Shown in pieces: positions 1 to 64,000 of a DNA stretch of 64,000 nucleotides. A program made the translations under genes and the position numbers. Within the stretch, counting starts at the first letter, position 1, and each line of letters starts with the position of its first letter. The stretch is from assembly GCF_900188205.1 (NCBI RefSeq), contig NZ_FZOH01000002.1:186001-250000 (forward strand), given 5' to 3'. Under the pieces are notes generated by a model, which was not told the origin of the DNA, did not search any database, and saw only the letters and a program-made list of their open reading frames with translations. The DNA is from Geodermatophilus saharensis. Its GTDB lineage: Bacteria; Actinomycetota; Actinomycetes; Mycobacteriales; Geodermatophilaceae.

Positions 1-289
1 TCCACACGGTGGGCCGCAGGCCGGCGTCGTCGAGGTGGCCCGCGAGCTCGGCGAGCCAGCCGGCCTCGACCAGGCCGGCGTCGGTGACCACGAACGGCCG
101 GCGGGCGCCCAGGCGGCGGGCGGCGAAGCCGGCCTCGGACAGCGCACCCCAGCCGAACACGACCTCGGGCACGAGGTACTTGCTGAACCCGGGCGCCGGC
201 TCTGCTGACGGGCAGGGAGCCGGCCGGACCGGGCGGTCGAGCGCGCGGTGGACCGGCGGGGGCCCGTGCCGCAGCGGGACGGCGGTCAC
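1..289 (-). CDS. Iron-containing alcohol dehydrogenase, N-terminal part (runs off left edge)
   Basis: The minus strand reads in one open frame from a GTG at 289 to the window edge, giving the first 96 residues. After a proline-rich leader of about 35 residues comes KYLVPEVVFGWGALSEAG, then RRPFVVTDAGLVEAGW, which is the opening of the dinucleotide-binding domain of iron-dependent (group III) alcohol dehydrogenases. The family oxidises alcohols or reduces aldehydes with NAD(P). The metal-binding histidines lie in the C-terminal half, outside the window, so activity cannot be judged. The leader is long for the family, so a start further in is possible. Two zinc-type alcohol dehydrogenases lie within 10 kb. 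Confidence 0.8.
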   Translation of the reverse strand, partial: MTAVPLRHGPPPVHRALDRPVRPAPCPSAEPAPGFSKYLVPEVVFGWGALSEAGFAARRLGARRPFVVTDAGLVEAGWLAELAGHLDDAGLRPTVW

Positions 290-412
290 CGCGCCGGGTG
301 GGGCGGCAGGTGGGGAGCGGGCACGACGACCTCCGGGGCACGGACGGCCCGCCCACGATAGCCGCTGTCGTGATGCGCGTCACACGACTGCGCCCCGCCG
401 ATCCGGAACGGC

Positions 413-458
413 GTGCACTTCCGCGGAAGTGCCCTGGGGCACTTCCGCCGAAGTGCAC
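413..458. repeat. Nested intergenic palindrome, CACTTCCGCGGAAGTG family, copy 1
   Basis: Positions 415-432 form a perfect 18-base palindrome with the core CACTTCCGCGGAAGTG. A second near-palindrome follows at 439-458 and is the inverted copy of 413-432 with one mismatch, so the whole block can also fold as one long hairpin with a six-base loop. It lies between two minus-strand genes. The same core returns at 59396-59417 and, as one arm of a long hairpin, at 61342-61391. It may act as a terminator of the gene ending at 484, or be a dispersed repeat. Confidence 0.85.
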
Positions 459-483
459 GGGATCGTCGGGAGGGACCCCGGCG

Positions 484-711
484 TCAGCGGCCGAGGATGC
501 CGCCGATCGCCCCGCCGAGGCCGCCGCCCTGACCGCCACCGCCGCCGAGCATCTTGACGAGGTCCATCGGGTCGAGGCCGAGCTTCTGCAGGATGCCGGC
601 GTGCTGCTCGGTGTCCACCTGGCCGGGCAGCTCCTGGTCGGCCTGCTGCGCCTTGGCGTCGTCGCCCTGGGACTGCAGCAGCTGGAGGATCTGTGCCTTG
701 TCGATCTGCAT
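484..711 (-). CDS. Small hypothetical protein with glycine-rich tail
   Basis: 75 residues from an ATG at 711. The first 55 residues are polar and probably helical (MQIDKAQILQLLQSQGDDAK at the start), followed by LGLDPMDLVKML and a glycine-rich tail ending GGLGGAIGGILGR. No domain was recognised. A second gene at 40110-40310 has the same plan: start VKLDKQELVRVL, a run of acidic and glutamine residues, then LDRTQLMAKLAGGG. The two are probably paralogues of one small family. There is no signal peptide or convincing membrane segment. Function is unknown. Confidence 0.75.
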   Translation of the reverse strand: MQIDKAQILQLLQSQGDDAKAQQADQELPGQVDTEQHAGILQKLGLDPMDLVKMLGGGGGQGGGLGGAIGGILGR

Positions 712-743
712 GACCCGCCGGTACCCGCCGAGCGGGAGTGCAC

Positions 744-2192
744 TCACCCCGCGGCGCGCACGACCCGGTCGGGCCGGACGACGGCGTACCGCGCCCGCCC
801 GGCACCCAGCCACGCGGTGAGCGCGCCGTCGACGTCGTCCACCTCGGTGCGCCGACCCGCCGCGGTCACCGCGACCCGGCCGGGCGAGGCCGTCGCGACC
901 ACCGCCGTCCCGGCGCCGAGGACGTCGTCGAGCCGGCACTCCCGCCCGTCCACCCGCACCCGCGCGCGCGGCACCAGGGCGCCCGCCAGCCGGCGGCCGG
1001 CCCGGCCGCGCCGGTCGACCAGCGGGCCGGAGCGCAGCGGCGGCGTCCGGCTGTCGGTGGCGTAGGCGGCCAGCGCCGGCACGCCCACGACGGCGGCCAG
1101 CACGGCCCGGCGGACCGGGACCGCGCCCGCTCCCCCGCCGGTCATCAGCCGCCCGACCAGCGCGGCGAGGCGGACCAGCGCCCGGGCGTGCGGCCCGCGC
1201 TCGGCCCCGTGGGTGTCGAGCAGGTCCTCGGGGGCGGTACCGGTGACGACGGCGGCCAGCTTCCAGGCGACCTGGTGCACGTCGCGCAGCCCCAGTCCCA
1301 GCCCCTGGCCGACGAACGGCGGCGTCAGGTGGGCGGCGTCGCCGGCCAGCAGCACGCGCCCGCGGCGCCAGCGGTCGGTGACCTGCGCCCGGTAGACGTA
1401 CTCGGCGCAACGGACCACCTCGGCGTCCGCGGCACCGAACGGCGCGAGGAGCCGGGGCAGTCCGCCGGCCAGCCCGGACACGGTCTCCCCCGGCAGCAGC
1501 CGCGCCTCGAACCGGTAGCGGTCGCCGCTGACCGGCATGAACGTTGCGGCGCGGGCCGGGTCGCAGACCTGGTGCACCCCCGGCCACACCGGCAGCGGCG
1601 ACGGTGCCCGCAGGTCGGCCACGAGCCACCGGTCGGGCCGGCCCAGGTCGCGCATCCGCCCGCCCAGCAGCCGGCGCACCGTGCTGTGCGCGCCGTCGCA
1701 GCCGAGCACCGCCGCCGCGTGGACGTCGGCCCGCTCCCCGGTGCGCCGGTCGACGACCGCGACCGTGACGGACCGGTCCGCCCGCGCGGTCAGCCCCACC
1801 ACCTCCGCCGGGGTGCGCAGCGTGATCCCCGGGGTCCGGACGACGGCGGCACGCAGCACGGCCTCGAGGTCGGGCTGGTGGAACATCGACGCCTGCGGCC
1901 AGCCGTGCCGCCCGGCACCGGGCTCGCGGCCGAACTCGGCGAGCACCCGGTGGGCGGCGTCGACCAGCCGCAGCCCCGCCGCCGGCCGGCTCACCGCGAG
2001 GAACTCCTCGGCGACGCCGGCGTCGGCCAGCGCGCGCAGCGCCTCGTCGTCGAGGTGCACCGCCCGCGGGACGGCGGGCGGGCGGGGCTGCCGGTCGAGC
2101 AGCAGGACCGCCAGCCCCCGCCGGGCGAGCAGCAGCGCAGCCGTGGCGCCCACCGGCCCGGCGCCGACGACGACCACCGGCGGCTGCGACAC
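744..2192 (-). CDS. FAD-dependent monooxygenase (aromatic hydroxylase, MhpA/PheA type)
   Basis: 483 residues. The N-terminus carries the FAD/ADP-binding motif VVVVGAGPVGATAA (residues 6-19). GCDGAHS (164-170) and GDAAHLTPP (284-292) are the second and third signatures of the class A flavoprotein hydroxylases that act on phenols, such as 3-(3-hydroxyphenyl)propionate. The C-terminal 100 residues resemble the thioredoxin-like domain of the phenol hydroxylase branch. An upstream ATG would give 27 more residues but would run into the divergent sortase gene. The GTG at 2192 places the Rossmann fold at the very N-terminus and has GGGAG about 11 bases before it. The substrate cannot be deduced. Confidence 0.85.
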   Translation of the reverse strand: MSQPPVVVVGAGPVGATAALLLARRGLAVLLLDRQPRPPAVPRAVHLDDEALRALADAGVAEEFLAVSRPAAGLRLVDAAHRVLAEFGREPGAGRHGWPQASMFHQPDLEAVLRAAVVRTPGITLRTPAEVVGLTARADRSVTVAVVDRRTGERADVHAAAVLGCDGAHSTVRRLLGGRMRDLGRPDRWLVADLRAPSPLPVWPGVHQVCDPARAATFMPVSGDRYRFEARLLPGETVSGLAGGLPRLLAPFGAADAEVVRCAEYVYRAQVTDRWRRGRVLLAGDAAHLTPPFVGQGLGLGLRDVHQVAWKLAAVVTGTAPEDLLDTHGAERGPHARALVRLAALVGRLMTGGGAGAVPVRRAVLAAVVGVPALAAYATDSRTPPLRSGPLVDRRGRAGRRLAGALVPRARVRVDGRECRLDDVLGAGTAVVATASPGRVAVTAAGRRTEVDDVDGALTAWLGAGRARYAVVRPDRVVRAAG

Positions 2193-2248
2193 GCCGTCCA
2201 GTCTCCCGGACCGGCGCACGGCTCCCGCACTGGCATCGTGGAGTCGCC

Positions 2249-3043
2249 ATGGCATCACCCTCCGCGACAGCACCGCCGCCCACCGAGTGGCGCCGCTACG
2301 GCCGCCCGCGCCGCGACCGGTGGCGCACGCTGGTCAGCGGTCTCGGCCAGACGCTCGTCACCGCCGGCCTCGTGCTGCTGCTCTTCGTCGTCTACGAGCT
2401 CTACGTCACCGACCTGTTCGCGGCGCGCGAGCAGGACCGGCTGGCCGACGAGCTGCGCACCGGGTGGAACGCCGACGCCCCCGTGGTCGGGGTGCCCACC
2501 TCCCCCGCCGAGCCGGGCGTGGGCGAGCCGTTCGCGGTGCTGCACGTCCCGCGGCTGGGCGAGGACTGGTCCCGGGTGGTGCTCGAGGGCACCACGGAGG
2601 ACCAGCTGTCCCAGGGGCCGGGCCACTACGTCGGGACGGCGATGCCCGGCCAGCAGGGCAACCTCGCCATCGCCGGTCACCGGGTGGGCCGCGGGTCGCC
2701 GTTCCTCGACCTCGACGCCCTGCGCCCCGGCGACCCGATCGTCGTCGAGGTGGCCGACGGCTGGTTCACCTACCGCGTGCTCGGCGACGAGGCCACCGGG
2801 GACTTCGCCGACCCCAGCGGCATCCCCGGCCAGCAGATCGTCACGCCCGCGGACGTGGACGTGATCGCCCCGACGCCCGGCGGGCCCGCCGACGCCGCCC
2901 CCACCGGCGCCTACCTGACGCTGACCACCTGCCACCCGCGCTACTCCGCCCGGCAGCGGCTGATCGTGCACGCCGTCCTCGACGGGCCCGGCGTGGCCCG
3001 GGCGGACTCACCCGACGGGCCGCCGGCCCTGACCGAGGACTGA
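2249..3043 (+). CDS. srtE: Class E sortase
   Basis: 264 residues: a basic cytoplasmic N-terminus, one membrane segment at about 33-55, then an extracellular sortase domain. The catalytic histidine is H144 in NLAIAGHRVG, the cysteine is C228 in TLTTCHPRYSARQ, and R235 follows in the expected place. The TLTTC signature and actinobacterial setting fit class E, which anchors surface proteins with LAXTG-type signals to the cell wall. No substrate with such a signal was noticed in the window. The small membrane gene starting 6 bases downstream is its usual neighbour in actinobacteria. Confidence 0.9.
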   Translation: MASPSATAPPPTEWRRYGRPRRDRWRTLVSGLGQTLVTAGLVLLLFVVYELYVTDLFAAREQDRLADELRTGWNADAPVVGVPTSPAEPGVGEPFAVLHVPRLGEDWSRVVLEGTTEDQLSQGPGHYVGTAMPGQQGNLAIAGHRVGRGSPFLDLDALRPGDPIVVEVADGWFTYRVLGDEATGDFADPSGIPGQQIVTPADVDVIAPTPGGPADAAPTGAYLTLTTCHPRYSARQRLIVHAVLDGPGVARADSPDGPPALTED

Positions 3044-3049
3044 GGACCC

Positions 3050-3214
3050 GTGTACCGCTGGATCTGGCACCACCTGCCCGGGGGCACCGCGAGCCGCTCG
3101 GCGCTGTCGCTGCTGCTCGCCCTCGCCGTCTGCGCGCTGCTGCTGTTCGTCGTCTTCCCGGTGGTGGAGCCGCACCTGCCGTTCAGCTCGGTCACCGTCG
3201 ACCCCGGCCGCTGA
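3050..3214 (+). CDS. Small membrane protein accompanying sortase E
   Basis: 54 residues from a GTG 6 bases after the sortase stop. It opens with VYRWIWHHLPGG, has one long hydrophobic segment (about 17-38) and ends with VVEPHLPFSSVTV. Tiny proteins of this layout follow class E sortase genes in many actinobacteria. The role is unknown, but co-transcription suggests a partner or regulator of the sortase. It is shorter than the size limit of most gene callers and is easily missed. Confidence 0.72.
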   Translation: MYRWIWHHLPGGTASRSALSLLLALAVCALLLFVVFPVVEPHLPFSSVTVDPGR

Positions 3215-3331
3215 CGGAACGGCACCGGCCGTCCCGCTTGACGGCACCGGGTGTCACACGGAGTCTGTGGCCCGGCGCACAGCCCGTCGACGGCGACGGG
3301 TGGCGAGACCGCACTGACGGAGGGACACCGG

Positions 3332-4459
3332 GTGAAGACCAAGGGCGCGATCCTGTGGGGCGTGGGCGAGGAGTGGTCGGTCGAGGAGATCGAGCTCGGC
3401 GACCCGAAGGCGGGTGAGGTCCAGGTCCAGCTGGCCGCCTCGGGGCTCTGCCACAGCGACGAGCACCTGGTCACCGGGGGCACGCCCGTGGCCTTCTACC
3501 CGGTCATCGGCGGGCACGAGGGCGCGGGCGTGGTCACCAAGGTCGGCCCCGGCGTCACCGGGCTGCAGGAGGGCGACCACGTCGTCACCGCCTTCATCCC
3601 GGCCTGCGGGCAGTGCCCGCCGTGCTCGAAGGGGATGCAGAACCTCTGCGACCTCGGCGCGAACCTGCTGGCCGGGACGTCGATCTCCGACGGCAGCTAC
3701 CGGGTCCAGGCCCGCGGCAAGGACGTCATCCCGATGTGCCTGCTCGGCACGTTCTCGCCCTACATCACCGTGCACCAGGCGTCGGTGGTCAAGATCGAGC
3801 CGGACGTCCCGCTGGAGATCGCCGCGCTGGTCGGCTGCGGCGTCACCACCGGCTGGGGCTCGGCCACCAAGGTCGCCGACGTCCGCCCGGGGGAGAACGT
3901 CGTCGTCATGGGCGCCGGCGGCGTCGGCATGAACGCCGTCCAGGGCGCGGCCGCGGCCGGCGCGAAGCGGGTCATGGTCATCGAGCCGGTGGCCCGCAAG
4001 CGCGAGTGGGCGATGGACCTCGGCGCCACGCACGTCTTCGAGTCCGCCGAGGAGGCCACCGAGAAGGTCAACGAGCTGACCTGGGGCCGGATGGCCGACA
4101 AGACGATCATCACCGTCGGCGACATCCAGGGCGAGGACATCCAGACCGCGCTCAGCCTCACCGGCAAGGGCGGGCGCGCCGTGGTGACCGGCATGGGCAA
4201 CTACGCCAACACCGACGTCAAGCTCAGCCTCTTCGAGCTGACCCTGCTGCAGAAGGACCTGCAGGGTGCGATCTTCGGCGGCCTGGCCCCGCGGGCGGCG
4301 ATCCCCGAGCTGCTCAGCCTCTACCAGGAGGGGCAGCTCAAGCTCGACGAGCTGGCGACCGCGAAGTACTCGCTCGAGGACGTCAACCAGGGCTACCAGG
4401 ACATGCGCGACGGCAAGAACATCCGCGGGATGATCGTCTACACCGACGCCGACCGCTGA
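3332..4459 (+). CDS. NDMA-type zinc alcohol dehydrogenase 1
   Basis: 375 residues, medium-chain zinc alcohol dehydrogenase. Catalytic zinc ligands are C40 (GLCHSDEH), H62-E63 (GGHEG) and C169. Structural zinc ligands are C92, C95, C98 and C106 (CGQCPPCSKGMQNLC). The nucleotide motif GAGGVG is at 194-199. The N-terminus VKTKGAILW matches the NDMA-dependent branch, whose members hold NAD(H) tightly and pass electrons to the carrier mycofactocin; that link is family knowledge, not shown here. An upstream ATG is open, but the GTG at 3332 has GGAGGG at good distance and starts exactly at the family N-terminus. A strong hairpin follows the stop. Confidence 0.9.
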   Translation: MKTKGAILWGVGEEWSVEEIELGDPKAGEVQVQLAASGLCHSDEHLVTGGTPVAFYPVIGGHEGAGVVTKVGPGVTGLQEGDHVVTAFIPACGQCPPCSKGMQNLCDLGANLLAGTSISDGSYRVQARGKDVIPMCLLGTFSPYITVHQASVVKIEPDVPLEIAALVGCGVTTGWGSATKVADVRPGENVVVMGAGGVGMNAVQGAAAAGAKRVMVIEPVARKREWAMDLGATHVFESAEEATEKVNELTWGRMADKTIITVGDIQGEDIQTALSLTGKGGRAVVTGMGNYANTDVKLSLFELTLLQKDLQGAIFGGLAPRAAIPELLSLYQEGQLKLDELATAKYSLEDVNQGYQDMRDGKNIRGMIVYTDADR

Positions 4460-4466
4460 GACCGTG

Positions 4467-4501
4467 CCCCGTGCCCGCCGGCGCTCCCGGCGGGCACGGG
4501 G
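4467..4501. terminator. Hairpin between convergent genes
   Basis: A perfect 15-base stem (CCCCGTGCCCGCCGG with its complement) encloses a 5-base loop. It sits 7 bases after the dehydrogenase stop and 6 bases before the stop of the convergent acyl-CoA synthetase, so it can serve both. There is no T-run, as is common for actinobacterial terminators. Confidence 0.75.
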
Positions 4502-4507
4502 AGCGGC

Positions 4508-6208
4508 TCAGCCGCCGCGCAGCTCCGGGAAGTCGGTGTCGGCCCAGTCGGTGCCGGTGCCGGCCGGCGCGGCCCGCTCCTCGCGGTGCCGCAGCTCGAC
4601 CCGGCGGATCTTGCCCGAGATCGTCTTGGGCAGCTCCGCGAACTCGATCCGGCGCACCCGCAGGTAGGGCGCCAGCCGCTCGCGCGCGTGGCGCAGCACC
4701 GCCAGCGCCGTCTCCGGGCCCGGCTCCCACCCCGGCGCCAGGGTGACGTAGGCCTTGGGGACGGCGGCCCGCACCGGGTCGGGCACCGGGACGACGGCGG
4801 CCTCGACCACCGCTGGGTGCTCGATGAGCACGCTCTCCAGCTCGAACGGGCTGATCTTGTAGTCGCTGGCCTTGAAGACGTCGTCGGTGCGCCCGACGTA
4901 GGTGACGTAGCCGTCGGCGTCGCGGGTCGCGACGTCGCCGGTGTGGTAGTACCCGCCGGCCATGGCCTCCGCCGCCCGCTCCGGGTCCGCCTGGTAGCCC
5001 GACATCAGGTTCAGCGGCCGCTGGGCGAGGTCCAGGCAGATCTCGCCGTCGTCCCCGCGCTGCCCGGTGACCGGGTCGACGAGCACCACCGGCACGCCCG
5101 GCAGCGGGCGGCCCATCGAGCCCGGCCGCACCTCGGCGCCGGGCGGGTTGCCCACGGCCGCCGTCGTCTCCGTCTGGCCGTAGCCGTCGCGCAGGGTCAG
5201 CCCCCACTGCCGGCGCACCTGCTCGATGACCTCCGGGTTGAGCGGCTCACCGGCGGCGACGACCTCCCGCAGCGCGCCCGGGCCGCCGGAGAGGTCGGCC
5301 TGGATGAGCATCCGCCACACCGTCGGCGGGGCGCAGAACGTGGTGACGCCGTTGTCGCGGACGTGCCCGAGCACGGCGGCGGCGTCGAAGCGGCGGTAGT
5401 CGAACAGGTCCACGGTGGCCTCGGCGGCCCAGGGTGCGAAGAAGCAGCTCCAGGCGTGCTTGGCCCAGCCGGGCGAGCTGATGTTGAGGTGCACGTCCCC
5501 GGGCTGCAGGCCCAGCCAGTACATCGTCGACAGGTGCCCGACCGGGTAGCTGACCTGGGTGTGCTCGACCAGCTTGGGCCGGCTGGTGGTGCCGCTGGTG
5601 AAGTACAGGAGCAGCGGGTCGCCCGGCTCGGTGCCGGGGTGGCCGGGCGGCTCGTCGCTCGCGCCGGCGGTGTCGCCGTAGGGCGCCCAGCCGGCCGGTG
5701 CGTCCCCGACGGCGATGCGCCCGTAGTCGCCGGGGACGCCGTCGAACTTGCCGGCGTCGGCGGCGTTGACGACGACGTGCCGCGCGCCGCCGCGGCCGAT
5801 GCGGTCGGCGAGGTCGGCCGGGCCGAGCGCGGTGGTGGTCGGCATGATCACCGCGCCGAGCTTCATGACGGCGAGCATCGACTCCCACAGCTCGACCTGG
5901 TTGCCCAGCATGAGGACGACGCGGTCGCCGCGCTGCACGCCGCGCCCGCGCAGCCAGCCGGCCACCTGGTCGGAGCGGCGGGCCAGCTCGGCGAACGACC
6001 AGCTCGCCGTGCGCCCGTCCTCGCCCGTGATGCGCAGCCCGGGCCGGTCGACGCCGCGGGCGACCTCGTCGAACCAGTCCACCGCCCAGTTGAACGGGCC
6101 CTCGACGTGCGGCCAGCGGAACTCCTCGGCGGCCTTCACGGGGTCCCCGCGCAGCCCGAGCAGCTGGTCGCGGGCCGCCCGGTAGGCGGTGGTGGCGGTG
6201 CCGGGCAT
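4508..6208 (-). CDS. Acyl-CoA synthetase, AMP-forming
   Basis: 566 residues of the ANL adenylate-forming superfamily. The phosphate-binding signature YFTSGTTSRPK is at about 202-212, DGYGQTETT follows, then the YYHTGD hinge region, and the catalytic lysine motif PKTISGKIRR is near the C-terminus. The long N-terminus with FNWAVDWFDEVA resembles acetyl/medium-chain synthetases of the AcsM type, which activate carboxylic acids to acyl-CoA. GAGGAG precedes the ATG at 6208. The divergent GAF-LuxR gene suggests a dedicated regulator. The alcohol dehydrogenase opposite could supply aldehyde or acid, but this is inference. Confidence 0.9.
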   Translation of the reverse strand: MPGTATTAYRAARDQLLGLRGDPVKAAEEFRWPHVEGPFNWAVDWFDEVARGVDRPGLRITGEDGRTASWSFAELARRSDQVAGWLRGRGVQRGDRVVLMLGNQVELWESMLAVMKLGAVIMPTTTALGPADLADRIGRGGARHVVVNAADAGKFDGVPGDYGRIAVGDAPAGWAPYGDTAGASDEPPGHPGTEPGDPLLLYFTSGTTSRPKLVEHTQVSYPVGHLSTMYWLGLQPGDVHLNISSPGWAKHAWSCFFAPWAAEATVDLFDYRRFDAAAVLGHVRDNGVTTFCAPPTVWRMLIQADLSGGPGALREVVAAGEPLNPEVIEQVRRQWGLTLRDGYGQTETTAAVGNPPGAEVRPGSMGRPLPGVPVVLVDPVTGQRGDDGEICLDLAQRPLNLMSGYQADPERAAEAMAGGYYHTGDVATRDADGYVTYVGRTDDVFKASDYKISPFELESVLIEHPAVVEAAVVPVPDPVRAAVPKAYVTLAPGWEPGPETALAVLRHARERLAPYLRVRRIEFAELPKTISGKIRRVELRHREERAAPAGTGTDWADTDFPELRGG

Positions 6209-6364
6209 GGGGTGGCTCCTCGGTCGTGCGGTCGCGTGCCGGGCATGGTCGGCCGCGGGTCCGGGGTGCCGCCACCCCCGATCTCGCCGGGCCGTCGCCG
6301 CCGTCGCGACCTGCGCTAACGTGACCTGTCTCACCGTCGTCCGGACGCGCGAGGAGGCTCCCGG

Positions 6365-7228
6365 GTGTCCCTCCCCGCCACGGCACGTCCCGACGACCGC
6401 GACGCGCTGCGCGCAGCCGTCCGGGAGGTGCACGCGCGGTCGGGGATGAGCGTCGTCTTCGCCGCCGGGCCGGTGCAGGGCCCGTCCGCGCGCATCGACG
6501 AGCTGGTCGGCGTGCGGACCCGGTACCTGCGGGGGCTGGAGATCCGCACCGGCGCGGGACTCGGCGGGCGGGTGCTCAGCGAGGGCCGGCCGGCCGGGGT
6601 CGAGGACTACGAGCGGGCGCTGGACATCACCCACGAGTACGACGGGCCGGTGCTCGCCGAGGGACTGCGCACGGTGGCCGCCGTCCCGGTGCTGGTCGGC
6701 GGGCGGGCGCGGGCGGTGCTGTACGCGGCGAGCCGGGAGGGCGGGTCGCTCGGCGACCGGGTGCGCGACGCGCTGGCCCGCGCCGCCGCCCGCATGGGGT
6801 CCGAGCTCGCCGTCCGCGACGAGGTGGACCGCAGGCTGGAGCTGATGGCCACCGCCGCGACCGGTCCGCCTCCGGCCGAGGACCCGGCCCGCTGGGAGGA
6901 GGTGCGGGCGGTGCACGCCGACCTGCGGCTGGCCGCGCAGGCCACCGACGACGCCGCCCTGCGCGAGCGGCTGCTGTCGGCCTGCGGGCGGCTGGCGGCG
7001 CTCGGGGCCGCGCCCGACGCCGCGGCGCCGGCCGTGCACCTGTCGGCCCGCGAGGTCGACGTCCTCACGCAGGTGGCGCTGGGCTGCAGCAACCGCGAGA
7101 CCGCCACGCGGCTGTCGCTGCGGCCCGAGACGGTGAAGAGCTACCTCGGGTCGGCGATGACCAAGCTGGACGCGCACACCCGCCTGGAGGCCGTGGTCCA
7201 CGCGCGGCGGCTGGGGCTCCTGCCGTAG
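6365..7228 (+). CDS. GAF-LuxR transcriptional regulator
   Basis: 287 residues from a GTG preceded by GAGGAGG. Residues about 20-150 resemble a GAF-type sensor (VRTRYLRGLEIRTGAGLGGR, then LRTVAAVPVLVGGRARAVLY). Residues about 225-287 are a LuxR helix-turn-helix: LSAREVDVLTQVALGCSNRE then LRPETVKSYLGSAMTKL. This is the design of regulators that bind a small molecule and control a neighbouring catabolic gene. It is divergent from the acyl-CoA synthetase with 156 bases between, so it probably controls that gene. The ligand is unknown. Confidence 0.87.
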   Translation: MSLPATARPDDRDALRAAVREVHARSGMSVVFAAGPVQGPSARIDELVGVRTRYLRGLEIRTGAGLGGRVLSEGRPAGVEDYERALDITHEYDGPVLAEGLRTVAAVPVLVGGRARAVLYAASREGGSLGDRVRDALARAAARMGSELAVRDEVDRRLELMATAATGPPPAEDPARWEEVRAVHADLRLAAQATDDAALRERLLSACGRLAALGAAPDAAAPAVHLSAREVDVLTQVALGCSNRETATRLSLRPETVKSYLGSAMTKLDAHTRLEAVVHARRLGLLP

Positions 7229-7283
7229 CGCGTGCTCGTGGGGCCTGACACGTCGACCATGGGGTCGACGGGATCGGGGTCGT

Positions 7284-7348
7284 GATCATCGGATGCGTAC
7301 CGCGACACGCACCGACACGCCGCACCGACGTGCACGCATCCGATGATC
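7284..7348. terminator. Long hairpin between convergent genes
   Basis: GATCATCGGATGCGT (7284-7298) is repeated as its exact complement at 7334-7348, a 15-base stem around a 35-base loop containing CGACACGC and CACGCCGC repeats. It lies in the 147-base space between the ends of the LuxR gene and the MoxR-VWA gene. It is a bidirectional terminator or an intergenic palindromic element. Confidence 0.65.
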
Positions 7349-7375
7349 GAAGCAACGCGCCGCGCCCGCCCCGTC

Positions 7376-9250
7376 TCAGCCGAGCAGGCGGGTGAGGGCG
7401 GGCCCCAGGTCGCGCACGGTGCGCACCATCTGCGCGCTGCCGCCGCCGCGCGCGGCCAGCGCCCGTGCGGCCTCCTCGGCCTCCGGCGTGGGCAGCGGAC
7501 ACAGCACGTCGAGCCGGTCGATCCCGGCCAGCGCGGTCTCCGGCGGGTCGCCGGTGGTGTGCAGGCAGTCGGACAGGAGCACGACGGCGCGCTCGTCGGC
7601 CACCTCCTCGGCCAGCTGCAGCCGGGCGGCCCGCAGCGCGGCGGCGAGGTCGGTCATCCCGTGCCCGCGCAGCCCCAGCAGGTGGGTGACGACGTCCTCG
7701 GCGGCGCGCCGCTGGCCCGAGCGCTGGACGACGTCGACGTCGCGGCCGAAGGTGATCAGGCTGGTCCGCAGCTTCTCGTCGCCGGTGAGCACGACGCCGG
7801 CCGCCGCCACCGCCGCGATCGCCACGCCCAGCCCCGTCATCGACCCCGACGTGTCGACGGCGAGGCACACCGCCCGCCGGTTGCCGGTCCACGTGCGGGT
7901 GACCAGGTCGCCGGTGGTCAGCGGCGTCCCCACGTCCCAGCGGTCCAGGGTGCGGTCGAGGTCCAGGTCGCCGTCGCCGCGCCGGTCGGGCACCAGCCGC
8001 CGCGTGCCCCGGGTGCGGGTGCGGCCCACGCGGCCGACCTGCACGAACACCCGCGCGGCCAGCCGCTGGGCCGCCGAGCGCAGGTCGCGGTCGGTGGCGG
8101 CGGCGAGGTCGGTGAGCAGCGCGGCCGCGGCGTCGGCGTCCTCGGCCATCAGCGCGGCGAAGGCCTCCTCGTCGAGCTCGCCGACCTCCGGGCTGACCTC
8201 CTCGAAGGCCTCGTGCCGGGCCGCCATCTCCCGCCGGCTGGTCTGCCTGCGCCCGCCGCCGGAGCGCCGGTCGCGGCGCAGCGATGACCCCGAGTCGGTG
8301 CCCGCCGGTGTCTCCGGCGGGCCCTCACCTTTTCCCTGGTCACCACCGCCCGGTGGCTCGGGCGCAGCGTCGGCCTCGTCCGGTGGGGGTGGCCCCTCCT
8401 CCGGCCAGACGCCGTCGAGGATCTCGTCGATGACCGCCTCGGCGGTGCGCTCGACGCCCTCGGCGATGCGGATCCGCCCCGACAGCGCGGCGTAGGCGGC
8501 GTCGCGGGCGGTCTCCCGGGCGCCGTCGGCCCCGAGCCCCGACTGCCCGCGCACGTCGAGCAGGCCGCCGAGCAGCAGCACCAGGTCGATCGCGCCGCGC
8601 ACCGACGAGCCCATCCGGACGTCGCGGTGCTCCCGCGACGCGCGCACCAGCCGGACGGCGAGCCCGATGAGCGCCGGCGGTGCCCCGGTGACGGCGCCGA
8701 CGATCGCCCGCTCGGCGGCGGCGTCCTGGTAGCCGAGCACGACCCGGCACATGCGGTCGGCGATCGCCTGCCCGACCCGGGCGGTGCCGATGGCGTCGAA
8801 GGGGTTCATGGCCGCGATGAGCCGGAAGCCGGCCGCCGCCTTCACGTGCCCGAGCCGGGGCACGGTGATCTCGCCCTCGGTCAGCACGGTGATGAGGACG
8901 TTGAGCGTCTCCTCGGGGATGCGGTTGAGCTCCTCCAGGTAGAGCAGCCCGTGCCCGCGCATCGCCGTCAGCAGGGGCCCGTCGGTGAAGCTGCCGGGCA
9001 CGTACCCGTCGGCGAGGACGGCGGCGGGGTCGTACTGGCCGATCAACCGGGCCGGCGTCAGCTCGGCGTTGCCCTCGACGAAGACGACCTCCTGGCCGAC
9101 GTCGGCGGCGATGGAGCGCAGCAGCGTGGACTTGCCCGTGCCCGGCGGCCCCTCCAGGACGACGTGGCGGTTGGTGCGCAGCGCGACGGTGAGCACCTCG
9201 CGCTCCCGGCGCAGCCCGATGACCGGGTGCGGCGCGGTGGGGTTGCCCAC
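7376..9250 (-). CDS. MoxR-type AAA+ ATPase fused to a VWA domain
   Basis: 624 residues. The N-terminal half is an AAA+ ATPase: Walker A GPPGTGKST (34-43), Walker B LLYLEELNR (102-110), and AAMNPFDAIGT as sensor region. A linker rich in P, G, D and E (about 283-345) joins a C-terminal von Willebrand A domain with the metal site DTSGS (466-470). Normally the MoxR ATPase and the VWA protein are separate genes acting together on metal-enzyme maturation; magnesium chelatase subunits use the same two modules. Here they form one chain. Start GTG has GAGAGGAG before it. The target enzyme is unknown. A separate moxR/coxE pair lies 4 kb away. Confidence 0.88.
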   Translation of the reverse strand: MGNPTAPHPVIGLRREREVLTVALRTNRHVVLEGPPGTGKSTLLRSIAADVGQEVVFVEGNAELTPARLIGQYDPAAVLADGYVPGSFTDGPLLTAMRGHGLLYLEELNRIPEETLNVLITVLTEGEITVPRLGHVKAAAGFRLIAAMNPFDAIGTARVGQAIADRMCRVVLGYQDAAAERAIVGAVTGAPPALIGLAVRLVRASREHRDVRMGSSVRGAIDLVLLLGGLLDVRGQSGLGADGARETARDAAYAALSGRIRIAEGVERTAEAVIDEILDGVWPEEGPPPPDEADAAPEPPGGGDQGKGEGPPETPAGTDSGSSLRRDRRSGGGRRQTSRREMAARHEAFEEVSPEVGELDEEAFAALMAEDADAAAALLTDLAAATDRDLRSAAQRLAARVFVQVGRVGRTRTRGTRRLVPDRRGDGDLDLDRTLDRWDVGTPLTTGDLVTRTWTGNRRAVCLAVDTSGSMTGLGVAIAAVAAAGVVLTGDEKLRTSLITFGRDVDVVQRSGQRRAAEDVVTHLLGLRGHGMTDLAAALRAARLQLAEEVADERAVVLLSDCLHTTGDPPETALAGIDRLDVLCPLPTPEAEEAARALAARGGGSAQMVRTVRDLGPALTRLLG

Positions 9251-9273
9251 GCGACTCCTCTCGGGGACAGGGA

Positions 9274-9317
9274 CGAGACCTGCGCACCGGCCCCGGGGCG
9301 CCGGTGCGCAGGTCTCG
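9274..9317 (-). terminator. Hairpin after alcohol dehydrogenase 2
   Basis: A perfect 17-base stem (CGAGACCTGCGCACCGG with its complement) has a 10-base loop, 13 bases beyond the dehydrogenase stop and before the next minus-strand start. There is no T-run. Confidence 0.75.
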
Positions 9318-9329
9318 CCGGGGGACCGC

Positions 9330-10469
9330 TCAGGCCGGCGCGCCCTCCAGCGGCGGGGTGTCGTACTTGATGACGCCGCGGATGTTCTTGCCGTTGACCA
9401 GGTCCTCGTAGCCCTCGTTGACCTGGTCGAGGGTGTAGGTCTTGGTGATCAGCTCGTCGAGCTTGAGGTCACCGGACTGGTAGAGCTCGACCATCTTCGG
9501 GATGTCGTGGAACGGATCGCCAGAGCCGAACAGGCTGCCCTTGACGGTCTTCTCGAACAGGGTGAGCAGCGAGCTGCTGAGCTCGATGTTGTTCTTGGTC
9601 GGGTCGGCCAGGCCGGTGATGACCGCGGTGCCGCCCTTGCGGATGGTGTTCACCGCGTCGGTGACCACCTTCGCGTCGACGACGCCGACGGTGATGATCG
9701 CCTTGTCCGCGCCGACGCCGCGGGTCAGCTCCTGGACCAGCTCCTGGGCCTCCTCCGCCGTCTCGACGCTGTGGGTGGCGCCCAGCTGCTCGGCGGCCTC
9801 CCGCTTGTTGGGCAGCGGGTCGACGGCGATGACGTTGCGCGCCCCGGCCAGCGCCGCGCCCTGCACGCTGTTGATGCCGATGCCGCCGATGCCGTAGATG
9901 ACGATCGTGTCGCCGGGCTCGGTGGCCGCCGCGTGCACCGCCGACCCCCAGCCGGTCGGGACGCCGCAGCCGATGAGCACGACCTTGTCCAGCGGCAGGT
10001 CGGGGTCGACCTTCACCGCGGAGTTCTCGCTGATGACGGCGCGCTCGGAGAACGTGCCGAGCATGCACATGCCGCCGTAGTCGTTGCCGTCGTCGTCGTG
10101 GAAGCGGTAGGTGCCGTCGGGGAGGTTCCCGACGAGGATCGACGCGCCCATGTCGCAGAGGTTCGACTTGCCCGTCGAGCACCACCGGCAGTGGCCGCAC
10201 ACCGGCAGGAACGAGCAGATGACGTGGTCACCGGGCTGCAGCCGGGTGACGCCCGGGCCGACCTTCTCGATGATCCCGGCGCCCTCGTGCCCGCCCACGA
10301 TGGGGAACTGCGGGACGATGTCGCCGTGCCGCAGGTGCTCGTCGGAGTGGCACAGCCCGGCGGCGACGTAGCGGATGAGCACCTCCCCCGCCTTGGGCTC
10401 GTCCAGTTCCAGCTCGGTGATCTCGAACGGCTGCCCGACGTCGCGCAGTACGGCTGCCCTGGTCCTCAT
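9330..10469 (-). CDS. NDMA-type zinc alcohol dehydrogenase 2
   Basis: 379 residues, a paralogue of the gene at 3332-4459. Catalytic zinc ligands C40, H61-E62 and C168 (LIGCGVPTGWGSA) and structural ligands C91, C94, C97, C105 (CGHCRWCSTGKSNLC) are intact. The nucleotide motif GIGGIG is at 193-198. It differs from the first copy by the HDDDGND insert at about 124-130 and a longer C-terminus ending PPLEGAPA. It is probably an NDMA-dependent enzyme using bound NAD and an external electron carrier such as mycofactocin; no mycofactocin genes are in the window. ATG at 10469 with GGAG 8 bases before. Confidence 0.9.
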   Translation of the reverse strand: MRTRAAVLRDVGQPFEITELELDEPKAGEVLIRYVAAGLCHSDEHLRHGDIVPQFPIVGGHEGAGIIEKVGPGVTRLQPGDHVICSFLPVCGHCRWCSTGKSNLCDMGASILVGNLPDGTYRFHDDDGNDYGGMCMLGTFSERAVISENSAVKVDPDLPLDKVVLIGCGVPTGWGSAVHAAATEPGDTIVIYGIGGIGINSVQGAALAGARNVIAVDPLPNKREAAEQLGATHSVETAEEAQELVQELTRGVGADKAIITVGVVDAKVVTDAVNTIRKGGTAVITGLADPTKNNIELSSSLLTLFEKTVKGSLFGSGDPFHDIPKMVELYQSGDLKLDELITKTYTLDQVNEGYEDLVNGKNIRGVIKYDTPPLEGAPA

Positions 10470-10595
10470 CGACACTCCCGTCGCTCGGCCGCCGCGGCTC
10501 GACGGCACGTCCTCGGCCGGGCCATCGTCCGGGCGCGGGGAGGCGGCGGGCACCCCCGGACGGGGGGAGGGCGAGGCCGGGCACGGAGAGCGAGG

Positions 10596-11189
10596 TCAGG
10601 CACGGGGCGGGCGGGGCGCCACCCGGCGGGCCAGGCCCGCGCGGGCGGCGTCGAGGGGCACCGCGCTCGCCAGCACGGCGGGCCCGAGCCGCAGCACGCC
10701 GTCGGTCAGCGGGGCGCAGCGGATGCCGGCGCGGCCGCGCAGGCCGCGGTGGGCACCCGGCGCGAGGACGGTGTCGAGCCACGCGCAGGGGTTGGCCGGC
10801 CGCCCGCCGCGCAGGACCACCACGCCCTCCCCGCAGTCGAGGGAGAACACCTCGCCGCGCAGCGCCTCCACCTCGGCTCCGCGCAGGACGACGTTGCGGC
10901 GGGCCAGCAGCGGGTCGAGCGGGCCCACGCCGAGATCGGCGGCGAGCGTCTCGACCGACTCGGCGGCCAGCACGGTGACGGCGGCGTCGCGGTGCGCGGC
11001 CCGGCCCGCGTAGCGGTCGCCGACGACGCCGTGCCCGGCGCGCACCTCGATCCGCCCGACCCGGTCGCCGTCCTGCGGCGGGACCACCCCGGCGGGCCGC
11101 CCGTCGTAGCGGTGCACCGGCGAGACGAGCAGCCCCACCACCTCGACGTCGTACCGGTACGGGATGCCGACATCGCGACGAAGGCTCAT
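10596..11189 (-). CDS. MOSC domain protein
   Basis: 197 residues of the MOSC fold (MOCO sulfurase C-terminal type). Visible are GRIEVRAGHGVVGDRYAGR, then ESVETLAADLGVGPLDPLLARRN, VVLRG, and a conserved cysteine in NPCAW. MOSC proteins bind molybdenum cofactor or handle sulfur for it. Its ATG overlaps the xdhC stop by four bases (ATGA), so the two are translationally coupled. It is the last gene of the moxR-coxE-xdhC operon. It may help insert or modify the cofactor in the enzyme served by that operon. Confidence 0.85.
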   Translation of the reverse strand: MSLRRDVGIPYRYDVEVVGLLVSPVHRYDGRPAGVVPPQDGDRVGRIEVRAGHGVVGDRYAGRAAHRDAAVTVLAAESVETLAADLGVGPLDPLLARRNVVLRGAEVEALRGEVFSLDCGEGVVVLRGGRPANPCAWLDTVLAPGAHRGLRGRAGIRCAPLTDGVLRLGPAVLASAVPLDAARAGLARRVAPRPPRA

Positions 11190-12307
11190 CTCTCGGCGGT
11201 GCGGTGGATCGGGCCCTCCGTCCCGGTCAGCCGCTCGCCGGTGCCGCCCCAGCGCCCGGCGATGATCTCCGCGGCGATCGACACCGCCGTCTCCTCGGGC
11301 GTGCGCGCGCCGAGGTCCAGCCCGATCGGCGAGGACAGCCGGGTGAGCTCGTCGTCGGTCAGCCCCGCCTCGCGCAGCCGGTCGAGCCGCTCCTCGTGGG
11401 TGCGCCGCGAACCCATCGCGCCGACGTAGGCCACCGGCAGCCGCAGGGCCACCTCCAGCAGCGGGACGTCGAACTTGGGGTCGTGGGTGAGCACGCACAG
11501 CACGGTGCGCTCGTCGATCCGCCCGGCGTCGACCTCGGCCTGCAGGTACCGGTGCGGCCACTCGACGACGACCTCGTGGGCGTCGGGGAAGCGGCGGGCG
11601 GTGGCGAACACCGGCCGGGCGTCGCACACCGTCACGCGGTAGCCGAGGAACGCGCCGACCCGCGCGACGGCGGCGGCGAAGTCGATGGCGCCGAACACGA
11701 CCATCCGCGCCGGCGGGGCGAAGGAGGACACGAACAGCGTCAGCTCGTCGCCGCGCCGCTCCCCGTCGTGGCCGTAGGCCAGCGTGCCGGTGCGGCCGGC
11801 GGCGAGCATGCCGCGGGCGTCGTCGGCCACGGCGTCGTCCAGGCGCTGCAGGCCCAGGGTGCCGGAGGCGCGGTCGGGCCAGAGCACCAGCCGCCGGCCG
11901 ATCCGGTCCTCGGGCCCGCGGACGACGGTGACGACGGCGACCGGCTCGTGCCGGTCCACGGACTCGGCGATCTCGCCGAGCTCGGGGAAGGACTCGCGCG
12001 AGACCGGCTCGACGAACACGTCGAGGATCCCGCCGCAGGTCAGCCCGACGGCGAACGCGTCGTCGTCGCTGACGCCGTAGCGCTCCAGCGTCGGGACGCC
12101 GGTCTCGACGACGTCCTTGGCCTCCTCGTACACCGCGCCCTCGACGCAGCCGCCGGACACGCTGCCGACCGCCGTCCCGTCCGGGCCGACCAGCATCGAT
12201 GCGCCGGCCGGGCGGGGCGCGGAGCGCCAGGTGGCCACGACCGTGCCCATGCCGACCGTCTCCCCGGCCTGCCACCAGCCCACCAGGTCATCGAGAACAT
12301 CACGCAC
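11186..12307 (-). CDS. xdhC: XdhC/CoxI family molybdo-enzyme maturation factor
   Basis: 373 residues. The N-terminal XdhC domain shows SVSGGCVEGAVYEEA and TCGGILDVFVEP; the C-terminal Rossmann-like domain shows VVFGAIDFAAAVARVGAFLG and YVGAMGSRRTHEERLDRLR. The family binds molybdenum cofactor and delivers its sulfurated form to xanthine dehydrogenase or CO dehydrogenase type enzymes. The GTG start overlaps the preceding VWA gene by 8 bases and the stop overlaps the MOSC gene by 4. No large, medium or small hydroxylase subunit gene is adjacent, which is unusual. Confidence 0.9.
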   Translation of the reverse strand: MRDVLDDLVGWWQAGETVGMGTVVATWRSAPRPAGASMLVGPDGTAVGSVSGGCVEGAVYEEAKDVVETGVPTLERYGVSDDDAFAVGLTCGGILDVFVEPVSRESFPELGEIAESVDRHEPVAVVTVVRGPEDRIGRRLVLWPDRASGTLGLQRLDDAVADDARGMLAAGRTGTLAYGHDGERRGDELTLFVSSFAPPARMVVFGAIDFAAAVARVGAFLGYRVTVCDARPVFATARRFPDAHEVVVEWPHRYLQAEVDAGRIDERTVLCVLTHDPKFDVPLLEVALRLPVAYVGAMGSRRTHEERLDRLREAGLTDDELTRLSSPIGLDLGARTPEETAVSIAAEIIAGRWGGTGERLTGTEGPIHRTAER

Positions 12308-13424
12308 GTGAGATCACTCCCGACAGCTCCTCGAACGCCGCCAGGCTGTGCCCGGAGACGAACGCGTCAACAGAGGGCAGCGCCGCCTGCATCCCGCCGG
12401 TCAGCGGCTCGTAGCCGCTGCGCCCCTTGTGCGGGTTGACCCAGACGACGGCGTGCGCCAGCCGGCGCAGCCGCGCCATCTGCTCGCGCAGCAGGTCCGG
12501 GCTCCCCCGCTCCCAGCCGTCGCTGCACACCACGACGACGGCGCCGCGGGCGGTCCCCCGCTGGCCCCACCGGTCGAGGAAGGCCTTGAGCACCTCGCCG
12601 AGCCGGGTGCCGCCGGACCAGTCGGGGATGGCCTCGCCGCTGGCGGCCAGCGCCCGGTCGGGGTCGCGCAGCCGCATCTCGCGGGTGACGCGGGTCAGCC
12701 GGGTGCCGATGGTGAACACCTCGGTCGAGGCCGGCCGGGCGCGCACGGCGGCGTGCGCGAAGCGCAGCAGCGCGTCGGCGTAGGGGCTCATCGACCCCGA
12801 GACGTCGACGAGCAGCACCACCCGCCGCGGTCTCGGACGGGCGCGGCGGCGCAGCAGCCGGGTCACCTCGCCGCCGTCGCGCAGCGCCCGCCGGACCGTG
12901 CGCGCGGGGTGCACCGACCCGTGCGGGGCCGGCCGGCGCCGGCGGGCGCGGCGCATCGGCGCGGCCGGGCGCACCAGCGCGAACAGCCGGCGCAGCTGCT
13001 CGCGCTCGGCCGGGGTCAGGTCGGCGACGTCGCGGTGCCGCAGCACCTCGTCCCCGGACGCGGCGACGGCGAGGTCGGAGGGGTCCTCGCCCTCCGCACC
13101 GGCACCGGCGCCCTGCTCCAGCGGCGCGGTCGCCGCGACCCGGGGCGGGGTCTGCGCCGTCGCCGTCGACCGGCGGGGCGTCTCGCCGCCGAAGTACGCG
13201 GCGAAGGCGGCGTCGTAGCGGTCGAGGTCGTCGGGACCGGCGCACAGCGTCAGCCGGCCGGCCCAGTAGACGGCGGTGGCGTCGAGGACGTCGAGCGCTG
13301 CCACCGCCGAGAGCATCGCCTCGACCCGGTCGGGCGAGGCGCCCACCCCGGCGGCGCGCAGCGTCCGGGCGAACCCCAGGACGACGCCGACCACGTCGCG
13401 CGGCTGCGAGGCACAGGAAGCCAT
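12300..13424 (-). CDS. CoxE-like VWA domain protein
   Basis: 374 residues. A helical N-terminal region (1-80) and a low-complexity linker precede a VWA domain with the metal site DVSGSMSPYADAL (207-219), followed by DWSGGTRLGEVLKAF and VCSDGWERG. It matches CoxE, which works with the CoxD-type MoxR ATPase to build the CuSMo centre of aerobic CO dehydrogenase or related hydroxylases. The ATPase gene ends 47 bases upstream and xdhC overlaps downstream. The ATG at 13424 is chosen; the frame is open further upstream but would enter the moxR gene. Confidence 0.87.
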   Translation of the reverse strand: MASCASQPRDVVGVVLGFARTLRAAGVGASPDRVEAMLSAVAALDVLDATAVYWAGRLTLCAGPDDLDRYDAAFAAYFGGETPRRSTATAQTPPRVAATAPLEQGAGAGAEGEDPSDLAVAASGDEVLRHRDVADLTPAEREQLRRLFALVRPAAPMRRARRRRPAPHGSVHPARTVRRALRDGGEVTRLLRRRARPRPRRVVLLVDVSGSMSPYADALLRFAHAAVRARPASTEVFTIGTRLTRVTREMRLRDPDRALAASGEAIPDWSGGTRLGEVLKAFLDRWGQRGTARGAVVVVCSDGWERGSPDLLREQMARLRRLAHAVVWVNPHKGRSGYEPLTGGMQAALPSVDAFVSGHSLAAFEELSGVISRA

Positions 13425-13471
13425 CCCCACGTTCTCAGCCCTCCGACGTGCGAAGAGCATCCAATGCCCGT

Positions 13472-14410
13472 TCAGGCGCCACCGAACAGCGCTCCCCGGG
13501 CCAGGGCGTGCACCCGGTCGGTGTCCTCCCGGTACTTGAGGACGGCGCCGAGCGTGCGGGCGGCCAGGTCGGGGTCGAGGTCGCGCGCCCCCAGGGCGTG
13601 CAGCGCGCTGGCCCAGTCCATCGCCTCGGCCACGCCCGGCGGCTTGAGCAGGTCCAGCGTGCGCAGCTTCGCCGTCGCCCGGGCCACCTCCCGGGCCAGC
13701 GTCTCGGTGACCTCGGGCAGCCGGGTCCGCAGGATCGCGACCTCGCGGTCGAAGTCGGGGTGCTGCAGCCAGTGGTAGAGGCAGCGGCGCTTGAGCGCGT
13801 CGTGGACCTCGCGGGTGCGGTTGGAGGTCAGCACGACCAGCGGCGGCACCTCGGCGCGCACGGTGCCGAGCTCGGGGATGGAGATGGTGAAGTCCGACAG
13901 CACCTCGAGCAGGAAGGCCTCGAACTCGTCGTCGGCGCGGTCGACCTCGTCGACCAGCAGCACGCTCGGGGAGTCCTCGAGCGCCTGCAGCAGCGGGCGG
14001 GCGAGCAGGAAGCGCCGGTCGTAGAGCGAGGCCTCCAGCGTCTCGGTGTCCCCCGTGGCGTGCGCGGCCTCGGCGGCCCGCAGGTGCAGCAGCTGGCGGC
14101 CGAAGTCCCAGTCGTAGAGCGCCTGGCTGGCCTCGAGGCCCTCGTAGCACTGCAGCCGGTAGATCGGCCGGCCGGTGACCTCGGCCAGCGCGCGGGCCAG
14201 CGCCGTCTTGCCCACGCCGGCCTCGCCCTCGAGGAAGAGCGGGCGGCGCATGACCAGGGCCAGGTAGGCCGCGGTCGCCAGCCCCTCGTCGGGGAGGTAC
14301 CCGGTCGCCCGGAGTGCGGCGGCGAGCTCGTCGGGACCGCCCGGGAGCCCGTCGGTCCGGGGAGGGGGCGCCGACGCCGCGGCCGTGGTCTCGATCACGC
14401 CGCCGAGCAT
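13472..14410 (-). CDS. MoxR-type AAA+ ATPase (CoxD-like)
   Basis: 312 residues. Walker A GEAGVGKT (62-69), Walker B SVLLVDEVDRADDEFEAFLL and the sensor VVLTSNRTREVHDALKRRC are intact. The motif LQCYEGLEASQALYDWDF is characteristic of the CoxD branch. It is the first gene of a four-gene operon with coxE, xdhC and a MOSC gene, and probably supplies the ATP-driven remodelling step in maturing a molybdenum hydroxylase. An intergenic hairpin separates it from the stress gene upstream. Confidence 0.9.
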   Translation of the reverse strand: MLGGVIETTAAASAPPPRTDGLPGGPDELAAALRATGYLPDEGLATAAYLALVMRRPLFLEGEAGVGKTALARALAEVTGRPIYRLQCYEGLEASQALYDWDFGRQLLHLRAAEAAHATGDTETLEASLYDRRFLLARPLLQALEDSPSVLLVDEVDRADDEFEAFLLEVLSDFTISIPELGTVRAEVPPLVVLTSNRTREVHDALKRRCLYHWLQHPDFDREVAILRTRLPEVTETLAREVARATAKLRTLDLLKPPGVAEAMDWASALHALGARDLDPDLAARTLGAVLKYREDTDRVHALARGALFGGA

Positions 14411-14461
14411 CCCACCCGCACGCGCCGCGGGCCGCGCCGGCGCGGGCGGCCCCGGACAGCA

Positions 14462-14501
14462 CGGTGGCCGGCCGGGAGTCGAGGTCTCCGGCCGGCCACC
14501 G
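14462..14501 (-). terminator. Hairpin downstream of the DUF2382 gene
   Basis: Perfect 14-base stem (CGGTGGCCGGCCGG with its complement) around a 12-base loop, 48 bases beyond the stop at 14549 and upstream of the moxR start. No T-run. It probably isolates the two transcription units. Confidence 0.7.
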
Positions 14502-14548
14502 CCGTCTCGTGCGCCCGGTCGGTCCCGGGCCCTGGGTCGTGCCGTGCG

Positions 14549-15580
14549 TCAGCGACCGATCTTGCCGTCGTTGTCGCGGTCGAGCGCGTCCTTGGCCTTC
14601 TGCACGAAGCCGCGCTCGTCACGGCCGGTGGTGCCGGTCGTCGTCCCGGCGACGCCGGACTGACCGCCGTCGACCTCGATCTCCTCCTTGCGCACCTGCT
14701 CGTTGACCTGCTGCTGCTCGGTCACGGTCTCGGTGTCCAGGCGGACGCGCTCGACCGGCACGGCCTCCTTCTCCACCACGGGGCGCTCGGCGTGCAGGAC
14801 GACCTCGTGCTCCTCCTCCGAGATCGCCGGCCCGTCCATCGCGTTGCCGATGTTGGCGTCGGTGATGGGCTCACGCTCGACGCGGACCTCCTCGTGGGAG
14901 ACCGGCACGGTGGTGCTGACGTTCTCGGTCACCACGTACTTGCGCAGCCGGGCGCGGCCGGCCTCGACGCGCTGGGTGCCCACGTTGACGTGCTCCTCGG
15001 AGCGGGTCATCGCGCGGTCGGTGGTCGGGCCGGAGGTGTCGTGACCCACGGCGCGGCCCTGGACGTCGTCGTAGACGCCGTCGCCGTCGCGGTCGGCACG
15101 GCCGGTGGTGCTGGTGCCGGCGGTGGTGCCCATCCCGGCACCGCCGGTGGTGAGGTCCTGCTGGGTGCGGGTCTGGTCGGCGCTGTACGTGCCGGCCGTC
15201 CCGGTGTCGGTGCCCGTCGTCTGCGTCGTCTGCGTCGTCTGGGCGGTCTGGGTGGTCTGGGTGCCCGAGGTGCCCAGGCCGTAGTACCGGTACAGCTCCT
15301 GCTCCTCCTGCGGGGACAGGTGGCCGTCGGTGTCGATCCGCGGGGCGTCCTTGACCTTGGCCTTGCTCACGTGGACGCGCAGGCCGTCGTTGGTCAGGTC
15401 GGCGTCCCGCAGCGGGATGAAGGACTCCTTGGTGCCGAACAGGCCGGTCCGCACGGTGGCCCACTCCGGCTGACCGGTCTCGTCGTCCAGGTAGACCTCC
15501 GAGACCGAGCCGATCTTGTCGCCCGTGTCGTCGTAGACGTCCTGCCCGATCACACGGCTGATGGTGTCGGTGCCGATCAT
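14549..15580 (-). CDS. PRC-barrel and DUF2382 stress-type protein
   Basis: 343 residues. Residues about 1-75 form a PRC-barrel (GQDVYDDTGDKIGSVSEVYL, GTKESFIPLRDADL). A linker follows with tandem TTQ units (QTTQTAQTTQTTQTT, about 108-122) and an EF-hand-like loop DRDGDGVYDD. Residues about 200-310 are the DUF2382 domain (VEAGRARLRKYVV, VPVSHEEVRVEREP, ERPVVEKEAVPVERVRL). The tail again has DRDNDGKIG. Such proteins are abundant in desiccation- and radiation-tolerant actinobacteria; the molecular function is unknown. No signal peptide, so cytoplasmic. ATG at 15580 with GGGAGC upstream. Confidence 0.85.
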   Translation of the reverse strand: MIGTDTISRVIGQDVYDDTGDKIGSVSEVYLDDETGQPEWATVRTGLFGTKESFIPLRDADLTNDGLRVHVSKAKVKDAPRIDTDGHLSPQEEQELYRYYGLGTSGTQTTQTAQTTQTTQTTGTDTGTAGTYSADQTRTQQDLTTGGAGMGTTAGTSTTGRADRDGDGVYDDVQGRAVGHDTSGPTTDRAMTRSEEHVNVGTQRVEAGRARLRKYVVTENVSTTVPVSHEEVRVEREPITDANIGNAMDGPAISEEEHEVVLHAERPVVEKEAVPVERVRLDTETVTEQQQVNEQVRKEEIEVDGGQSGVAGTTTGTTGRDERGFVQKAKDALDRDNDGKIGR

Positions 15581-15905
15581 CGTCGTTTCGCGCTCCCATC
15601 TGAGCTCAGGTGTTCCGGTCGAGAAGTGGGTGACCGGGCTCGCGGGACCGAAACGACCCGACGCGATCTTCCTCGTGCCCCTCCTTCGACCGCCCGGCCC
15701 GGACCGCCCTGCGGAGCCGCACCCGACGGCCCGTTCCCGCAGGTCAGTACCCGGTGATGGGCCGCGACAGGAGCCCTCCGGAGCGCCCGACGATCCGCGA
15801 CGGACGGGGACACAGCGTCAACGGCGTGTCGCCCGGGCGTGTCGCAGCCGCTCCCTCCCGGCGCGTCTGCGGGGCTCCCGCGCCGTCATCGGCTCTCCTG
15901 GGGAC
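15581..15905. other. Intergenic region between divergent genes
   Basis: 325 bases between the divergent DUF2382 and DUF3097 genes. It must hold both promoters. No convincing -10/-35 pair, riboswitch or hairpin was recognised; short ORFs here are shadows. Confidence 0.5.
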
Positions 15906-16715
15906 GTGCCACCCCGCTCCCCCTACGACGACCTGGTCCACCCGCGCACCGTGAAGAAGCCGACGCCGCAGGTCGCCGCCGAACGCGACCTCGTCGTCGA
16001 GGACCCCAGCTCCGGGTTCGTGGGCGCCGTCGTGCGCTGCGAGAAGGACGTCGTCCACCTCGAGGACCGCTTCGGCCGCGTGCGCGCCTACCCGCTGGGG
16101 CCGGGCTTCTGGGTCGACGGCCGGCCGGTCGTGCTGGTGCGCCCGACGCCGAGGGGTCCGGCGACACCGACCCGCAGCGCCTCCGGCTCGACCTACGTCG
16201 CCGGGGCCCGCGCCCGCGTGGCGCGCGAGGGCCGCATCCACGTCGAGGGCAAGCACGACGCCGAGCTCGTCGAGAAGGTGTGGGGCCACGACCTGCGCAT
16301 CGAGGGCGTCGTCGTCGAGCCGCTGCACGGCGTCGACGACCTGCCGGCGATCGTGCGCGAGTTCCGCCCCGGGCAGGGACGGCGCCTGGGCGTGCTGGTG
16401 GACCACCTGGTGCGCGGGTCGAAGGAGTCGCGGATCGCCGAGCAGGTCACCGGGCAGCACGCGCTCGTCGTCGGCCACCCGTTCATCGACATCTGGCAGG
16501 CGGTCAAGCCCTCCGTCGTCGGCATCCGCGCCTGGCCGGAGGTGCCCCGGGGCGAGGACTGGAAGACCGGCGTCTGCCGCCGGCTGGGCTGGGAGGACGA
16601 CACCGGCTACGTGTGGGCGCAGCGGATCCTCGCCCGCGTGCGCACCTGGACCGACCTCGAGCCCGCGCTCATCGGCCGCGTCGAGGAGCTCATCGACTTC
16701 GTCACGACCGACTGA
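15906..16715 (+). CDS. DUF3097 family protein
   Basis: 269 residues from a GTG. It has the conserved blocks of this actinobacterial family: SSGFVGAVVRCEKDVVHLEDR, HVEGKHDAELVEKVWG (reminiscent of a Toprim-like fold), GVLVDHLVRGSKESRIAEQV, HPFIDIWQAVKPSVVGI and EDWKTGVCRRLGW. No biochemical role is known to me. It stands alone, divergent from the stress gene, and is followed by two perfect palindromes. Confidence 0.85.
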   Translation: MPPRSPYDDLVHPRTVKKPTPQVAAERDLVVEDPSSGFVGAVVRCEKDVVHLEDRFGRVRAYPLGPGFWVDGRPVVLVRPTPRGPATPTRSASGSTYVAGARARVAREGRIHVEGKHDAELVEKVWGHDLRIEGVVVEPLHGVDDLPAIVREFRPGQGRRLGVLVDHLVRGSKESRIAEQVTGQHALVVGHPFIDIWQAVKPSVVGIRAWPEVPRGEDWKTGVCRRLGWEDDTGYVWAQRILARVRTWTDLEPALIGRVEELIDFVTTD

Positions 16716-16720
16716 TCCCC

Positions 16721-16790
16721 GTCGAGATCACGTGATCTCGACCGCTCCGGGCCCCGGACGTGCCGAGATCACGTGATCTCGGCACGTCCG
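16721..16790. repeat. Two perfect palindromes sharing core GAGATCACGTGATCTC
   Basis: 16721-16742 is a perfect 22-base palindrome and 16755-16790 a perfect 36-base palindrome (arms of 18, no loop). Both contain GAGATCACGTGATCTC at their centre and are separated by 12 G+C-rich bases. They fill the 88-base gap between the convergent DUF3097 and aldo/keto reductase genes. They may terminate both transcripts; the E-box-like CACGTG centre could also be a protein site. Confidence 0.85.
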
Positions 16791-16803
16791 GGGGCGCCGG
16801 AGG

Positions 16804-17643
16804 TCAGCCGGGGACGTAGTCGAACGTGTCCGGGTCGGGGCCGGTGCGCTCGCCGCGGTCGAGCGCGGTGATCGCGGTCATGTCCTGACCGTCGAGCTCG
16901 AAGTCGAACAGCGCGAAGTTCTCCTCGATGCGCGAGCGGGTCACCGACTTCGGGAAGACGACGTCGCCGCGCTGCACGTGCCAGCGCAGCACGACCTGCG
17001 CCGGCGTCCGCCCCAGCTTCTCCGCGATGGCCACGACCACCGGGTCGTCGAGGACCTTGCCCTGGGCGATCGGCGACCAGGCCTCGGTGACGATCTCGTG
17101 GTCGGCGTCGAACGCGCGGACCTCGTCGTTGGCGAGGTAGGGGTGCACCTCGATCTGGTTGACCGCCGGGCGCACCTCGGTCTCTGTGAACAGCCGGCGC
17201 AGGTGGTGCGGGTTGAAGTTGGAGACGCCGATCGCGCGGCACCGCTCGCCGGCGTAGATCTCCTCCATCGCCTTCCACGTCTCGACGTAGTCGATGCCGA
17301 TGGTGGGCAGCGGCCAGTGGACGAGGAACAGGTCGAGGTAGTCCAGACCCAGGTCGTCCATCGTCTGGTCGAACGCGCGCAGGGCGTCGTCGCGGCGGTG
17401 GAAGCCGTTGTTCAGCTTGCTGGTGACGAACACCTCCGACCGGTCGAGGCCGGACTCGCGGACGGCCTGGCCGACCTCCTTCTCGTTGCCGTACATCTCG
17501 GCGGTGTCGATGTGGCGGTAGCCGACCTCGAGCGCGCTGCGCACGGCCTCGGCGGTGTTCTCCGGCTCGATCTGGAAGACGCCGAAGCCCAGCTGCGGGA
17601 TCTCGACGCCGTTGTTCAGGCGGATGGTGGGCACGGTGGCCAC
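16804..17643 (-). CDS. Aldo/keto reductase
   Basis: 279 residues, a complete (beta/alpha)8 reductase. The tetrad is visible: D in GYRHIDTAEMYGNE with its tyrosine, lysine in VFVTSKLNNG, and histidine in LFLVHWPLP. AIGVSNFNPHHL and PVVVAIAEKLGRTPAQVVLRW follow, and the NADPH-binding FPKSVTRSRIEENFALFDF is near the end. This is the 2,5-diketo-D-gluconate reductase/morphine dehydrogenase type that reduces small carbonyls. The GTG at 17643 has AGAGGAG before it and fits the family N-terminus; a longer ORF upstream is not needed. Confidence 0.9.
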   Translation of the reverse strand: MATVPTIRLNNGVEIPQLGFGVFQIEPENTAEAVRSALEVGYRHIDTAEMYGNEKEVGQAVRESGLDRSEVFVTSKLNNGFHRRDDALRAFDQTMDDLGLDYLDLFLVHWPLPTIGIDYVETWKAMEEIYAGERCRAIGVSNFNPHHLRRLFTETEVRPAVNQIEVHPYLANDEVRAFDADHEIVTEAWSPIAQGKVLDDPVVVAIAEKLGRTPAQVVLRWHVQRGDVVFPKSVTRSRIEENFALFDFELDGQDMTAITALDRGERTGPDPDTFDYVPG

Positions 17644-17742
17644 GGGCGCTCCTCTGGCTGACGACGGATGGGGCCGCCGCGCGCACACCGGGCGCGGCCT
17701 GCCGGTCCACCGCCTACCCGCGGGCCGGGCGCTCAACCCGCC

Positions 17743-18924
17743 TCAGAAGTGGTCGAGCAGCTGCGCCGGCGGTCCGCAGGCGAGCAGGTCCAGCGCCGCC
17801 GGGTCGTCCGGCCCGGTCACCAGCCCGGCCAGCGCCGCCGCCCGGCCGCCGGTGACACCGCCGTAGAGCTGGGCGAACCCCCGGACGTCGAGCACCAGCC
17901 CGGGCTCGGACGCCGGACGGCGGAGCTCACCGGCGCCGTCGGCGAGCTCGAGCTCCCAGGGGCCGGCGTTCTCCGGCACGGCCGGGTCGAGCAGCGTGAA
18001 CGCCACCCGTCCGCGCACGTGCTGCGGCCAGCCGCGGTCGGCCACGGCGCGCACGACGTCGACGGGCCGGTGCATGAACGCCGCGCCCGGGCCGGCGAGG
18101 GAGCGCTCGAGCGGCAGCGCGCCGGCCACCGCGTCGCCGGGCAGCAGCGGCACCCGCACGGTGCGGGTCACGCTGCGCCAGCCGGCCAGGACCGCCACCA
18201 GCGCCCGCCCGGCCTCGGCGGTGACCGCGACCAGGTCGTGGACGGCCAGCCGCGCCTCGGGGCCGTAGCCGGTGCCGCGCTCGTAGGTCAGGGCCCCGGT
18301 CGGGACGCCGTCCTGCTCGACCACCGTGAGCCCGTCGACGCCGTCGGGCCAGCGGCCCCCGTGCGGCAGGTCGAAGGCGCCGCCACGGCGGGTGAGCAGC
18401 CCCGCGCGCGGCCGGGCGAGGGTCTCGTACAGCGCGTCGACGACCGCGAGGTCGGCCGGCTCCCCGGGGCGCACGTCGACGCCGGGCACCGGGGCCGAGG
18501 GCAGCGAGGCGGTGTCCAGGTCGGCCCGCTGCAGCGCGCCGACGACCTCCCACCCGAGCCGCCGGTACACCGCCGACACCGTCGGGTAGAGGGCGCTGAC
18601 CGCGGCGCCCCGCTCGCGGCCGCGGGCCAGCAGGTCGGTGAGCAGCGCGCGGGCCACCCCGGCGCCCCGGTGCTCGGGGAGGACGGCGACGCCGCCGACG
18701 TCCGCCGTCGCCACCGTCCGGCCGCCCCACCACTGCCGGTGGCCGGTGTCGGTGGCCTTGCCGACCAGCCGGCCGCGGGCGTCGAAGGCGCCGAGGCGCA
18801 GCACCCCCTCGACCGGCCGCAGCGCCCACTCGGGCGCCTCGGCGGGGCCGCCGAAGGCCAGCCGGCCCAGGTCCCACGCGGCGGGCAGGTCGTCGTCGGC
18901 CAGCGGCCGGACGGTGAGGGTCAC
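17743..18924 (-). CDS. GNAT acetyltransferase, Eis-like
   Basis: 393 residues. The N-terminal GNAT domain has the acetyl-CoA loop VAVLPEHRGAGVARALL (about 77-93). A second GNAT-like region and a C-terminal sterol-carrier-like domain (LDVRGFAQLYGGVTGGRAA) match the three-part Eis family, which acetylates amines such as aminoglycosides or polyamines. GTG at 18924 overlaps the MFS stop as GTGA, so export pump and acetyltransferase are translated together. This pairing suggests detoxification, but the substrate is not known. Confidence 0.85.
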   Translation of the reverse strand: MTLTVRPLADDDLPAAWDLGRLAFGGPAEAPEWALRPVEGVLRLGAFDARGRLVGKATDTGHRQWWGGRTVATADVGGVAVLPEHRGAGVARALLTDLLARGRERGAAVSALYPTVSAVYRRLGWEVVGALQRADLDTASLPSAPVPGVDVRPGEPADLAVVDALYETLARPRAGLLTRRGGAFDLPHGGRWPDGVDGLTVVEQDGVPTGALTYERGTGYGPEARLAVHDLVAVTAEAGRALVAVLAGWRSVTRTVRVPLLPGDAVAGALPLERSLAGPGAAFMHRPVDVVRAVADRGWPQHVRGRVAFTLLDPAVPENAGPWELELADGAGELRRPASEPGLVLDVRGFAQLYGGVTGGRAAALAGLVTGPDDPAALDLLACGPPAQLLDHF

Positions 18925-20159
18925 GCGGCCACCGGCACCGGCTCCGGCGCGCGGCGCAGCAGCGGCGCCCCGGCCAGGCCGATGACCCCGGCCACGGCGG
19001 CGGCGAGGGCCGGCACCGCGAAGGCCGCCTGGGCGCCCCACGCGTCGACGGCGGCACCGGCCAGCGCCGACCCGGCGGTGACCCCGACGGTCAGCCCGGT
19101 GTGGGTCCACGACAGCGCCTCGGTGAGCGCCGAGCGCGGCACCCGCGACTCGACCAGCGAGGCACCCGACACCAGCACCGGCGCGACGGCGAGGCCGGCG
19201 AGGAAGCCGGCGCCCACCAGCAGCGGCAGCGAGGACACCGCCCACAGGCCCTGCGCGGCCACGGCGAAGGCGACGGCGGTGCCGACGAACCGCGCGGCCA
19301 GCGAGCCGGGCAGCCGCGCGACGCCGTAGGCCAGCCCGGCGACCAGGCTGCCGGCGGCGTAGAGGGCCAGCGCGAGGCCGGCCAGCGCCGGCCGCCCGCT
19401 CTCCTCGGCGAAGGCCACGACGACGACGTCCATCGCGCCGAACACGGTGCCGACGCCGAGGTAGGCGACCAGCACGACGAGCACCGCCGGCCCGAGGGCG
19501 GCGCGCCGCCGGTGCCCGGCGCCGCCCGATGCCGGCGTGACCACCGGCTCGGTGGCCCGCTGGCGGGACAGCCACAGCCCGCCGAGGGTGCCCAGCACGA
19601 TGCCGGTGGTGAACCCGGCGGCCGGGGCGACCAGCGTGGCGAGCAGGGTGACCACCGGCGGTCCGACGACGAAGACCACCTCGTCGACGACGGACTCGAA
19701 GGCGAACGCGGTCTGCCGGCGCTCGGCGTCGGCCAGCGCGGCAGCCCACCGGGCTCGCACCAGCGCGCCGATGTTGGGCGCGCTCGCGCCGGTCAGCCCG
19801 GCGAGGGCGAACCAGGTCCAGGTCGGCGCGCCGCCCACGACGACGCCGACGAAGGACAGGCCGGTGACGGCGTAGGCGGCCATCGCCGCGCGCAGGACGA
19901 CGCCCTGGCCGCGGCGGTCCATCGCGCGGGCCCACGCCGGGCCGCCGACGGAGGCGGCCAGCGCGAGGGTGCCGGCGACGGCGCCGGCCAGCCCGTAGCT
20001 GCCGGACTCGCCCTCGACGAGCAGGACCGCGCCGAGGCCGAGCATCGGCAGCGGCAGCCGGGCGACCCAGCCGGCGAAGGAGAACCAGGCGGCGCCCGGG
20101 ACGGTGAAGAGGCGGGCGTAGGGGCCGAGCAGGGGACGGAGGACGGTGCGGGGTGACAC
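18921..20159 (-). CDS. MFS transporter
   Basis: 412 residues with about 12 hydrophobic segments and alanine/glycine-rich helices. The loop WARAMDRRGQGVVLR after helix 2 is the MFS signature, and EALSWTHTGLTVGVTAG lies late in the protein as in actinobacterial efflux-type MFS proteins. An ATG 43 codons upstream is open, but the GTG at 20159 with AGAAGAG before it places the basic N-terminus VSPRTVLRPLLGPYARLF correctly before helix 1. It is coupled to the Eis-like gene. Substrate unknown. Confidence 0.85.
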   Translation of the reverse strand: MSPRTVLRPLLGPYARLFTVPGAAWFSFAGWVARLPLPMLGLGAVLLVEGESGSYGLAGAVAGTLALAASVGGPAWARAMDRRGQGVVLRAAMAAYAVTGLSFVGVVVGGAPTWTWFALAGLTGASAPNIGALVRARWAAALADAERRQTAFAFESVVDEVVFVVGPPVVTLLATLVAPAAGFTTGIVLGTLGGLWLSRQRATEPVVTPASGGAGHRRRAALGPAVLVVLVAYLGVGTVFGAMDVVVVAFAEESGRPALAGLALALYAAGSLVAGLAYGVARLPGSLAARFVGTAVAFAVAAQGLWAVSSLPLLVGAGFLAGLAVAPVLVSGASLVESRVPRSALTEALSWTHTGLTVGVTAGSALAGAAVDAWGAQAAFAVPALAAAVAGVIGLAGAPLLRRAPEPVPVAA

Positions 20160-20350
20160 GGGCTCTTCTCGCGCTTCCTGGCCACAGGCGAGGGCGGGAC
20201 TGCCCGCCGGACTCTCGGGTGGCGACGCGACCGTAACAACGGCGCACCCGTCCGTCGTCCCGGTTTCGGTACGTGTGCGTGTCATCACTCACAGTCCGAG
20301 GTCGGACCGGCACCCTGACCCGCGCCCGTCCACCCGACCCGAGGAGCCCC

Positions 20351-21217
20351 GTGGCCCCCACCTCCCGGCCGCGTCCCCTGCGCGCGGTCCTCGTCCTCCT
20401 GCTCGCGCTCGCCGCGTTCCTGGTCCCCGGCACCGCCTCGGCCTCCGGGGGCGACGACGGCGGCACCGAGGGCACGAGCAGCGGCGGCGACTTCGCCGTC
20501 ACCGTCAACGGCCGCACGTCCAACCCGGGCCCCGGCAGCGAGTACCGGCTGCGCGACGTGACGCCGACCGGGCCGATCGCCGTCCGCGGCCGGCACGTGA
20601 CCTACACGATCGACCCCGCCACCCTCGGCGTGTACGACTACGCCCTCACCGGTGCCCCCGACCCGCAGCGCATGGTCACCGCCCCGACCGTCGTCTTCGC
20701 CTCCAAGGTGCCCGTGCTGTCCGCGGCCCAGCTCCGCGGCGTGCGGATCAGCGAGCTGCGGCTGCGCGACGACGTGCTGGTGGTCTCGTTCACCACAGCC
20801 TCGGGCGGCAAGTTCAAGATTCAGTCGAAGGACGCGCCGCAGGGCGGGATCTTCCAGATGGAGCAGGAGTTCGGCACCGCCGTCGAGTACGTGCACACCC
20901 TCGGCGCCGGCCTCTTCTACTTCGTCAACGAGTACACCGGGAAGATCAACTTCGGCGACGGCGTGGCGGCCGACGCCACCCACCAGATGCTGCTCGGCAA
21001 GGACAGCCCGCAGGTGGCCACCAAGCTGTCCCAGACGGCGACGACGACCCGCTGGTCGGTCGCCTCGGGCGGCCGCCTGGGCGGCGTGCTCGGCGAGGAC
21101 GCGATCGAGCTCTCGGCCGGCGCCACCAACTGCACCACCGACTGCCAGGCGCGCAACCGCGTGCAGGGCGACCTCGTCGTCCCGCCGGACCCGACGAACC
21201 CCACCCCGATCGGCTGA
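20351..21217 (+). CDS. Secreted protein of unknown function
   Basis: 288 residues. A signal peptide is clear: basic start APTSRPRPLR, hydrophobic LVLLLALAAFLV, cleavage likely after ASA near 30. The mature part has a glycine/serine-rich stretch (GGDDGGTEGTSSGG) and then a beta-rich body with VRGRHVTYTIDPATLGVYDY and FTTASGGKFKIQSKD, ending in ATNCTTDCQARNRVQGD with two cysteines that could pair. No domain was recognised. GAGGAG lies four bases before the GTG. Upstream, in-frame ATG starts would not give a signal peptide. Confidence 0.75.
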   Translation: MAPTSRPRPLRAVLVLLLALAAFLVPGTASASGGDDGGTEGTSSGGDFAVTVNGRTSNPGPGSEYRLRDVTPTGPIAVRGRHVTYTIDPATLGVYDYALTGAPDPQRMVTAPTVVFASKVPVLSAAQLRGVRISELRLRDDVLVVSFTTASGGKFKIQSKDAPQGGIFQMEQEFGTAVEYVHTLGAGLFYFVNEYTGKINFGDGVAADATHQMLLGKDSPQVATKLSQTATTTRWSVASGGRLGGVLGEDAIELSAGATNCTTDCQARNRVQGDLVVPPDPTNPTPIG

Positions 21218-21249
21218 CCTCCCCCGGCGTCGCAGCGCCGGTGCAACCC

Positions 21250-21299
21250 CCGCATCCGCGGTCGCGGCCAGGACTCCCCGGTCGCGACCGCGGATGCGG
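21250..21299. terminator. Long hairpin between secreted protein and moaA
   Basis: A perfect 17-base stem (CCGCATCCGCGGTCGCG and complement) with a 16-base loop, 33 bases after the stop at 21217 and 64 bases before moaA. Likely a terminator; its left arm shares CGGATGCG-type sequence with the hairpin at 7284-7348. Confidence 0.7.
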
Positions 21300-21363
21300 C
21301 GCTTCCGGGGGCGCCCACCGCGCGACGGGCGACGCGATCCCGTTCCGCGGATACATTCGCGGG

Positions 21364-22428
21364 GTGAGTGCCACCCCGCTCCCCGACCCGCGGCCCCGCA
21401 CGGCCGACGGCGTCGCCCCGGGTGCCCTGCCCGGCAGCGGCGGGCTGGTCGACCGGCACGGCCGGGTCGCCACCGACCTGCGGGTCTCGCTCACCGACCG
21501 GTGCAACCTGCGCTGCACCTACTGCATGCCGCCCGAGGGCCTGCAGTGGCTGCCCAAGGTCGAGCAGCTCACCGACGACGAGGTCGTGCGGCTGGTGCGC
21601 ATCGGCGTCGAGCAGCTGGGCATCCGCGAGGTCCGCTTCACCGGCGGCGAGCCGCTGCTGCGCCCGGGCCTGGTCGGCATCGTCGCGGCGGCCACCGCGC
21701 TCGACCCGCGGCCCGAGGTCAGTCTCACCACCAACGCCATCGGGCTGGCCCGCGTCGCTCCCGCGCTCGCCACCGCCGGCCTCGACCGCATCAACGTCAG
21801 CCTCGACACCCTCGACCGCGAGCGGTTCCGGCAGCTCACCCACCGCGACCGGCTCGACGACGTCCTCGCCGGCCTGCGCGCCGCGCAGGACGCCGGGCTG
21901 ACCCCGGTGAAGGTCAACGCCGTGCTGCTGCGGGGCATGAACGAGGACGACGCCGTCCCGCTGCTGGACTTCTGCCTCGAGCACGGCTACCAGCTGCGCT
22001 TCATCGAGCAGATGCCGCTCGACGCCCACCACGCCTGGACCCGGGGCGAGATGGTCACCGCGGAGGACATCCTCGCGCGGCTGTCCGCCGCGCACGACCT
22101 CGCGCCCGACACCGAGGAGCGCGGCTCGGCGCCCGCCGAGCGCTGGCTGGTCGACGGCGGCCCGGCCACCGTCGGCGTCATCGCCTCGGTCACCCGCTCG
22201 TTCTGCGGCACCTGCGACCGCACCCGGCTCACCGCCGACGGGCAGATCCGCAACTGCCTGTTCGCCCGCGAGGAGTCCGACCTGCGGACGGCGCTGCGCG
22301 AGGGTGCCACCGACGCCGAGCTCGCCGACCGGTGGCGGATCGCCACCCTGGCCAAGCTCCCCGGCCACGGCATCGACGACCCGAGCTTCCTGCAGCCGTC
22401 CCGGCCGATGTCGGCCATCGGGGGCTGA
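21364..22428 (+). CDS. moaA: GTP 3',8-cyclase MoaA
   Basis: 354 residues, radical SAM enzyme for the first step of molybdenum cofactor synthesis (GTP to 3',8-cyclo-GTP). The first cluster is bound by C47, C51, C54 (DRCNLRCTYCMP) and the second by C281, C284, C298 (FCGTCDRTRLTADGQIRNC). FTGGEP and SLTTNAIGL are the expected SAM and substrate motifs. The C-terminal GG needed for activity is present (MSAIGG). A 25-residue extension precedes the catalytic domain. moaD follows 6 bases later. Confidence 0.95.
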   Translation: MSATPLPDPRPRTADGVAPGALPGSGGLVDRHGRVATDLRVSLTDRCNLRCTYCMPPEGLQWLPKVEQLTDDEVVRLVRIGVEQLGIREVRFTGGEPLLRPGLVGIVAAATALDPRPEVSLTTNAIGLARVAPALATAGLDRINVSLDTLDRERFRQLTHRDRLDDVLAGLRAAQDAGLTPVKVNAVLLRGMNEDDAVPLLDFCLEHGYQLRFIEQMPLDAHHAWTRGEMVTAEDILARLSAAHDLAPDTEERGSAPAERWLVDGGPATVGVIASVTRSFCGTCDRTRLTADGQIRNCLFAREESDLRTALREGATDAELADRWRIATLAKLPGHGIDDPSFLQPSRPMSAIGG

Positions 22429-22434
22429 CCGGCC

Positions 22435-22680
22435 GTGGGCACCGTGACCGTGCGCTACTTCGCCGGGGCCCGGGCGGCCGCCGGCGTCGACACCGAGACC
22501 TGCGCGGCCGGCACCCTGGCGGAGCTGGTCGACCGGATCGTCGAGGTCCACGGCGAGCGCCTCGGGAAGGTGCTCACCGCCTGCTCGTTCCTCGTCGACG
22601 GAACGCAGACGCGCGACCGTGCGTTGCAGCTGGGACCCGGGGCCACGGTCGACGTGCTGCCCCCCTTCGCCGGAGGATGA
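22435..22680 (+). CDS. moaD: Molybdopterin synthase sulfur carrier MoaD
   Basis: 81 residues with a ubiquitin-like fold pattern (VTVRYFAGARAAAGVDTE, then VDVLPPFAGG). The C-terminal Gly-Gly is the residue pair that becomes a thiocarboxylate and gives sulfur to molybdopterin in complex with MoaE. The GTG start lies 6 bases after moaA, so both are co-transcribed. Its partner moaE is 4.5 kb away on the other strand. Confidence 0.92.
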   Translation: MGTVTVRYFAGARAAAGVDTETCAAGTLAELVDRIVEVHGERLGKVLTACSFLVDGTQTRDRALQLGPGATVDVLPPFAGG

Positions 22681-22817
22681 CCGCCCCCCTGTGAGCAAGC
22701 CTCACCATACGACCCCCTCCCTGCTCTGCCGGGGCCGCTCGTGACCGAGCTCGCGAGGTCACGCAACAGCACAGCACCGCCGGGCACGGCATCGCCGAGC
22801 GCCAGCGAGGCGACGCC

Positions 22818-24203
22818 GTGACCGAGTGGCTGCTCGTCCTCGTCGGCGTCGTCCTGGTCCTCGCCTGCGCCGCGTTCGTGGCCTTCGAGTTCTCGCTGGT
22901 GACCGTCGACCGGCCCACCGTCGAGCGCGAGGCGGCGGCCGGCGTGCGCGGGTCGACGGGCGTCCTCGCCGCGCTGCGCACGCTGTCCACCCAGCTCTCG
23001 GGCGCCCAGCTGGGCATCACCGTCACCAACCTGGCGATCGGCTTCGTGGCCGAGCCCTCGATCGCGGCGCTGCTGCGCGGGCCGCTGGAGTCGGCCGGCC
23101 TGTCCGGTGCCGCCGCCCGTTCGGTGTCGATCACCCTCGCGCTGGTGCTGGCCACCGCGCTGACCATGGTGTTCGGCGAGCTGGTGCCCAAGAACGTGGC
23201 CATCAGCGAGCCGCTGCGCACCGCCCGGGCGGTGTCGGGTTTCCAGCGCGGCTTCACCCGGGCCACGTCGCTGGTCATCCGGCTGCTCAACGGCTGGGCC
23301 AACGCCACGCTGCGCCGGGTGTTCGGCGTCGAGCCGCAGGAGGAGCTCGCCTCCGCGCGCTCACCCGACGAGCTGACCTCCCTGGTCCGCCGGTCCGGCC
23401 GGCAGGGCACGCTGCCCACGGAGACCGCGGAGCTGCTCGAGCGCGGCCTGGCGTTCGGCGAGCTGCGCGCCAGCGACGCCGCCACCCCGCGCACCCGCAT
23501 GACCACGGTGCCCGAGCAGGCGCCGGTCGCCGAGGTGCTCACCGTCGCCCGCGACTCCGGCCACTCCCGCTTCCCGGTCGTCTCCGCCGCCGGCGTCGAC
23601 GACGTCGTCGGGATGGTCCACGTGAAACACGCCCTCGCCGTCCCCCGCGACCGACGGGCGGCCACCCCGGTGTCGGCGGTGATGCTGCCCCCGCTGTTCG
23701 TCCCCACCTCGCGGCGGCTGGACGACCTGCTCGGCGACCTGCGCCGGGGCGGGCTGCAGATGGCCGTCGTCGTCGACGAGTACGGCGGCACCGACGGGGT
23801 GGTGACCGTCGAGGACCTCGTGGAGGAACTCGTCGGCGACCTGGCCGACGAGCACGACGAGGAGGCCGGCGACGACGTCGTCGACCGCGGGGACGGCACC
23901 TGGTCGGTGTCGGGCCTGCTGCGGCCCGACGAGGTCGCCGCGGTCACCGGGCTCTCGGTGCCCGCCGACCGGCACTGGGAGAGCGTCGGCGGGCTGGTGC
24001 TGCACGTGCTCGGCCGCATCCCCGAGGTCGGCGACCGGATCGAGGCCCGGCCCACCCTGCCGCCCGAGCTGGCCGCCGAGGCCGAGGGCCTGCCGGCGGG
24101 CGTGTGGGTGCGGGTCGAGCGGGTCGACGGCACCCGGGTGGAGCGGGCCCTCGTCGGCGAGGTGCCCGCCACCACCGGCGAGGAGGAGGACGGCCGTGGG
24201 TGA
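22818..24203 (+). CDS. CNNM/CorC family membrane protein 1 (DUF21, CBS, CorC_HlyC)
   Basis: 461 residues. A DUF21 membrane domain (about 1-190) contains LSGAQLGITVTNLAIGF and FGELVPKNVAI, the family signatures. Two CBS motifs follow (HSRFPVVSAAGVDDVVGMVH; GLQMAVVVDEYGGTDGVVTV). The C-terminal CorC_HlyC domain has GTWSVSGLLRPDEV. Proteins of this type are linked to magnesium or cobalt export. GTG at 22818; the stop overlaps the next gene by 8 bases. Confidence 0.9.
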   Translation: MTEWLLVLVGVVLVLACAAFVAFEFSLVTVDRPTVEREAAAGVRGSTGVLAALRTLSTQLSGAQLGITVTNLAIGFVAEPSIAALLRGPLESAGLSGAAARSVSITLALVLATALTMVFGELVPKNVAISEPLRTARAVSGFQRGFTRATSLVIRLLNGWANATLRRVFGVEPQEELASARSPDELTSLVRRSGRQGTLPTETAELLERGLAFGELRASDAATPRTRMTTVPEQAPVAEVLTVARDSGHSRFPVVSAAGVDDVVGMVHVKHALAVPRDRRAATPVSAVMLPPLFVPTSRRLDDLLGDLRRGGLQMAVVVDEYGGTDGVVTVEDLVEELVGDLADEHDEEAGDDVVDRGDGTWSVSGLLRPDEVAAVTGLSVPADRHWESVGGLVLHVLGRIPEVGDRIEARPTLPPELAAEAEGLPAGVWVRVERVDGTRVERALVGEVPATTGEEEDGRG

Positions 24204-25257
24204 CTGGGGCGGCGTGCTGGTCGCCGTGGTGCTGCTGCTGGCCAACGCCTTCTTCGTCGGCGCGGAGTTCGCCCTCATCTCGGCGCGCCGCTCGTCGATC
24301 GAGCCCCTGGCCGACGCCGGCTCCCGCCGCGCCCGCACGACCCTCGCGGCGATGGAGCGGGTGTCGCTGATGATGGCCGGCGCGCAGCTGGGCATCACCG
24401 TCTGCTCGCTGGGCCTCGGCGCGATCGGGGAGCCCGCGGTGGCGCACCTGCTCGAGCCGCTCTTCACGCTGCTGGCCGTGCCCGAGGGCCTGGTGCACCC
24501 GATCTCGTTCGTCATCGCGCTGACCGTCGTCGTCGCGCTGCACGTGGTGATCGGCGAGATGGTGCCCAAGAACCTGGCGCTGGCCGGGCCCGACCGCGCC
24601 GCGCTGGTGCTCACCCCGCCGCTGGCCGCCGTCGTCACGGTGCTCAAGCCGGTCATCGTGGTGCTCAACGCGCTGGCCAACGCGGTGCTGCGGCTGCTGG
24701 GCGTGCGGCCCAGGGACGAGGTCACCAGCGCGTTCACCCGCGACGAGGTGGCGGGGCTGATCGGTGAGTCCCGCGCCGGCGGGCTGCTCGACCAGCGCGG
24801 CTTCGAGCTGCTCACCGGCGCCCTGGGCCTGGAGGAGCGCGACACCCGCTCGGTGCTCATCCCCCGCGCCGCGCTGACCGTCGTCGCGCCCGGGGACGAC
24901 ACCGCCACCGTCGAGCGCGCCGCGGCCGCCACCGGCTACTCCCGCTTCCCGGTGGCCGAGGGCGCGGAGCTGCTCGGCTACGTGCACGTCAAGGACGTGC
25001 TGGTCGCCGACGGCGCGCCCGAGCCGCGCGTCCGCGACATCACCCGCCCGCTGCCCCGGGTCGCCGCCGACGACGACCTGCGGCGCACGCTGGGCGTCAT
25101 GCAGTCCGGGCGGGCCCAGCTCGCCGCGGTCACCGACGGCGGCCGGGTGGTCGGCGTCGTGGCCCTGGAGGACATCCTCGAGGAGCTCGTCGGGGAGATC
25201 CGCGATGCTGCACACAGGGCACCCGCTCGGGAGCCGGGGAGGACGGGAGCGCGATGA
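24196..25257 (+). CDS. CNNM family membrane protein 2 (DUF21 and CBS, no CorC domain)
   Basis: 353 residues, paralogue of the preceding gene and translationally coupled to it. DUF21 motifs: FFVGAEFALISARRSSIEPL, MMAGAQLGITVCSLGLGAIG, IGEMVPKNLAL. The CBS pair is shorter (YSRFPVAEGAELLGYVHVKD; AQLAAVTDGGRVVGVVALED). The chain ends just after the second CBS motif and lacks the CorC_HlyC domain seen in the first copy. The pair probably works as a complex in which only one subunit carries that domain. Confidence 0.88.
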   Translation: MGDWGGVLVAVVLLLANAFFVGAEFALISARRSSIEPLADAGSRRARTTLAAMERVSLMMAGAQLGITVCSLGLGAIGEPAVAHLLEPLFTLLAVPEGLVHPISFVIALTVVVALHVVIGEMVPKNLALAGPDRAALVLTPPLAAVVTVLKPVIVVLNALANAVLRLLGVRPRDEVTSAFTRDEVAGLIGESRAGGLLDQRGFELLTGALGLEERDTRSVLIPRAALTVVAPGDDTATVERAAAATGYSRFPVAEGAELLGYVHVKDVLVADGAPEPRVRDITRPLPRVAADDDLRRTLGVMQSGRAQLAAVTDGGRVVGVVALEDILEELVGEIRDAAHRAPAREPGRTGAR

Positions 25258-25475
25258 GCTTCATCGACAAGGCGAAGGCCAAGGCCGAGGAACTGCTGGG
25301 GCGGGCCGAGGAGCTCTACGGCGAGTCGCACGGCGACGCCGCCGCGCAGGTGGCCGGGGAGGCCCACCGGCTCGAGGCCGAGGTGGAGCTGGAGGAGGAG
25401 CGCGCCGAGGAGGCCGCCCACGGGCACGGCACGCCCCGCCCCACCGACGAGGACGGCCAGGCCCCGGTCGGCTGA
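25254..25475 (+). CDS. Small charged helical protein
   Basis: 73 residues, start ATG overlapping the preceding stop as ATGA. It is highly charged and helical: SFIDKAKAKAEELLGRAEEL, AGEAHRLEAEVELEEERAEE, and a disordered acidic tail. The beginning resembles small CsbD- or MT0933-like stress/antitoxin-type proteins, but similarity is too short to assign. Its position makes it the third member of the CNNM operon. Function unknown. Confidence 0.7.
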   Translation: MSFIDKAKAKAEELLGRAEELYGESHGDAAAQVAGEAHRLEAEVELEEERAEEAAHGHGTPRPTDEDGQAPVG

Positions 25476-25482
25476 CCGCCGG

Positions 25483-27066
25483 TCAGTCCCCGAGGCGCAG
25501 GGCCACCAGGGCGACGTCGTCCTCCGGGCGGCCGTGCACGAGCCGCTCGATCACCTCGTCGCACAGCTCGCCGAGCGGCCGCCCGGCCAGGGCCGTGACC
25601 GCGTCGGCCAGCCGGGCCAGCCCGGTGTCGAGGTCGACGTCGCGGCGCTCGACCAGGCCGTCGGTGTGCAGCAGCACCGTGCTGCCCCGCTCCAGCACCA
25701 GCGCGCTCTCGTGCCGCGGGCTGCCGGGGTCGACGCCGAGGAGCAGGTCGACCGGTGCGGCGGGCAGCTCGCGCAGCCGCCCGGCGGGGTCGAGGACCAG
25801 CGGCGGCAGGTGCCCGGCGCTGGACCAGCACACCCGGGTCAGCCCGGCCGCGGCCTCCTCCGGCGTCTGCTCGAAGCGGGCCACCGCCGCGGTGGCGTAC
25901 GTGTCGACCGCCAGGGTCGCCATCGCCCGGTCCAGGCCCCGCAGCACCTCCGCCGGCCCCGCGTCGCTGTAGGCCGCGATGCCGCGCAGCAGCGAGCGCA
26001 GCTGGCCCATCGCCGCGGCGGCCGCGGTGTCGTGCCCGACGACGTCGCCGATGACCAGCGTCGTCGCCCCGGCCGGCTGGGCGAAGGCGTCGTACCAGTC
26101 CCCGCCCACCCGGGCGGCCTCCGCCGCCGGGGTGTAGCGCACCGCCAGCCGGCCCAGCCGGGAGCCGCGAGGGGTCGTCAGCAGGCTGCGCTGCAGCGCC
26201 TCGGCCAGCTGCCGCTGGCGGGCGAACAGCCGGGCGTTGTCCAGGGCCAGCCCCGCCCGGCCGGCGACCTCGCGGGCGGTGAGCGGGTCGACGCGCGAGC
26301 CGCTGGGCCCGCCGGAGAGGAAGGTGAGCGCGCCGATCACCCGGTCGCGTCCGGGCAGCGGCACGGCCAGCACTGCCGGGGCGCCCAGCTGCGCGTACAG
26401 GGCGCGGGCCTCGTCGTCGTGGATGGCCGCGAGGACGTCGGCGCCGTCGGCCTCCACCGTCTCCCCGGCCAGCGCGCGCACCACCGGCGCGGCCGACGGC
26501 ATCCCGGGCAGCCGGACGGCGGCGTAGCGGTGCAGCAGGTCGCGCCTGGCCGGGTCGCCGTGCCAGGAGCCGAGGTCGCGGGGCCGGCCGTCGTCGTCGA
26601 GGACGGTCAGCAGGCAGGCCTCGCCGAGTTCGGGCACGACCAGCCGGGGGATGCGGCGGACCGCCTCGGTGAGGTCGAGCGTGCCGGTCAGCTCGGCCCC
26701 GACCCGGGCCAGCAGCGACAGCCGGTCCTGCGCGGTGCGGCGCGCGGTGACCTCGGAGAAGTACAGCGCCAGCCCGTCGGACCGCGGCACGGCGCGCACC
26801 TCGAACCAGCGGTCGAGCGGCTCGGGGTAGAACGCCTCGACCGTGCGGGCCCGGCCGCTGGCCACCACCTCGCGGTAGGTGCGGCCGAACTCGGTGTCGA
26901 CGGCGAACGGGAACGACCGCCAGTAGCAGGCGCCGACCAGCTGGTCCCACGTCCGGCCGAGGACGGCCTCGCCCTCGCCGTTGACGTAGGTGATCCGCCA
27001 GTCGCGGTCGACGGCGACGTACCCCAGGGGCATCGCCTCGAGGACGGGGTCGCGCTGAGCGTGCAC
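25483..27066 (-). CDS. SpoIIE-type PP2C phosphatase with PAS and GAF domains
   Basis: 527 residues. A PAS domain (about 10-115: AMPLGYVAVDRDWRITYVNG), a GAF domain (about 135-300: ELTGTLDLTEAVRRIPRLVV, VLAVPLPGRDRVIGALTF), and a SpoIIE-like PP2C domain (about 315-525) with GGDWYDAF and GDVVGHDTAAAAAMGQLR, both metal-binding aspartate motifs, and RPEDDVALVALRL at the end. Such phosphatases usually act on anti-sigma-antagonist proteins to trigger a stress sigma factor. The GTG at 27066 is chosen because it precedes the PAS domain closely; an ATG at 27171 would add 35 low-complexity residues. Confidence 0.88.
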   Translation of the reverse strand: MHAQRDPVLEAMPLGYVAVDRDWRITYVNGEGEAVLGRTWDQLVGACYWRSFPFAVDTEFGRTYREVVASGRARTVEAFYPEPLDRWFEVRAVPRSDGLALYFSEVTARRTAQDRLSLLARVGAELTGTLDLTEAVRRIPRLVVPELGEACLLTVLDDDGRPRDLGSWHGDPARRDLLHRYAAVRLPGMPSAAPVVRALAGETVEADGADVLAAIHDDEARALYAQLGAPAVLAVPLPGRDRVIGALTFLSGGPSGSRVDPLTAREVAGRAGLALDNARLFARQRQLAEALQRSLLTTPRGSRLGRLAVRYTPAAEAARVGGDWYDAFAQPAGATTLVIGDVVGHDTAAAAAMGQLRSLLRGIAAYSDAGPAEVLRGLDRAMATLAVDTYATAAVARFEQTPEEAAAGLTRVCWSSAGHLPPLVLDPAGRLRELPAAPVDLLLGVDPGSPRHESALVLERGSTVLLHTDGLVERRDVDLDTGLARLADAVTALAGRPLGELCDEVIERLVHGRPEDDVALVALRLGD

Positions 27067-27211
27067 CGGAACGCCGCTCCCGTCCTCACGCTGTCGAGGG
27101 GTCGCCGGGAGACCGCGCCCCGCCCTTGGAGCCCCGGCGCCTGTTGTGCCACGGGGGCGGCCGCCGGTCAAGGGACCCGGCCGGGCCGCGACCGTGCGGT
27201 GCCCTGCCGCC

Positions 27212-27637
27212 TCAGGGGCAGGCGACCCACTCCTCCTCGCCGTCGGCGAAGACCTGCCGCTTCCAGATGGGCAGCCGCTTCTTGACCTCGTCGACCAGCT
27301 CGGCGCAGGCGCGGAACGCCTCGCCCCGGTGGGCGGCGCTGACCGCGCAGGCCAGGGCGACGTCGCCGATGCCCAGCAGCCCGACGCGGTGCGAGACGGC
27401 GACCGCGCGGACCTCGGGGCGGGCGGCGAACTCCCGTGCCAGCTCGGTGATCACCTGCTCGGCGGTCGGGTGGCCGACGTACTCCAGCTCGGTGACCGAC
27501 CGCCCGCCGTCGACGTCGCGGACGACGCCGCAGAAGGAGACGACGGCACCGGCACCGGGGTCGGCCACCGCCTGCTCGTGCTCGGCGACCGACAGCGGCT
27601 CGTCGACGACTCTGGCGACCAGGTGCCCGGCGATCAC
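27212..27637 (-). CDS. moaE: Molybdopterin synthase catalytic subunit MoaE
   Basis: 141 residues. Family motifs are GAVVSFCGVVRDVDGGRSV, LEYVGHPTAEQVI, VSHRVGLLGIGDVALACAVS, AAHRGEAFRAC and the active-site lysine region DEVKKRLPIWKRQ. It transfers sulfur from thiocarboxylated MoaD to precursor Z. The GTG overlaps the preceding stop as GTGA, coupling it to the nucleotidyltransferase gene at the end of the mod operon. Confidence 0.93.
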   Translation of the reverse strand: MIAGHLVARVVDEPLSVAEHEQAVADPGAGAVVSFCGVVRDVDGGRSVTELEYVGHPTAEQVITELAREFAARPEVRAVAVSHRVGLLGIGDVALACAVSAAHRGEAFRACAELVDEVKKRLPIWKRQVFADGEEEWVACP

Positions 27638-28215
27638 GGCGCCGAAGCTACCCCGCCGGGTGGCACGTCGAGGTCCACCGGGTCGGCCAGGCCGGTGCAG
27701 TCGACCTCGGTGACGGCGTGCGCGGCCAGGTAGCGGCGGGCGCCCTCGTCGCCGGTCGCCGTCGCCGCGACGCCGGCCCAGTGCTCCCGGCCCAGCAGCA
27801 CCGGGTGGCCGCGGACGCCGTCGTAGGTGGCCACCGCCAGCGCGGTCGGGCCGGCGTGCGCGGCGACCGCGCGCAGCGCCTCCGGCGTCATCCCCGGCAT
27901 GTCGACCAGCGTGACCAGGGCGGCGTCGACCCTCCCCGGCCAGCCGCGGAGGCCCTGGAGGCCGGTGCGCAGGCTGGAGGCCATGCCGGTCTCCCAGTCG
28001 CGGTTGGCCAGCACGGTCGCGCCGTCGAGGTCGGCGGTGCGCCACACGTCGACCGCCCGTGCGCCGAGGACGACCAGCACGGGGTCGCACACCGCCCGCG
28101 CCGTCCGCACGGCCCGCTCGACCAGCAGGCTGCCGCCGTACTCGACCAGCGCCTTGGGCATGCCGTAGCGGCGCCCTCCGCCCGCGGCGAGGACCAGCCC
28201 CGCGACCGTGCTCAT
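27634..28215 (-). CDS. MocA/MobA-like cofactor nucleotidyltransferase
   Basis: 193 residues with the nucleotidyltransferase signature LVLAAGGGRRYGMPKALVEY (8-27) and later LVTLVDMPGMTPEALRAV and GVRGHPVLLGREHW. This is the MocA/CoxC type that adds CMP to molybdopterin to make the cytosine dinucleotide cofactor used by xanthine and CO dehydrogenase type hydroxylases. MobA (GMP) cannot be excluded from the sequence alone. The setting beside moaE and modABC, and the coxE/xdhC genes elsewhere in the window, favour MocA. Confidence 0.85.
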   Translation of the reverse strand: MSTVAGLVLAAGGGRRYGMPKALVEYGGSLLVERAVRTARAVCDPVLVVLGARAVDVWRTADLDGATVLANRDWETGMASSLRTGLQGLRGWPGRVDAALVTLVDMPGMTPEALRAVAAHAGPTALAVATYDGVRGHPVLLGREHWAGVAATATGDEGARRYLAAHAVTEVDCTGLADPVDLDVPPGGVASAP

Positions 28216-28248
28216 GCGCCCAGCCTCCCTCCCCGCACGAGCAACCCC

Positions 28249-29301
28249 TCAGCGGGCGTAGACGGCGACCTCGGAGGCCTTGACCACCGCCCACACGCGC
28301 GAGCCCGGGGCCAGCCCGAGCTCGGCGAACGCCGTCGCGGTCACGTCGGCGAGCAGCGGCACCTCGCCGTCGAGCTCGCAGCGCACCGTGGACCCGTGCG
28401 GCGTCGCGCCGGCCACGACCGCCGGCCACGCGTTGCGCGGGCTGCCCTCGGGCCGCGACGGGTACAGCGCCACCGACTCCGGCCGCACGGCCACCAGCAC
28501 CGGGCCCTGCGCCGGCTCGGCCACGGTGACCACTCCCCCGCCGTCGAGGCGCACGGTGAGGCCCTCGGCGGTGCCGGGCAGCAGCGAGAGCCCGACCAGG
28601 CGGGCGACGTAGTCGGTGCGCGGGTGCCGGGCCACCTCCGCCGGCGCCCCGGCCTGCACCACCGCGCCGTCCTCGACCACCACCACGCGGTCGGCCAGCG
28701 CCATCGCGTCGACCGGGTCGTGGGTGACCAGCACGGTGCTGCCGGCGAAGTCGGCCAGGTGGCGGCGCAGCTCGGCGCGGACGGCGAGGCGGGTGCGGGC
28801 GTCGAGCGCCGACAGCGGCTCGTCGAGCAGCAGCAGCGCCGGGTCGCCGACCAGCGCCCGGGCCAGTGCGGCGCGCTGCGCCTGTCCGCCGGACAGCTGC
28901 CCGGGCCGCCGGTCGCCGAGGCCGGCGATGCCCACCCGCTCCAGCCACGCGGCCGCCGCCCGGCGCGCGGCCGACTTCGGCGCCCCGCGGGTGCGCGGGC
29001 CGAAGGCGACGTTGTCGAGCACCGACAGGTGCGGGAAGAGCAGGTGGTCCTGGAACACCATCCCGAGCGGGCGGCGGTGGGCGGGCAGGTGCACCCGGCC
29101 GGCGACGTCGTCCCAGGTCGCGCCGTCGACGACCACCCGGCCGCCGTCGGGCGGCAGCAGGCCGGCCAGGACCCGCAGCAGCGTGGACTTGCCCGCCCCG
29201 TTGGGTCCGAGGACGGCGAGCACCTCGCCGTCGGCGACCTCGAGCGCGACGTCGACGGTGAGCGGACCCCGGCCGACGACGACCCGCGCGGCCAGGGTCA
29301 C
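28249..29301 (-). CDS. modC: Molybdate ABC transporter ATP-binding protein
   Basis: 350 residues. Walker A GPNGAGKST (32-40), Q-loop MVFQDHLLFP, signature LSGGQAQRAAL (136-146), Walker B LLLLDEP (155-161) and the H-loop VLVTHDP are intact. The C-terminal 100 residues form a TOBE-type domain (ELGLAPGSRVWAVVKASEVA) that binds oxyanion and regulates transport. GTG overlaps the modB stop (GTGA). 33 bases separate it from the mocA-like gene. Confidence 0.93.
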   Translation of the reverse strand: MTLAARVVVGRGPLTVDVALEVADGEVLAVLGPNGAGKSTLLRVLAGLLPPDGGRVVVDGATWDDVAGRVHLPAHRRPLGMVFQDHLLFPHLSVLDNVAFGPRTRGAPKSAARRAAAAWLERVGIAGLGDRRPGQLSGGQAQRAALARALVGDPALLLLDEPLSALDARTRLAVRAELRRHLADFAGSTVLVTHDPVDAMALADRVVVVEDGAVVQAGAPAEVARHPRTDYVARLVGLSLLPGTAEGLTVRLDGGGVVTVAEPAQGPVLVAVRPESVALYPSRPEGSPRNAWPAVVAGATPHGSTVRCELDGEVPLLADVTATAFAELGLAPGSRVWAVVKASEVAVYAR

Positions 29302-30092
29302 GCGGCCGCGCCCCGGCCCAGCCAGCGGTCGCGCAGCAGCAGCAGGGTGGCCACCGAGACGACGAGCAGGACCAGCGACAGCACGATCGCCGCCTGCGGG
29401 TCGCGCTGCAGGGCGAGGTAGACCGCGAGCGGCATCGTCTGCGTCGTCCCCGGGAAGTTGCCGGCGAAGGTGATCGTTGCGCCGAACTCGCCCAGCGCCC
29501 GTGCCCAGCACAGCACCGCCCCGGCGGCCACGCCCGGTGCCACCAGCGGCAGCGTGACGCGGCGGAAGGTGGTCCACCGGTCCGCGCCGAGGGTGGCGGC
29601 GGCGTCCTCGTAGCGGGCGTCGGCGGCCCGCAGCGCGCCCTCGACGCTGATGACGAGGAACGGCATCGCCACGAACGTCTCGGCGATGACGACCGCCGTG
29701 GTGGTGAACGGGATGGTGATCCCCGTGGCCTCGGCCAGCCAGCGCCCGACGATCCCCTGGCGGCCGAGCACCAGGAACAGCGCGACGCCGCCGACCACCG
29801 GGGGCAGCACCAGTGGCACGGTGACGAGGGCGCGCAGCACCGCCCGCCCGCGGGCCCGCGAGCGCGCGAGCACCCAGGCCAGCGGCACCCCCAGGACGAC
29901 GGACACCAGCGTGGCGAGGGTGGCCGACACCAGGGACAGCCGCAGCGCCTGCCCGACGCCGGGGGCGGTGAGCAGGGTGCCCAGCTGCGACCACGGGGTG
30001 CGGACCAGCAGCCCGGCCAGCGGCAGGACGAGGAAGGCGACGGCGAGGGCGGCGGGGACCAGCAGCGGCGCCGGGGTGCGGGGCCGCCTCAC
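29298..30092 (-). CDS. modB: Molybdate ABC transporter permease
   Basis: 264 residues with about six membrane segments. The permease-ATPase contact motif is EDAAATLGADRWTTFRRVTL, and ARALGEFGATITFAGNF is the hallmark of the molybdate/sulfate permeases. GTG overlaps the modA stop as GTGA and its own stop overlaps modC, so the three subunits are made in coupled fashion. Confidence 0.93.
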   Translation of the reverse strand: MRRPRTPAPLLVPAALAVAFLVLPLAGLLVRTPWSQLGTLLTAPGVGQALRLSLVSATLATLVSVVLGVPLAWVLARSRARGRAVLRALVTVPLVLPPVVGGVALFLVLGRQGIVGRWLAEATGITIPFTTTAVVIAETFVAMPFLVISVEGALRAADARYEDAAATLGADRWTTFRRVTLPLVAPGVAAGAVLCWARALGEFGATITFAGNFPGTTQTMPLAVYLALQRDPQAAIVLSLVLLVVSVATLLLLRDRWLGRGAAA

Positions 30093-30895
30093 GGGGAGCG
30101 GAAGCCGGCCGCCTCGAGCGCCTGCTGCCCCTCGTCGGACAGCACCAGGTCGACGAAGGCCTGCGCGGCGTCGGCGTTGGGCGCCTCCGCCAGGGTGACC
30201 AGCGGGTAGTCGTTGACCGCGTCCTCGGCCTCCGGGAAGGCGATGCCCTCGACGGCGTCACCGGCGGCGGTGACGTCGGTGGCGTAGACCAGGGCGGCGT
30301 CGACCTCGCCGAGCTCGACCTTGGTCAGCGCCGCGCGCACGTCCTCCTCCTGGGTGTCCGGAAGCGGTGTGACGCCCGCGGCGGCGAACACGTCCTCGGC
30401 GGCGGCGCCGCAGGGCACCTCGGGGGCGCAGACGGCGAGCGCGAGGTCCTCGCGGCCGAAGTCGGCCAGTCCGGTGATCCCGGCCGGGTTCCCCGCGGGG
30501 ACGGCGATCTGCAGGACGTTGGCGGTGAACACGGTCGGGTCGCCGTCGGCGAGGCCGGCGTCGGTGACCACCGCCATCTGCGTGGGGTTGGCCGAGGCGA
30601 AGACGTCGGCCGGGGCGCCCTGGGTCAGCTGGGTGGCCAGCGCGGAGCTGCCGGCGAAGTTGAACTGCACGGTCAGGTCGGGGTCGTCGCCCTCGAGCTG
30701 CTCCCCGAGCCCGGTGAAGACGTCGGTGAGCGAGGCGGCGGCGAAGACGGTGAGGGTGCCGCTGAGACCGCCGTCGCCGGACGGTGACGCCGACGTGCCG
30801 CCCGACGCCTGCGCGCCGTCGTCCCCGCCGCCCCCGCAGGCGCCGAGCGCCCCCAGGGCCACCGCCACCAGCACCGCCGTGCCCCGTCCGCGCAT
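30089..30895 (-). CDS. modA: Molybdate-binding lipoprotein
   Basis: 268 residues. The lipobox LGAC with cysteine near 20 follows the hydrophobic segment VLVAVALGALG; a low-complexity GGGGDDGAQASGG stretch tethers the domain to the membrane. The binding protein body shows TVFAAASLTDVFTGLGEQLE, VQFNFAGSSALATQLTQGAP and DVFASANPTQM, the oxyanion-binding loops of ModA. It captures molybdate (or tungstate) for ModBC. Confidence 0.93.
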   Translation of the reverse strand: MRGRGTAVLVAVALGALGACGGGGDDGAQASGGTSASPSGDGGLSGTLTVFAAASLTDVFTGLGEQLEGDDPDLTVQFNFAGSSALATQLTQGAPADVFASANPTQMAVVTDAGLADGDPTVFTANVLQIAVPAGNPAGITGLADFGREDLALAVCAPEVPCGAAAEDVFAAAGVTPLPDTQEEDVRAALTKVELGEVDAALVYATDVTAAGDAVEGIAFPEAEDAVNDYPLVTLAEAPNADAAQAFVDLVLSDEGQQALEAAGFRSP

Positions 30896-31049
30896 CGGGT
30901 CTCCTCACCGCCGGGCGGACCATCTGATCCGCGCCTGCGGGACGATAGCCGAGGAGGGGCCGGACCTGCGGCCGGTCCGCGGGCGCGGCCTCCGCAGATC
31001 CGCCAGGATGCGCCCATGCGACCGTCCACTGCTCGGTGTACGGGACCGA

Positions 31050-31445
31050 CTAGGGGACGTCGACGGACACCTGGGTCGCCTTGACGGTGGCCACGGCGCG
31101 CACGCCGACGTCGAGGCCGAGCTCGTCGGCCGCCTCGCGGGACATCAGCGACACCAGACGGAAGGGGCCCGCCTGGATCTCGACCTGCGCCATGACGGTG
31201 TCGCGGACGACGCGCGTGACGATGCCGGCCAGCCGGTTGCGGGCGGAGGAGCCGCGGGTCGTCCCCGGCTCGGGCGCGTCGTGCAGCTCGGTGGCCAGGC
31301 GGGCGAGGTCGGCGCCGTCGACGTGCGCCGGGCCGCTGCCCACCCGCGCGGCCGGCAGGCGGCCGCTGTCGATCCACCGCCGGACCGTGTCGTCGCTGAC
31401 GCCGAGGAGCGTCGCGGCCTCGGCGATCCGGTAGCTCGCGCCCAC
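31050..31445 (-). CDS. Helix-turn-helix/TOBE molybdate-responsive regulator
   Basis: 131 residues. The N-terminal half is an excisionase/MerR-like helix-turn-helix (YRIAEAATLLGVSDDTVRRW), the C-terminal half a single molybdate-binding TOBE domain (NRLAGIVTRVVRDTVMAQVE, LMSREAADELGLDVGVRAVA, VKATQVSVDVP). This arrangement replaces ModE in many actinobacteria. It lies on the same strand, 154 bases upstream of modA, so it probably senses molybdate and controls the mod operon. The GTG at 31445 is taken because nothing upstream continues the domain. Confidence 0.87.
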   Translation of the reverse strand: MGASYRIAEAATLLGVSDDTVRRWIDSGRLPAARVGSGPAHVDGADLARLATELHDAPEPGTTRGSSARNRLAGIVTRVVRDTVMAQVEIQAGPFRLVSLMSREAADELGLDVGVRAVATVKATQVSVDVP

Positions 31446-31565
31446 GCCGGGCGACCCTAGTCGCCGGTACGACGGTCCCGGCGGCGCCGGGGCGGGCTGG
31501 GGACGCGGAGCCGCCGTCCACAGGCGTCCGGCGTCCCCGCCGTCGCGGCGGGAGAGCATCGGGCC

Positions 31566-32798
31566 GTGCTCGACGACGCCTGGCTCACCGACCTCCTCCG
31601 CTCCCGCGGCGGCCTGCTCACCGACGCCGGCGTGGCGTCGGAGCTGGCGGCCACCCTCGCCGCGCGCCACCGGGTCGTCGACGGCACCGGGACCGCCACC
31701 CGCGAGCTGCTCGCCGCCCTGGACGACACGTGGGAGCGCGGCTGGCAACCGGCCGACGTGGTGCACGCCGCCCGCGCGCAGGCGACGGCGGCCTCGGTGC
31801 CGCTGGTCGTGGCGCTCGTCGCCGAGCACGCGCGGCGCACCGACGCGGCGGCGCGCGCACCGGGGACCTGGCTCGACCAGCTGCGCGAGCTGGGGGTGCC
31901 CGCCGCGGGCGACCCCGCGGTCGTGGCCGCCTGGGTGCGCCGCGAGGGCAGGTCGCCGGCGGACGCGTGGCGGATCGTGCTGCGGCTGGCCGGGCTGCTG
32001 CGGTCCACGGCGCGCCTCGAGGTGCTCGTCCCGCCGCCCTCGCGGTGGGGGCCGGCCGCCCGGCGGGAGGCGGCGCCCGGCCCGGACGACGCGCGGGTGC
32101 TGCGGCGCATCCGGGCGCTGCTGGCGAAGGCGGAGTCCACGGAGTACCCGGAGGAGGCCGAGGCGCTGACCGCGAAGGCGCAGGAGCTGATGACCCGGCA
32201 CGCCGTCGACACCGTCCTCGTGGCCGACCGGCCTGCCGCCTGCTCCGACGTGGCCACCCGCCGCGTCCACGTCGACGACCCGTACGTGCAGGCCAAGGTG
32301 CAGCTGCTCGGCGCGGTCGCCGACGCCAACGGGGTCCGGCTGGCCTGGTACCGCGGGCTGGGCATCGCGACCCTGGTCGGCATCGCGGCCGACCTCGACG
32401 CGGTGGAGCTGCTGTTCACCTCGCTGCTGCTGCAGGCCGGTCAGGCACTGGCGGCGGCCGAGGCGCCGGCAGGGGCGCCGACAGCGGCGCCGACGGGACG
32501 GCGGCCGGCCTCCCGCGCCTTCCGGCGGGCGTTCCTGCTCGGCTACGCCGGCCGGATCGGCGAGCGGCTGACCCGGGCGCGGGAGCGGGCCACCCGGGCG
32601 GCCGCCGAGGAACGGGGCGTCGACCTGCTGCCGGTCCTGCGGTCGAGGCAGGAGGCCGTCGACGACGCGTTCACCGAGCTGTTCCCGCGGGTGCGCAGCA
32701 GCCGCAGCCGCTCGTCGGTGGACGGCGCCGGCTGGTGGGCCGGGCGGTCGGCCGCGGACTCCGCCGACGTCGGCTCGCGCCGCGCCCACCTGCGGTGA
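31566..32798 (+). CDS. DUF2786 domain protein
   Basis: 410 residues. The DUF2786 block is clear in the middle: RRIRALLAKAESTEYPEEAE then ALTAKAQELMTRHAVDTVL. After it comes YRGLGIATLVGIAADLDAVE and a helical C-terminus (FLLGYAGRIGERLTRARERA). The N-terminal 170 residues are helical and not recognised. The family is common in actinobacteria and phages; its function is not established. GTG at 31566. Divergent from the TOBE regulator. Confidence 0.8.
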   Translation: MLDDAWLTDLLRSRGGLLTDAGVASELAATLAARHRVVDGTGTATRELLAALDDTWERGWQPADVVHAARAQATAASVPLVVALVAEHARRTDAAARAPGTWLDQLRELGVPAAGDPAVVAAWVRREGRSPADAWRIVLRLAGLLRSTARLEVLVPPPSRWGPAARREAAPGPDDARVLRRIRALLAKAESTEYPEEAEALTAKAQELMTRHAVDTVLVADRPAACSDVATRRVHVDDPYVQAKVQLLGAVADANGVRLAWYRGLGIATLVGIAADLDAVELLFTSLLLQAGQALAAAEAPAGAPTAAPTGRRPASRAFRRAFLLGYAGRIGERLTRARERATRAAAEERGVDLLPVLRSRQEAVDDAFTELFPRVRSSRSRSSVDGAGWWAGRSAADSADVGSRRAHLR

Positions 32799-32881
32799 GG
32801 CGCCCGGCCACGTCCGGCGGGGCGGTGCCCGGGCCACCTGGGCTCCGTTTGCCGATCTCGGCGGCCGGGCAGCGGCACCCG

Positions 32882-34594
32882 GTGTCACGCACCCCCCGCG
32901 AGAACCCCGCCGGCGGCTCCGCCTCGGTCCGCACCCGCCGGCTGCGGGAGACCGCCCGCGACGTCCTCGGCTTCGAGGAGTTCCGCCCCGGCCAGGAGCG
33001 CGCCATGCAGGCCGTGCTGGCCGGCCGTGACACGCTCGCGGTGCTGCCCTCGGGCGCCGGCAAGAGCGCCGTCTACCAGGTGGCCGGGCAGCTGCTCGAC
33101 GGCCCGGTGGTCATCGTCTCCCCGCTGATCGCCCTGCAGCGCGACCAGGTGGAGCGGCTCGCCGAGCTCGGCGAGGAGGCCGGCCGGGCCGCCCAGCTCA
33201 ACTCCAGCCTCTCGGCCGGCGAGCAGCACGCGGCGCTGCAGGGACTGGGGGAGGGAACGGTCCGCTACCTGTTCCTCGCCCCGGAGCAGCTGGCCAAGCC
33301 CGAGGTCGTGCACGCGGTCCGCGACGCCTCCCCCGCGCTGTTCGTCGTCGACGAGGCGCACTGCGTCTCCGCCTGGGGGCACGACTTCCGCCCCGACTAC
33401 CTCCGGCTGGGCCAGGTCGTCGAGCAGCTGGACCACCCCACGGTGCTCGCACTGACCGCGACCGCCGCCCCGCCGGTGCGCGCCGAGATCGTCGAGCGCC
33501 TGGCGATGCGCGACCCCGAGGTCGTCGTCGCCGGCTTCGACCGTCCCGAGATCCGCCTGGAGGTCGACCACCACGCCGACGCGCACGCCAAGCGCACCGC
33601 CGTGCTCGACCGCGCCGCCGGGGAGGTCGAGGCCGGCCGCGGCCCGGGCATCGTCTACAGCGCCACCCGCAAGGGCACCACCGACCTCGCCGAGGCCCTC
33701 GTGGAGCGCGGCCTGCGCGCCCGGCCCTACCACGCGGGCCTGAAGAAGAGCGAGCGCGAGGACACGCAGCGCGCGTGGATGGAGGACGAGCTCGACGTCG
33801 TCGTGGCCACCACCGCCTTCGGCATGGGCATCGACAAGCCCGGCACCCGGTTCGTCGTGCACGCCGAGCCCGCCGACTCGATCGACAGCTACTACCAGGA
33901 GATCGGCCGCGCGGGCCGCGACGGGCAGGCGGCGCTCGCCGTCCTCGTGTACCGGCAGGAGGACCTCGGGCTGCGGCGGTTCTTCGCCGCGGGCGCCCCC
34001 GGCGAGGAGGAGCTGCAGCAGGTGGCCGGCCTGGTCGCCGCCGCACCGGCGGCCGGCCTCGAGGACGGCGTCGACGTCAGGCAGCTGCGCGAGGAGACCG
34101 GCCGGGGCGCCACGCCGCTGGCCCGCGACCTCAACCTGCTCGAGCAGGTGTCGGCCGTCGTCCTCGACGAGGAGGGCGCGGCCCACCCCGCCGACGGCGC
34201 GCCCTCCCCCGGCCAGGCCGCCGCCGCGGCCCGCGAGCTCGCCGAGCACCACGAGCGGGTCGACCAGAGCCGCGTGGAGATGATGCGCGGCTACGCCGAG
34301 ACCACCGGGTGCCGCCGCCAGTACCTGCTCGGCTACTTCGGCGAGCAGCTCGAGGAGCCGTGCGGCAACTGCGACACCTGCTCGGCGGGCACCTCGCACG
34401 AGCAGCCCTCCGGCGCCGACGCCGACACCCCGTTCGCGCCCGAGACGCCGGTGGAGCACACCGAGTGGGGCCCGGGGGTGGTGATGCGCGTGGAGGACGA
34501 CCGCGTCGTCGTGCTGTTCGAGGAGGTCGGCTACAAGACCCTCGCGCTGCGGGCGGTCGAGGCCCACGACCTGCTGCGGGTCCGGGGCGCCTGA
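32882..34594 (+). CDS. RecQ-like DEAH ATP-dependent DNA helicase
   Basis: 570 residues. Motif 0 FEEFRPGQERAMQAV, Walker A PSGAGKS (57-63), DEAH in FVVDEAHCVSAWGHDFRPDY, motif III LALTATAAPPVR, motifs V/VI TTAFGMGIDKPGTRFVVH and YYQEIGRAGRDG are intact. The zinc-binding part is RRQYLLGYFGEQLEEPCGNC followed by DTC. There is no HRDC domain; instead a small C-terminal domain (VEHTEWGPGVVMRVEDDRVV) resembles the basal fold seen in actinobacterial RecQ relatives. It unwinds DNA 3'-5' in recombination and repair. The start is weakly marked. Confidence 0.9.
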   Translation: MSRTPRENPAGGSASVRTRRLRETARDVLGFEEFRPGQERAMQAVLAGRDTLAVLPSGAGKSAVYQVAGQLLDGPVVIVSPLIALQRDQVERLAELGEEAGRAAQLNSSLSAGEQHAALQGLGEGTVRYLFLAPEQLAKPEVVHAVRDASPALFVVDEAHCVSAWGHDFRPDYLRLGQVVEQLDHPTVLALTATAAPPVRAEIVERLAMRDPEVVVAGFDRPEIRLEVDHHADAHAKRTAVLDRAAGEVEAGRGPGIVYSATRKGTTDLAEALVERGLRARPYHAGLKKSEREDTQRAWMEDELDVVVATTAFGMGIDKPGTRFVVHAEPADSIDSYYQEIGRAGRDGQAALAVLVYRQEDLGLRRFFAAGAPGEEELQQVAGLVAAAPAAGLEDGVDVRQLREETGRGATPLARDLNLLEQVSAVVLDEEGAAHPADGAPSPGQAAAAARELAEHHERVDQSRVEMMRGYAETTGCRRQYLLGYFGEQLEEPCGNCDTCSAGTSHEQPSGADADTPFAPETPVEHTEWGPGVVMRVEDDRVVVLFEEVGYKTLALRAVEAHDLLRVRGA

Positions 34595-34687
34595 CCGGCA
34601 GGGCGCAGCGCCGGACGACCTGCCCGCGACCCGGGCACCGGGGCATGCTGTGCGTCACAGCACCGCCCCGACCGGAAGAGGTGGCTC

Positions 34688-34888
34688 ATGGCCTCGACAC
34701 CACGGTCGCCGCTCGGCGACGAGGTCCTCGACCAGCTGCTCGCCCACGCCCGCCTGGAGCTCCCGGAGGACCGGCGGGCCGTGGCCGGTCCGGCCGTGAC
34801 GATGGTCCTGGGGCTCTACGACAGCCTCGACGACGTCGCGGTCGGCGAGACCCCGCCCGCCTCGGCGTTCGACGCGCGGTGGCGGTGA
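34688..34888 (+). CDS. AtzG-like small amidase partner
   Basis: 66 residues from an ATG with AGAGGTGG before it. One long helical region (LGDEVLDQLLAHARLELPED, then VTMVLGLYDSLDDV) is followed by a short extended tail ending SAFDARWR. This is the pattern of AtzG/DUF4089 proteins, small GatC-like subunits that wrap around AtzE-type amidases and are encoded just before them. The amidase starts 5 bases after this stop. Assigned from size, pattern and context. Confidence 0.65.
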   Translation: MASTPRSPLGDEVLDQLLAHARLELPEDRRAVAGPAVTMVLGLYDSLDDVAVGETPPASAFDARWR

Positions 34889-34892
34889 GGGA

Positions 34893-36284
34893 GTGCAGCC
34901 CCACGAGCTGAGCGTCGCCGAGGCCGCCCGGCAGATCGAGCAGCGGACGCTGTCCCCGGTCGAGCTCGTGCAGTCCGCGCTCGACCGCATCGAGCAGGTC
35001 GAGGACCGGCTCAACGCCTTCGTCGTCGTGACCGCCGAGCAGGCGCTGGAGGCGGCCCGCCGGGCGGAGGAGGAGATCGCCGGCGGCGGGTACCGCGGGC
35101 CGCTGCACGGCATCCCCGTGGGGATCAAGGACCTCTACGACGCCGTGGGCCTGCCGACGACGTCGAGCTCCGCGGTCCGCTCCGACCACCACCCGACGGA
35201 GGACTCCGCCTGCGTGGCCCGGCTCCGTGACGCCGGCGCCGTCGTGGTGGGCAAGACGCACACCCACGAGTTCGCCTACGGCGTGCTCACCCCGACGACG
35301 CGCAACCCCTGGGACACCGGGTGCGTGCCGGGTGGCTCCAGCGGCGGGTCCGGGGCCGCGGTGGCCGCCGGGGAGTGCCTGCTGGGGATGGGCACCGACA
35401 CGGGCGGCTCGATCCGCATCCCGGCGTCGGTGTGCGGCACCGTCGGCCTCAAACCCACCTTCGGCCGGGTCTCCCGCGCGGGCATCACGTCGCTGTGCTG
35501 GTCGATGGACCACGCCGGGCCGCTCACGCGGACCGTGCGCGACGCCGCCCTGGCCCTGCAGGCCGTCGCCGGCTTCGACGCCCGCGACCCCGGATCGGTC
35601 CAGGAGCCGGTGCCCGACTACGCCCGCGACCTCGACGCCGGGGTCCGCGGCCTGACGCTCGGCGTGCCGACCAACTACTTCTTCGACGACGTCGACCCCG
35701 AGGTGGAGGCGGCCGTCCGGGAGGCGATCGCCGTCCTGGAGGCCCAGGGGGCGCGGCTGCGGGAGGTGGAGATCCCGTACGCCGGCCAGATGATGGCCGT
35801 CGAGTTCGGGATCGTCATCCCCGAGGCCAGCGCCTACCACCAGGAGATGCTGCGGGAGTCCGGGGAGCGCTACACCGCCGACGTGCGGGTGCTCCTCGAG
35901 GCCGGGGAGACGGTGCTCGCCACGCAGTACATCAAGGCCCTGCGCGTCCGCACGCTGGTGCAGCAGGCGTTCCGCCACGCCTTCGAGGGCCTCGACGCGC
36001 TGGTCTGCCCCACCCTGCCCACCGCCGCCGCGGAGGTGGGCCAGGAGGCGTTCACCTTCCCCGGCGGCGCCCGGAAGTCGGTGATCGACGCCTGGGTCGG
36101 CCACTCGGCCCCGGGCAACGTGACCGGCCTGCCGGCGCTGTCGGTGCCCTGCGGCTTCACCTCGGCCGGGCTCCCCGTGGGGCTGCAGGTCATCGGCCGG
36201 CCCTTCGACGAGGCGGGCGTGCTCCGCATCGGACAGGCCTACGAGTCGGCGACGGACTGGACGAGCCGGCGCCCGCCCCTGTAG
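34893..36284 (+). CDS. Amidase signature family hydrolase
   Basis: 463 residues. The Ser-cisSer-Lys triad is present: K79 (PVGIKDLY), S149 in PGGSSGGSGAA and S173 in GTDTGGSIRIP. Other family blocks: ACVARLRDAGAVVVGKTHTH and TGLPALSVPCGFTSAGLPVG. It hydrolyses an amide bond. With the AtzG-like gene immediately upstream it may belong to the AtzE group that cuts urea-type or carboxybiuret compounds, though other amides are possible. The GTG at 34893 uses GAGGGA, which overlaps the previous stop. Confidence 0.9.
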   Translation: MQPHELSVAEAARQIEQRTLSPVELVQSALDRIEQVEDRLNAFVVVTAEQALEAARRAEEEIAGGGYRGPLHGIPVGIKDLYDAVGLPTTSSSAVRSDHHPTEDSACVARLRDAGAVVVGKTHTHEFAYGVLTPTTRNPWDTGCVPGGSSGGSGAAVAAGECLLGMGTDTGGSIRIPASVCGTVGLKPTFGRVSRAGITSLCWSMDHAGPLTRTVRDAALALQAVAGFDARDPGSVQEPVPDYARDLDAGVRGLTLGVPTNYFFDDVDPEVEAAVREAIAVLEAQGARLREVEIPYAGQMMAVEFGIVIPEASAYHQEMLRESGERYTADVRVLLEAGETVLATQYIKALRVRTLVQQAFRHAFEGLDALVCPTLPTAAAEVGQEAFTFPGGARKSVIDAWVGHSAPGNVTGLPALSVPCGFTSAGLPVGLQVIGRPFDEAGVLRIGQAYESATDWTSRRPPL

Positions 36285-36375
36285 CCGCGGGGCCCCGCAC
36301 AGCGGCTGCACGGCACCACCGCTTCGGGTGCTCGCCCTGCGGGGCGGCCGCACCGCGGCGATGATCACCCGAGGA

Positions 36376-36394
36376 CCCGGGCGCGGCGCCCGGG
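36376..36394 (+). promoter_or_regulatory. Hairpin immediately before the carbamoyltransferase ribosome site
   Basis: CCCGGGCGC and GCGCCCGGG flank a single G, a 9-base perfect stem that ends just before the ribosome binding sequence GGGAGGAG (36396-36403) and the GTG at 36411. It could influence translation or be the end of an upstream transcript. Confidence 0.45.
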
Positions 36395-36410
36395 CGGGAG
36401 GAGTGCGCAC

Positions 36411-38057
36411 GTGAAGGTCCTCGGCATCAACGCCATCTACCACGACCCCGCCGCGGCGCTCGTCGTCGACGGGCGGGTCGTGGCCGCGGCCGAGGAGGAG
36501 CGCTTCAGCCGGCGCAAGCACGGCAAGCGCCCCCTGCCCTGGAGCGCCTGGGAGCTGCCCGAGCTGTCGGCCGCGTGGTGCCTGCGGGAGGTCGGCATCC
36601 GCCCGGAGGAGCTCGACGCGGTGGCCTACTCCTTCGACCCGGCACTCATGGGCACCCCCGAGGACTCCGGGCTCTTCGACGACGGCGACACCATGCGCAA
36701 GCGGTACGCCGAGATGGCGCCGGACTTCCTCGCCCACGCCCTGCCCGGCCTGGACCCCGCCAAGGTCCGCTTCGTCAAGCACCACGTCGCGCACGCCGCC
36801 TCGGCGGGCAAGGCCGCCCCGCAGCGGGACAACGCGGTGCTCGTGCTCGACGGCCGCGGCGAGGCGCACAGCCACCTCGCCGGCCGCTACGTCGACGGGC
36901 AGCTGGAGGTCCTCGCCGGGCAGGCGCTGCCGCACTCCCTCGGGCTGCTGTACGAGGAGCTCACCGACCACCTGGGCTTCCTGCGCAGCTCCGACGAGTT
37001 CAAGGTCATGGCGATGGCCTCCTACGGCAAGCCGCGCTTCCTCGGCGAGCTGTCCGAGCTCATCCGGCCCACCGGCGACGGCGGCTTCGTCACCGAGCGG
37101 ATCGACTTCACCGAGTTCGCGCCCCGCCTGGGCAAGGGCGACGACTGGACCGAGGCGCACGCCGACCTCGCCGCCAGCGTGCAGACCCGGCTGGAGGAGG
37201 TGCTGGTCGACCTCGCCCGCTGGGTGTACGAGCAGACCGGCGAGAAGACGCTGACCATGGCCGGCGGTGTCGCGCTCAACTGCGTGGCCAACACCCGCAT
37301 CCTGGCCGAGACCCCCTTCGAGGAGGTCTGGGTGCAGCCGGCCGCCGGCGACGCCGGGACCGCGCTCGGCAGCGCCCTGCACGTCGCGCACGAGCTCGGC
37401 GAGCGCACCGAGCCGATGCCGGGGGCGGCGCTGGGCCGCGGCTGGGGCGACGACGAGATCGAGCGGTGGCTGCAGACCGCGGCCATCGACTACGAGCGGC
37501 CCGACGACGTCGCCGAGGCCGTCGCGGAGGTCCTCGCCGACAACGGCATCGTCGCCTGGTTCCAGGGCCGCAGCGAGTACGGCCCGCGCGCGCTCGGCCA
37601 CCGGTCGCTGCTGGCGCACCCGGGCTTCGAGGCCAACCTCGAGCGGATGAACGACGTCAAGGGCCGCGAGCAGTTCCGCCCGGTCGCGCCGATGGTGCTG
37701 CTGGAGCGGGCGCCGGAGATCTTCGGCCGCGGGCCGATCCCCTCGCCCTACATGCTCTTCGTGCACGACGTCGCCGAGGAGTGGCGCGACCGCATCCCCA
37801 CGGTCACCCACGTCGACGGCACCGCGCGCATCCAGACCATCGACCCGCGGACCGAGCCGCTGGTGCACCGGATGATCGCGGCGTTCGAGCGGCGCACCGG
37901 GCTGCCGGTCGTGGTCAACACCAGCCTCAACACCGCCGGGCGGCCGATGGTCGACGACCCGCGCGACGCCCTCGAGTGCTTCGGCTCTGCGCCGGTCGAC
38001 CTGCTCGCCATCGGCCCCTTCGTCGTCCGCCGGCCGCGCCCCACGCCGCGCCCCTGA
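36411..38057 (+). CDS. Carbamoyltransferase, NodU/CmcH family
   Basis: 548 residues. The N-terminal ASKHA (Kae1-like) domain begins VKVLGINAIYHDPAAALVVD and has the metal histidines in KHHVAHAASA; LVLDGRGEAHSHLAG and FKVMAMASYGKP follow. The C-terminal domain has LTMAGGVALNCVANTRI, EYGPRALGHRSLLAHP and LPVVVNTSLNTAGRPMVDD. The family transfers a carbamoyl group from carbamoyl phosphate to a hydroxyl, usually on a sugar or antibiotic. No biosynthetic cluster surrounds it, so the acceptor is unknown. GTG start with GGGAGGAG. Confidence 0.9.
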   Translation: MKVLGINAIYHDPAAALVVDGRVVAAAEEERFSRRKHGKRPLPWSAWELPELSAAWCLREVGIRPEELDAVAYSFDPALMGTPEDSGLFDDGDTMRKRYAEMAPDFLAHALPGLDPAKVRFVKHHVAHAASAGKAAPQRDNAVLVLDGRGEAHSHLAGRYVDGQLEVLAGQALPHSLGLLYEELTDHLGFLRSSDEFKVMAMASYGKPRFLGELSELIRPTGDGGFVTERIDFTEFAPRLGKGDDWTEAHADLAASVQTRLEEVLVDLARWVYEQTGEKTLTMAGGVALNCVANTRILAETPFEEVWVQPAAGDAGTALGSALHVAHELGERTEPMPGAALGRGWGDDEIERWLQTAAIDYERPDDVAEAVAEVLADNGIVAWFQGRSEYGPRALGHRSLLAHPGFEANLERMNDVKGREQFRPVAPMVLLERAPEIFGRGPIPSPYMLFVHDVAEEWRDRIPTVTHVDGTARIQTIDPRTEPLVHRMIAAFERRTGLPVVVNTSLNTAGRPMVDDPRDALECFGSAPVDLLAIGPFVVRRPRPTPRP

Positions 38058-38269
38058 GCGGTCCACCTCTCCCCCGTCCGGGCGAGAGGCGAACCGGGAC
38101 GGCCCCCTCCTGCGAAGTCCGGGAGCACGCCGGACCACGACGGTGACGATCCGGTAACGACGGTCCCCTGATGGGGGGAGCGTCGTTGCCGGGTCGCCGC
38201 CGCCGGGTACCGGAACCCCCAGCACCCGCCACGACGGCGGCGCACGACACACGCGGAGGAACGAGCACC

Positions 38270-38707
38270 ATGGCATCTGCAGGGAACACCGGCGCGCGGC
38301 AGGGCATGACCTGGCCCCAGGCGCTCGCGCTCGCCTTCGGGGTGGTCTACCTCCTGGTCGGCATCGTCGGCTTCTTCGTCACCGGCTTCGACGCCTTCGC
38401 CGACAACAGCCAGGACGAGATGCTCCTGATCTTCATGATCAACCCGTTGCACAACATCGTGCACATCGTGATCGGCCTGGCCGGGATCGCCCTGTCGCGC
38501 ACGCTGGCCGGCGCGCGCACCTACGGCTGGCTGCTCGCCGTCGGCTACGGCGCGGCGTTCGTCTACGGCCTGATCGCGATCGGCCAGGACTGGGACTTCC
38601 TCAACATCAACGCCGCCGACAACGTGCTGCACATCGCCACCGCCGTCGTCGGCCTGGTGATGGCGCTGGGACCGGTGAACACCGCAGCGCGCCCCTCGCG
38701 CGTGTGA
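38270..38707 (+). CDS. DUF4383 four-helix membrane protein
   Basis: 145 residues with four membrane segments (about 15-37, 60-80, 88-108, 115-135). Conserved blocks [36 protein letters not shown] and [17 protein letters not shown] identify DUF4383, a common actinobacterial membrane family without known function. GGAGGAACGAGCACC precedes the ATG, a strong ribosome site. Two hairpins follow the stop. Confidence 0.88.
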
Positions 38708-38720
38708 CCGGCACGTTCCC

Positions 38721-38781
38721 GTCCGGCACCGTGCCGGACGACCAGGAGCCGGGCCCCGCCACCGCGGCGGGGCCCGGCTCC
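38721..38781 (+). terminator. Tandem hairpins after the DUF4383 gene
   Basis: GTCCGGCAC-C-GTGCCGGAC (38721-38739) is followed by a perfect 16-base stem, 38745-38760 with 38766-38781, loop of five. They lie 14 and 38 bases beyond the stop and 63 bases before the next start. Confidence 0.78.
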
Positions 38782-38843
38782 CGTCGTCCCGGACCTCGCC
38801 CCCCGGTGCGACGCCGGTCACCCAGCGGTCTACCTTCCGAGAC

Positions 38844-40055
38844 ATGGACTTCGCCCTCTCCGCCCGAGCCGAGGACGTCTGCGGCCGGATGTGGGACTTC
38901 ATGCGTGAGCAGGTCTTCCCCGCCGAGACCGTCTACGAGGAGTGGCGGGCCGCCCGCGGCCACGACGACCACGCCCACCCGCCGGTCCTCGAGGACCTCA
39001 AGAAGGAGGCCCGCGCCCGGGGCCTGTGGAACCTCTTCCACCACGAGCTCGGGGGGCTGACCAACCTCGAGTACGCCTCGGTCGCCGAGATCATGGGCTG
39101 GTCCCCGGTGATCGCGCCCGAGGTGACCAACTGCGGCGCCCCGGACACCGGCAACATGGAGACGCTGATGCTGTTCGGGACGCCCGAGCAGAAGCAGCGC
39201 TGGCTCGAGCCGCTGCTCGAGGGCGAGATCCGGTCGGCCTTCGCCATGACCGAGCCCGACGTCGCCTCCTCCGACGCCCGCAACATCCAAACCTCGATCG
39301 TGCGCGACGGCGACGAGTACGTGATCAACGGCCGCAAGTGGTGGACCAGCGGTGCCGCCGACGAGCGCTGCCAGATCTTCATCGTCATGGGCAAGACCGA
39401 CCCCGAGGGCGCTCCGCACCGCCAGCAGTCGATGATCCTCGTGCCGCGGGACACCCCCGGCCTGGAGATCCTGCGCCATCTGCCGGTGTTCGGGTACCAG
39501 GACCAGCACGGCCACTCCGAGCTGCGGCTGACCGACGTCCGCGTGCCGGCGTCGAACCTGCTGGCCGGCGAGGGCGACGGGTTCATGATCGCCCAGGCCC
39601 GGCTCGGTCCCGGCCGCATCCACCACTGCATGCGCGCACTCGGCATGGCCGAGCGGGCGCTGGCGCTCATGGTCGACCGCGCGCAGAAGCGGGTCGCCTT
39701 CGGCCGCCCCCTGGCCGAGCAGGGCACCGTCCGGGAGACCATCGCCCGCTCGCGGATGGAGATCGACCAGGCCCGGCTGCTGGTGCTGCGCACCGCCGAC
39801 CTGATCGACAAGTACGGGGCGAAGGGTGCCCGCACCGAGATCGCCGCCATCAAGGTGATCGCGCCCAACGTCGCCTGCGACGTCATCGACCGGTCCATCC
39901 AGGTCCACGGTGGCGCCGGCGTCAGCGGTGACACCCCGCTGGCCCGCTTCTACGCCGCGGCCCGCACGCTGCGCATCGCCGACGGGCCCGACGCGGTGCA
40001 CCTGCGGTCGGTGGCCAAGGAGGAGCTCGCCCGCGAGCGCCCCTACGTGGGCTGA
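38844..40055 (+). CDS. Acyl-CoA dehydrogenase
   Basis: 403 residues, complete. Flavin and substrate motifs are [28 protein letters not shown] and the later [36 protein letters not shown] and [14 protein letters not shown] are near the end, as in the ACAD10/11-like branch of long or branched acyl-CoA dehydrogenases. FAD-dependent alpha,beta-desaturation of an acyl-CoA. No electron-transfer flavoprotein or other beta-oxidation gene is adjacent. Confidence 0.92.
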
Positions 40056-40062
40056 CGAACGA

Positions 40063-40098
40063 CGACGGGGCCGGCACCGCGTGGTGCCGGCCCCGTCG
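40063..40098. terminator. Hairpin between convergent genes
   Basis: A perfect 16-base stem (CGACGGGGCCGGCACC and complement) with a four-base loop GCGT, 8 bases after the acyl-CoA dehydrogenase stop and 12 before the convergent gene's stop. Confidence 0.85.
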
Positions 40099-40109
40099 CG
40101 TGCCCGGGG

Positions 40110-40310
40110 TCAGGGCGTCAGGCTCGAGCCGAACCCCCCGCCGGCGAGCTTGGCCATCAGCTGCGTGCGATCGAGTCCCACGCCGGCCAGCGCGTCGCCG
40201 TCCCGGTCGGTGTCGATGTCGTCGGGTAGCTGCGCCTCGACCTTGTCGGCCGTGTCGTTGTCGCCCTCGGTGCGCAGCACCCGCACCAGCTCCTGCTTGT
40301 CCAGCTTCAC
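40110..40310 (-). CDS. Small hypothetical protein, paralogue of the 484-711 product
   Basis: 66 residues from a GTG with GGAGG 7 bases before. Polar helical body VKLDKQELVRVLRTEGDNDT, acidic PDDIDTDRDGDALAGVG, then LDRTQLMAKLAGGGFGSS. The layout matches the protein at 484-711 block by block (xxLDKxxLxxxLxxxGDxxxA; LpxxIDTxxxxxxLxxxGLDxxxLxxxLxGG). A longer ATG start would add 18 basic residues and bury the ribosome site. Function unknown. Confidence 0.75.
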   Translation of the reverse strand: MKLDKQELVRVLRTEGDNDTADKVEAQLPDDIDTDRDGDALAGVGLDRTQLMAKLAGGGFGSSLTP

Positions 40311-40403
40311 GCGCTTCCTCCGTTCTGGGGACCGCCGATCCTCCCGGAGTGTGGTGCGCCTCACCCCGCGGCGGCAACCGGACGGCGGTGACGGACACGG
40401 CGC

Positions 40404-40619
40404 TCAGCGGGGCCGGGACCGCCCGAACAGGAACGCGCTCACGGCGAGCAGGAGGACGCCCACGGACAGCTGCGCGGCCCCGACGCCGCCGCGCTGCCCG
40501 ACGAACCACGTCGACGCGGACACGAGCAGCACGACGCCGACGCCGAGGACGAGCAGCGCCACCAGCCGCCGGCGCCGCGACCGCCCGTCGTCGTCCCGTG
40601 GTGCCGGGGTGCCTGCCAT
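40404..40619 (-). CDS. Small two-helix membrane protein
   Basis: 71 residues. A charged start (PAPRDDDGRSRRRR) is followed by two hydrophobic segments, LVALLVLGVGVVLLVSA and LSVGVLLLAVSAFLFG, joined by a glycine-rich loop, and a basic end RSRPR. GGAGGCGA precedes the ATG at 40619. No family recognised. Divergent from the ArsR-type regulator. Confidence 0.7.
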   Translation of the reverse strand: MAGTPAPRDDDGRSRRRRLVALLVLGVGVVLLVSASTWFVGQRGGVGAAQLSVGVLLLAVSAFLFGRSRPR

Positions 40620-40736
40620 CTCGCCTCCGCTCCCGGCCCGGCGCTCCGCCGCGGCCTGTCCGTCGAGCCAACCAGACGTCCGCGGCCGGCGCGCCGGGGC
40701 TCGACAGGCAAGCAGGAACTTGCGTATCGTCCCGGC

Positions 40737-41033
40737 GTGGGCGACGTGTTCCGAGCCCTCGCCGACCCGACCCGGCGCGCACTGCTCGACGAGCTGCAGG
40801 AGCGGGACGGCCAGACGTTGTTCGAGCTGTGCACCCGGCTGATCCAGCGGCACGGGGTGGGCTCGTCACGCCAGGCCGTCTCCCAGCACCTGGAGGTCCT
40901 CGAGCAGGCGGGCCTGGTGCGGACCCGGCGGGAGGGTCGCTACAAGTTCCACCACCTGGACACCTCGCCCCTGCGCGCCATCGTCGAGCGGTGGCGGCTC
41001 GACACGGAGGAGGGCCCGTGCGGATCACCCTGA
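40737..41033 (+). CDS. ArsR-type transcriptional regulator
   Basis: 98 residues. Winged helix pattern FRALADPTRRALLDELQERD, then SSRQAVSQHLEVLEQAGLVR and the wing TRREGRYKFHHL. No cysteine pair typical of metal sensors is visible, so the signal is unknown. The following glyoxalase-fold gene overlaps its end by 16 bases and is probably its regulatory target. Confidence 0.88.
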   Translation: MGDVFRALADPTRRALLDELQERDGQTLFELCTRLIQRHGVGSSRQAVSQHLEVLEQAGLVRTRREGRYKFHHLDTSPLRAIVERWRLDTEEGPCGSP

Positions 41034-41410
41034 CCAGCGTGCTGGTCGACGACCAGGACAAGGCGCTGCGCTTCTACACCGAGGTGCTCGGCTTCGTGAA
41101 GCGGACGGAGGTGCCGCTGGGGGAGCACCGCTGGCTGACCGTCGTCTCGCCCGAGGCGCCCGACGGCGTGGAGCTGGTGCTCGAGCCCGACGGCCACCCG
41201 GCGGCGCGGCCGTTCAAGGAGGCGCTGGTGGCCGACGGCATCCCCTACACGTCCTTCACGGTCGCCGACGTGCACGCCGAGACCGCGCGGCTCAAGGCCC
41301 TCGGCGTGCGGTTCACCCAGGAGCCCCTGGAGATGGGGCCGGTGATCACCGCCGTCTTCGACGACACCTGCGGCAACCTGCTTCAGATCGCGAGCGCCCC
41401 GGCCGCCTGA
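41018..41410 (+). CDS. VOC superfamily protein (glyoxalase/bleomycin resistance type)
   Basis: 130 residues, two beta-alpha-beta-beta-beta units: LTSVLVDDQDKALRFYTEVL and YTSFTVADVHAETARLKALG. GVELVLEPDG and GNLLQIASAP end the units. Single-domain VOC proteins of this kind, encoded after an ArsR regulator, are common in actinobacteria and may act in detoxification. The GTG at 41018 gives 16 bases of overlap with the regulator. Confidence 0.87.
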   Translation: MRITLTSVLVDDQDKALRFYTEVLGFVKRTEVPLGEHRWLTVVSPEAPDGVELVLEPDGHPAARPFKEALVADGIPYTSFTVADVHAETARLKALGVRFTQEPLEMGPVITAVFDDTCGNLLQIASAPAA

Positions 41411-41445
41411 GCCGGCGCCGGCCGGACATGCCCTAGGGTCCTCCC

Positions 41446-41895
41446 GTGCCGGAGCCGGGGGACCGCGTGCTCCCGTGGGCGCTGCTGCTGCGGGTCCACG
41501 CCGCCGTCCTGCCCCGGCTGGAGCGGGCGCTGGCGGCCCACCAGCTGCCGCTGGCCTGGTACGACGTGCTGCTCGAGCTCAACGCGGCCCCCGGCCGGCG
41601 GCTGCGGATGAGCGAGCTGGGCAGCCGGGTGGTGCTCAGCCGGGAGCGGGTCAGCCGGGTCGTCGACGAGCTGCAGCGGGCCGGCCTGGTCCGCCGGGAG
41701 CCCAACCCCGAGGACCGCCGCTCGCTGTTCGCCGTCCTCACCGACGAGGGCCGGGAACGGCTGCGCGCCGCCGCCCCGGCCTACCTCGCCGGCATCGAGG
41801 AGCACTTCACCCGCCACCTCGACGACGAGGAGGTCGCCGCCCTGGCCCGGGCCCTGGGCCGGGTGCTCGCGGCCGAGGAACCGCCGCGCACCTGA
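41446..41895 (+). CDS. MarR family transcriptional regulator
   Basis: 149 residues. The winged helix shows WYDVLLELNAAPGRRLRMSE, LGSRVVLSRERVSRVVDELQ, GLVRREPNPEDRRSLFAVLT and DEGRERLRAAAPAYLAGIEE. It is convergent with the azoreductase gene, 9 bases between stops. The azoreductase promoter region contains palindromes that a regulator of this kind could bind, but the link is not shown. Confidence 0.88.
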   Translation: MPEPGDRVLPWALLLRVHAAVLPRLERALAAHQLPLAWYDVLLELNAAPGRRLRMSELGSRVVLSRERVSRVVDELQRAGLVRREPNPEDRRSLFAVLTDEGRERLRAAAPAYLAGIEEHFTRHLDDEEVAALARALGRVLAAEEPPRT

Positions 41896-41904
41896 CCCGT
41901 GGGC

Positions 41905-42531
41905 TCAGAACGCCTTGCCGGCGTCGCGTGCCTGCGCGTGGGCGAGCGCCCGCCGGACGTCGACGTCGTCGGCGACGAGGTCGGGGCGAAGGTGGATCTC
42001 GGTGACGTCCTCGATCCCGGCCCAGCGCAGCCAGTCGGTGAAGAAGGTGCTCTGGAAGTCCGACCCGAAGGCCGGTCCGCGGTCGGGCCCGTAGACGGCG
42101 CTGGTGTAGACGACCGCGGCCCGCTTGCCGGTCAGCAGGCCGCGGTAGCCGGTCGCCGGGTCGAAGCCGAAGAGCATCCCGGGCTGGCTGACGACGTCGA
42201 TGAACTGCTTGAGGACGTAGGGCACCCCGGCGTTCCACATCGGGACGCTGAACAGGTAGCGGTCGGCGGAGTCGAACCACCGGAAGGTCGCCTCGACCGC
42301 CCGCCAGGCCGCCGCCCCCTCACCCGACGGCTCCCGGCCGGCGAAGACGGCCATCTTGGCCTCGGTGGCCGCGGGCCCGAACGCGGGCAGCGTGCCGTCC
42401 CACAGGTCGAGGGTCTCGACCGGGACGTGGGGGTGGGTCTCGGTGAAGGCGTCGAGGAAGGTCGCAGCGAGGGCGCGGGACTCGGAGGCGGCGCCCCGGG
42501 GCGAGGCGGCGACGTGCAGGAGGGTGGACAT
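41905..42531 (-). CDS. FMN-dependent NADH-azoreductase family protein
   Basis: 208 residues with a flavodoxin-like fold. The FMN phosphate loop is LLHVAASPRGAASESRALA, followed by FSVPMWNAGVPYVLKQFIDV and the GKRAAVVYTSAVYG strand. It reduces quinones or azo compounds with NAD(P)H by two-electron transfer. The ATG at 42531 follows AGAGGA. The promoter region 20 to 62 bases upstream has two palindromes that suggest control by a repressor. Confidence 0.88.
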   Translation of the reverse strand: MSTLLHVAASPRGAASESRALAATFLDAFTETHPHVPVETLDLWDGTLPAFGPAATEAKMAVFAGREPSGEGAAAWRAVEATFRWFDSADRYLFSVPMWNAGVPYVLKQFIDVVSQPGMLFGFDPATGYRGLLTGKRAAVVYTSAVYGPDRGPAFGSDFQSTFFTDWLRWAGIEDVTEIHLRPDLVADDVDVRRALAHAQARDAGKAF

Positions 42532-42550
42532 CGGGGATCCTCTCGGGGGA

Positions 42551-42593
42551 TGCGTGCGTGCGCACACAGTATGGTCATATGCGTGCGCACGCA
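42551..42593 (-). promoter_or_regulatory. Probable azoreductase promoter with twin palindromic operators
   Basis: Read on the minus strand, TTGTGC and CATACT are separated by 17 bases, a fair -35/-10 pair 26 to 54 bases upstream of the ATG. Two copies of TGCGTGCGCAC-type palindromes flank it, at 42580-42593 (over the -35) and 42554-42567 (just after the -10). Each contains GTGCGCAC. This is the usual place for a repressor. Confidence 0.6.
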
Positions 42594-42636
42594 CAAGCCC
42601 CTCCGAGGAGCGAGCCGGACGCCCCTCGGGCGGTCG

Positions 42637-44217
42637 TCAGCCCTGGCGGGTCGGCGGCTCGCCCTCGGCGAGCGCGGCTTCGGCCTGGGCGGGGTCGTAG
42701 GCGCAGGCGTCCGCGACGTCGGCGGCCGGCGGCGCACCCTCCTGCGGCTGCGGCGGCGACCCGTCGGGCACCTCCCCCGCGGCGTTCGTCCCCGGCGCGG
42801 GGGCGGGCGTGGGTGCCGGGGTCTGGCTCAGCGTCTCCTGGACGATCTGCCGCATCCGGTCGTAGTCGGGGTAGGCGGGGTCGATCAGGCTGGTGTCGAA
42901 GACGACACTGCGCACCTCGGCGTCCTTGACCAGGAAGGCGAGGTCGACGAAGTCGTCGAGCGCCGCCCGCGGGATGTCGGTGCTGACGATGTCCTGCGTC
43001 GTGGCCGCGAGCTCCTGGTACTGCTCGAGCAGGGTGATCGGGTCGGCCGCCTCGATGATCGCGTCGATCGTGCACCGCTGCCGGGCCATGCGGTCGTAGT
43101 CGCTCAGGCCGAAGCGGCCACGCGCGAAGTGCAGCGCCGTCGCGCCGTCCATGTGCTGGTTCGGGCCGGGGGCGATGTAGCCGTCGGGGAGGATGCCCAG
43201 CGTCGGTTCGCCGTTGATGGGCACGTAGTAGTTGACGTTGACCGTGATGCCGCCCAGGGCGTCGACCAGCCGGCTGAACCCGTCGAGGTTGACCAGCACG
43301 AAGTAGTCGATGGGCAGCCCGAGGGCCTCCCCGATGCCGAGCTTGAGCCAGTCGGCCCCGGGGTCGTCGGTCGGCCCGAGGACGTCGGGGTGGTCGGTGG
43401 GGCCGTTGCGGTAGACCGCGTTGAGCAGGCTCTCGCTCTCGCTGCCGGACTCGAAGCCGTCGGGGTAGAGGGCGGCCAGCGGGCTGTCGGCCGGGAAGGG
43501 CAGGTTCTCCAGGTTGCGCGGGAGGCTGAACAGCGTCGTCTCGCCGGTCGCGGTCTCGATGCTGGCCACGATGACGGTGTCGGTGCGCACGCCCTCGCGC
43601 CCCTCACCGCCGTCGCCGCCGAGCAGCAGCACGTTGACCCGCTCCTTGTCCCCGAAGGGGTCGGGGGTGTCGATGACGGTGGCCGACCGGCGGTCGCTGG
43701 CGAAGACGCCGTCGAGCAGGCCGCGCTGGGCGACGGCCACCGTGCCGACCCGGTAGGCCGGGTAGGCGACGGCCGCCACCAGCGCGGCGACCAGCACCGC
43801 ACCGACCACGAGCCGGGGGCGGCTGCTGCGGCGCGGCAGCAGCGCGCGGTAGCCGGTCACGATCACCGCGATCCAGGCGAGGGCCAGCACGGCGATGCCG
43901 CCGACCAGCCAGGCGAGCTGGTTGGTGTCGACGGCCAGGCGCACCGCGGTGCGCCGGCCCCCGGTGGCCAGCCAGACGCCGCCGGCCACGAGCAGCGCGG
44001 CGACCAGGAGCACGAGGGCACCGATCCGGCGCCGTCCCGTGGCGAGGAAGGCGGTGCCGGGGAGGAGGGCGTTGAGGGCGGTCAGGCCGAGGACGGCGGG
44101 CAGCGACCGCGACCCCGCCCGTTCGTGCCGGCGACTGCGCCCCCGGCCGCCGGGCGGCACGGGAGGCAGGGCCGGCTTGTCGCCGATGGGGCGGGTGAGG
44201 TCGGAGTCGTCGGTCAC
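42637..44217 (-). CDS. LytR-CpsA-Psr (LCP) family protein
   Basis: 526 residues. After a basic cytoplasmic segment come about four hydrophobic segments (75-200), unusual because many LCP proteins have one. The extracellular LCP domain follows: VNVLLLGGDGGEGREGVRTD, TLFSLPRNLENLPFP, DYFVLVNLDGFSRLVDALGG and the arginine-rich GATALHFARGRFGLSDYDRM. It ends with a proline-rich tail. LCP enzymes attach teichoic acids or arabinogalactan to peptidoglycan. GTG at 44217 is chosen; an ATG at 44295 would add 26 charged residues. Confidence 0.88.
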   Translation of the reverse strand: MTDDSDLTRPIGDKPALPPVPPGGRGRSRRHERAGSRSLPAVLGLTALNALLPGTAFLATGRRRIGALVLLVAALLVAGGVWLATGGRRTAVRLAVDTNQLAWLVGGIAVLALAWIAVIVTGYRALLPRRSSRPRLVVGAVLVAALVAAVAYPAYRVGTVAVAQRGLLDGVFASDRRSATVIDTPDPFGDKERVNVLLLGGDGGEGREGVRTDTVIVASIETATGETTLFSLPRNLENLPFPADSPLAALYPDGFESGSESESLLNAVYRNGPTDHPDVLGPTDDPGADWLKLGIGEALGLPIDYFVLVNLDGFSRLVDALGGITVNVNYYVPINGEPTLGILPDGYIAPGPNQHMDGATALHFARGRFGLSDYDRMARQRCTIDAIIEAADPITLLEQYQELAATTQDIVSTDIPRAALDDFVDLAFLVKDAEVRSVVFDTSLIDPAYPDYDRMRQIVQETLSQTPAPTPAPAPGTNAAGEVPDGSPPQPQEGAPPAADVADACAYDPAQAEAALAEGEPPTRQG

Positions 44218-44474
44218 GGGCGTACCCGGGACGGGCCGGGCCCGCTCCCGTCGACTCCGCTCGTCCGGGCCACGGTCATCCGTCCATGGTCCCACTCACG
44301 ACAGGCGCGCACGGGCTCTCCGTACCCCGTGGGGGCAGGAGCCACCCGACGCGGGGTGAGCTGCGTCTCCCCCGCAGCCGGGCCGGTCCGGAGCGTCGCC
44401 GCAGGTGTGCGGTGGGTGAGCAGCGACCCGGGTGCGGAAGCCGGGAGGACCACCCGCTCCTAGGCTCGGGGGTC

Positions 44475-45287
44475 GTGCGCCTCGCCACCTGGAACGTGAA
44501 CTCCATCCGCACGCGGGCCGACCGGGTGGTCGCCTGGCTGCAGCGCCGCGACGTCGACGTCCTGGCGCTGCAGGAGACCAAGTGCCGCGACGACCAGTTC
44601 CCCGAGGAGCGCTTCCGCGAGCTCGGCTACGAGGTCGCCCACGTCGGCTACTCGCAGTGGAACGGCGTCGCGGTGGTCTCCCGGGTCGGGCTGGGCGACG
44701 TCGAGGTGGGCTTCCCCGGCATGCCGACGTGGGCGGCCAAGGAGGATGCCGAGCCCGCCGCGGAGGCGCGGGCGCTGGGCGCCACCTGCGGCGGGGTGCG
44801 GGTGTGGAGTCTGTACGTGCCCAACGGCCGGCAGCTGGGCGACCCGCACTACGACTACAAGCTGGAGTGGCTCGCCGCGCTGCGCACCGCCGCCGGCGGC
44901 TGGCTGGCCGCCGACCCCGCCGCGCAGGTGGCCCTGGTCGGTGACTGGAACATCGCCCCCCAGGACGACGACGTGTGGGACACGAGCGTCTTCGCGCACT
45001 CCACGCACGTGTCCGAGCCCGAACGGGCCGCGTTCCGCGCCGTCGTCGAGGCCGGGTACGCCGACGTCGTCCGGCCGCTGGCGCCGGGCCCGGGGGTCTA
45101 CACCTACTGGGACTACACGCAGCTGCGCTTCCCCCGCCGCGAGGGCATGCGGATCGACTTCGTCCTCGGGACGCCGCAGCTGGCCGGCCGGGTCACCGGC
45201 GCGCTGATCGACCGCGAGGAGCGCAAGGGCAAGGGCGCCAGCGACCACGCCCCCGTGGTGGTCGAGCTGGCCGACCGCGAGAGCTAG
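44475..45287 (+). CDS. xth: Exodeoxyribonuclease III
   Basis: 270 residues, exonuclease III family of AP endonucleases. Signatures are ATWNVNSIRTR, VLALQETKCRDDQFP, LVGDWNIAPQDDDVWD, YWDYTQLRFPRREGMRIDFV and GASDHAPVVVEL, carrying the metal-binding Glu and the catalytic Asp and His. It cuts DNA at abasic sites and trims 3' ends in base excision repair. The last codons run into an insertion sequence: the TAG at 45285-45287 is part of the CTAG target of the IS481 element. The catalytic domain is complete. Confidence 0.93.
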   Translation: MRLATWNVNSIRTRADRVVAWLQRRDVDVLALQETKCRDDQFPEERFRELGYEVAHVGYSQWNGVAVVSRVGLGDVEVGFPGMPTWAAKEDAEPAAEARALGATCGGVRVWSLYVPNGRQLGDPHYDYKLEWLAALRTAAGGWLAADPAAQVALVGDWNIAPQDDDVWDTSVFAHSTHVSEPERAAFRAVVEAGYADVVRPLAPGPGVYTYWDYTQLRFPRREGMRIDFVLGTPQLAGRVTGALIDREERKGKGASDHAPVVVELADRES

Positions 45288-46318
45288 CTGTACTGACCGG
45301 GGAGGTTGGTCAGGCGGCTGATGGGCGGGTGGCCGCCGATGCCGGTGTGGGGCCGATGGTGGTTGTAGGTGTGCAGCCAACCAGGAAAGGCCGCCCGGCG
45401 GTCGGCCTCGCTGATGAACAGCTGGGCGAAGGCCCACTCGGCGGTCATGGTGCGGTGAAAGCGTTCGACCTTGCCGTTGGTCTGCGGCCGGTAGGGCCGG
45501 GTGCGCTTGGGCGTGAGGCGCAGCTGGCTGCAGGCGGTGATCCAATCGTGGCTGCGGTAGCAGCCGCCGTTGTCGGTGAGCACCCGGCGGGCGGTGACCC
45601 CGCGGGCGGCGAACCAGGCCACCGCTCGGTGCAGCACGCCGGCGGCGGTCGGACCGGTCTCGTCCTCGCAGATCTCGGCGTAGGCGGTGCGGGAGTGGTC
45701 GTCGAGGACGACGTGGATGAAGCCGTGGCCCATCAGCGGGTTGCGGTAGCGGTTGCGGGCGCGGCCGCCATCGAGGTGCCGGTTGGCCTTGCCGGCCCGC
45801 TGACCCACAAAGCGCCAGCCGCCGCCGGCGGGAATGTTGCCCAGCTTCTTCACATCGGCGTGCAGCAACTCGCCGGGTGCGAGGTGTTCGTAGCGGACCG
45901 GCGCCTGCTCGCGGCGCTCGAGCCGGGACAGCCGGCTGACGCCGCAGCGGCGTAACACCGCGCCGGCGGTGGAGGGCGCCACGCCGGTCTCGGCGGCCAG
46001 CCGGTGCGCGCCCCAGCGCTTGCGCAACCGCAGTGACACGATCCGCTTCGTCCTCGCTGGGTCGGTCTTGGCCGGGCTGGAGTGCGGGCGGCTGGAGCGG
46101 TCGGTCATGCCGGCGGTGCCCTCGGCGCGGTAGCGGTCGGCCCAGCGCCGGGCGGTGGTCGCCGAGACACCGAAGCGCTCGGCGGCCCGCGTCGCCGGCC
46201 ACTTCTCCTCGACGATGAGCCGGGCCATCCGCAGCCGCTGGCGCGGAGTCAGCGCGGCATTAGCGTGGAGCACGAGGACCTCCGGTGTCGTGGCAGTGGT
46301 CGCCTTCAGCAGCTCCAC
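45284..46318 (-). CDS. IS481 family transposase
   Basis: 344 residues, apparently intact. An N-terminal helix-turn-helix (LTPRQRLRMARLIVEEKWPA, then AAERFGVSATTARRWADRYR) precedes the DDE core: D in ELLHADVKKLGNI, D in VLTDNGGCYRSHDW and E in PQTNGKVERFHRTM, with YNHHRPHTGIGGHPPISRL at the end. The coding frame continues past the left inverted repeat and stops in the flanking CTAG, so its stop codon comes from target DNA. Confidence 0.92.
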   Translation of the reverse strand: MELLKATTATTPEVLVLHANAALTPRQRLRMARLIVEEKWPATRAAERFGVSATTARRWADRYRAEGTAGMTDRSSRPHSSPAKTDPARTKRIVSLRLRKRWGAHRLAAETGVAPSTAGAVLRRCGVSRLSRLERREQAPVRYEHLAPGELLHADVKKLGNIPAGGGWRFVGQRAGKANRHLDGGRARNRYRNPLMGHGFIHVVLDDHSRTAYAEICEDETGPTAAGVLHRAVAWFAARGVTARRVLTDNGGCYRSHDWITACSQLRLTPKRTRPYRPQTNGKVERFHRTMTAEWAFAQLFISEADRRAAFPGWLHTYNHHRPHTGIGGHPPISRLTNLPGQYS

Positions 46319-46403
46319 TCCACGCCCGGAGGTCCTCCCTCACAAGATCCGTCAATCAGATCCCGTGGTCACACGCCCGCGACCAACGTCTCCGGTCAGT
46401 ACA
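45289..46403 (-). mobile_element. IS481 family insertion sequence, complete
   Basis: Ends are TGTACTGACCGG at 45289-45300 and its inverted match ending at 46403; the inverted repeats span 23 bases with two mismatches (45289-45311 and 46381-46403). CTAG flanks both ends, one base outside each (45284-45287 and 46405-46408), matching the NCTAGN target known for IS481. It sits exactly at the stop codon of exonuclease III. Length about 1.1 kb. Confidence 0.9.
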
Positions 46404-46422
46404 CCTAGGCCTCATCATCGAC

Positions 46423-46620
46423 GTGAAGACTCTGAAGAAGGTGGAGCGCCAGCGATGGGAGTTTATCGATTACCTGCGACTCAGGGATACGCGCTGGATT
46501 GCCGCCTACGGTGTCACTCTCGCCGTAGCCGGAAGTCTTATTGTCAGTCAGGTAACAGCGGGGGAGCCCCTGACAAATGTGCCTGGCGCATTGATTGATA
46601 CGTTAATCCCTGGCGAGTGA
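46423..46620 (+). CDS. Hypothetical small membrane protein, possibly 5'-truncated
   Basis: 65 residues from a GTG 20 bases beyond the IS481 end. A charged start KTLKKVERQRWEFIDYLRLR is followed by one membrane segment (WIAAYGVTLAVAGSLIVSQV) and a short tail ending LIDTLIPGE. Codon use is less G+C-rich than in the flanking chromosome. There is no good ribosome site, and the frame is open back into the IS, so the original 5' end may have been cut off. Function unknown. Confidence 0.5.
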   Translation: MKTLKKVERQRWEFIDYLRLRDTRWIAAYGVTLAVAGSLIVSQVTAGEPLTNVPGALIDTLIPGE

Positions 46621-46945
46621 GCCGTTGGAATGGCGGGAAACGAATAGTCTAGCCTGTCCTGAGGGGAGGGGTCCTGCGCCAGTGGCTCCCGCGAAAGAGG
46701 GGAGCCTGGACCTCCACTACAGTGGCAGTGCTCCCTAAGAAGACGTTGCGCATTCCTGTTCTTAGCGTATGACAGTTGTTCTTCGCTGAGTGCCCCGACG
46801 GTCAGGGTCGCCGCTCTGAGTTCCGTGCCGGTTTGGGTTCGCCTCGACAAGCATGGCACCGGTCAGCTTCGCTCCGGGGAGGGCGGCGCCTCTCAGGTTG
46901 GCCCTAGAAGAGGAAGCACCGGTGAGGTTGGTGCACTATAAATTG
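46548..46945 (-). pseudogene. Pentapeptide-repeat protein remnant, frameshifted
   Basis: On the minus strand, positions 46945 to about 46845 read TNLTGASSSRANLRGAALPG then AKLTGAMLVEAN, typical A(N/D)LxxA pentapeptide repeats. The same pattern continues after about 46830, shifted by one frame, as TELRAATLTVGALSEEQLSY and AKNRNAQ. So the gene carries a frameshift and has lost its beginning next to the IS3 element. The C-terminal end, open to 46548, is not recognisable. G+C is lower than in flanking core genes. Confidence 0.6.
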
Positions 46946-47005
46946 ATGGGGCGTTCATCGTTCACGGAGCCTGACCCGGTTCTCCGGACATGTCGGGTTG
47001 GGTGA

Positions 47006-47882
47006 TCATGCCGCGGTGAGTGCGGCGGTGTGAAGCTCCTCGAACTGCACGGGGCTGAGGTAGCCGAGCGCGGAATGGCGTCGGCGGGGGTTGTAAAGGG
47101 CTTCGATCCACTCGAAGATCGCTGATCCAAGATCGGCCCTGCTGTCCCAGCGCTGCCGGTCGAGCAGTTCGCGTTGCATGGTCGACCAGAACGACTCCAT
47201 CAGGCCGTTGTCGACGCTGGAGGCGACCCGGCCCATCGGGCCCAGCAGCCCGGCGGCGCGCAGTCGGTGGCCGAAGATCCAGGACGTGTATTGCGATCCG
47301 CGGTCGCTGTGGACCACGGCGCCGGCCGGTGGGCGGCGCCGCCAGCGGGCCATCTCCAGGGCGTCGACGACCAATTCAGCGCGCATGTGGTCGGCGATCG
47401 ACCAGCCGACGACGGTGCGGCTGAAGACGTCGAGCACGGCGGCCCAGTAGATCTTGCCCTCAGTCGTGGGGTGCTCGGTGATGTCGGTCACCCACAGCCG
47501 ATCCGGCGCGTCGGCGATGAACCGGCGCTGCACCAGGTCGGCGTGCACCACCGGCGCCGGTCCGGCTCGGCGGTGTTTGCGGCGATGACAGACGCCGGCC
47601 AGCCCGGCGGTGCGCATCAGCCTGGCCACCCGCTTGCGCCCGCAGGCCAGCCCGAGCCCGAGGCGCAGCTCGGCGTGCACCCGCGGAGCGCCATAGGTGC
47701 CGCGAGAGGCGACATGCACCTCGGCGATCGTGGCAGTGAGCTGCTCGTCGGAGACAGCACGGGCGCTGGGCGCCCGACCGCGCCACTCGTAGAAGCCCGA
47801 ACGGGACACCCGCAGCACCCCGGCAGGCCACCGCGACGTCGATGCCGTCCGCGGCGAGCTCGTGGACCAGCCGGTAGATCAT
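47006..47882 (-). pseudogene. IS3 transposase orfB, frameshifted near its start
   Basis: The start ATG at 47882 overlaps the orfA stop (ATGA) and begins MIYRLVHELAADGIDVAVACR. At about 47816-47823 an extra G (CCGGGG in place of CCGGG) breaks the frame; the rest continues in the other frame from LRVSRSGFYEWRGRAPS to the end. The DDE core is complete in the second part: DRLWVTDITEHPT, VVHSDRGSQYTS and NGLMESFWSTMQRELLD, then YNPRRRHSALGYLSPVQFE. Without the shift it would be about 290 residues. It is inactive unless the ribosome shifts or the base is a sequencing error. Confidence 0.82.
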
Positions 47883-48169
47883 TTTGGGCCGGGGAAGGCC
47901 TCCCGGGCGAAGTAGGCACTGGCCCGCTTGAGGATCTCGATCTCCATCGCCTGCACCCGGTTCTCCCGGCGCAGCCGGACCAGCTCGGCCCGCTCATCGG
48001 TGCTCAGTCCCTCGGCGCGGCCAGTGTCGATGTCGTCCTGCTCGAGCCACCGCCGCAGGCACGACTCCGCAATCCCCAGATCGTGGGCGATCTCGGCGAT
48101 CGACTTCTCCCGCCGACGGGCCAGCTCCACCGCTCTGCGGCGGAACTCCGGCGGCTTGGCTGCAGGCAT
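47879..48169 (-). CDS. IS3 transposase orfA
   Basis: 96 residues. Helix-turn-helix of the IS3 orfA type: EFRRRAVELARRREKSIAEI, AHDLGIAESCLRRWLEQDDI, followed by the leucine-zipper-like ELVRLRRENRVQAMEIEILK and RASAYFARE. The stop overlaps orfB by four bases, the usual position for programmed frameshifting. Intact. Confidence 0.88.
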   Translation of the reverse strand: MPAAKPPEFRRRAVELARRREKSIAEIAHDLGIAESCLRRWLEQDDIDTGRAEGLSTDERAELVRLRRENRVQAMEIEILKRASAYFAREAFPGPK

Positions 48170-48234
48170 CCAGGACTCCTCTCCGAGGCGATCCTCGCCT
48201 CAGATCAGGTGTCCGGGAAACCGGGTCAGGCTCC

Positions 48235-49352
48235 CGCAGTGCCTGGTGGTGGGTGGCACCGGCTGCGCGGTGCCGGTCGTCGTAGGTCCGGGCGCCGGGT
48301 GAGGCGGTCAGCGCGGTGAAGGCCTGCAGGTAGAGGGCGTCGGCGAGACGCCTGTTGCGGGCGAAGCGGGCCAGCACGATCCGTTTGGTGCCCGAGGCGC
48401 GGGTGATTGGGGCCATGCCGGAGTAGTTCTTGCGCCCGCGGACGTCGGCGTAGCGGGTGGGGTCATCTCCGAACTCGGCGAGCACCCGGGCGCCCAGGAC
48501 CAGCCCGAGTTCGGGCTGGCTCAGGTAGATCTCAGCGTCCGGGTGCCGGCCAAAACCCGCCTCCACCTCCGCCCGCAGCACCTCGATCTGCACCACGAAC
48601 TCGCCGATCACCGCGACCAGGGAGCGCACCGCCGCGGTGTAGGCGCTCACCACACCGGGATGGGCCTCCAACTGGGGGGCGCGCAGCGCGGCCTGGATGC
48701 GTTCGGCGGTGGCCTGCAGGTTGCGTTGCCGCCCGGCTCGCCGCAGCGCCGCGGTGATCGTGCTGAGGGAGAGGCGGCGGCCTGCCTCAGGTGAGGGAGC
48801 GATCGCCAGGATGGCCAGCGCGTCACGGCCGTCGAGATCGTCGGCGAAGGCGGCCAGTGCGCCGGGGTAAAACTCGCGCAGCATCGAGCGCAGCGCGTTG
48901 GTCTGCCGTTGCCGGGACCAGATCATCGACTGGTGGGTGCGGGTGAGCACTTTGACGTGCTCGGCGATCGCGGAGTCCCCGGCCACGGTGCGGTGATGGG
49001 CCCGGTCCAGCCGCACCAGCTCGGCCAGCACATGGGCATCACCGGGATCGCTCTTGGCGCCGGAGGTGGCGTGTCGCTCGCGATAGCGGGCGGCCTGCAG
49101 CGGATTGACCGCGTGGACGGTGTAACCGGCGGCGATCAGGGCCTGCACCCACGGCCCGCGGTCGGTCTCGATGCCGAGCACGACCTGATCGGCCTCGGCG
49201 TCCTCATCCAGGTGATCGGCGACCAGCGCGTGCAGCGCCGCCAGCCCCTCGACCCCTTCGGGCAGCCGCCGGCGGGCCAGCCGGCTGCCGGACTCGTCGA
49301 CGAGCTCGATGTCGTGATGGGCCTGGGCCCAGTCATCTCCGATGAACAACAC
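48235..49352 (-). pseudogene. IS110 family transposase, C-terminus cut by IS3
   Basis: About 373 residues from a GTG at 49352. The N-terminal DEDD nuclease domain begins LFIGDDWAQAHHDIELVDES; VLGIETDRGPWVQALIAAGY and RYRERHATSGAKSDPGDAHV follow. The C-terminal Transposase_20 domain has LGLVLGARVLAEFGDDPTRY, GRKNYSGMAPITRASGTKRI and the catalytic serine region of ALTASPGARTYDDRHR. The reading frame then enters the IS3 repeat after ATHHQALR, so the last 30 to 40 residues are lost. The missing tail is not found beyond the IS3. Confidence 0.85.
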
Positions 49353-49628
49353 CGCGCTATGGCCTCCTCCGGATCGGCATCACCTGCCCGGAGCCTGGAG
49401 GAGAAGGCAGTGGCGACCTAATGGATCAGTGCTCGCACGGCACGACATCCCACCGGCCATCGGCTCCTCCTCGCACACCGGCGGAGGCACGATCTAAGCG
49501 TGGGCCTCGACCTTCGGACCCGGGACGCACAGTGCTCACCCGCCGGCGGCTCGGACACCCGATCCTGCTCCAGAAGCGACCGGATGCAGCCCCATTAGGG
49601 ACAGGGCAGCGGGGCATAGGTTGCAGCG
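49353..49628. other. Non-coding flank upstream of the IS110 transposase
   Basis: 276 bases without a convincing gene. IS110 elements encode a structured bridge RNA in a non-coding flank, so this is the place to look. CTCCTCC at 49364-49370 can pair with GGAGGAG at 49397-49403, and GCTCCTCC (49463-49470) faces GGCGGAGG further on. The left end of the element was not located. ORFs here on both strands look like chance frames. Confidence 0.35.
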
Positions 49629-49991
49629 GTGGACGTCGTTGTGGAGGTAGGCGACTGGGAGCACGAGTGCTGCGGGGAAGCCATCGAACGCAACCAGCTC
49701 GTCGACTTCCGATGCATCCGCTATGCGGGGCCGGACGGCCAGATGCGTCTCGCCGAATCGCACCACGGTGGACTCACCGTCACAGCCGATGAGCGGGTCC
49801 ACGGACGGGTGATCGAGGTTCAGGTGGTCCGGGAGGACGGGACCGCGCAGTCAGTCCTCCGCATACCGGGCGGGCGAGCGCTGCGGGGCTTCGACGATGA
49901 CGACGACGGCCACCTCGAAGATCCGTGGACCGATGACGTCATCATATCCGACAGCCTGGACTTCCTGGTAACCGTTCGGACGTCGAGCTAG
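49629..49991 (+). CDS. Hypothetical protein, DUF6578-like
   Basis: 120 residues from a GTG. The start DVVVEVGDWEHECCGEAIER resembles small actinobacterial proteins with a WxxxCCGxxxxxG motif (DUF6578 type). It continues YAGPDGQMRLAESHHGGLTV, IEVQVVREDGTAQSV and an acidic GFDDDDDGHLEDPW, and ends TVRTSS. No signal peptide or membrane segment. It lies in the foreign block and is less G+C-rich than core genes. Function unknown. Confidence 0.6.
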   Translation: MDVVVEVGDWEHECCGEAIERNQLVDFRCIRYAGPDGQMRLAESHHGGLTVTADERVHGRVIEVQVVREDGTAQSVLRIPGGRALRGFDDDDDGHLEDPWTDDVIISDSLDFLVTVRTSS

Positions 49992-50049
49992 CAGTCCCCA
50001 GCCCAGCCTGGCTGCCGTCCCATAGCGGCCCACTTTGGGAGGTAGCGAC

Positions 50050-51030
50050 TCAATTCTGATCACAGGGTCGTCGCCGTATTTCACTACAGCGGAACGTCGA
50101 GAAGTTCCCGTGCAAGCAGGTCACCGACGAATCGCTCCAGTGAGCAGCGGCCAAGTCAACCTCGTCGCGACTTGGCCGCGGATGGGCGCCGTGGACAAGC
50201 GTGCTGCGCAGGCCGTAGCAATAGCTGAAGAACTTCAGCGCCGGCATGCCGAGGTAAAGGCGGTCAGCGAGAGCCGTGCTGAGGCGTCGCCCCGCCTGGC
50301 CGACCGACTCCTGGCGGAGCGCTCGGAGGCCGCCGACTAGTGAAGCTGCGTCACCCTCCGGCAAGCCGGCCTCCTCAACGCTGACAACCAACTTCTTGAG
50401 CTGCTCTTGGACGGCCAGCGGACGGTCGACTTGTTCGATGAGCGTCTCCAGGGCCATGGTCAGCATGACGAAGCGCGCATCGGCCACCGAAAGAGAAAAG
50501 GAAGCGCTCCAAAGGTCAAACGCCAAACGCTGGACGTCGCTCACTCCAAGTCCGCGTTCATGAGCCTCCTTCACCATGGCCGCGACCTGCTCACCGCGCT
50601 TGACCACGACGCCCCGAGCCTCGATGCGATGGAACAGCGCTGGCGGAGCCGATGGAAAGACCAGCACGCCAGGGTCGTCGTTGTACTGCTGGACCTCAGG
50701 ATGGGCCGCACGGAGTTCGTCGAGGTGGGCCGGCGCGATGAACCCTCGGGGCGCACGCTCCCTGAAGTCCGCTGCAAGCTGGACACGCGCAAATCCGACA
50801 GTGACCGCGTCACGCCACGTCTCGCCCGCGGTCCGTGCCTCTGTCTCGTCGGCATAGCCGCTGCCCCGGAGCTGTATCTCATTGCTGTCACGGAACGGCC
50901 GATCAGCCATAGTCCGAATGGCAACGGTGATGCCGCCGTCGGTTTCGAGCAAGAGCTCACTTAGATCGGAGTCGATACGGGTGGTGTCGCCCAAGGTCGC
51001 CCTGACGCGGAAGTCGTACGTCTCCGACAT
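50050..51030 (-). CDS. HEPN-motif protein with late frameshift
   Basis: 326 residues. The N-terminal 190 residues are not recognised (YDFRVRATLGDTTRIDSDLS). Residues about 185-300 are helical (FVMLTMALETLIEQVDRPLA) and contain SYCYGLRSTLVHGAHPRPS, an R-x4-H motif (R275, H280) as in HEPN proteins of phage defence and toxin systems. After about residue 297 (near 50140) the frame looks shifted: the alternative frame gives LERFVGDLLARELLDVPL and a stop at 50084-50086, a natural ending. One lost base would explain it. ATG at 51030 with GAGAGGA upstream. Confidence 0.65.
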   Translation of the reverse strand: MSETYDFRVRATLGDTTRIDSDLSELLLETDGGITVAIRTMADRPFRDSNEIQLRGSGYADETEARTAGETWRDAVTVGFARVQLAADFRERAPRGFIAPAHLDELRAAHPEVQQYNDDPGVLVFPSAPPALFHRIEARGVVVKRGEQVAAMVKEAHERGLGVSDVQRLAFDLWSASFSLSVADARFVMLTMALETLIEQVDRPLAVQEQLKKLVVSVEEAGLPEGDAASLVGGLRALRQESVGQAGRRLSTALADRLYLGMPALKFFSYCYGLRSTLVHGAHPRPSRDEVDLAAAHWSDSSVTCLHGNFSTFRCSEIRRRPCDQN

Positions 51031-51166
51031 CTACCTATCCTCTCAGTGAACGCGACATCTCCTCGGCTGCCCCTTGCCTGCCGCCGCTTAGGCCGCGATG
51101 ACACGCACTTGGCGTCGCTGCGACAAATGTCCCTGAGCGGCCCACTTCGGGACACCTGGAATCAGG

Positions 51167-51466
51167 TCAGGACGACAGAGGTGGCCGCTCGCTCGTGATG
51201 CCATACCGCCGCCGGGCCCAGACGCGGACGACCAGGACGACCGCCAGCAGGACGGCGGCGATAACCAGACCGCGAAGCCATCCGTCGAACAACAAGCCGA
51301 CCAGGAAGGCCGTCAACATCTCCGGCAGCGTCAACAGAACCGTTCGTCCGAGCGGCACCCCGAACCAACGCTGCATCCATGACTCGTTTTCCGCCTGCCG
51401 GTGCCCCGCCCCAGCCTCGTATCGCTTCCGCGAGGAATGGTCCTGAGCCCCTTCCATGATCATCAC
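51167..51466 (-). CDS. Small membrane protein of unknown function
   Basis: 99 residues. A polar N-terminus (GAQDHSSRKRYEAGAGHRQA) is followed by two hydrophobic segments, VLLTLPEMLTAFLVGLLF and LVIAAVLLAVVLVVRVWA, and a short basic tail ending SERPPLSS. A second ORF in another frame covers the same bases but has no membrane or domain pattern and is rejected. The exact start among several GTG/ATG codons is unclear. Confidence 0.55.
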   Translation of the reverse strand: MMIMEGAQDHSSRKRYEAGAGHRQAENESWMQRWFGVPLGRTVLLTLPEMLTAFLVGLLFDGWLRGLVIAAVLLAVVLVVRVWARRRYGITSERPPLSS

Positions 51467-52450
51467 TGTGGCCGCAGCGAACGCGCACCGTCAACTTGAG
51501 CCCCGCTTGGTGTCCCTAAAGCCGCCCTCAGAGACACCGTGAGAGCGCTGGCGACGGCCGATCCGGGCGACCTCCGACTAGCCACACGAGCACGGCGTGG
51601 GCGACACCGACCCCAGAAGGTGGCGCTGAAACTCGACACGGGCTGCGGACGGTGGCGTGGGGTGTGCGACCCAGCTCCCTTGATGCAGTCAAACGCTGAG
51701 GATCAGGCGCACGTCGGGCGGGTTGCCACTGTGGCGGTCCAGGTGAACCAGGGCCGGCCACGTGCATCGGCGGCAACCTCGGGGCCGATCACTGACAGTG
51801 TCGACTAGTCCGGCAATCCCGGGTCGCCGGCGTCGAGCACCCGGTGGCGTAGTTCGGCGCGCAGCCCGGCGGTGGCTCGCTCGAGGTTGTCGTACGGCAA
51901 CGACGTCGACGCTTGGTGGACCACGGTGTGCAGGGTCCATGCGCCGGCCTACGGCCGACAGGGTTTGGTCCGGCGGTGTCACCCCGGTGGGTCGGGAGGA
52001 ACGACTCGTCGGCACCGGTGACTGCACCGCTCAGGACCGCCTTCATCCGCCCGCTGGGTGAGTGCCGCGTCGACCCGTCCAGCGACGCCGGTGTGGTGAA
52101 TCTCGATCGGTGGTCACAGACGCCAGCCAGCGTCGCGGAGGTGTGCCGACGGGCTCGATTGGGGCACCCGGGCTCCCTGCGGGAGCCGCACGACTGCCGC
52201 GGAGACCGGCACCTTCCCGCGTACCGCCGTGTACCTCCGCGCCCGGGGCGGTGGCGAGCTGCAACCCCAGCCGGCGGCTCGCGGTCCTCGACCGCTGGAA
52301 CGCCACCACACCCCCGCCGACGCGCCGACCGCCGACGCCGCAGCCGGTGTCTGCCGCCCCAGCGGACGGGCCGGCCCAGTCGCTTGTTGGTCGTAAATTG
52401 GTCGCAGGCCCCGGGCCCACACCGCGTCAGGCCGCTGACCTGCGGTTCTG
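51467..52450. other. Gene-poor stretch before tRNA-Asn
   Basis: 984 bases without a supported gene. On the minus strand, 51945 to 51805 reads as the end of a lost gene: GAWTLHTVVHQASTSLPYDN, then LERATAGLRAELRHRVLDAG ending GDPGLPD and TAG, broken upstream by a stop. A short direct repeat TTGGTCGTAAATTGGTCG lies at 52385-52402. Longer ORFs on both strands, including some across the tRNA, look random. This is probably decayed island DNA. Confidence 0.5.
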
Positions 52451-52523
52451 CTCCCCCGATTGGACTCGAACCAATAACCCTGCGATTAACAGTCGCATGC
52501 TCTGCCAATTGAGCTACGGGGGA
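52451..52523 (-). tRNA. tRNA-Asn (GTT)
   Basis: 73 bases on the minus strand. Acceptor arms TCCCCCG and CGGGGGA pair fully, discriminator G. D arm GCTC-AATTGGCA-GAGC, anticodon arm with loop CTGTTAA (anticodon GTT), T arm with GGTTCGAGTCC. CCA is not encoded. Its 3' end faces the foreign block, the usual side for island insertion. Confidence 0.95.
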
Positions 52524-52663
52524 CGGGCGGGCGTGGCCCGCGCGCCCGTCGAGAGTACCGCACGGCCTGCGGCGTCCTGCGCGGGCTCCTCCGATCGCGG
52601 ACGGTGGCGTCCGCCCGTAGCGTGATCACCCGGTCGTTCACGTCTCGAACACGGAGGTCCCCC

Positions 52664-52978
52664 GTGGCCAAGCTCTCCTTCCTCCTCGGCTTCGGTGCCG
52701 GCTACGTCCTCGGCGCGAAGGCCGGCCGTGAGCGCTACGAGCAGATCCTCGGCCTGTGGTCGGACGCCAAGGACAACCCGCAGCTGCAGGGACTGGCCGG
52801 CATGGCCCAGGCCCGCGCCGACGACGTCGTCAGCTCGGTGAAGTCGAAGATGGGCCGCGACACCGGTCCCGAGCCGGCCCCGGCCCGCAGCACCGGCACG
52901 ACGACGCTGCCCCCGGCCACCACCACCGAGGCCCCCGACCTGACGGCGCTGCCCGCCGACCCGCCGCCGGTCGGCTGA
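52664..52978 (+). CDS. Small YtxH-like protein
   Basis: 104 residues. The N-terminus AKLSFLLGFGAGYVLGAKAG then RERYEQILGLW is the glycine-rich membrane start of a common actinobacterial small protein (YtxH-like). A helical stretch and a disordered tail rich in T, P and A follow. The GTG at 52664 with GGAGG is preferred; an upstream ATG would add 20 residues before the membrane helix. Function unknown. Confidence 0.78.
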   Translation: MAKLSFLLGFGAGYVLGAKAGRERYEQILGLWSDAKDNPQLQGLAGMAQARADDVVSSVKSKMGRDTGPEPAPARSTGTTTLPPATTTEAPDLTALPADPPPVG

Positions 52979-53009
52979 GCCGGCGCCGCCGGCAGCCCGA
53001 GCGCGCAGC

Positions 53010-53591
53010 TCAGCCGGGCTGCTCGGCGGCGAGCGCCTCCTCCAGCTTGGCGCGCGCCACGGCACGGGCCTCCGGGTCGGTGCGGTCGGCGTCGTCGTCG
53101 AACACGACGGTCCACTCGCGGGCGGCCTGACCGGGCACCCGCCGGGCCACCAGCAGCACCCCTCCCCCGCCGGGCAGCGGCGAGCGGCGACTGGCGACGA
53201 CGGTCTGGTCGACCCGCCGGCGCACCACGGCCGGCAGGTCGCCGGCGTCGGTGAGCGCGTACCGCTCGGCCGGCTCCCGCGCCTGCACGCCGGGCTCCAC
53301 CTCGGCCAGCGCGGTCACGGTGAACGTCCCGCCGCCGTCGTTGGTGGCCGCCCAGCGGGCCGCCCCGACCTCGTGCCAGCGCAGCACGCCGACGTCGCCG
53401 GCCTCGTCGAGTCGCAGGTCGGCCGGGACCACCCGCAGCCCGCGGCTGGTGGCCGCCAGCCAGCCCTGCCCGCGCGCCATCTCCCCCCACGCCAGCACCC
53501 GCTCCTCGGCGTCCGCCGACGCCTGGACGACGGCGCGCACCGGCTCCGGCGGACGGGCGAACCGCCTGCGCAGCCGCTCACCCAGGCTCAC
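53010..53591 (-). CDS. Hypothetical protein coupled to dnaG
   Basis: 193 residues, start GTG overlapping the dnaG stop by four bases (GTGA). Sequence SLGERLRRRFARPPEPVRAV, then ERVLAWGEMARGQGWLAATS, LRLDEAGDVGVLRWHEVGAA and a C-terminal helix EARAVARAKLEEALAAEQPG. It resembles a mixed beta domain rather than an enzyme and contains no recognised motif. Position suggests co-expression with primase. A longer upstream start would lie inside dnaG. Confidence 0.78.
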   Translation of the reverse strand: MSLGERLRRRFARPPEPVRAVVQASADAEERVLAWGEMARGQGWLAATSRGLRVVPADLRLDEAGDVGVLRWHEVGAARWAATNDGGGTFTVTALAEVEPGVQAREPAERYALTDAGDLPAVVRRRVDQTVVASRRSPLPGGGGVLLVARRVPGQAAREWTVVFDDDADRTDPEARAVARAKLEEALAAEQPG

Positions 53592-55954
53592 GTCAGCCCG
53601 CCGATCGCCCTTTGCCGCAGCGAGATGGCCTCCTGCTCGAGCGCCATCAGCCGGGAGAACGCGCGCATGTACTCGTCGCCCTGCTCGACGGGGTTCATCC
53701 GCTGCAGCTTCGCCTTCAACGCGGTCACCTGCCGCACGGTGGCCATCTCCTGCAGCCGCGCCAGCACCGCCGACACGTAGACGGCGTCGGCGTCGCCCAC
53801 CGAGCGCAGCGGCTCGACGGCGAGCGCGGTGAGCTGGGCGCGGGCGGTCTCCCGCTCGCAGTGCTCGGCCACCTCGTCGAGCCACGCCGGACCCGACACC
53901 CGGGCGGCCGCCGCGCCCCCGGCCGCCGCGACGGCCGCGGCGACGGCGGCGTAGTCGGGGTCGGTGTAGGCGGCGGGCGGAACGGCGTCGAACGACGGCC
54001 CGGCGATCTCGGGGACCTGCAGCGCCGCCTTGACCGCCTCCCGCTCGACCGCGAGCGCGGCGTCGTCGGGTGTGCGCTTGGGCTGCCGCGGCCGGCGGGG
54101 TGGCGCGGTCTCCCCGCCGGTGATCCGCCGGACCCGCTCGAGCACCTCGCCCTCGTCGGTGTCGCCGATCAACCCGGCCAGCCGACGGGCGTAGGCCGGG
54201 CGCAGCGCGTGGTCCTTGACCTGGGCGAGCAGCGGCGCGGTCCGGTCGAGCGCGGCCACCCGGCCCTCGACGGTGTCGAGGTCGTACTCGGCCAGCGTGG
54301 TGCGCAGGACGAACTCGATCAGCGGCGTCCGCCGCGCCACCAGGTCGCGGACGGCGGCGTCACCGTGCGCCTGGCGCAGCTCGCAGGGGTCGCGCCCGTC
54401 GGGCTCGACGGCGACGAACGTCTGCGCGATGAAGCGCTGGTCCTCCTCGAACGCCCGCCGCGCGGCCTTCTGACCCGCGGCGTCGCCGTCGAAGGTGTAG
54501 ACGACCTCCCCGCGGAACTCGTCCTGGTCCATGAGCAGCCGCCGCAGCACGCTGATGTGCTCGGGGCCGAAGGCGGTGCCGCAGGAGGCCACCGCCGTGG
54601 TGACCCCGGCGAGGTGGCAGGCCATGACGTCGGTGTAGCCCTCGACGACGACGGCCTGGTGCCGCTTGGCGATGTCGCGCTTGGCCCGCTCGATGCCGTA
54701 GAGGACGGTGCTCTTCTTGTACAGCGGCGTCTCGGGGGTGTTGAGGTACTTGGGGCCGGGGTCGTCGTCCATGAGCTTGCGGGCGCCGAACCCGATGACG
54801 TCGCCGGTGATGTCACGTATCGGCCAGACCAGCCGCCGGTGGAAGCGGTCGATGAGCGTGCCGCGCGAGGACTCCTTGGCCAGCCCGGCCGTCACCAGCT
54901 CCTGCTGCGTGTAGCCCTTCCCGCGCAGGTGCCGGGTGAGCGCGTCCCAGCCGCCCGGGGCGTACCCGCAGCCGAAGTCGACGGCGACCTGCCGGTCGAA
55001 GCCGCGGTCGGCGAGGAACTGCCGCGCCGGCCCCGCCTCGGGGCTGCGCAGCTGCTCGGCGTAGAACTCCGCGGCCGCGGTGTTGGCCGCGACCAGCCGC
55101 GCCCGCTGCCCGACCTGCGCACGGTCGGGGGCGCCGGTGGGCCGGCCGCCGTCGTCCTCGTACTTGAGGTCGATGTTCGCCCGCGCCGCCAGCCGCTCGA
55201 CGGCCTCGGTGAAGCTCAGGTGGTCGATCTGCTGGACGAAACTGATGACGTCCCCGCCCGCCCCGCAGCCGAAGCAGTTCCCGGTGAGGATGTCGTCCTC
55301 CAGCGTGAACGCGTGCGTGCCGGGCACCTCGGCGCAGTAGACCTCCTCCACCCGGTCGCTCCACTCGACCGACCGGACGACCCAGTCGCCGTCCGGCCGG
55401 CGGGCCAGCGGCGCCGGCACGGTGTGACCAGAGCCGGAGGCCGCCGCCACTACGGTCAGGGCCGGGACACGTTCCCGTGGGAACGACGAGGAGAGCCGGT
55501 CGCCGGGCAGGAGCTGCCTGGTCAGTCGTTCCGAGCGCGAAGCGCCCGACGGGACGAACCAGCGGTGCTCGTCGGTGGCGAAGAGCTCCTTCTCCCGACC
55601 GTTCCGGGAGACGACGACGCGCATGAGTCGCTGGACGCCGTAGCTCCGGAACGGCGCCTCGACCCAGCCGCCGTCCCCGTTGAGCACCCGGACGGTCCGC
55701 CCGGCGAGCTCCGCGATCGGGACCACGCCGTCCTCGGTCAGGACTCCTGTCTCCCCTGCCAGGCAGTGGAAGAGGTTGCGCGCGGGGGTGACGTGGAACG
55801 ACGGCGACTTCTCGTCGTGGAACGGGCACAGGCCCTTGAGGCTGCCGCCCCCGGCCCGCTTGAGCTGCAGGTGCTCGCCGACCACCTCGTCGATCCGGCT
55901 GCGCTCGCGCACCAGCGCGATGTCCGCCGCTCGGATGCGTCCCCGGCCGGCCAT
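53588..55954 (-). CDS. dnaG: DNA primase DnaG containing a mini-intein
   Basis: 788 residues including an intein of 163. The zinc-binding domain starts GLCPFHDEKSPSFHVTPARN (C43 and H46 are ligands); the next two ligands, in CFGCG (227 and 230), come only after the intein. The catalytic RNA polymerase/Toprim region has VVVEGYTDVMACHLAG and VVYTFDGDAAGQKAARRAFE; a C-terminal helical domain (residues about 640-788) should bind DnaB. Extein length about 625, normal for DnaG. It makes RNA primers at the replication fork. ATG at 55954 with GGAGGGGG. The intein must splice for the zinc site to form. Confidence 0.95.
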   Translation of the reverse strand: MAGRGRIRAADIALVRERSRIDEVVGEHLQLKRAGGGSLKGLCPFHDEKSPSFHVTPARNLFHCLAGETGVLTEDGVVPIAELAGRTVRVLNGDGGWVEAPFRSYGVQRLMRVVVSRNGREKELFATDEHRWFVPSGASRSERLTRQLLPGDRLSSSFPRERVPALTVVAAASGSGHTVPAPLARRPDGDWVVRSVEWSDRVEEVYCAEVPGTHAFTLEDDILTGNCFGCGAGGDVISFVQQIDHLSFTEAVERLAARANIDLKYEDDGGRPTGAPDRAQVGQRARLVAANTAAAEFYAEQLRSPEAGPARQFLADRGFDRQVAVDFGCGYAPGGWDALTRHLRGKGYTQQELVTAGLAKESSRGTLIDRFHRRLVWPIRDITGDVIGFGARKLMDDDPGPKYLNTPETPLYKKSTVLYGIERAKRDIAKRHQAVVVEGYTDVMACHLAGVTTAVASCGTAFGPEHISVLRRLLMDQDEFRGEVVYTFDGDAAGQKAARRAFEEDQRFIAQTFVAVEPDGRDPCELRQAHGDAAVRDLVARRTPLIEFVLRTTLAEYDLDTVEGRVAALDRTAPLLAQVKDHALRPAYARRLAGLIGDTDEGEVLERVRRITGGETAPPRRPRQPKRTPDDAALAVEREAVKAALQVPEIAGPSFDAVPPAAYTDPDYAAVAAAVAAAGGAAAARVSGPAWLDEVAEHCERETARAQLTALAVEPLRSVGDADAVYVSAVLARLQEMATVRQVTALKAKLQRMNPVEQGDEYMRAFSRLMALEQEAISLRQRAIGGLT
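55277..55765 (-). other. Mini-intein in the DnaG zinc motif
   Basis: 163 residues, DnaG positions 64-226. Block A is C1-LAGETGVLTEDGVVPIAEL. Block B is LFATDEHRW with the T-x-x-H (T64, H67). Block F is VYCAEVPGTHAFTL with C144 and H151. Block G is DDILTGN followed by extein Cys227. The penultimate residue is Gly rather than the usual His. No LAGLIDADG or HNH endonuclease is present, only about 60 residues between blocks B and F. Splicing joins NLFH to CFGCGAGG, restoring the CHC2 zinc motif. Confidence 0.93.
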
Positions 55955-56045
55955 GGGCCCCCTCCGTCGTGCTGCTGCCGGGACGCCGGTGCGCGTCCCG
56001 CACCGATCATCCCCTCCCGGGACGACGGCCCGGCAGCCGACGGGC

Positions 56046-56543
56046 TCAGCCGCTCCCGGCGGCGACCGCGCCGCCCACCGAGGCCGCGACCGCCGCTCCG
56101 TAGGCGCGCCGCTGCAGCACCAGGACCAGCCACAGCAGGAGCACCTGCGCGTCGAGCGGCAGGTCCTCGTCCGCGGTCGGCGTGGGCCGGGGCGACCAGC
56201 CGCCGGTGGACCCGCTCTCGGCCACCGTCCGCTCCCCGGCGGTGAACCGGTAGGTGCCCCGCCACCAGGAGGCGGGCTCGGCGAGGACGGCGGTGCCGGC
56301 GAGGTCGACCCGCCAGGTGCCCCGCCAGGCCGGCACCTGCTCGGCGCGCAGGCGGACGGCGTCCGCGGGGTCGACCGCCCACCGGCCGGCCAGGGTCCCG
56401 TCCCGCCGCCGGTCGAGGACCCACTCGCGGTCCCCGACGACCGCGATCGAGCCCTCCTTCCAGAGTCGGTGGAGCGCAGGTGCGCTCGTGGCCCCGTCCC
56501 GGGCCCGGCCCTGAGCCGGCGAAGGGTGGGGAGGACGGGGTCC
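56046..56543 (-). CDS. Hypothetical protein, start codon unclear
   Basis: The frame is open from 56543 to 56046. The coding pattern is visible from about 56510: ALHRLWKEGSIAVVGDREWV, LDRRRDGTLAGRWAVDPADA, VPAWRGTWRVDLAGTAVLAE, SWWRGTYRFTAGERTVAESG and a C-terminal hydrophobic helix VLLLWLVLVLQRRAYGAAVA. No ATG, GTG or TTG lies before the GTG at 56336, which would remove half of the protein. A start lost by a small indel, a rare start codon, or a 96-residue product are the options. No domain recognised. Confidence 0.5.
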   Translation of the reverse strand, partial: GPRPPHPSPAQGRARDGATSAPALHRLWKEGSIAVVGDREWVLDRRRDGTLAGRWAVDPADAVRLRAEQVPAWRGTWRVDLAGTAVLAEPASWWRGTYRFTAGERTVAESGSTGGWSPRPTPTADEDLPLDAQVLLLWLVLVLQRRAYGAAVAASVGGAVAAGSG

Positions 56544-56553
56544 TCACACCTCC

Positions 56554-57180
56554 TCAGCCGATGCCCGGCGCGCCCGCGATGCTCTCCCCGGTCACGCGGT
56601 AGAGCAGGTAGGCGGCGGTCTCCCGCAGGATGTACCGGAACTGCGTGGCGCGCGTCTGCACCGCCGGGCCCTGCCGGGTCGGGGAGCTCTCGGCGGAGAT
56701 CCCCGCGTCCTCGGCCATCCGCTCGGCCCGCATGGCGTGCCACGGGTCGGTGACCAGGACCGCGTCGGACCACCCGCGCTCGTCGAAGGCGGTGCCGACC
56801 GCGCGCATGCTCTCCAGCGTGTCGACGCCCTCGGGCACCGCCAGCAGCGACTCGGCGGGGACCCCGGCGTCGAGCAGGTAGTCCCGGCCGGCCTCGGCCT
56901 CGGTGAACTGGTCCCCGGCCGCCTTGCCGCCGACGGTGACGACGACCGGCGCGACGCCGTCCTCCCACAGCGCCGCGGCGTGCTCCAGCCGCGCCTCGAA
57001 GATCGACGACGGGACGCCGTTGTACTGGGCCGACCCGAGCACCACGATCGCGTCCGACGACGGGCGGGCGTCCTGGCGCGCGGTCCACCAGATCGCGACC
57101 GCCGTCGAGGCGACGAGCAGCAGGGCGGCGAGGACGGCGGCGGCGAACACCCGCCACACCAGAGACCCCACCCGCGCCAC
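56554..57180 (-). CDS. DUF218/SanA-like membrane-anchored protein
   Basis: 208 residues. One membrane segment (RVFAAAVLAALLLVASTAVA) is followed by the DUF218 domain: SDAIVVLGSAQYNGVPSSIF, RLEHAAALWEDGVAPVVVTV, GGKAAGDQFTEAEAGRDYLL, VDTLESMRAVGTAF and VLVTDPWHAMRAERMAEDAG. Related to SanA and YdcF, which affect envelope integrity. GTG at 57180 is the start. Confidence 0.86.
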   Translation of the reverse strand: MARVGSLVWRVFAAAVLAALLLVASTAVAIWWTARQDARPSSDAIVVLGSAQYNGVPSSIFEARLEHAAALWEDGVAPVVVTVGGKAAGDQFTEAEAGRDYLLDAGVPAESLLAVPEGVDTLESMRAVGTAFDERGWSDAVLVTDPWHAMRAERMAEDAGISAESSPTRQGPAVQTRATQFRYILRETAAYLLYRVTGESIAGAPGIG

Positions 57181-57272
57181 CGCTCATGGATAACACGGGG
57201 CCTGTGCCGGGCGTGGCAGCCGGGACCGGTGTGGCGGGCAGGCGGCCGGAGCGGCCCGCGCCGGCGGGGAGG

Positions 57273-57647
57273 TCAGGCGACGAGGAGGAAGCCGACGACG
57301 GCGAACAGGATCGTCAGCACGCAGACGAGCGCGCCGACGTAGAGGCCGGTGCGGTTGACCGGCGAGGGCGGCGGGGACACGTAGAGCGGGAAGCCGGTGG
57401 CCAGCGGCCCCTGCTGCATCGCGGCCGCCTGCTGGGGCGTGGGCGCGAACTGCGGCTGCGGTGGGAGCTGCACCTGTCCCGGGAACCCGACCTGGGTGGG
57501 CGCGGCCGGCGGCGGCACCGGCGGCGCGGTCGGGGCGACCCCGACGGGGGCGGGCGGCGCGGCCGGGGCCGGGGGCACGTACGGGCCCGCGGGGGCGTAC
57601 GGACCGGCCGGGGCGTAGGGCGCGGACGGGTGGGGCGGCTGCGACAC
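57273..57647 (-). CDS. Proline-rich single-pass membrane protein
   Basis: 124 residues. The N-terminal 90 residues are rich in P, A, Y and G (SQPPHPSAPYAPAGPYAPAG), then a C-terminal membrane helix LYVGALVCVLTILFAVVGFL. GAGAGGAAC precedes the GTG. Such proteins are common in actinobacteria; the role is unknown. The repeated block YAPAGPYAPAGPY is coded by near-identical repeats. Confidence 0.7.
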   Translation of the reverse strand: MSQPPHPSAPYAPAGPYAPAGPYVPPAPAAPPAPVGVAPTAPPVPPPAAPTQVGFPGQVQLPPQPQFAPTPQQAAAMQQGPLATGFPLYVSPPPSPVNRTGLYVGALVCVLTILFAVVGFLLVA

Positions 57648-57753
57648 CGGGGTTCCTCTCGTGCAGGCCCGGTCGGCTCCCGCCGGGCGGCGCACATGGT
57701 GACAGCCGGGAGCGGGTCGGGAAAGGGCTCCCGTCGTGGCCGCGGCGTCGGCC

Positions 57754-58218
57754 TCAGCCGGAGGTCCCGCAGACCCGCGGGCCCTCCTCGAGCACCACGA
57801 CCAGCGTCGTCTCGGTGCCGGTCCCGCCGTCGTCCCACCGGACCCGGACCTCCCGGGAGTCCCGGTCGGCCAGCTCCCCCGGCTCGACGGCCACGATCTC
57901 GGCGGTGCCCGGCCGCGCGTACCCGGCGGCGACCTCGCCGACGTCCACGCCCTCGGCGTCGGCACGGTCGTGCTCGGCCTGGCACAGCAGCCCGCCGGCG
58001 GTCTCGAGGTCACGGGCGGCCAGCGCCGCGGTGAACACGCCGACCACCTCGCGGGCCTGGTCCTCCGCCGTCCCCTTGACCAGCGGGAGGGCGACCACCA
58101 TCCCGACGCCGACGGCGACGGTGGCGCCGAAGATGCCGAGGACGAGCCCGTTGCGGCGGCGCGGGGTGCTGGTGTGCAGCTGCTCGGGGCCCTCGTCGTA
58201 GAGGTACGGGCCGGTCAT
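57754..58218 (-). CDS. Membrane-anchored protein with NTF2-like domain
   Basis: 154 residues. A cytoplasmic start TGPYLYDEGPEQLHTSTPRR, a membrane segment (GLVLGIFGATVAVGVGMVV), then an extracellular domain with REVVGVFTAALAARDLETAG, LLCQAEHDRADAEG and a C-terminal strand ETTLVVVLEEGPRVCG. The two cysteines could pair. The C-terminal half shares the pattern of the protein at 63443-64000 (VVVxxEGGPxVCG). Its ATG overlaps the dus stop by four bases. Confidence 0.75.
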   Translation of the reverse strand: MTGPYLYDEGPEQLHTSTPRRRNGLVLGIFGATVAVGVGMVVALPLVKGTAEDQAREVVGVFTAALAARDLETAGGLLCQAEHDRADAEGVDVGEVAAGYARPGTAEIVAVEPGELADRDSREVRVRWDDGGTGTETTLVVVLEEGPRVCGTSG

Positions 58219-59369
58219 CCGCCGCTCGTCTCCAGCTCGGCGCCCGCCGGGGGGCGCGGGTCGTCACGGTCGTCGAGCCAGCCCTCGGGCAGCGCCACCG
58301 GCCGCGGGCTGCTGGTGCGCCCGCGCGGCCCGCCGAGGACCGCCGTCGGGTAGGGCTGGTCCTCGATGCGGTCGAGCAGGCCGGCCAGCTCGTCGAGCGA
58401 GCTGACCATGGCCAGGGCACGGCGGACGTCGGAGCCGACCGAGAAGCCCTTGAGGTACCAGGCGACGTGCTTGCGGAAGTCGGTGCAGCCGTGCAGCTCG
58501 CCCTGCCCGGCCGACAGCAGCTGCGCGTGCCGGTGCATGACGGCGGCCACCTCCCGCAGCGTCGGCAGCGCCCGTCGCGGGGAGCCGGCGAAGGCGGCGG
58601 CCAGGTCGCCGAACAGCCACGGCCGGCCCAGGCACCCCCGCCCGATGACGACGCCCGCGCAGCCGGTGGTGTCGACCATCCGCAGCGCGTCGTCGGCCTC
58701 CCAGACGTCGCCGTTGCCGAGGACCGGGATGTCGACGGCCTCGACCAGCCGGGCGATGGGCGCCCAGTCGGCGGTGCCGCTGTAGAGCTGGTCGGCGGTG
58801 CGCCCGTGCAGGGTGATCGCCGCGGCGCCCTCGTCCTGCGCGATCCGGCCGGCGTCGAGGTAGGTGACGTGGTCGGCGTCGATGCCGATGCGGGTCTTGA
58901 CGGTGACCGGCACGTCGCGGGCGGCGCGGACCGCGGCACGGACGATGTCGCGGAACAGGACCCGCCGCCACGGCAGGGCCGAGCCCCCGCCCTTGCGGGT
59001 CACCTTGGGCACCGGGCAGCCGAAGTTCAGGTCGACGTGCGCCGGGCGGGTGCCGGCGACCTCCTCGTCGACGAGCATCTCCACCGCCCGCCCCACGGTG
59101 GCCGGGTCGACGCCGTAGAGCTGCACGGAGAAGCCGGCCGCCGCCTCCTCCGGCGTGGCCCGGATCATCCGCAGCGTCTTCTCGTTGCGCTCGACCAGCG
59201 CCCGCGTGGTGATCATCTCGCAGACGTAGAGGCCGGCGCCGAACTCGCGGCACAGGGTGCGGAACGCCGGGTTGGTGATGCCGGCCATCGGCGCCAGCAC
59301 CACCGCGGGGTCCACGGTGAGCGGCCCCAGCCGCAGCGGGGCGACCGCCGGCGCCAGGGTGCTCGTCAC
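58215..59369 (-). CDS. dus: tRNA-dihydrouridine synthase
   Basis: 384 residues, Dus family FMN enzyme. Motifs: VLAPMAGITNPAFRTLCREF, DLNFGCPVPKVTRKGGGSAL with the catalytic cysteine, VTVKTRIGIDADHVTYLDAG, ITLHGRTADQLYSGTADW and GNGDVWEADDALRMVDTTGC, GVVIGRGCLGRPWLFGDLAA. Reduces specific uridines in tRNA. The GTG at 59369 fits the family; the longer ATG frame would cross the palindrome at 59396. Confidence 0.92.
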   Translation of the reverse strand: MTSTLAPAVAPLRLGPLTVDPAVVLAPMAGITNPAFRTLCREFGAGLYVCEMITTRALVERNEKTLRMIRATPEEAAAGFSVQLYGVDPATVGRAVEMLVDEEVAGTRPAHVDLNFGCPVPKVTRKGGGSALPWRRVLFRDIVRAAVRAARDVPVTVKTRIGIDADHVTYLDAGRIAQDEGAAAITLHGRTADQLYSGTADWAPIARLVEAVDIPVLGNGDVWEADDALRMVDTTGCAGVVIGRGCLGRPWLFGDLAAAFAGSPRRALPTLREVAAVMHRHAQLLSAGQGELHGCTDFRKHVAWYLKGFSVGSDVRRALAMVSSLDELAGLLDRIEDQPYPTAVLGGPRGRTSSPRPVALPEGWLDDRDDPRPPAGAELETSGG

Positions 59370-59395
59370 GCCGTCCAGGGTAGGCGGGCCCTGTC

Positions 59396-59417
59396 GTGCA
59401 CTTCCGCGGAAGTGCAC
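59396..59417. repeat. Palindrome, CACTTCCGCGGAAGTG family, copy 2
   Basis: A perfect 22-base palindrome centred on CCGCGG, with core CACTTCCGCGGAAGTG, 6 bases before the vapC stop end and 27 bases upstream of the dus start. Same core as at 415-432 and in the hairpin at 61342-61391. Confidence 0.88.
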
Positions 59418-59422
59418 AGCGG

Positions 59423-59827
59423 TCACGCCGGCTCCGGCACCGTCCGCAGCCCGGTGTGCCGGGCGAGGACGGTGAAGTCGCGGTCACGGTGCAGGACGCC
59501 GACCCCGTGCCGCAGCGCCACGGCGGCCACGACGCAGTCGGTGAGCGAGCGCGGCGTCTCCCCCGCCCGCCGGCAGGCCCGGTACAGGGCGGCGGCGGTC
59601 TCCACGTCGACCGGGGACTCCTGGCGGAGCAGCTCGGCGCCGGCGAGGAAGCGGGCGAGCTGCCCGGCGCGCTCCTCGGCGGTCGTCCCGGCGAGGACCT
59701 CCAGGAGGACGACGTCGGTGGCCGCGGCCTCCCCGCGGGCGATCAGCCCGTGCAGCAGGTCGGTCTCGACGCCCTCCTCCCCGCGCAGGTAGGCGATCCA
59801 GACCGAGGAGTCGACGAGGACGGTCAC
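59423..59827 (-). CDS. vapC: VapC-type PIN domain toxin
   Basis: 134 residues. PIN acidic residues: D6 in VLVDSSVWIAYLRGEE, E in VVLLEVLAGTTAEE (about 43), D in RSLTDCVVAAVALRHGVGVL (about 96) and D in HRDRDFTVLA (about 114-116). It is an endoribonuclease toxin neutralised by the VapB product encoded just upstream; the GTG overlaps the vapB stop. Confidence 0.9.
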   Translation of the reverse strand: MTVLVDSSVWIAYLRGEEGVETDLLHGLIARGEAAATDVVLLEVLAGTTAEERAGQLARFLAGAELLRQESPVDVETAAALYRACRRAGETPRSLTDCVVAAVALRHGVGVLHRDRDFTVLARHTGLRTVPEPA

Positions 59828-60069
59828 CCGTGCGCGGCGGGGCCCACCGGCCACTGCCCGGCCAGCTCCTCGGCCTCCCCGCGGCGGGTCCCGTCGAGGT
59901 CGCCGTCCCACCCGCTGCCCTGCATCGCGTGCATCTCGCGGGGCGTCATGGGCGCCGCGCTGACCTGGCGGAGCGCGAAGTCGACGGCGTCCTTCTTGGT
60001 GCGCAGGCCGTACCGGCGCATGACCCGGCCGACCAGGTCGTCGTCGATGTCGATGGTCGTCCGGCCCAC
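59824..60069 (-). CDS. vapB: VapB-type antitoxin
   Basis: 81 residues. Ribbon-helix-helix DNA-binding start RTTIDIDDDLVGRVMRRYGL, then RTKKDAVDFALRQ, and a flexible C-terminus (DGDLDGTRRGEAEELAGQWP) that would bind the toxin. The stop overlaps vapC by four bases. GTG start at 60069. A palindrome 10 bases upstream is the likely autoregulation site. Confidence 0.88.
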   Translation of the reverse strand: MGRTTIDIDDDLVGRVMRRYGLRTKKDAVDFALRQVSAAPMTPREMHAMQGSGWDGDLDGTRRGEAEELAGQWPVGPAAHG

Positions 60070-60078
60070 GGGCCCACC

Positions 60079-60094
60079 TACACATCGAGGTGTA
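60079..60094 (-). promoter_or_regulatory. Probable VapB operator
   Basis: TACACATCGAGGTGTA, a 16-base dyad with one mismatched pair centred on TCGA, lies 10 bases upstream of the vapB start. Ribbon-helix-helix antitoxins bind such short inverted repeats to repress their own operon. Confidence 0.55.
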
Positions 60095-60176
60095 CGCGTG
60101 TGCCCGACCGGCGGACGTGTCGAGGGCGTCCGAGTCGGGCACTGCGGTTCTCCCCACCCGGAGGTCAGGAGGACGC

Positions 60177-61337
60177 GTGTCGAGGTCAGCGCTGCTCCCG
60201 TCCGCGGGCGCGCCGGTGCCCGGCGTGGAGCGCATCGCCGTCCTGCGCGCGAACCTGCTCGGCGACCTGGTGATGACCCTCCCGGCGCTCGCCGCGCTGC
60301 GGGCTGCCCACCCCGACGCGGAGATCACCTACCTGGGCCGGCCGTGGCACGCCGAGCTGCTCGAGGGCCGGCCCGGGCCGTGGGACCGCGTGGTCGCCGT
60401 CCCGCCGTGGCCCGGGGTCCACGACGCGCCGGGCGCCTCCCGCGACGGCCCCGAGGTGCAGCGCTTCCTGCGTGCGCAGCGGGCCGAGGGCTACGACCTG
60501 GCGCTGCAGCTGCACGGTGGGGGCGGTAACTCCAACCCGCTGGTGACCGCTCTGGGCGCTCGGGTCACCGCCGGCGCCCGGGACGCGGGAGCCCCGCCGC
60601 TGGACCGCTGGCTGCCCTACGTCTACGACCAGCACGAGGTGCTGCGCTGCTTGGAGCTGGTCGGGCTGGTGGGCGCGGTGCCGGTCACCCTGGAGCCGCG
60701 GCTGGCGGTCACCCCGGCCGACGCCGCGGCCGCCGACGCCGTCCTGCCCGCCGGGCCGGAGCCGCTGGTCGCGCTGCACCCCGGCGCCAGCGACCCGCGG
60801 CGCCGCTGGCCGGCCTCCTGCTTCGCGGCGGTCGCCGGCGCCCTCGTCGCCGACGGTGTGCGGGTGGTGCTGGTGGGCTCGGGCGCCGACGACCGGCGGG
60901 CGGCCGACGCGATCCGCGCGGCGGCGCCGGCGCCGGTGCTCGACCTGGTCGGTCGGCTGTCGCTGGGGGCGCTGGCCGGCGTCCTGGCGCGCTGCCGGGT
61001 GGTGGTCGCCAACGACTCCGGGCCGCGGCACCTCGCCGCAGCGGTGGGGACGGCGACCGTCGGCGTCTTCCTCGAGCACAACCTGCTCAACGCCGGGCCG
61101 CTCTCCCGGCGGCGGCACCGCGTCGCCGTCTCCACCCGCACCGACTGCCCGGTCTGCGGGGTCGACCAGAGCCGGTCCCGCTGCGGGCACGACCGGTCCC
61201 TGGTGGCCGGCGTCCCGGTCCGGGCCGTCCTGGCCGCGGCCCGGGACCTGCTCGAGGACGGCGGCCCCGCGGTGCACCCGGCCGCCCCCGCCGTCGCGCC
61301 GCAGCGGCAGCGCCCGGGCCGGCGCGCGGCCCGGTAG
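60177..61337 (+). CDS. Glycosyltransferase family 9 (heptosyltransferase-like)
   Basis: 386 residues. N-terminal domain VERIAVLRANLLGDLVMTLP and TYLGRPWHAELLEG; C-terminal domain ALHPGASDPRRRWP, the lysine-free variant of the nucleotide-sugar loop, and VVVANDSGPRHLAAAVGTAT. Four late cysteines (DCPVCGVDQSRSRCGHD) resemble a small metal site seen in actinobacterial members. It probably transfers a sugar to an envelope or secreted glycan. GTG at 60177 with AGGAGG. Confidence 0.87.
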   Translation: MSRSALLPSAGAPVPGVERIAVLRANLLGDLVMTLPALAALRAAHPDAEITYLGRPWHAELLEGRPGPWDRVVAVPPWPGVHDAPGASRDGPEVQRFLRAQRAEGYDLALQLHGGGGNSNPLVTALGARVTAGARDAGAPPLDRWLPYVYDQHEVLRCLELVGLVGAVPVTLEPRLAVTPADAAAADAVLPAGPEPLVALHPGASDPRRRWPASCFAAVAGALVADGVRVVLVGSGADDRRAADAIRAAAPAPVLDLVGRLSLGALAGVLARCRVVVANDSGPRHLAAAVGTATVGVFLEHNLLNAGPLSRRRHRVAVSTRTDCPVCGVDQSRSRCGHDRSLVAGVPVRAVLAAARDLLEDGGPAVHPAAPAVAPQRQRPGRRAAR

Positions 61338-61341
61338 GACG

Positions 61342-61391
61342 GCGTGCACTTCCGCGGATCTGCACGGGGGCAGATCCGCGGAAGTGCACGC
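61342..61391. terminator. Long perfect hairpin carrying the CACTTCCGCGGA repeat, copy 3
   Basis: Arms of 22 bases (61342-61363 and 61370-61391) pair perfectly around a loop of six (ACGGGG). It lies between the convergent glycosyltransferase and glyS genes, 5 bases after one stop and 2 before the other. Each arm contains GTGCACTTCCGCGGA, linking it to the repeats at 413-458 and 59396-59417. Confidence 0.9.
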
Positions 61392-61392
61392 G

Positions 61393-62793
<1,401 letters not shown>

Positions 62794-62946
62794 GAGCTCG
62801 GTGCTCCATCCGGCTGGCGGTCGGCGGCTGACCCGCCCACGGTAGTCGGGCGGCACGTGGCGTCGCCGTCCGTCCCCGGCCACACTGGCCCCCCTGGGCG
62901 GCGCCGAGACGCCGCCGGGGGCCGGCGGCCACGCCGAGGAGGTCCG

Positions 62947-63432
62947 GTGGCCAGGTCAGACCGCCCCCGAGCCGCCGGGGACACCCCGCTGGAGGACGTC
63001 GCCGCCGCGTTCCCCCACGCGCCACCACCCGCGCCCCGAGGTCCGGGACGTGCCCGAGGAGCCGCGCCGGTACCTGCGGCTGATCGGCCCGGGCGTCGTC
63101 GCCGCCGACGTCATCACGACCTCCTACGCCCGCGACGCCGAGGAGAGCGAGGTCTACTCGGCACTGGTGTGGGGCCTGATCCTCATCGGCGTCGTGGTCC
63201 TGCTCGCCGGCCTCGACCATCAGCTGGTGCTGCTGGTCATCTCCGCCGTCGTCGGCGGGTTCATGATGTTCCTCTACGCGGGCCTGCTGATCCTGGTCGA
63301 ACCGCAGGATCCTGCCCGCACCGATCCGGGTGCGGGGCGTGCGGCTGGGTGCCCTGGTGGGCGATCCTGCTGTTCGGCACGCTGTCGGTGCTCACCTTCC
63401 GCGCCCCGCTGCAGACCCTCTCCGGCGGCTGA
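62947..63432 (+). pseudogene. Nramp-like metal transporter remnant
   Basis: Begins GTG at 62947 with an acidic start (SDRPRAAGDTPLEDVAAAFP), then shifts frame near 63010 to DVPEEPRRYLRLIGPGVVAA, and later ALVWGLILIGVVVLLAG and LVISAVVGGFMMFLYAGLLI. Near 63300 another frame carries NRRILPAPIRVRGVRLGALV, and a third shift near 63359 gives AILLFGTLSVLTFRAPLQ and the stop. The end looks like the C-terminus of Nramp-type transporters, but the middle of a normal 400-residue protein is missing. So there are at least three frameshifts and a large deletion. Confidence 0.6.
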
Positions 63433-63442
63433 CCGGGCCGCG

Positions 63443-64000
63443 TCAGGCCTCCGTGTACCCGCAGACGGCCGGCCCGCCCTCGTCGACGACGGTGACGACG
63501 AAGGAGGCCTGGCTGCCGTCGTCGAGGGTGACGTCGAAGGTGACCTCGTCGACGTCGCCCGCGGGTGCCGCGCCGGTGGCCGTGCCCTCGGTGATCTGCC
63601 CGCCGAGGAAGGCGTCGAAGTCGGCCAGCAGCGCGGCGGCGTCGGGGAGCTGGGCCTGCCCGTCGGCGCACAGGTCGGCGCGGGCCGTCTCGCCGTCTCG
63701 GTTCACCACCGCCTGCACCCAGGCCGCGGCGAACTCCGGGCTCTCGGGGAGGTTGAGCTCACCGGCGCCGGCCCCGCCGCCCCCGCCGCCGGTGGGTGTC
63801 CCCGCGCCGCCGCCGAAGCCGCCCCCGCCGGTGGGCCCGGCCGGCGACGACGGCGCCGAGGACGAGGTCGGTGCGCTCGAGGAGGCGGTCGCCGAGGTGC
63901 TCGCCGGCGCCGCCCCGGTGCCGCCGTCGTCCCGGTTCAGCAGCAGGACGGCCAGCACGCCGCCGCCGACGAGCAGGACGCCGAGCGCGGCGAGCAGGGC
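63443..64000 (-). CDS. Membrane-anchored protein with glycine/serine linker (5' end outside window)
   Basis: At least 185 residues; the frame continues to the right edge, so the start is outside. A hydrophobic segment (LLAALGVLLVGGGVLAVLLL) is followed by low-complexity STSATASSSAPTSSSAPSSP and a glycine-rich linker, then a domain with ESPEFAAAWVQAVVNRDGET and the C-terminal VTLDDGSQASFVVTVVDEGG, ending PAVCGYTEA. The domain resembles that of the protein at 57754-58218. Function unknown. Confidence 0.75.
   Translation of the reverse strand, partial: ALLAALGVLLVGGGVLAVLLLNRDDGGTGAAPASTSATASSSAPTSSSAPSSPAGPTGGGGFGGGAGTPTGGGGGGAGAGELNLPESPEFAAAWVQAVVNRDGETARADLCADGQAQLPDAAALLADFDAFLGGQITEGTATGAAPAGDVDEVTFDVTLDDGSQASFVVTVVDEGGPAVCGYTEA

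Follow-up and report, generated by a model that had tools for sequence, protein, structure and literature searches.

The DNA primase gene of Geodermatophilus saharensis is interrupted by a mini-intein whose residues bring together features of two intein classes that are generally regarded as mutually exclusive, i.e. the N-terminal cysteine of class 1 and the Trp-Cys-Thr (WCT) signature of class 3. On balance, it is probably a once-mobile, splicing-competent intein whose hybrid active site combines a class 1 entry with the class 3 triad, and class 3 itself may have arisen from such a state.

An intein within the primase zinc site

In the window, i.e. the whole 64,000-nucleotide stretch of DNA that was analysed, dnaG occupies 53588..55954 on the minus strand (as do all features given below) and encodes a DNA primase precursor of 788 amino acids including the intein. 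Pfam and NCBIfam models recognize a complete protein consisting of the CHC2 zinc ribbon, catalytic core, TOPRIM and DnaB-binding domains, and this is the single DnaG match in the 4.9-Mb host genome. The intein (55277..55765) comprises precursor residues 64–226 and separates zinc ligands 1 and 2, i.e. Cys43 of the CPFH motif (55826..55828; CHC2 zinc finger PF01807) and His46 (55817..55819), from ligands 3 and 4. After splicing, ligand 3 is the first C-extein residue, Cys+1 (55274..55276), and ligand 4 the second Cys of CFGC (55265..55267) in the C-extein CFGCG. In the unspliced protein, Cys1 of the intein (55763..55765) stands in for ligand 3, as the sequence there likewise reads FHC. A database search gave 683 hits; the 120 inteins listed among them and the window's own make up the 121 listed DnaG inteins referred to below, in all of which the four ligands are invariant.

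The insert is a genuine intein. It is in frame, has no counterpart in orthologues and sits exactly between two conserved residues: 18 of 30 loci compared read HCFGCG without interruption, the other 12, including the window's own, carry the intein, and the close relative G017 has an empty site at 94% identity beyond it. Blocks A, B, F and G are all present, with the start CLAGETGV, block B TDEHRW, block F VYCAEV and the end DDILTGN, and the predicted structural model has the intein (HINT) fold. A fold search with this model did match intein structures; a sequence search of the solved structures (intein alone, profile A1) gave no significant intein match. One intein HMM scored above its cut-off, and Pfam Intein_splicing and NCBIfam intein_Nterm remained below theirs. 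These two sub-threshold models speak for a dead insert or for an ordinary domain of the mature primase, a reading whose probability we regard as negligible in view of the empty sites in close relatives, the intein fold, the single gene copy and the purifying selection described below; the ordinary domain in particular is ruled out by the empty sites and the fold. A splice register starting at Leu2, as in a class 3 intein that leaves the first Cys in the extein, was also rejected: it gives FHCCFGC, unlike the 18 empty sites, and Cys1 of the DnaG intein aligns with Pro1 of the reductase inteins introduced below.

The splicing blocks are under purifying selection. Across nine relative loci, three of them from genomes already in the set, block dN/dS was 0.18–0.40 as compared with 0.13–0.33 in the exteins, and the linker (55385..55531), which aligns with the position of the endonuclease in relatives, exceeded the blocks in eight of the nine comparisons (the exception being L038), its identity ranging from 0.37 to 0.52. 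The LAGLIDADG-type domain that relatives carry between blocks B and F is absent from the 163 residues. As full-length relatives of 310–319 amino acids account for 72 of the 121 listed inteins, the sequences suggest that the mini form arose by endonuclease loss. Two DnaG entries, P0002 and P0006, both bear the name Geodermatophilus nigrescens; the intein is a mini form of 160 aa in one and is 315 aa long in the other, suggesting either recent endonuclease loss or mislabelling.

The preliminary description had proposed a 163-residue mini-intein in DnaG that lacks an endonuclease, lies exactly between the second and third zinc ligands and is followed by a Cys+1 that is itself a ligand; translation, empty sites, blocks and fold bear out each of these points, and the loci without the insert dispose of the ordinary domain that it had named as the competing possibility. 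Its further claim that primase activity depends on splicing is supported as an inference. dnaG is essential in bacteria. Given the position between ligands 2 and 3, the identity of Cys+1 with ligand 3 and the lack of a second dnaG, primase should depend on splicing, and the unspliced protein would be inactive. A single-copy essential gene and the conservation of the intein suggest that it splices; it is probably functional.

Distribution and spread of the intein family

Matches to the intein family occur in 31 of 112 Geodermatophilaceae genomes and number at least five in a scan of 396 genomes of the phylum, a lower bound as at most five candidates were scored per genome. A scan of reference genomes yielded 114 relatives, of which 80 were kept; in 78 of these, the zinc motif CP[FWY]H lies no more than 40 residues before the intein, the other two being an RtcB protein confirmed by Pfam (L102) and a sequence cut short (L079). 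Most hosts belong to the Actinomycetota (Geodermatophilaceae, Nocardioides, Nocardiopsis, Streptomyces, Actinoallomurus and others), joined by the proteobacteria Azospirillum and three further assemblies (L105, L107, L112). Overall, this family, rich in phage members, reaches into Alphaproteobacteria and into phage, plasmid, RtcB and ribonucleotide reductase genes.

Mismatches between exteins and inteins point to horizontal transfer as the way in which the family spread. Between Azospirillum and the window, intein blocks are 62% identical and DnaG exteins 37%. L098, by title a Geodermatophilaceae assembly, matches L033 at 73% and Actinoallomurus L088 at 62% identity in the DnaG exteins, whereas its intein blocks are 62% identical to those of L033 and 78% to those of L088. 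In Geodermatophilus aquaeductus (L058), the exteins are 95% identical to those of the window with a dS of 0.23, as against a dS of 0.43 in the intein blocks.

The intein is also found in phage and plasmid genes. Of a set of 120 loci, 112 yielded an excised intein and eight lacked a readable intein end. Phage primase-like proteins are occupied at the same zinc-site position in L116, L126, L117 and L120. In a profile check of the host proteins at ten loci, primase or Toprim models scored above cut-off for L126 and L116 and below it for L117 and L120, and the host protein of L119 matched no family. On plasmid pSR-4 of Skermanella rosea (L153), a protein recorded as a MobF relaxase has a CHC2 zinc ribbon (above cut-off), and this ribbon is occupied by the same intein at the position used in DnaG. 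The RtcB RNA ligases of L163 (G026:C6:27136-28077) and L102, the latter with its Pfam match above cut-off, carry a related intein with Cys1 and WCT just before the CHHN motif.

Some of the empty sites have a peculiar composition. In dnaG genes of GC-rich relatives that lack the intein, synonymous codons ending in A or T form a sharp patch over the insertion site, where GC3 falls to 0.36–0.45 as compared with 0.96–0.98 for the gene in L018 (G022), L019 (G018) and L029 (G027). The patch ranks in the lowest 0.5% of windows in six of 23 empty genomes of the family, whereas none of the 15 genomes sampled elsewhere in the order reaches this rank (one-sided Fisher test, 0.037, ignoring kinship and with a threshold picked after seeing the data). 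Occupied alleles have it too, both within the family (two of 12, namely G008 and G031) and among the named loci (eight of 78). Either a silent recoding against homing or a footprint of co-conversion would account for the patch.

It is conceivable, yet improbable, that the intein has been domesticated as a switch in which zinc or oxidation traps Cys1, the block F cysteine or Cys+1 together with Cys43 and His46, thereby pausing replication. In favour of such a switch, Cys1 copies ligand 3 in the precursor, and splicing of the class 3 intein Msm DnaBi1 is reportedly inhibited by zinc and H2O2 via its block F Cys (PMC7360933, PMC6195587), from which the control of DnaG by redox state, metal or stress raised in the preliminary description might be argued by analogy. 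The patchy presence in the family and the signs of transfer between phyla, on the other hand, give the look of a mobile element. Since the insertion brings three splicing cysteines into the zinc site of primase, this protein lends itself to asking whether its maturation can be delayed by zinc or oxidation.

Cys1 and the WCT triad in one active site

Eight residues are invariant in all 121 listed DnaG inteins: Cys1, Thr B:7, His B:10 and Trp B:12 of block B (55559..55576), Cys F:4 (55334..55336), Thr G:5 and Asn G:7 at the end of block G (55277..55285), and Cys+1. The penultimate position G:6 is occupied by Gly in 116 and by Ser in five, with Gly instead of His in the window. Trp B:12, Cys F:4 and Thr G:5 constitute the WCT signature of class 3, which is thus complete in every listed member. 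The preliminary description had pointed to the uncommon Gly and block F Cys; both are indeed there, but it missed that the Cys belongs, with Trp B:12 and Thr G:5, to a WCT signature standing beside Cys1.

Judged by its residues, this combination straddles class 1 and class 3. Class 3 is described as being without a nucleophile at residue 1 (PMC3196547, PMC5050341, PMC7891396, PMC5222942), a position held by Cys in all listed DnaG inteins, which are therefore not filed there. The 1701 class 3 inteins of PMC7891396 were chosen for the absence of Cys at the N-end, so inteins with both Cys1 and WCT lie outside that set. Cys1 does agree with class 1, which begins with Cys, Ser or Thr, as does the Thr of the block B motif TxxH, a residue typical of this class but not exclusive to it, given that six of six relatives with Pro1 (see below) have it as well. 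Class 2, in which residue 1 is Ala and the +1 residue attacks directly, does not match an intein with Cys1; its known members all reside in KlbA (PMC4031507).

Compared with the class 3 inteins Msm DnaBi1, Mch DnaB1, Bvi IcmO and AceL NrdHF, the DnaG intein differs by its retained Cys1, by Thr B:7, which is generally missing in that class (PMC6195587), by Cys+1, where Ser or Thr is usual (PMC5222942), and by the penultimate Gly instead of His. From class 1 inteins such as RecA, DnaB-b and Npu DnaE it differs by Cys at F:4, which is commonly Asp, by Trp B:12 together with Thr G:5, and again by the penultimate Gly. Natural gp41-1 is without the W and the C, and its engineered variant C1A/F65W/D107C (6riz) gave a minute amount of possible spliced product only (PMC7664689); the DnaG family naturally has WCT and Cys1 together.

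Viral relatives extend this picture. A scan that selected loci by the block F pattern alone, followed by tblastn confirmation, gave 80 loci, from which L259 and L291 (no readable block F), the truncated L330 and nine identical copies were dropped. The remaining 68 unique complete inteins comprise 52 with Cys1-W-C-T, six with Pro1-W-C-T, five with Cys1-W-C-S, three with Cys1-W-C-I and two with Cys1-W-C-V, frequencies biased by the use of motif patterns to find the loci. The six Pro1 inteins (two of which are near-copies), all in viral ribonucleotide reductase genes, are class 3 by the published definition and all keep Thr B:7 and Cys+1; their insertion site is flanked by MTAG...YN or FN on the N-terminal side and by CS or CA on the C-terminal side. 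In L318, a Cys1+WCT intein occupies this same site, so that a single reductase site holds a WCT intein with either Cys1 (L318) or Pro1 (L298, L301, L309, L312, L313, L135) in different viral contigs; reductase models scored above cut-off for L298 and below it for L318 and L135. More distant reductase inteins from marine and Vibrio phages (L158, L159, L160) have Cys1 with HKW or HKF, TYCF and ends in LTGQ or LTGN, i.e. a partial or full WCT together with Cys1.

How might such a site work? The invariance of Cys1 suggests it as the first attacker; Thr B:7 and Cys+1 alone do not prove its use, since all six Pro1 relatives keep both. Most likely, Cys1 would form the first thioester. Cys F:4 might then help Cys1 or take over the N-extein and pass it on, whereupon Cys+1 would form the standard branched intermediate and cyclization of the last Asn would release the intein, closing the zinc site as FHCFGCG. 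A full three-cysteine relay in Cys1+WCT inteins, from Cys1 via Cys F:4 to Cys+1, is a tentative proposal that we hold with less than even confidence.

Two other schemes have to be weighed against the hybrid site. In one, splicing is true class 3, with Cys F:4 making a direct attack on the N-terminal junction and Cys1 left over as a relic that the reaction could do without. The complete triad in all listed DnaG inteins would suit this scheme, as would the changeable position 1 at the reductase site, with Thr B:7 and Cys+1 staying in place in the Pro1 relatives; but a dispensable Cys1 need not be invariant in 121 of 121 listed DnaG inteins, nor be present in 62 of 68 viral relatives, and we deem the scheme unlikely. 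In the other, which we find rather doubtful, the intein is an ordinary class 1 element in which W, C and T serve the structure or arose by convergence and are irrelevant to class 3. Class 1 inteins with Cys F:4 are reportedly polyphyletic (PMC3196547), large hydrophobic residues including Trp are found at B:12 in class 1 (PMC7891396), and gp41-1 carries the Thr alone (PMC7664689, PMC12245125). Against this stand the invariant co-occurrence of all three residues, the lack of the triad in all 14 class 1 rows sampled (with L148 placed among them for lacking it), and the grouping of the formally class 3 Pro1 inteins near Cys1+WCT reductase inteins in two block trees.

The preliminary description had also suggested that an intein at this DnaG site may be undescribed. 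This is right in part only, as a table in PMC5874633 already includes DnaG among eubacterial intein hosts; the passage gives neither site nor class, so the two can be compared by host name alone. Our literature search, thin in subscription papers, found no description of a Cys1+WCT family or of an intein placed in the zinc site of DnaG. Tori and Perler reportedly described in 2011 a WCT intein from a phage whose residue 1 might act as a nucleophile; in that case, there would be one precedent for the hybrid state, which would then be less novel.

Implications for the origin of class 3 inteins

Two trees of splicing-domain blocks were computed, one including 22 of 78 DnaG loci and the window (L118, L134, L141 and L150 being left out as duplicates) and one from the 68 viral inteins plus 10 reference inteins. 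In both, a supported branch separates the class 1 rows (14 rows, 95/92, in the DnaG tree; five rows, 100/99, in the viral tree) from the WCT rows, the deep inner order being weak with so few columns (143 and 142). The branch that bears DnaB-a, the canonical class 3 rows, is very long (3.35 and 4.22). In the viral tree, the Pro1 rows group with DnaB-a and one Cys1 row (support 82/95). In both of two further block trees, the Pro1 rows stand beside the Cys1+WCT reductase rows, and DnaB-a branches off as the sister group of the remaining WCT rows, a topology compatible with more than one order of changes. A single clade for the inteins lacking Cys1 is neither refuted nor established by the AU tests, with p = 0.765 (here the constrained tree scored better) and 0.34 (viral tree).

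These trees are compatible with Cys1+WCT inteins being candidate living intermediates in the origin of class 3. That WCT came first and Cys1 was lost later is an attractive reading, in which the DnaG family would be a plausible descendant of the pre-class-3 state. Published proposals differ: class 3 is suggested in PMC3196547 to have originated by loss of the nucleophile first and repair later, and in PMC7664689 not to descend directly from class 1 but to have a separate, protease-like origin, since grafting WCT fails to rescue a class 1 intein.

The host genome itself holds three kinds of intein. Its dnaB (G000:C14, L194) has two, of which the one at site a (403 aa) has Ala1 and WCT and is class 3 by sequence, and the one at site b (426 aa) is class 1 by the same measure; the third is the DnaG hybrid. 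With two inteins in dnaB and one in dnaG, both primosome partners are intein-split.

At least 173 natural inteins contain both sets of residues, namely the 121 listed DnaG inteins and those from 52 viral contigs. If the three-cysteine relay is true, it would answer the argument of PMC7664689 against direct descent of class 3 from class 1 and reverse the order of loss and repair put forward in PMC3196547. A Cys1+WCT family residing in an essential gene of ordinary actinobacteria makes the disputed origin of class 3 directly testable.
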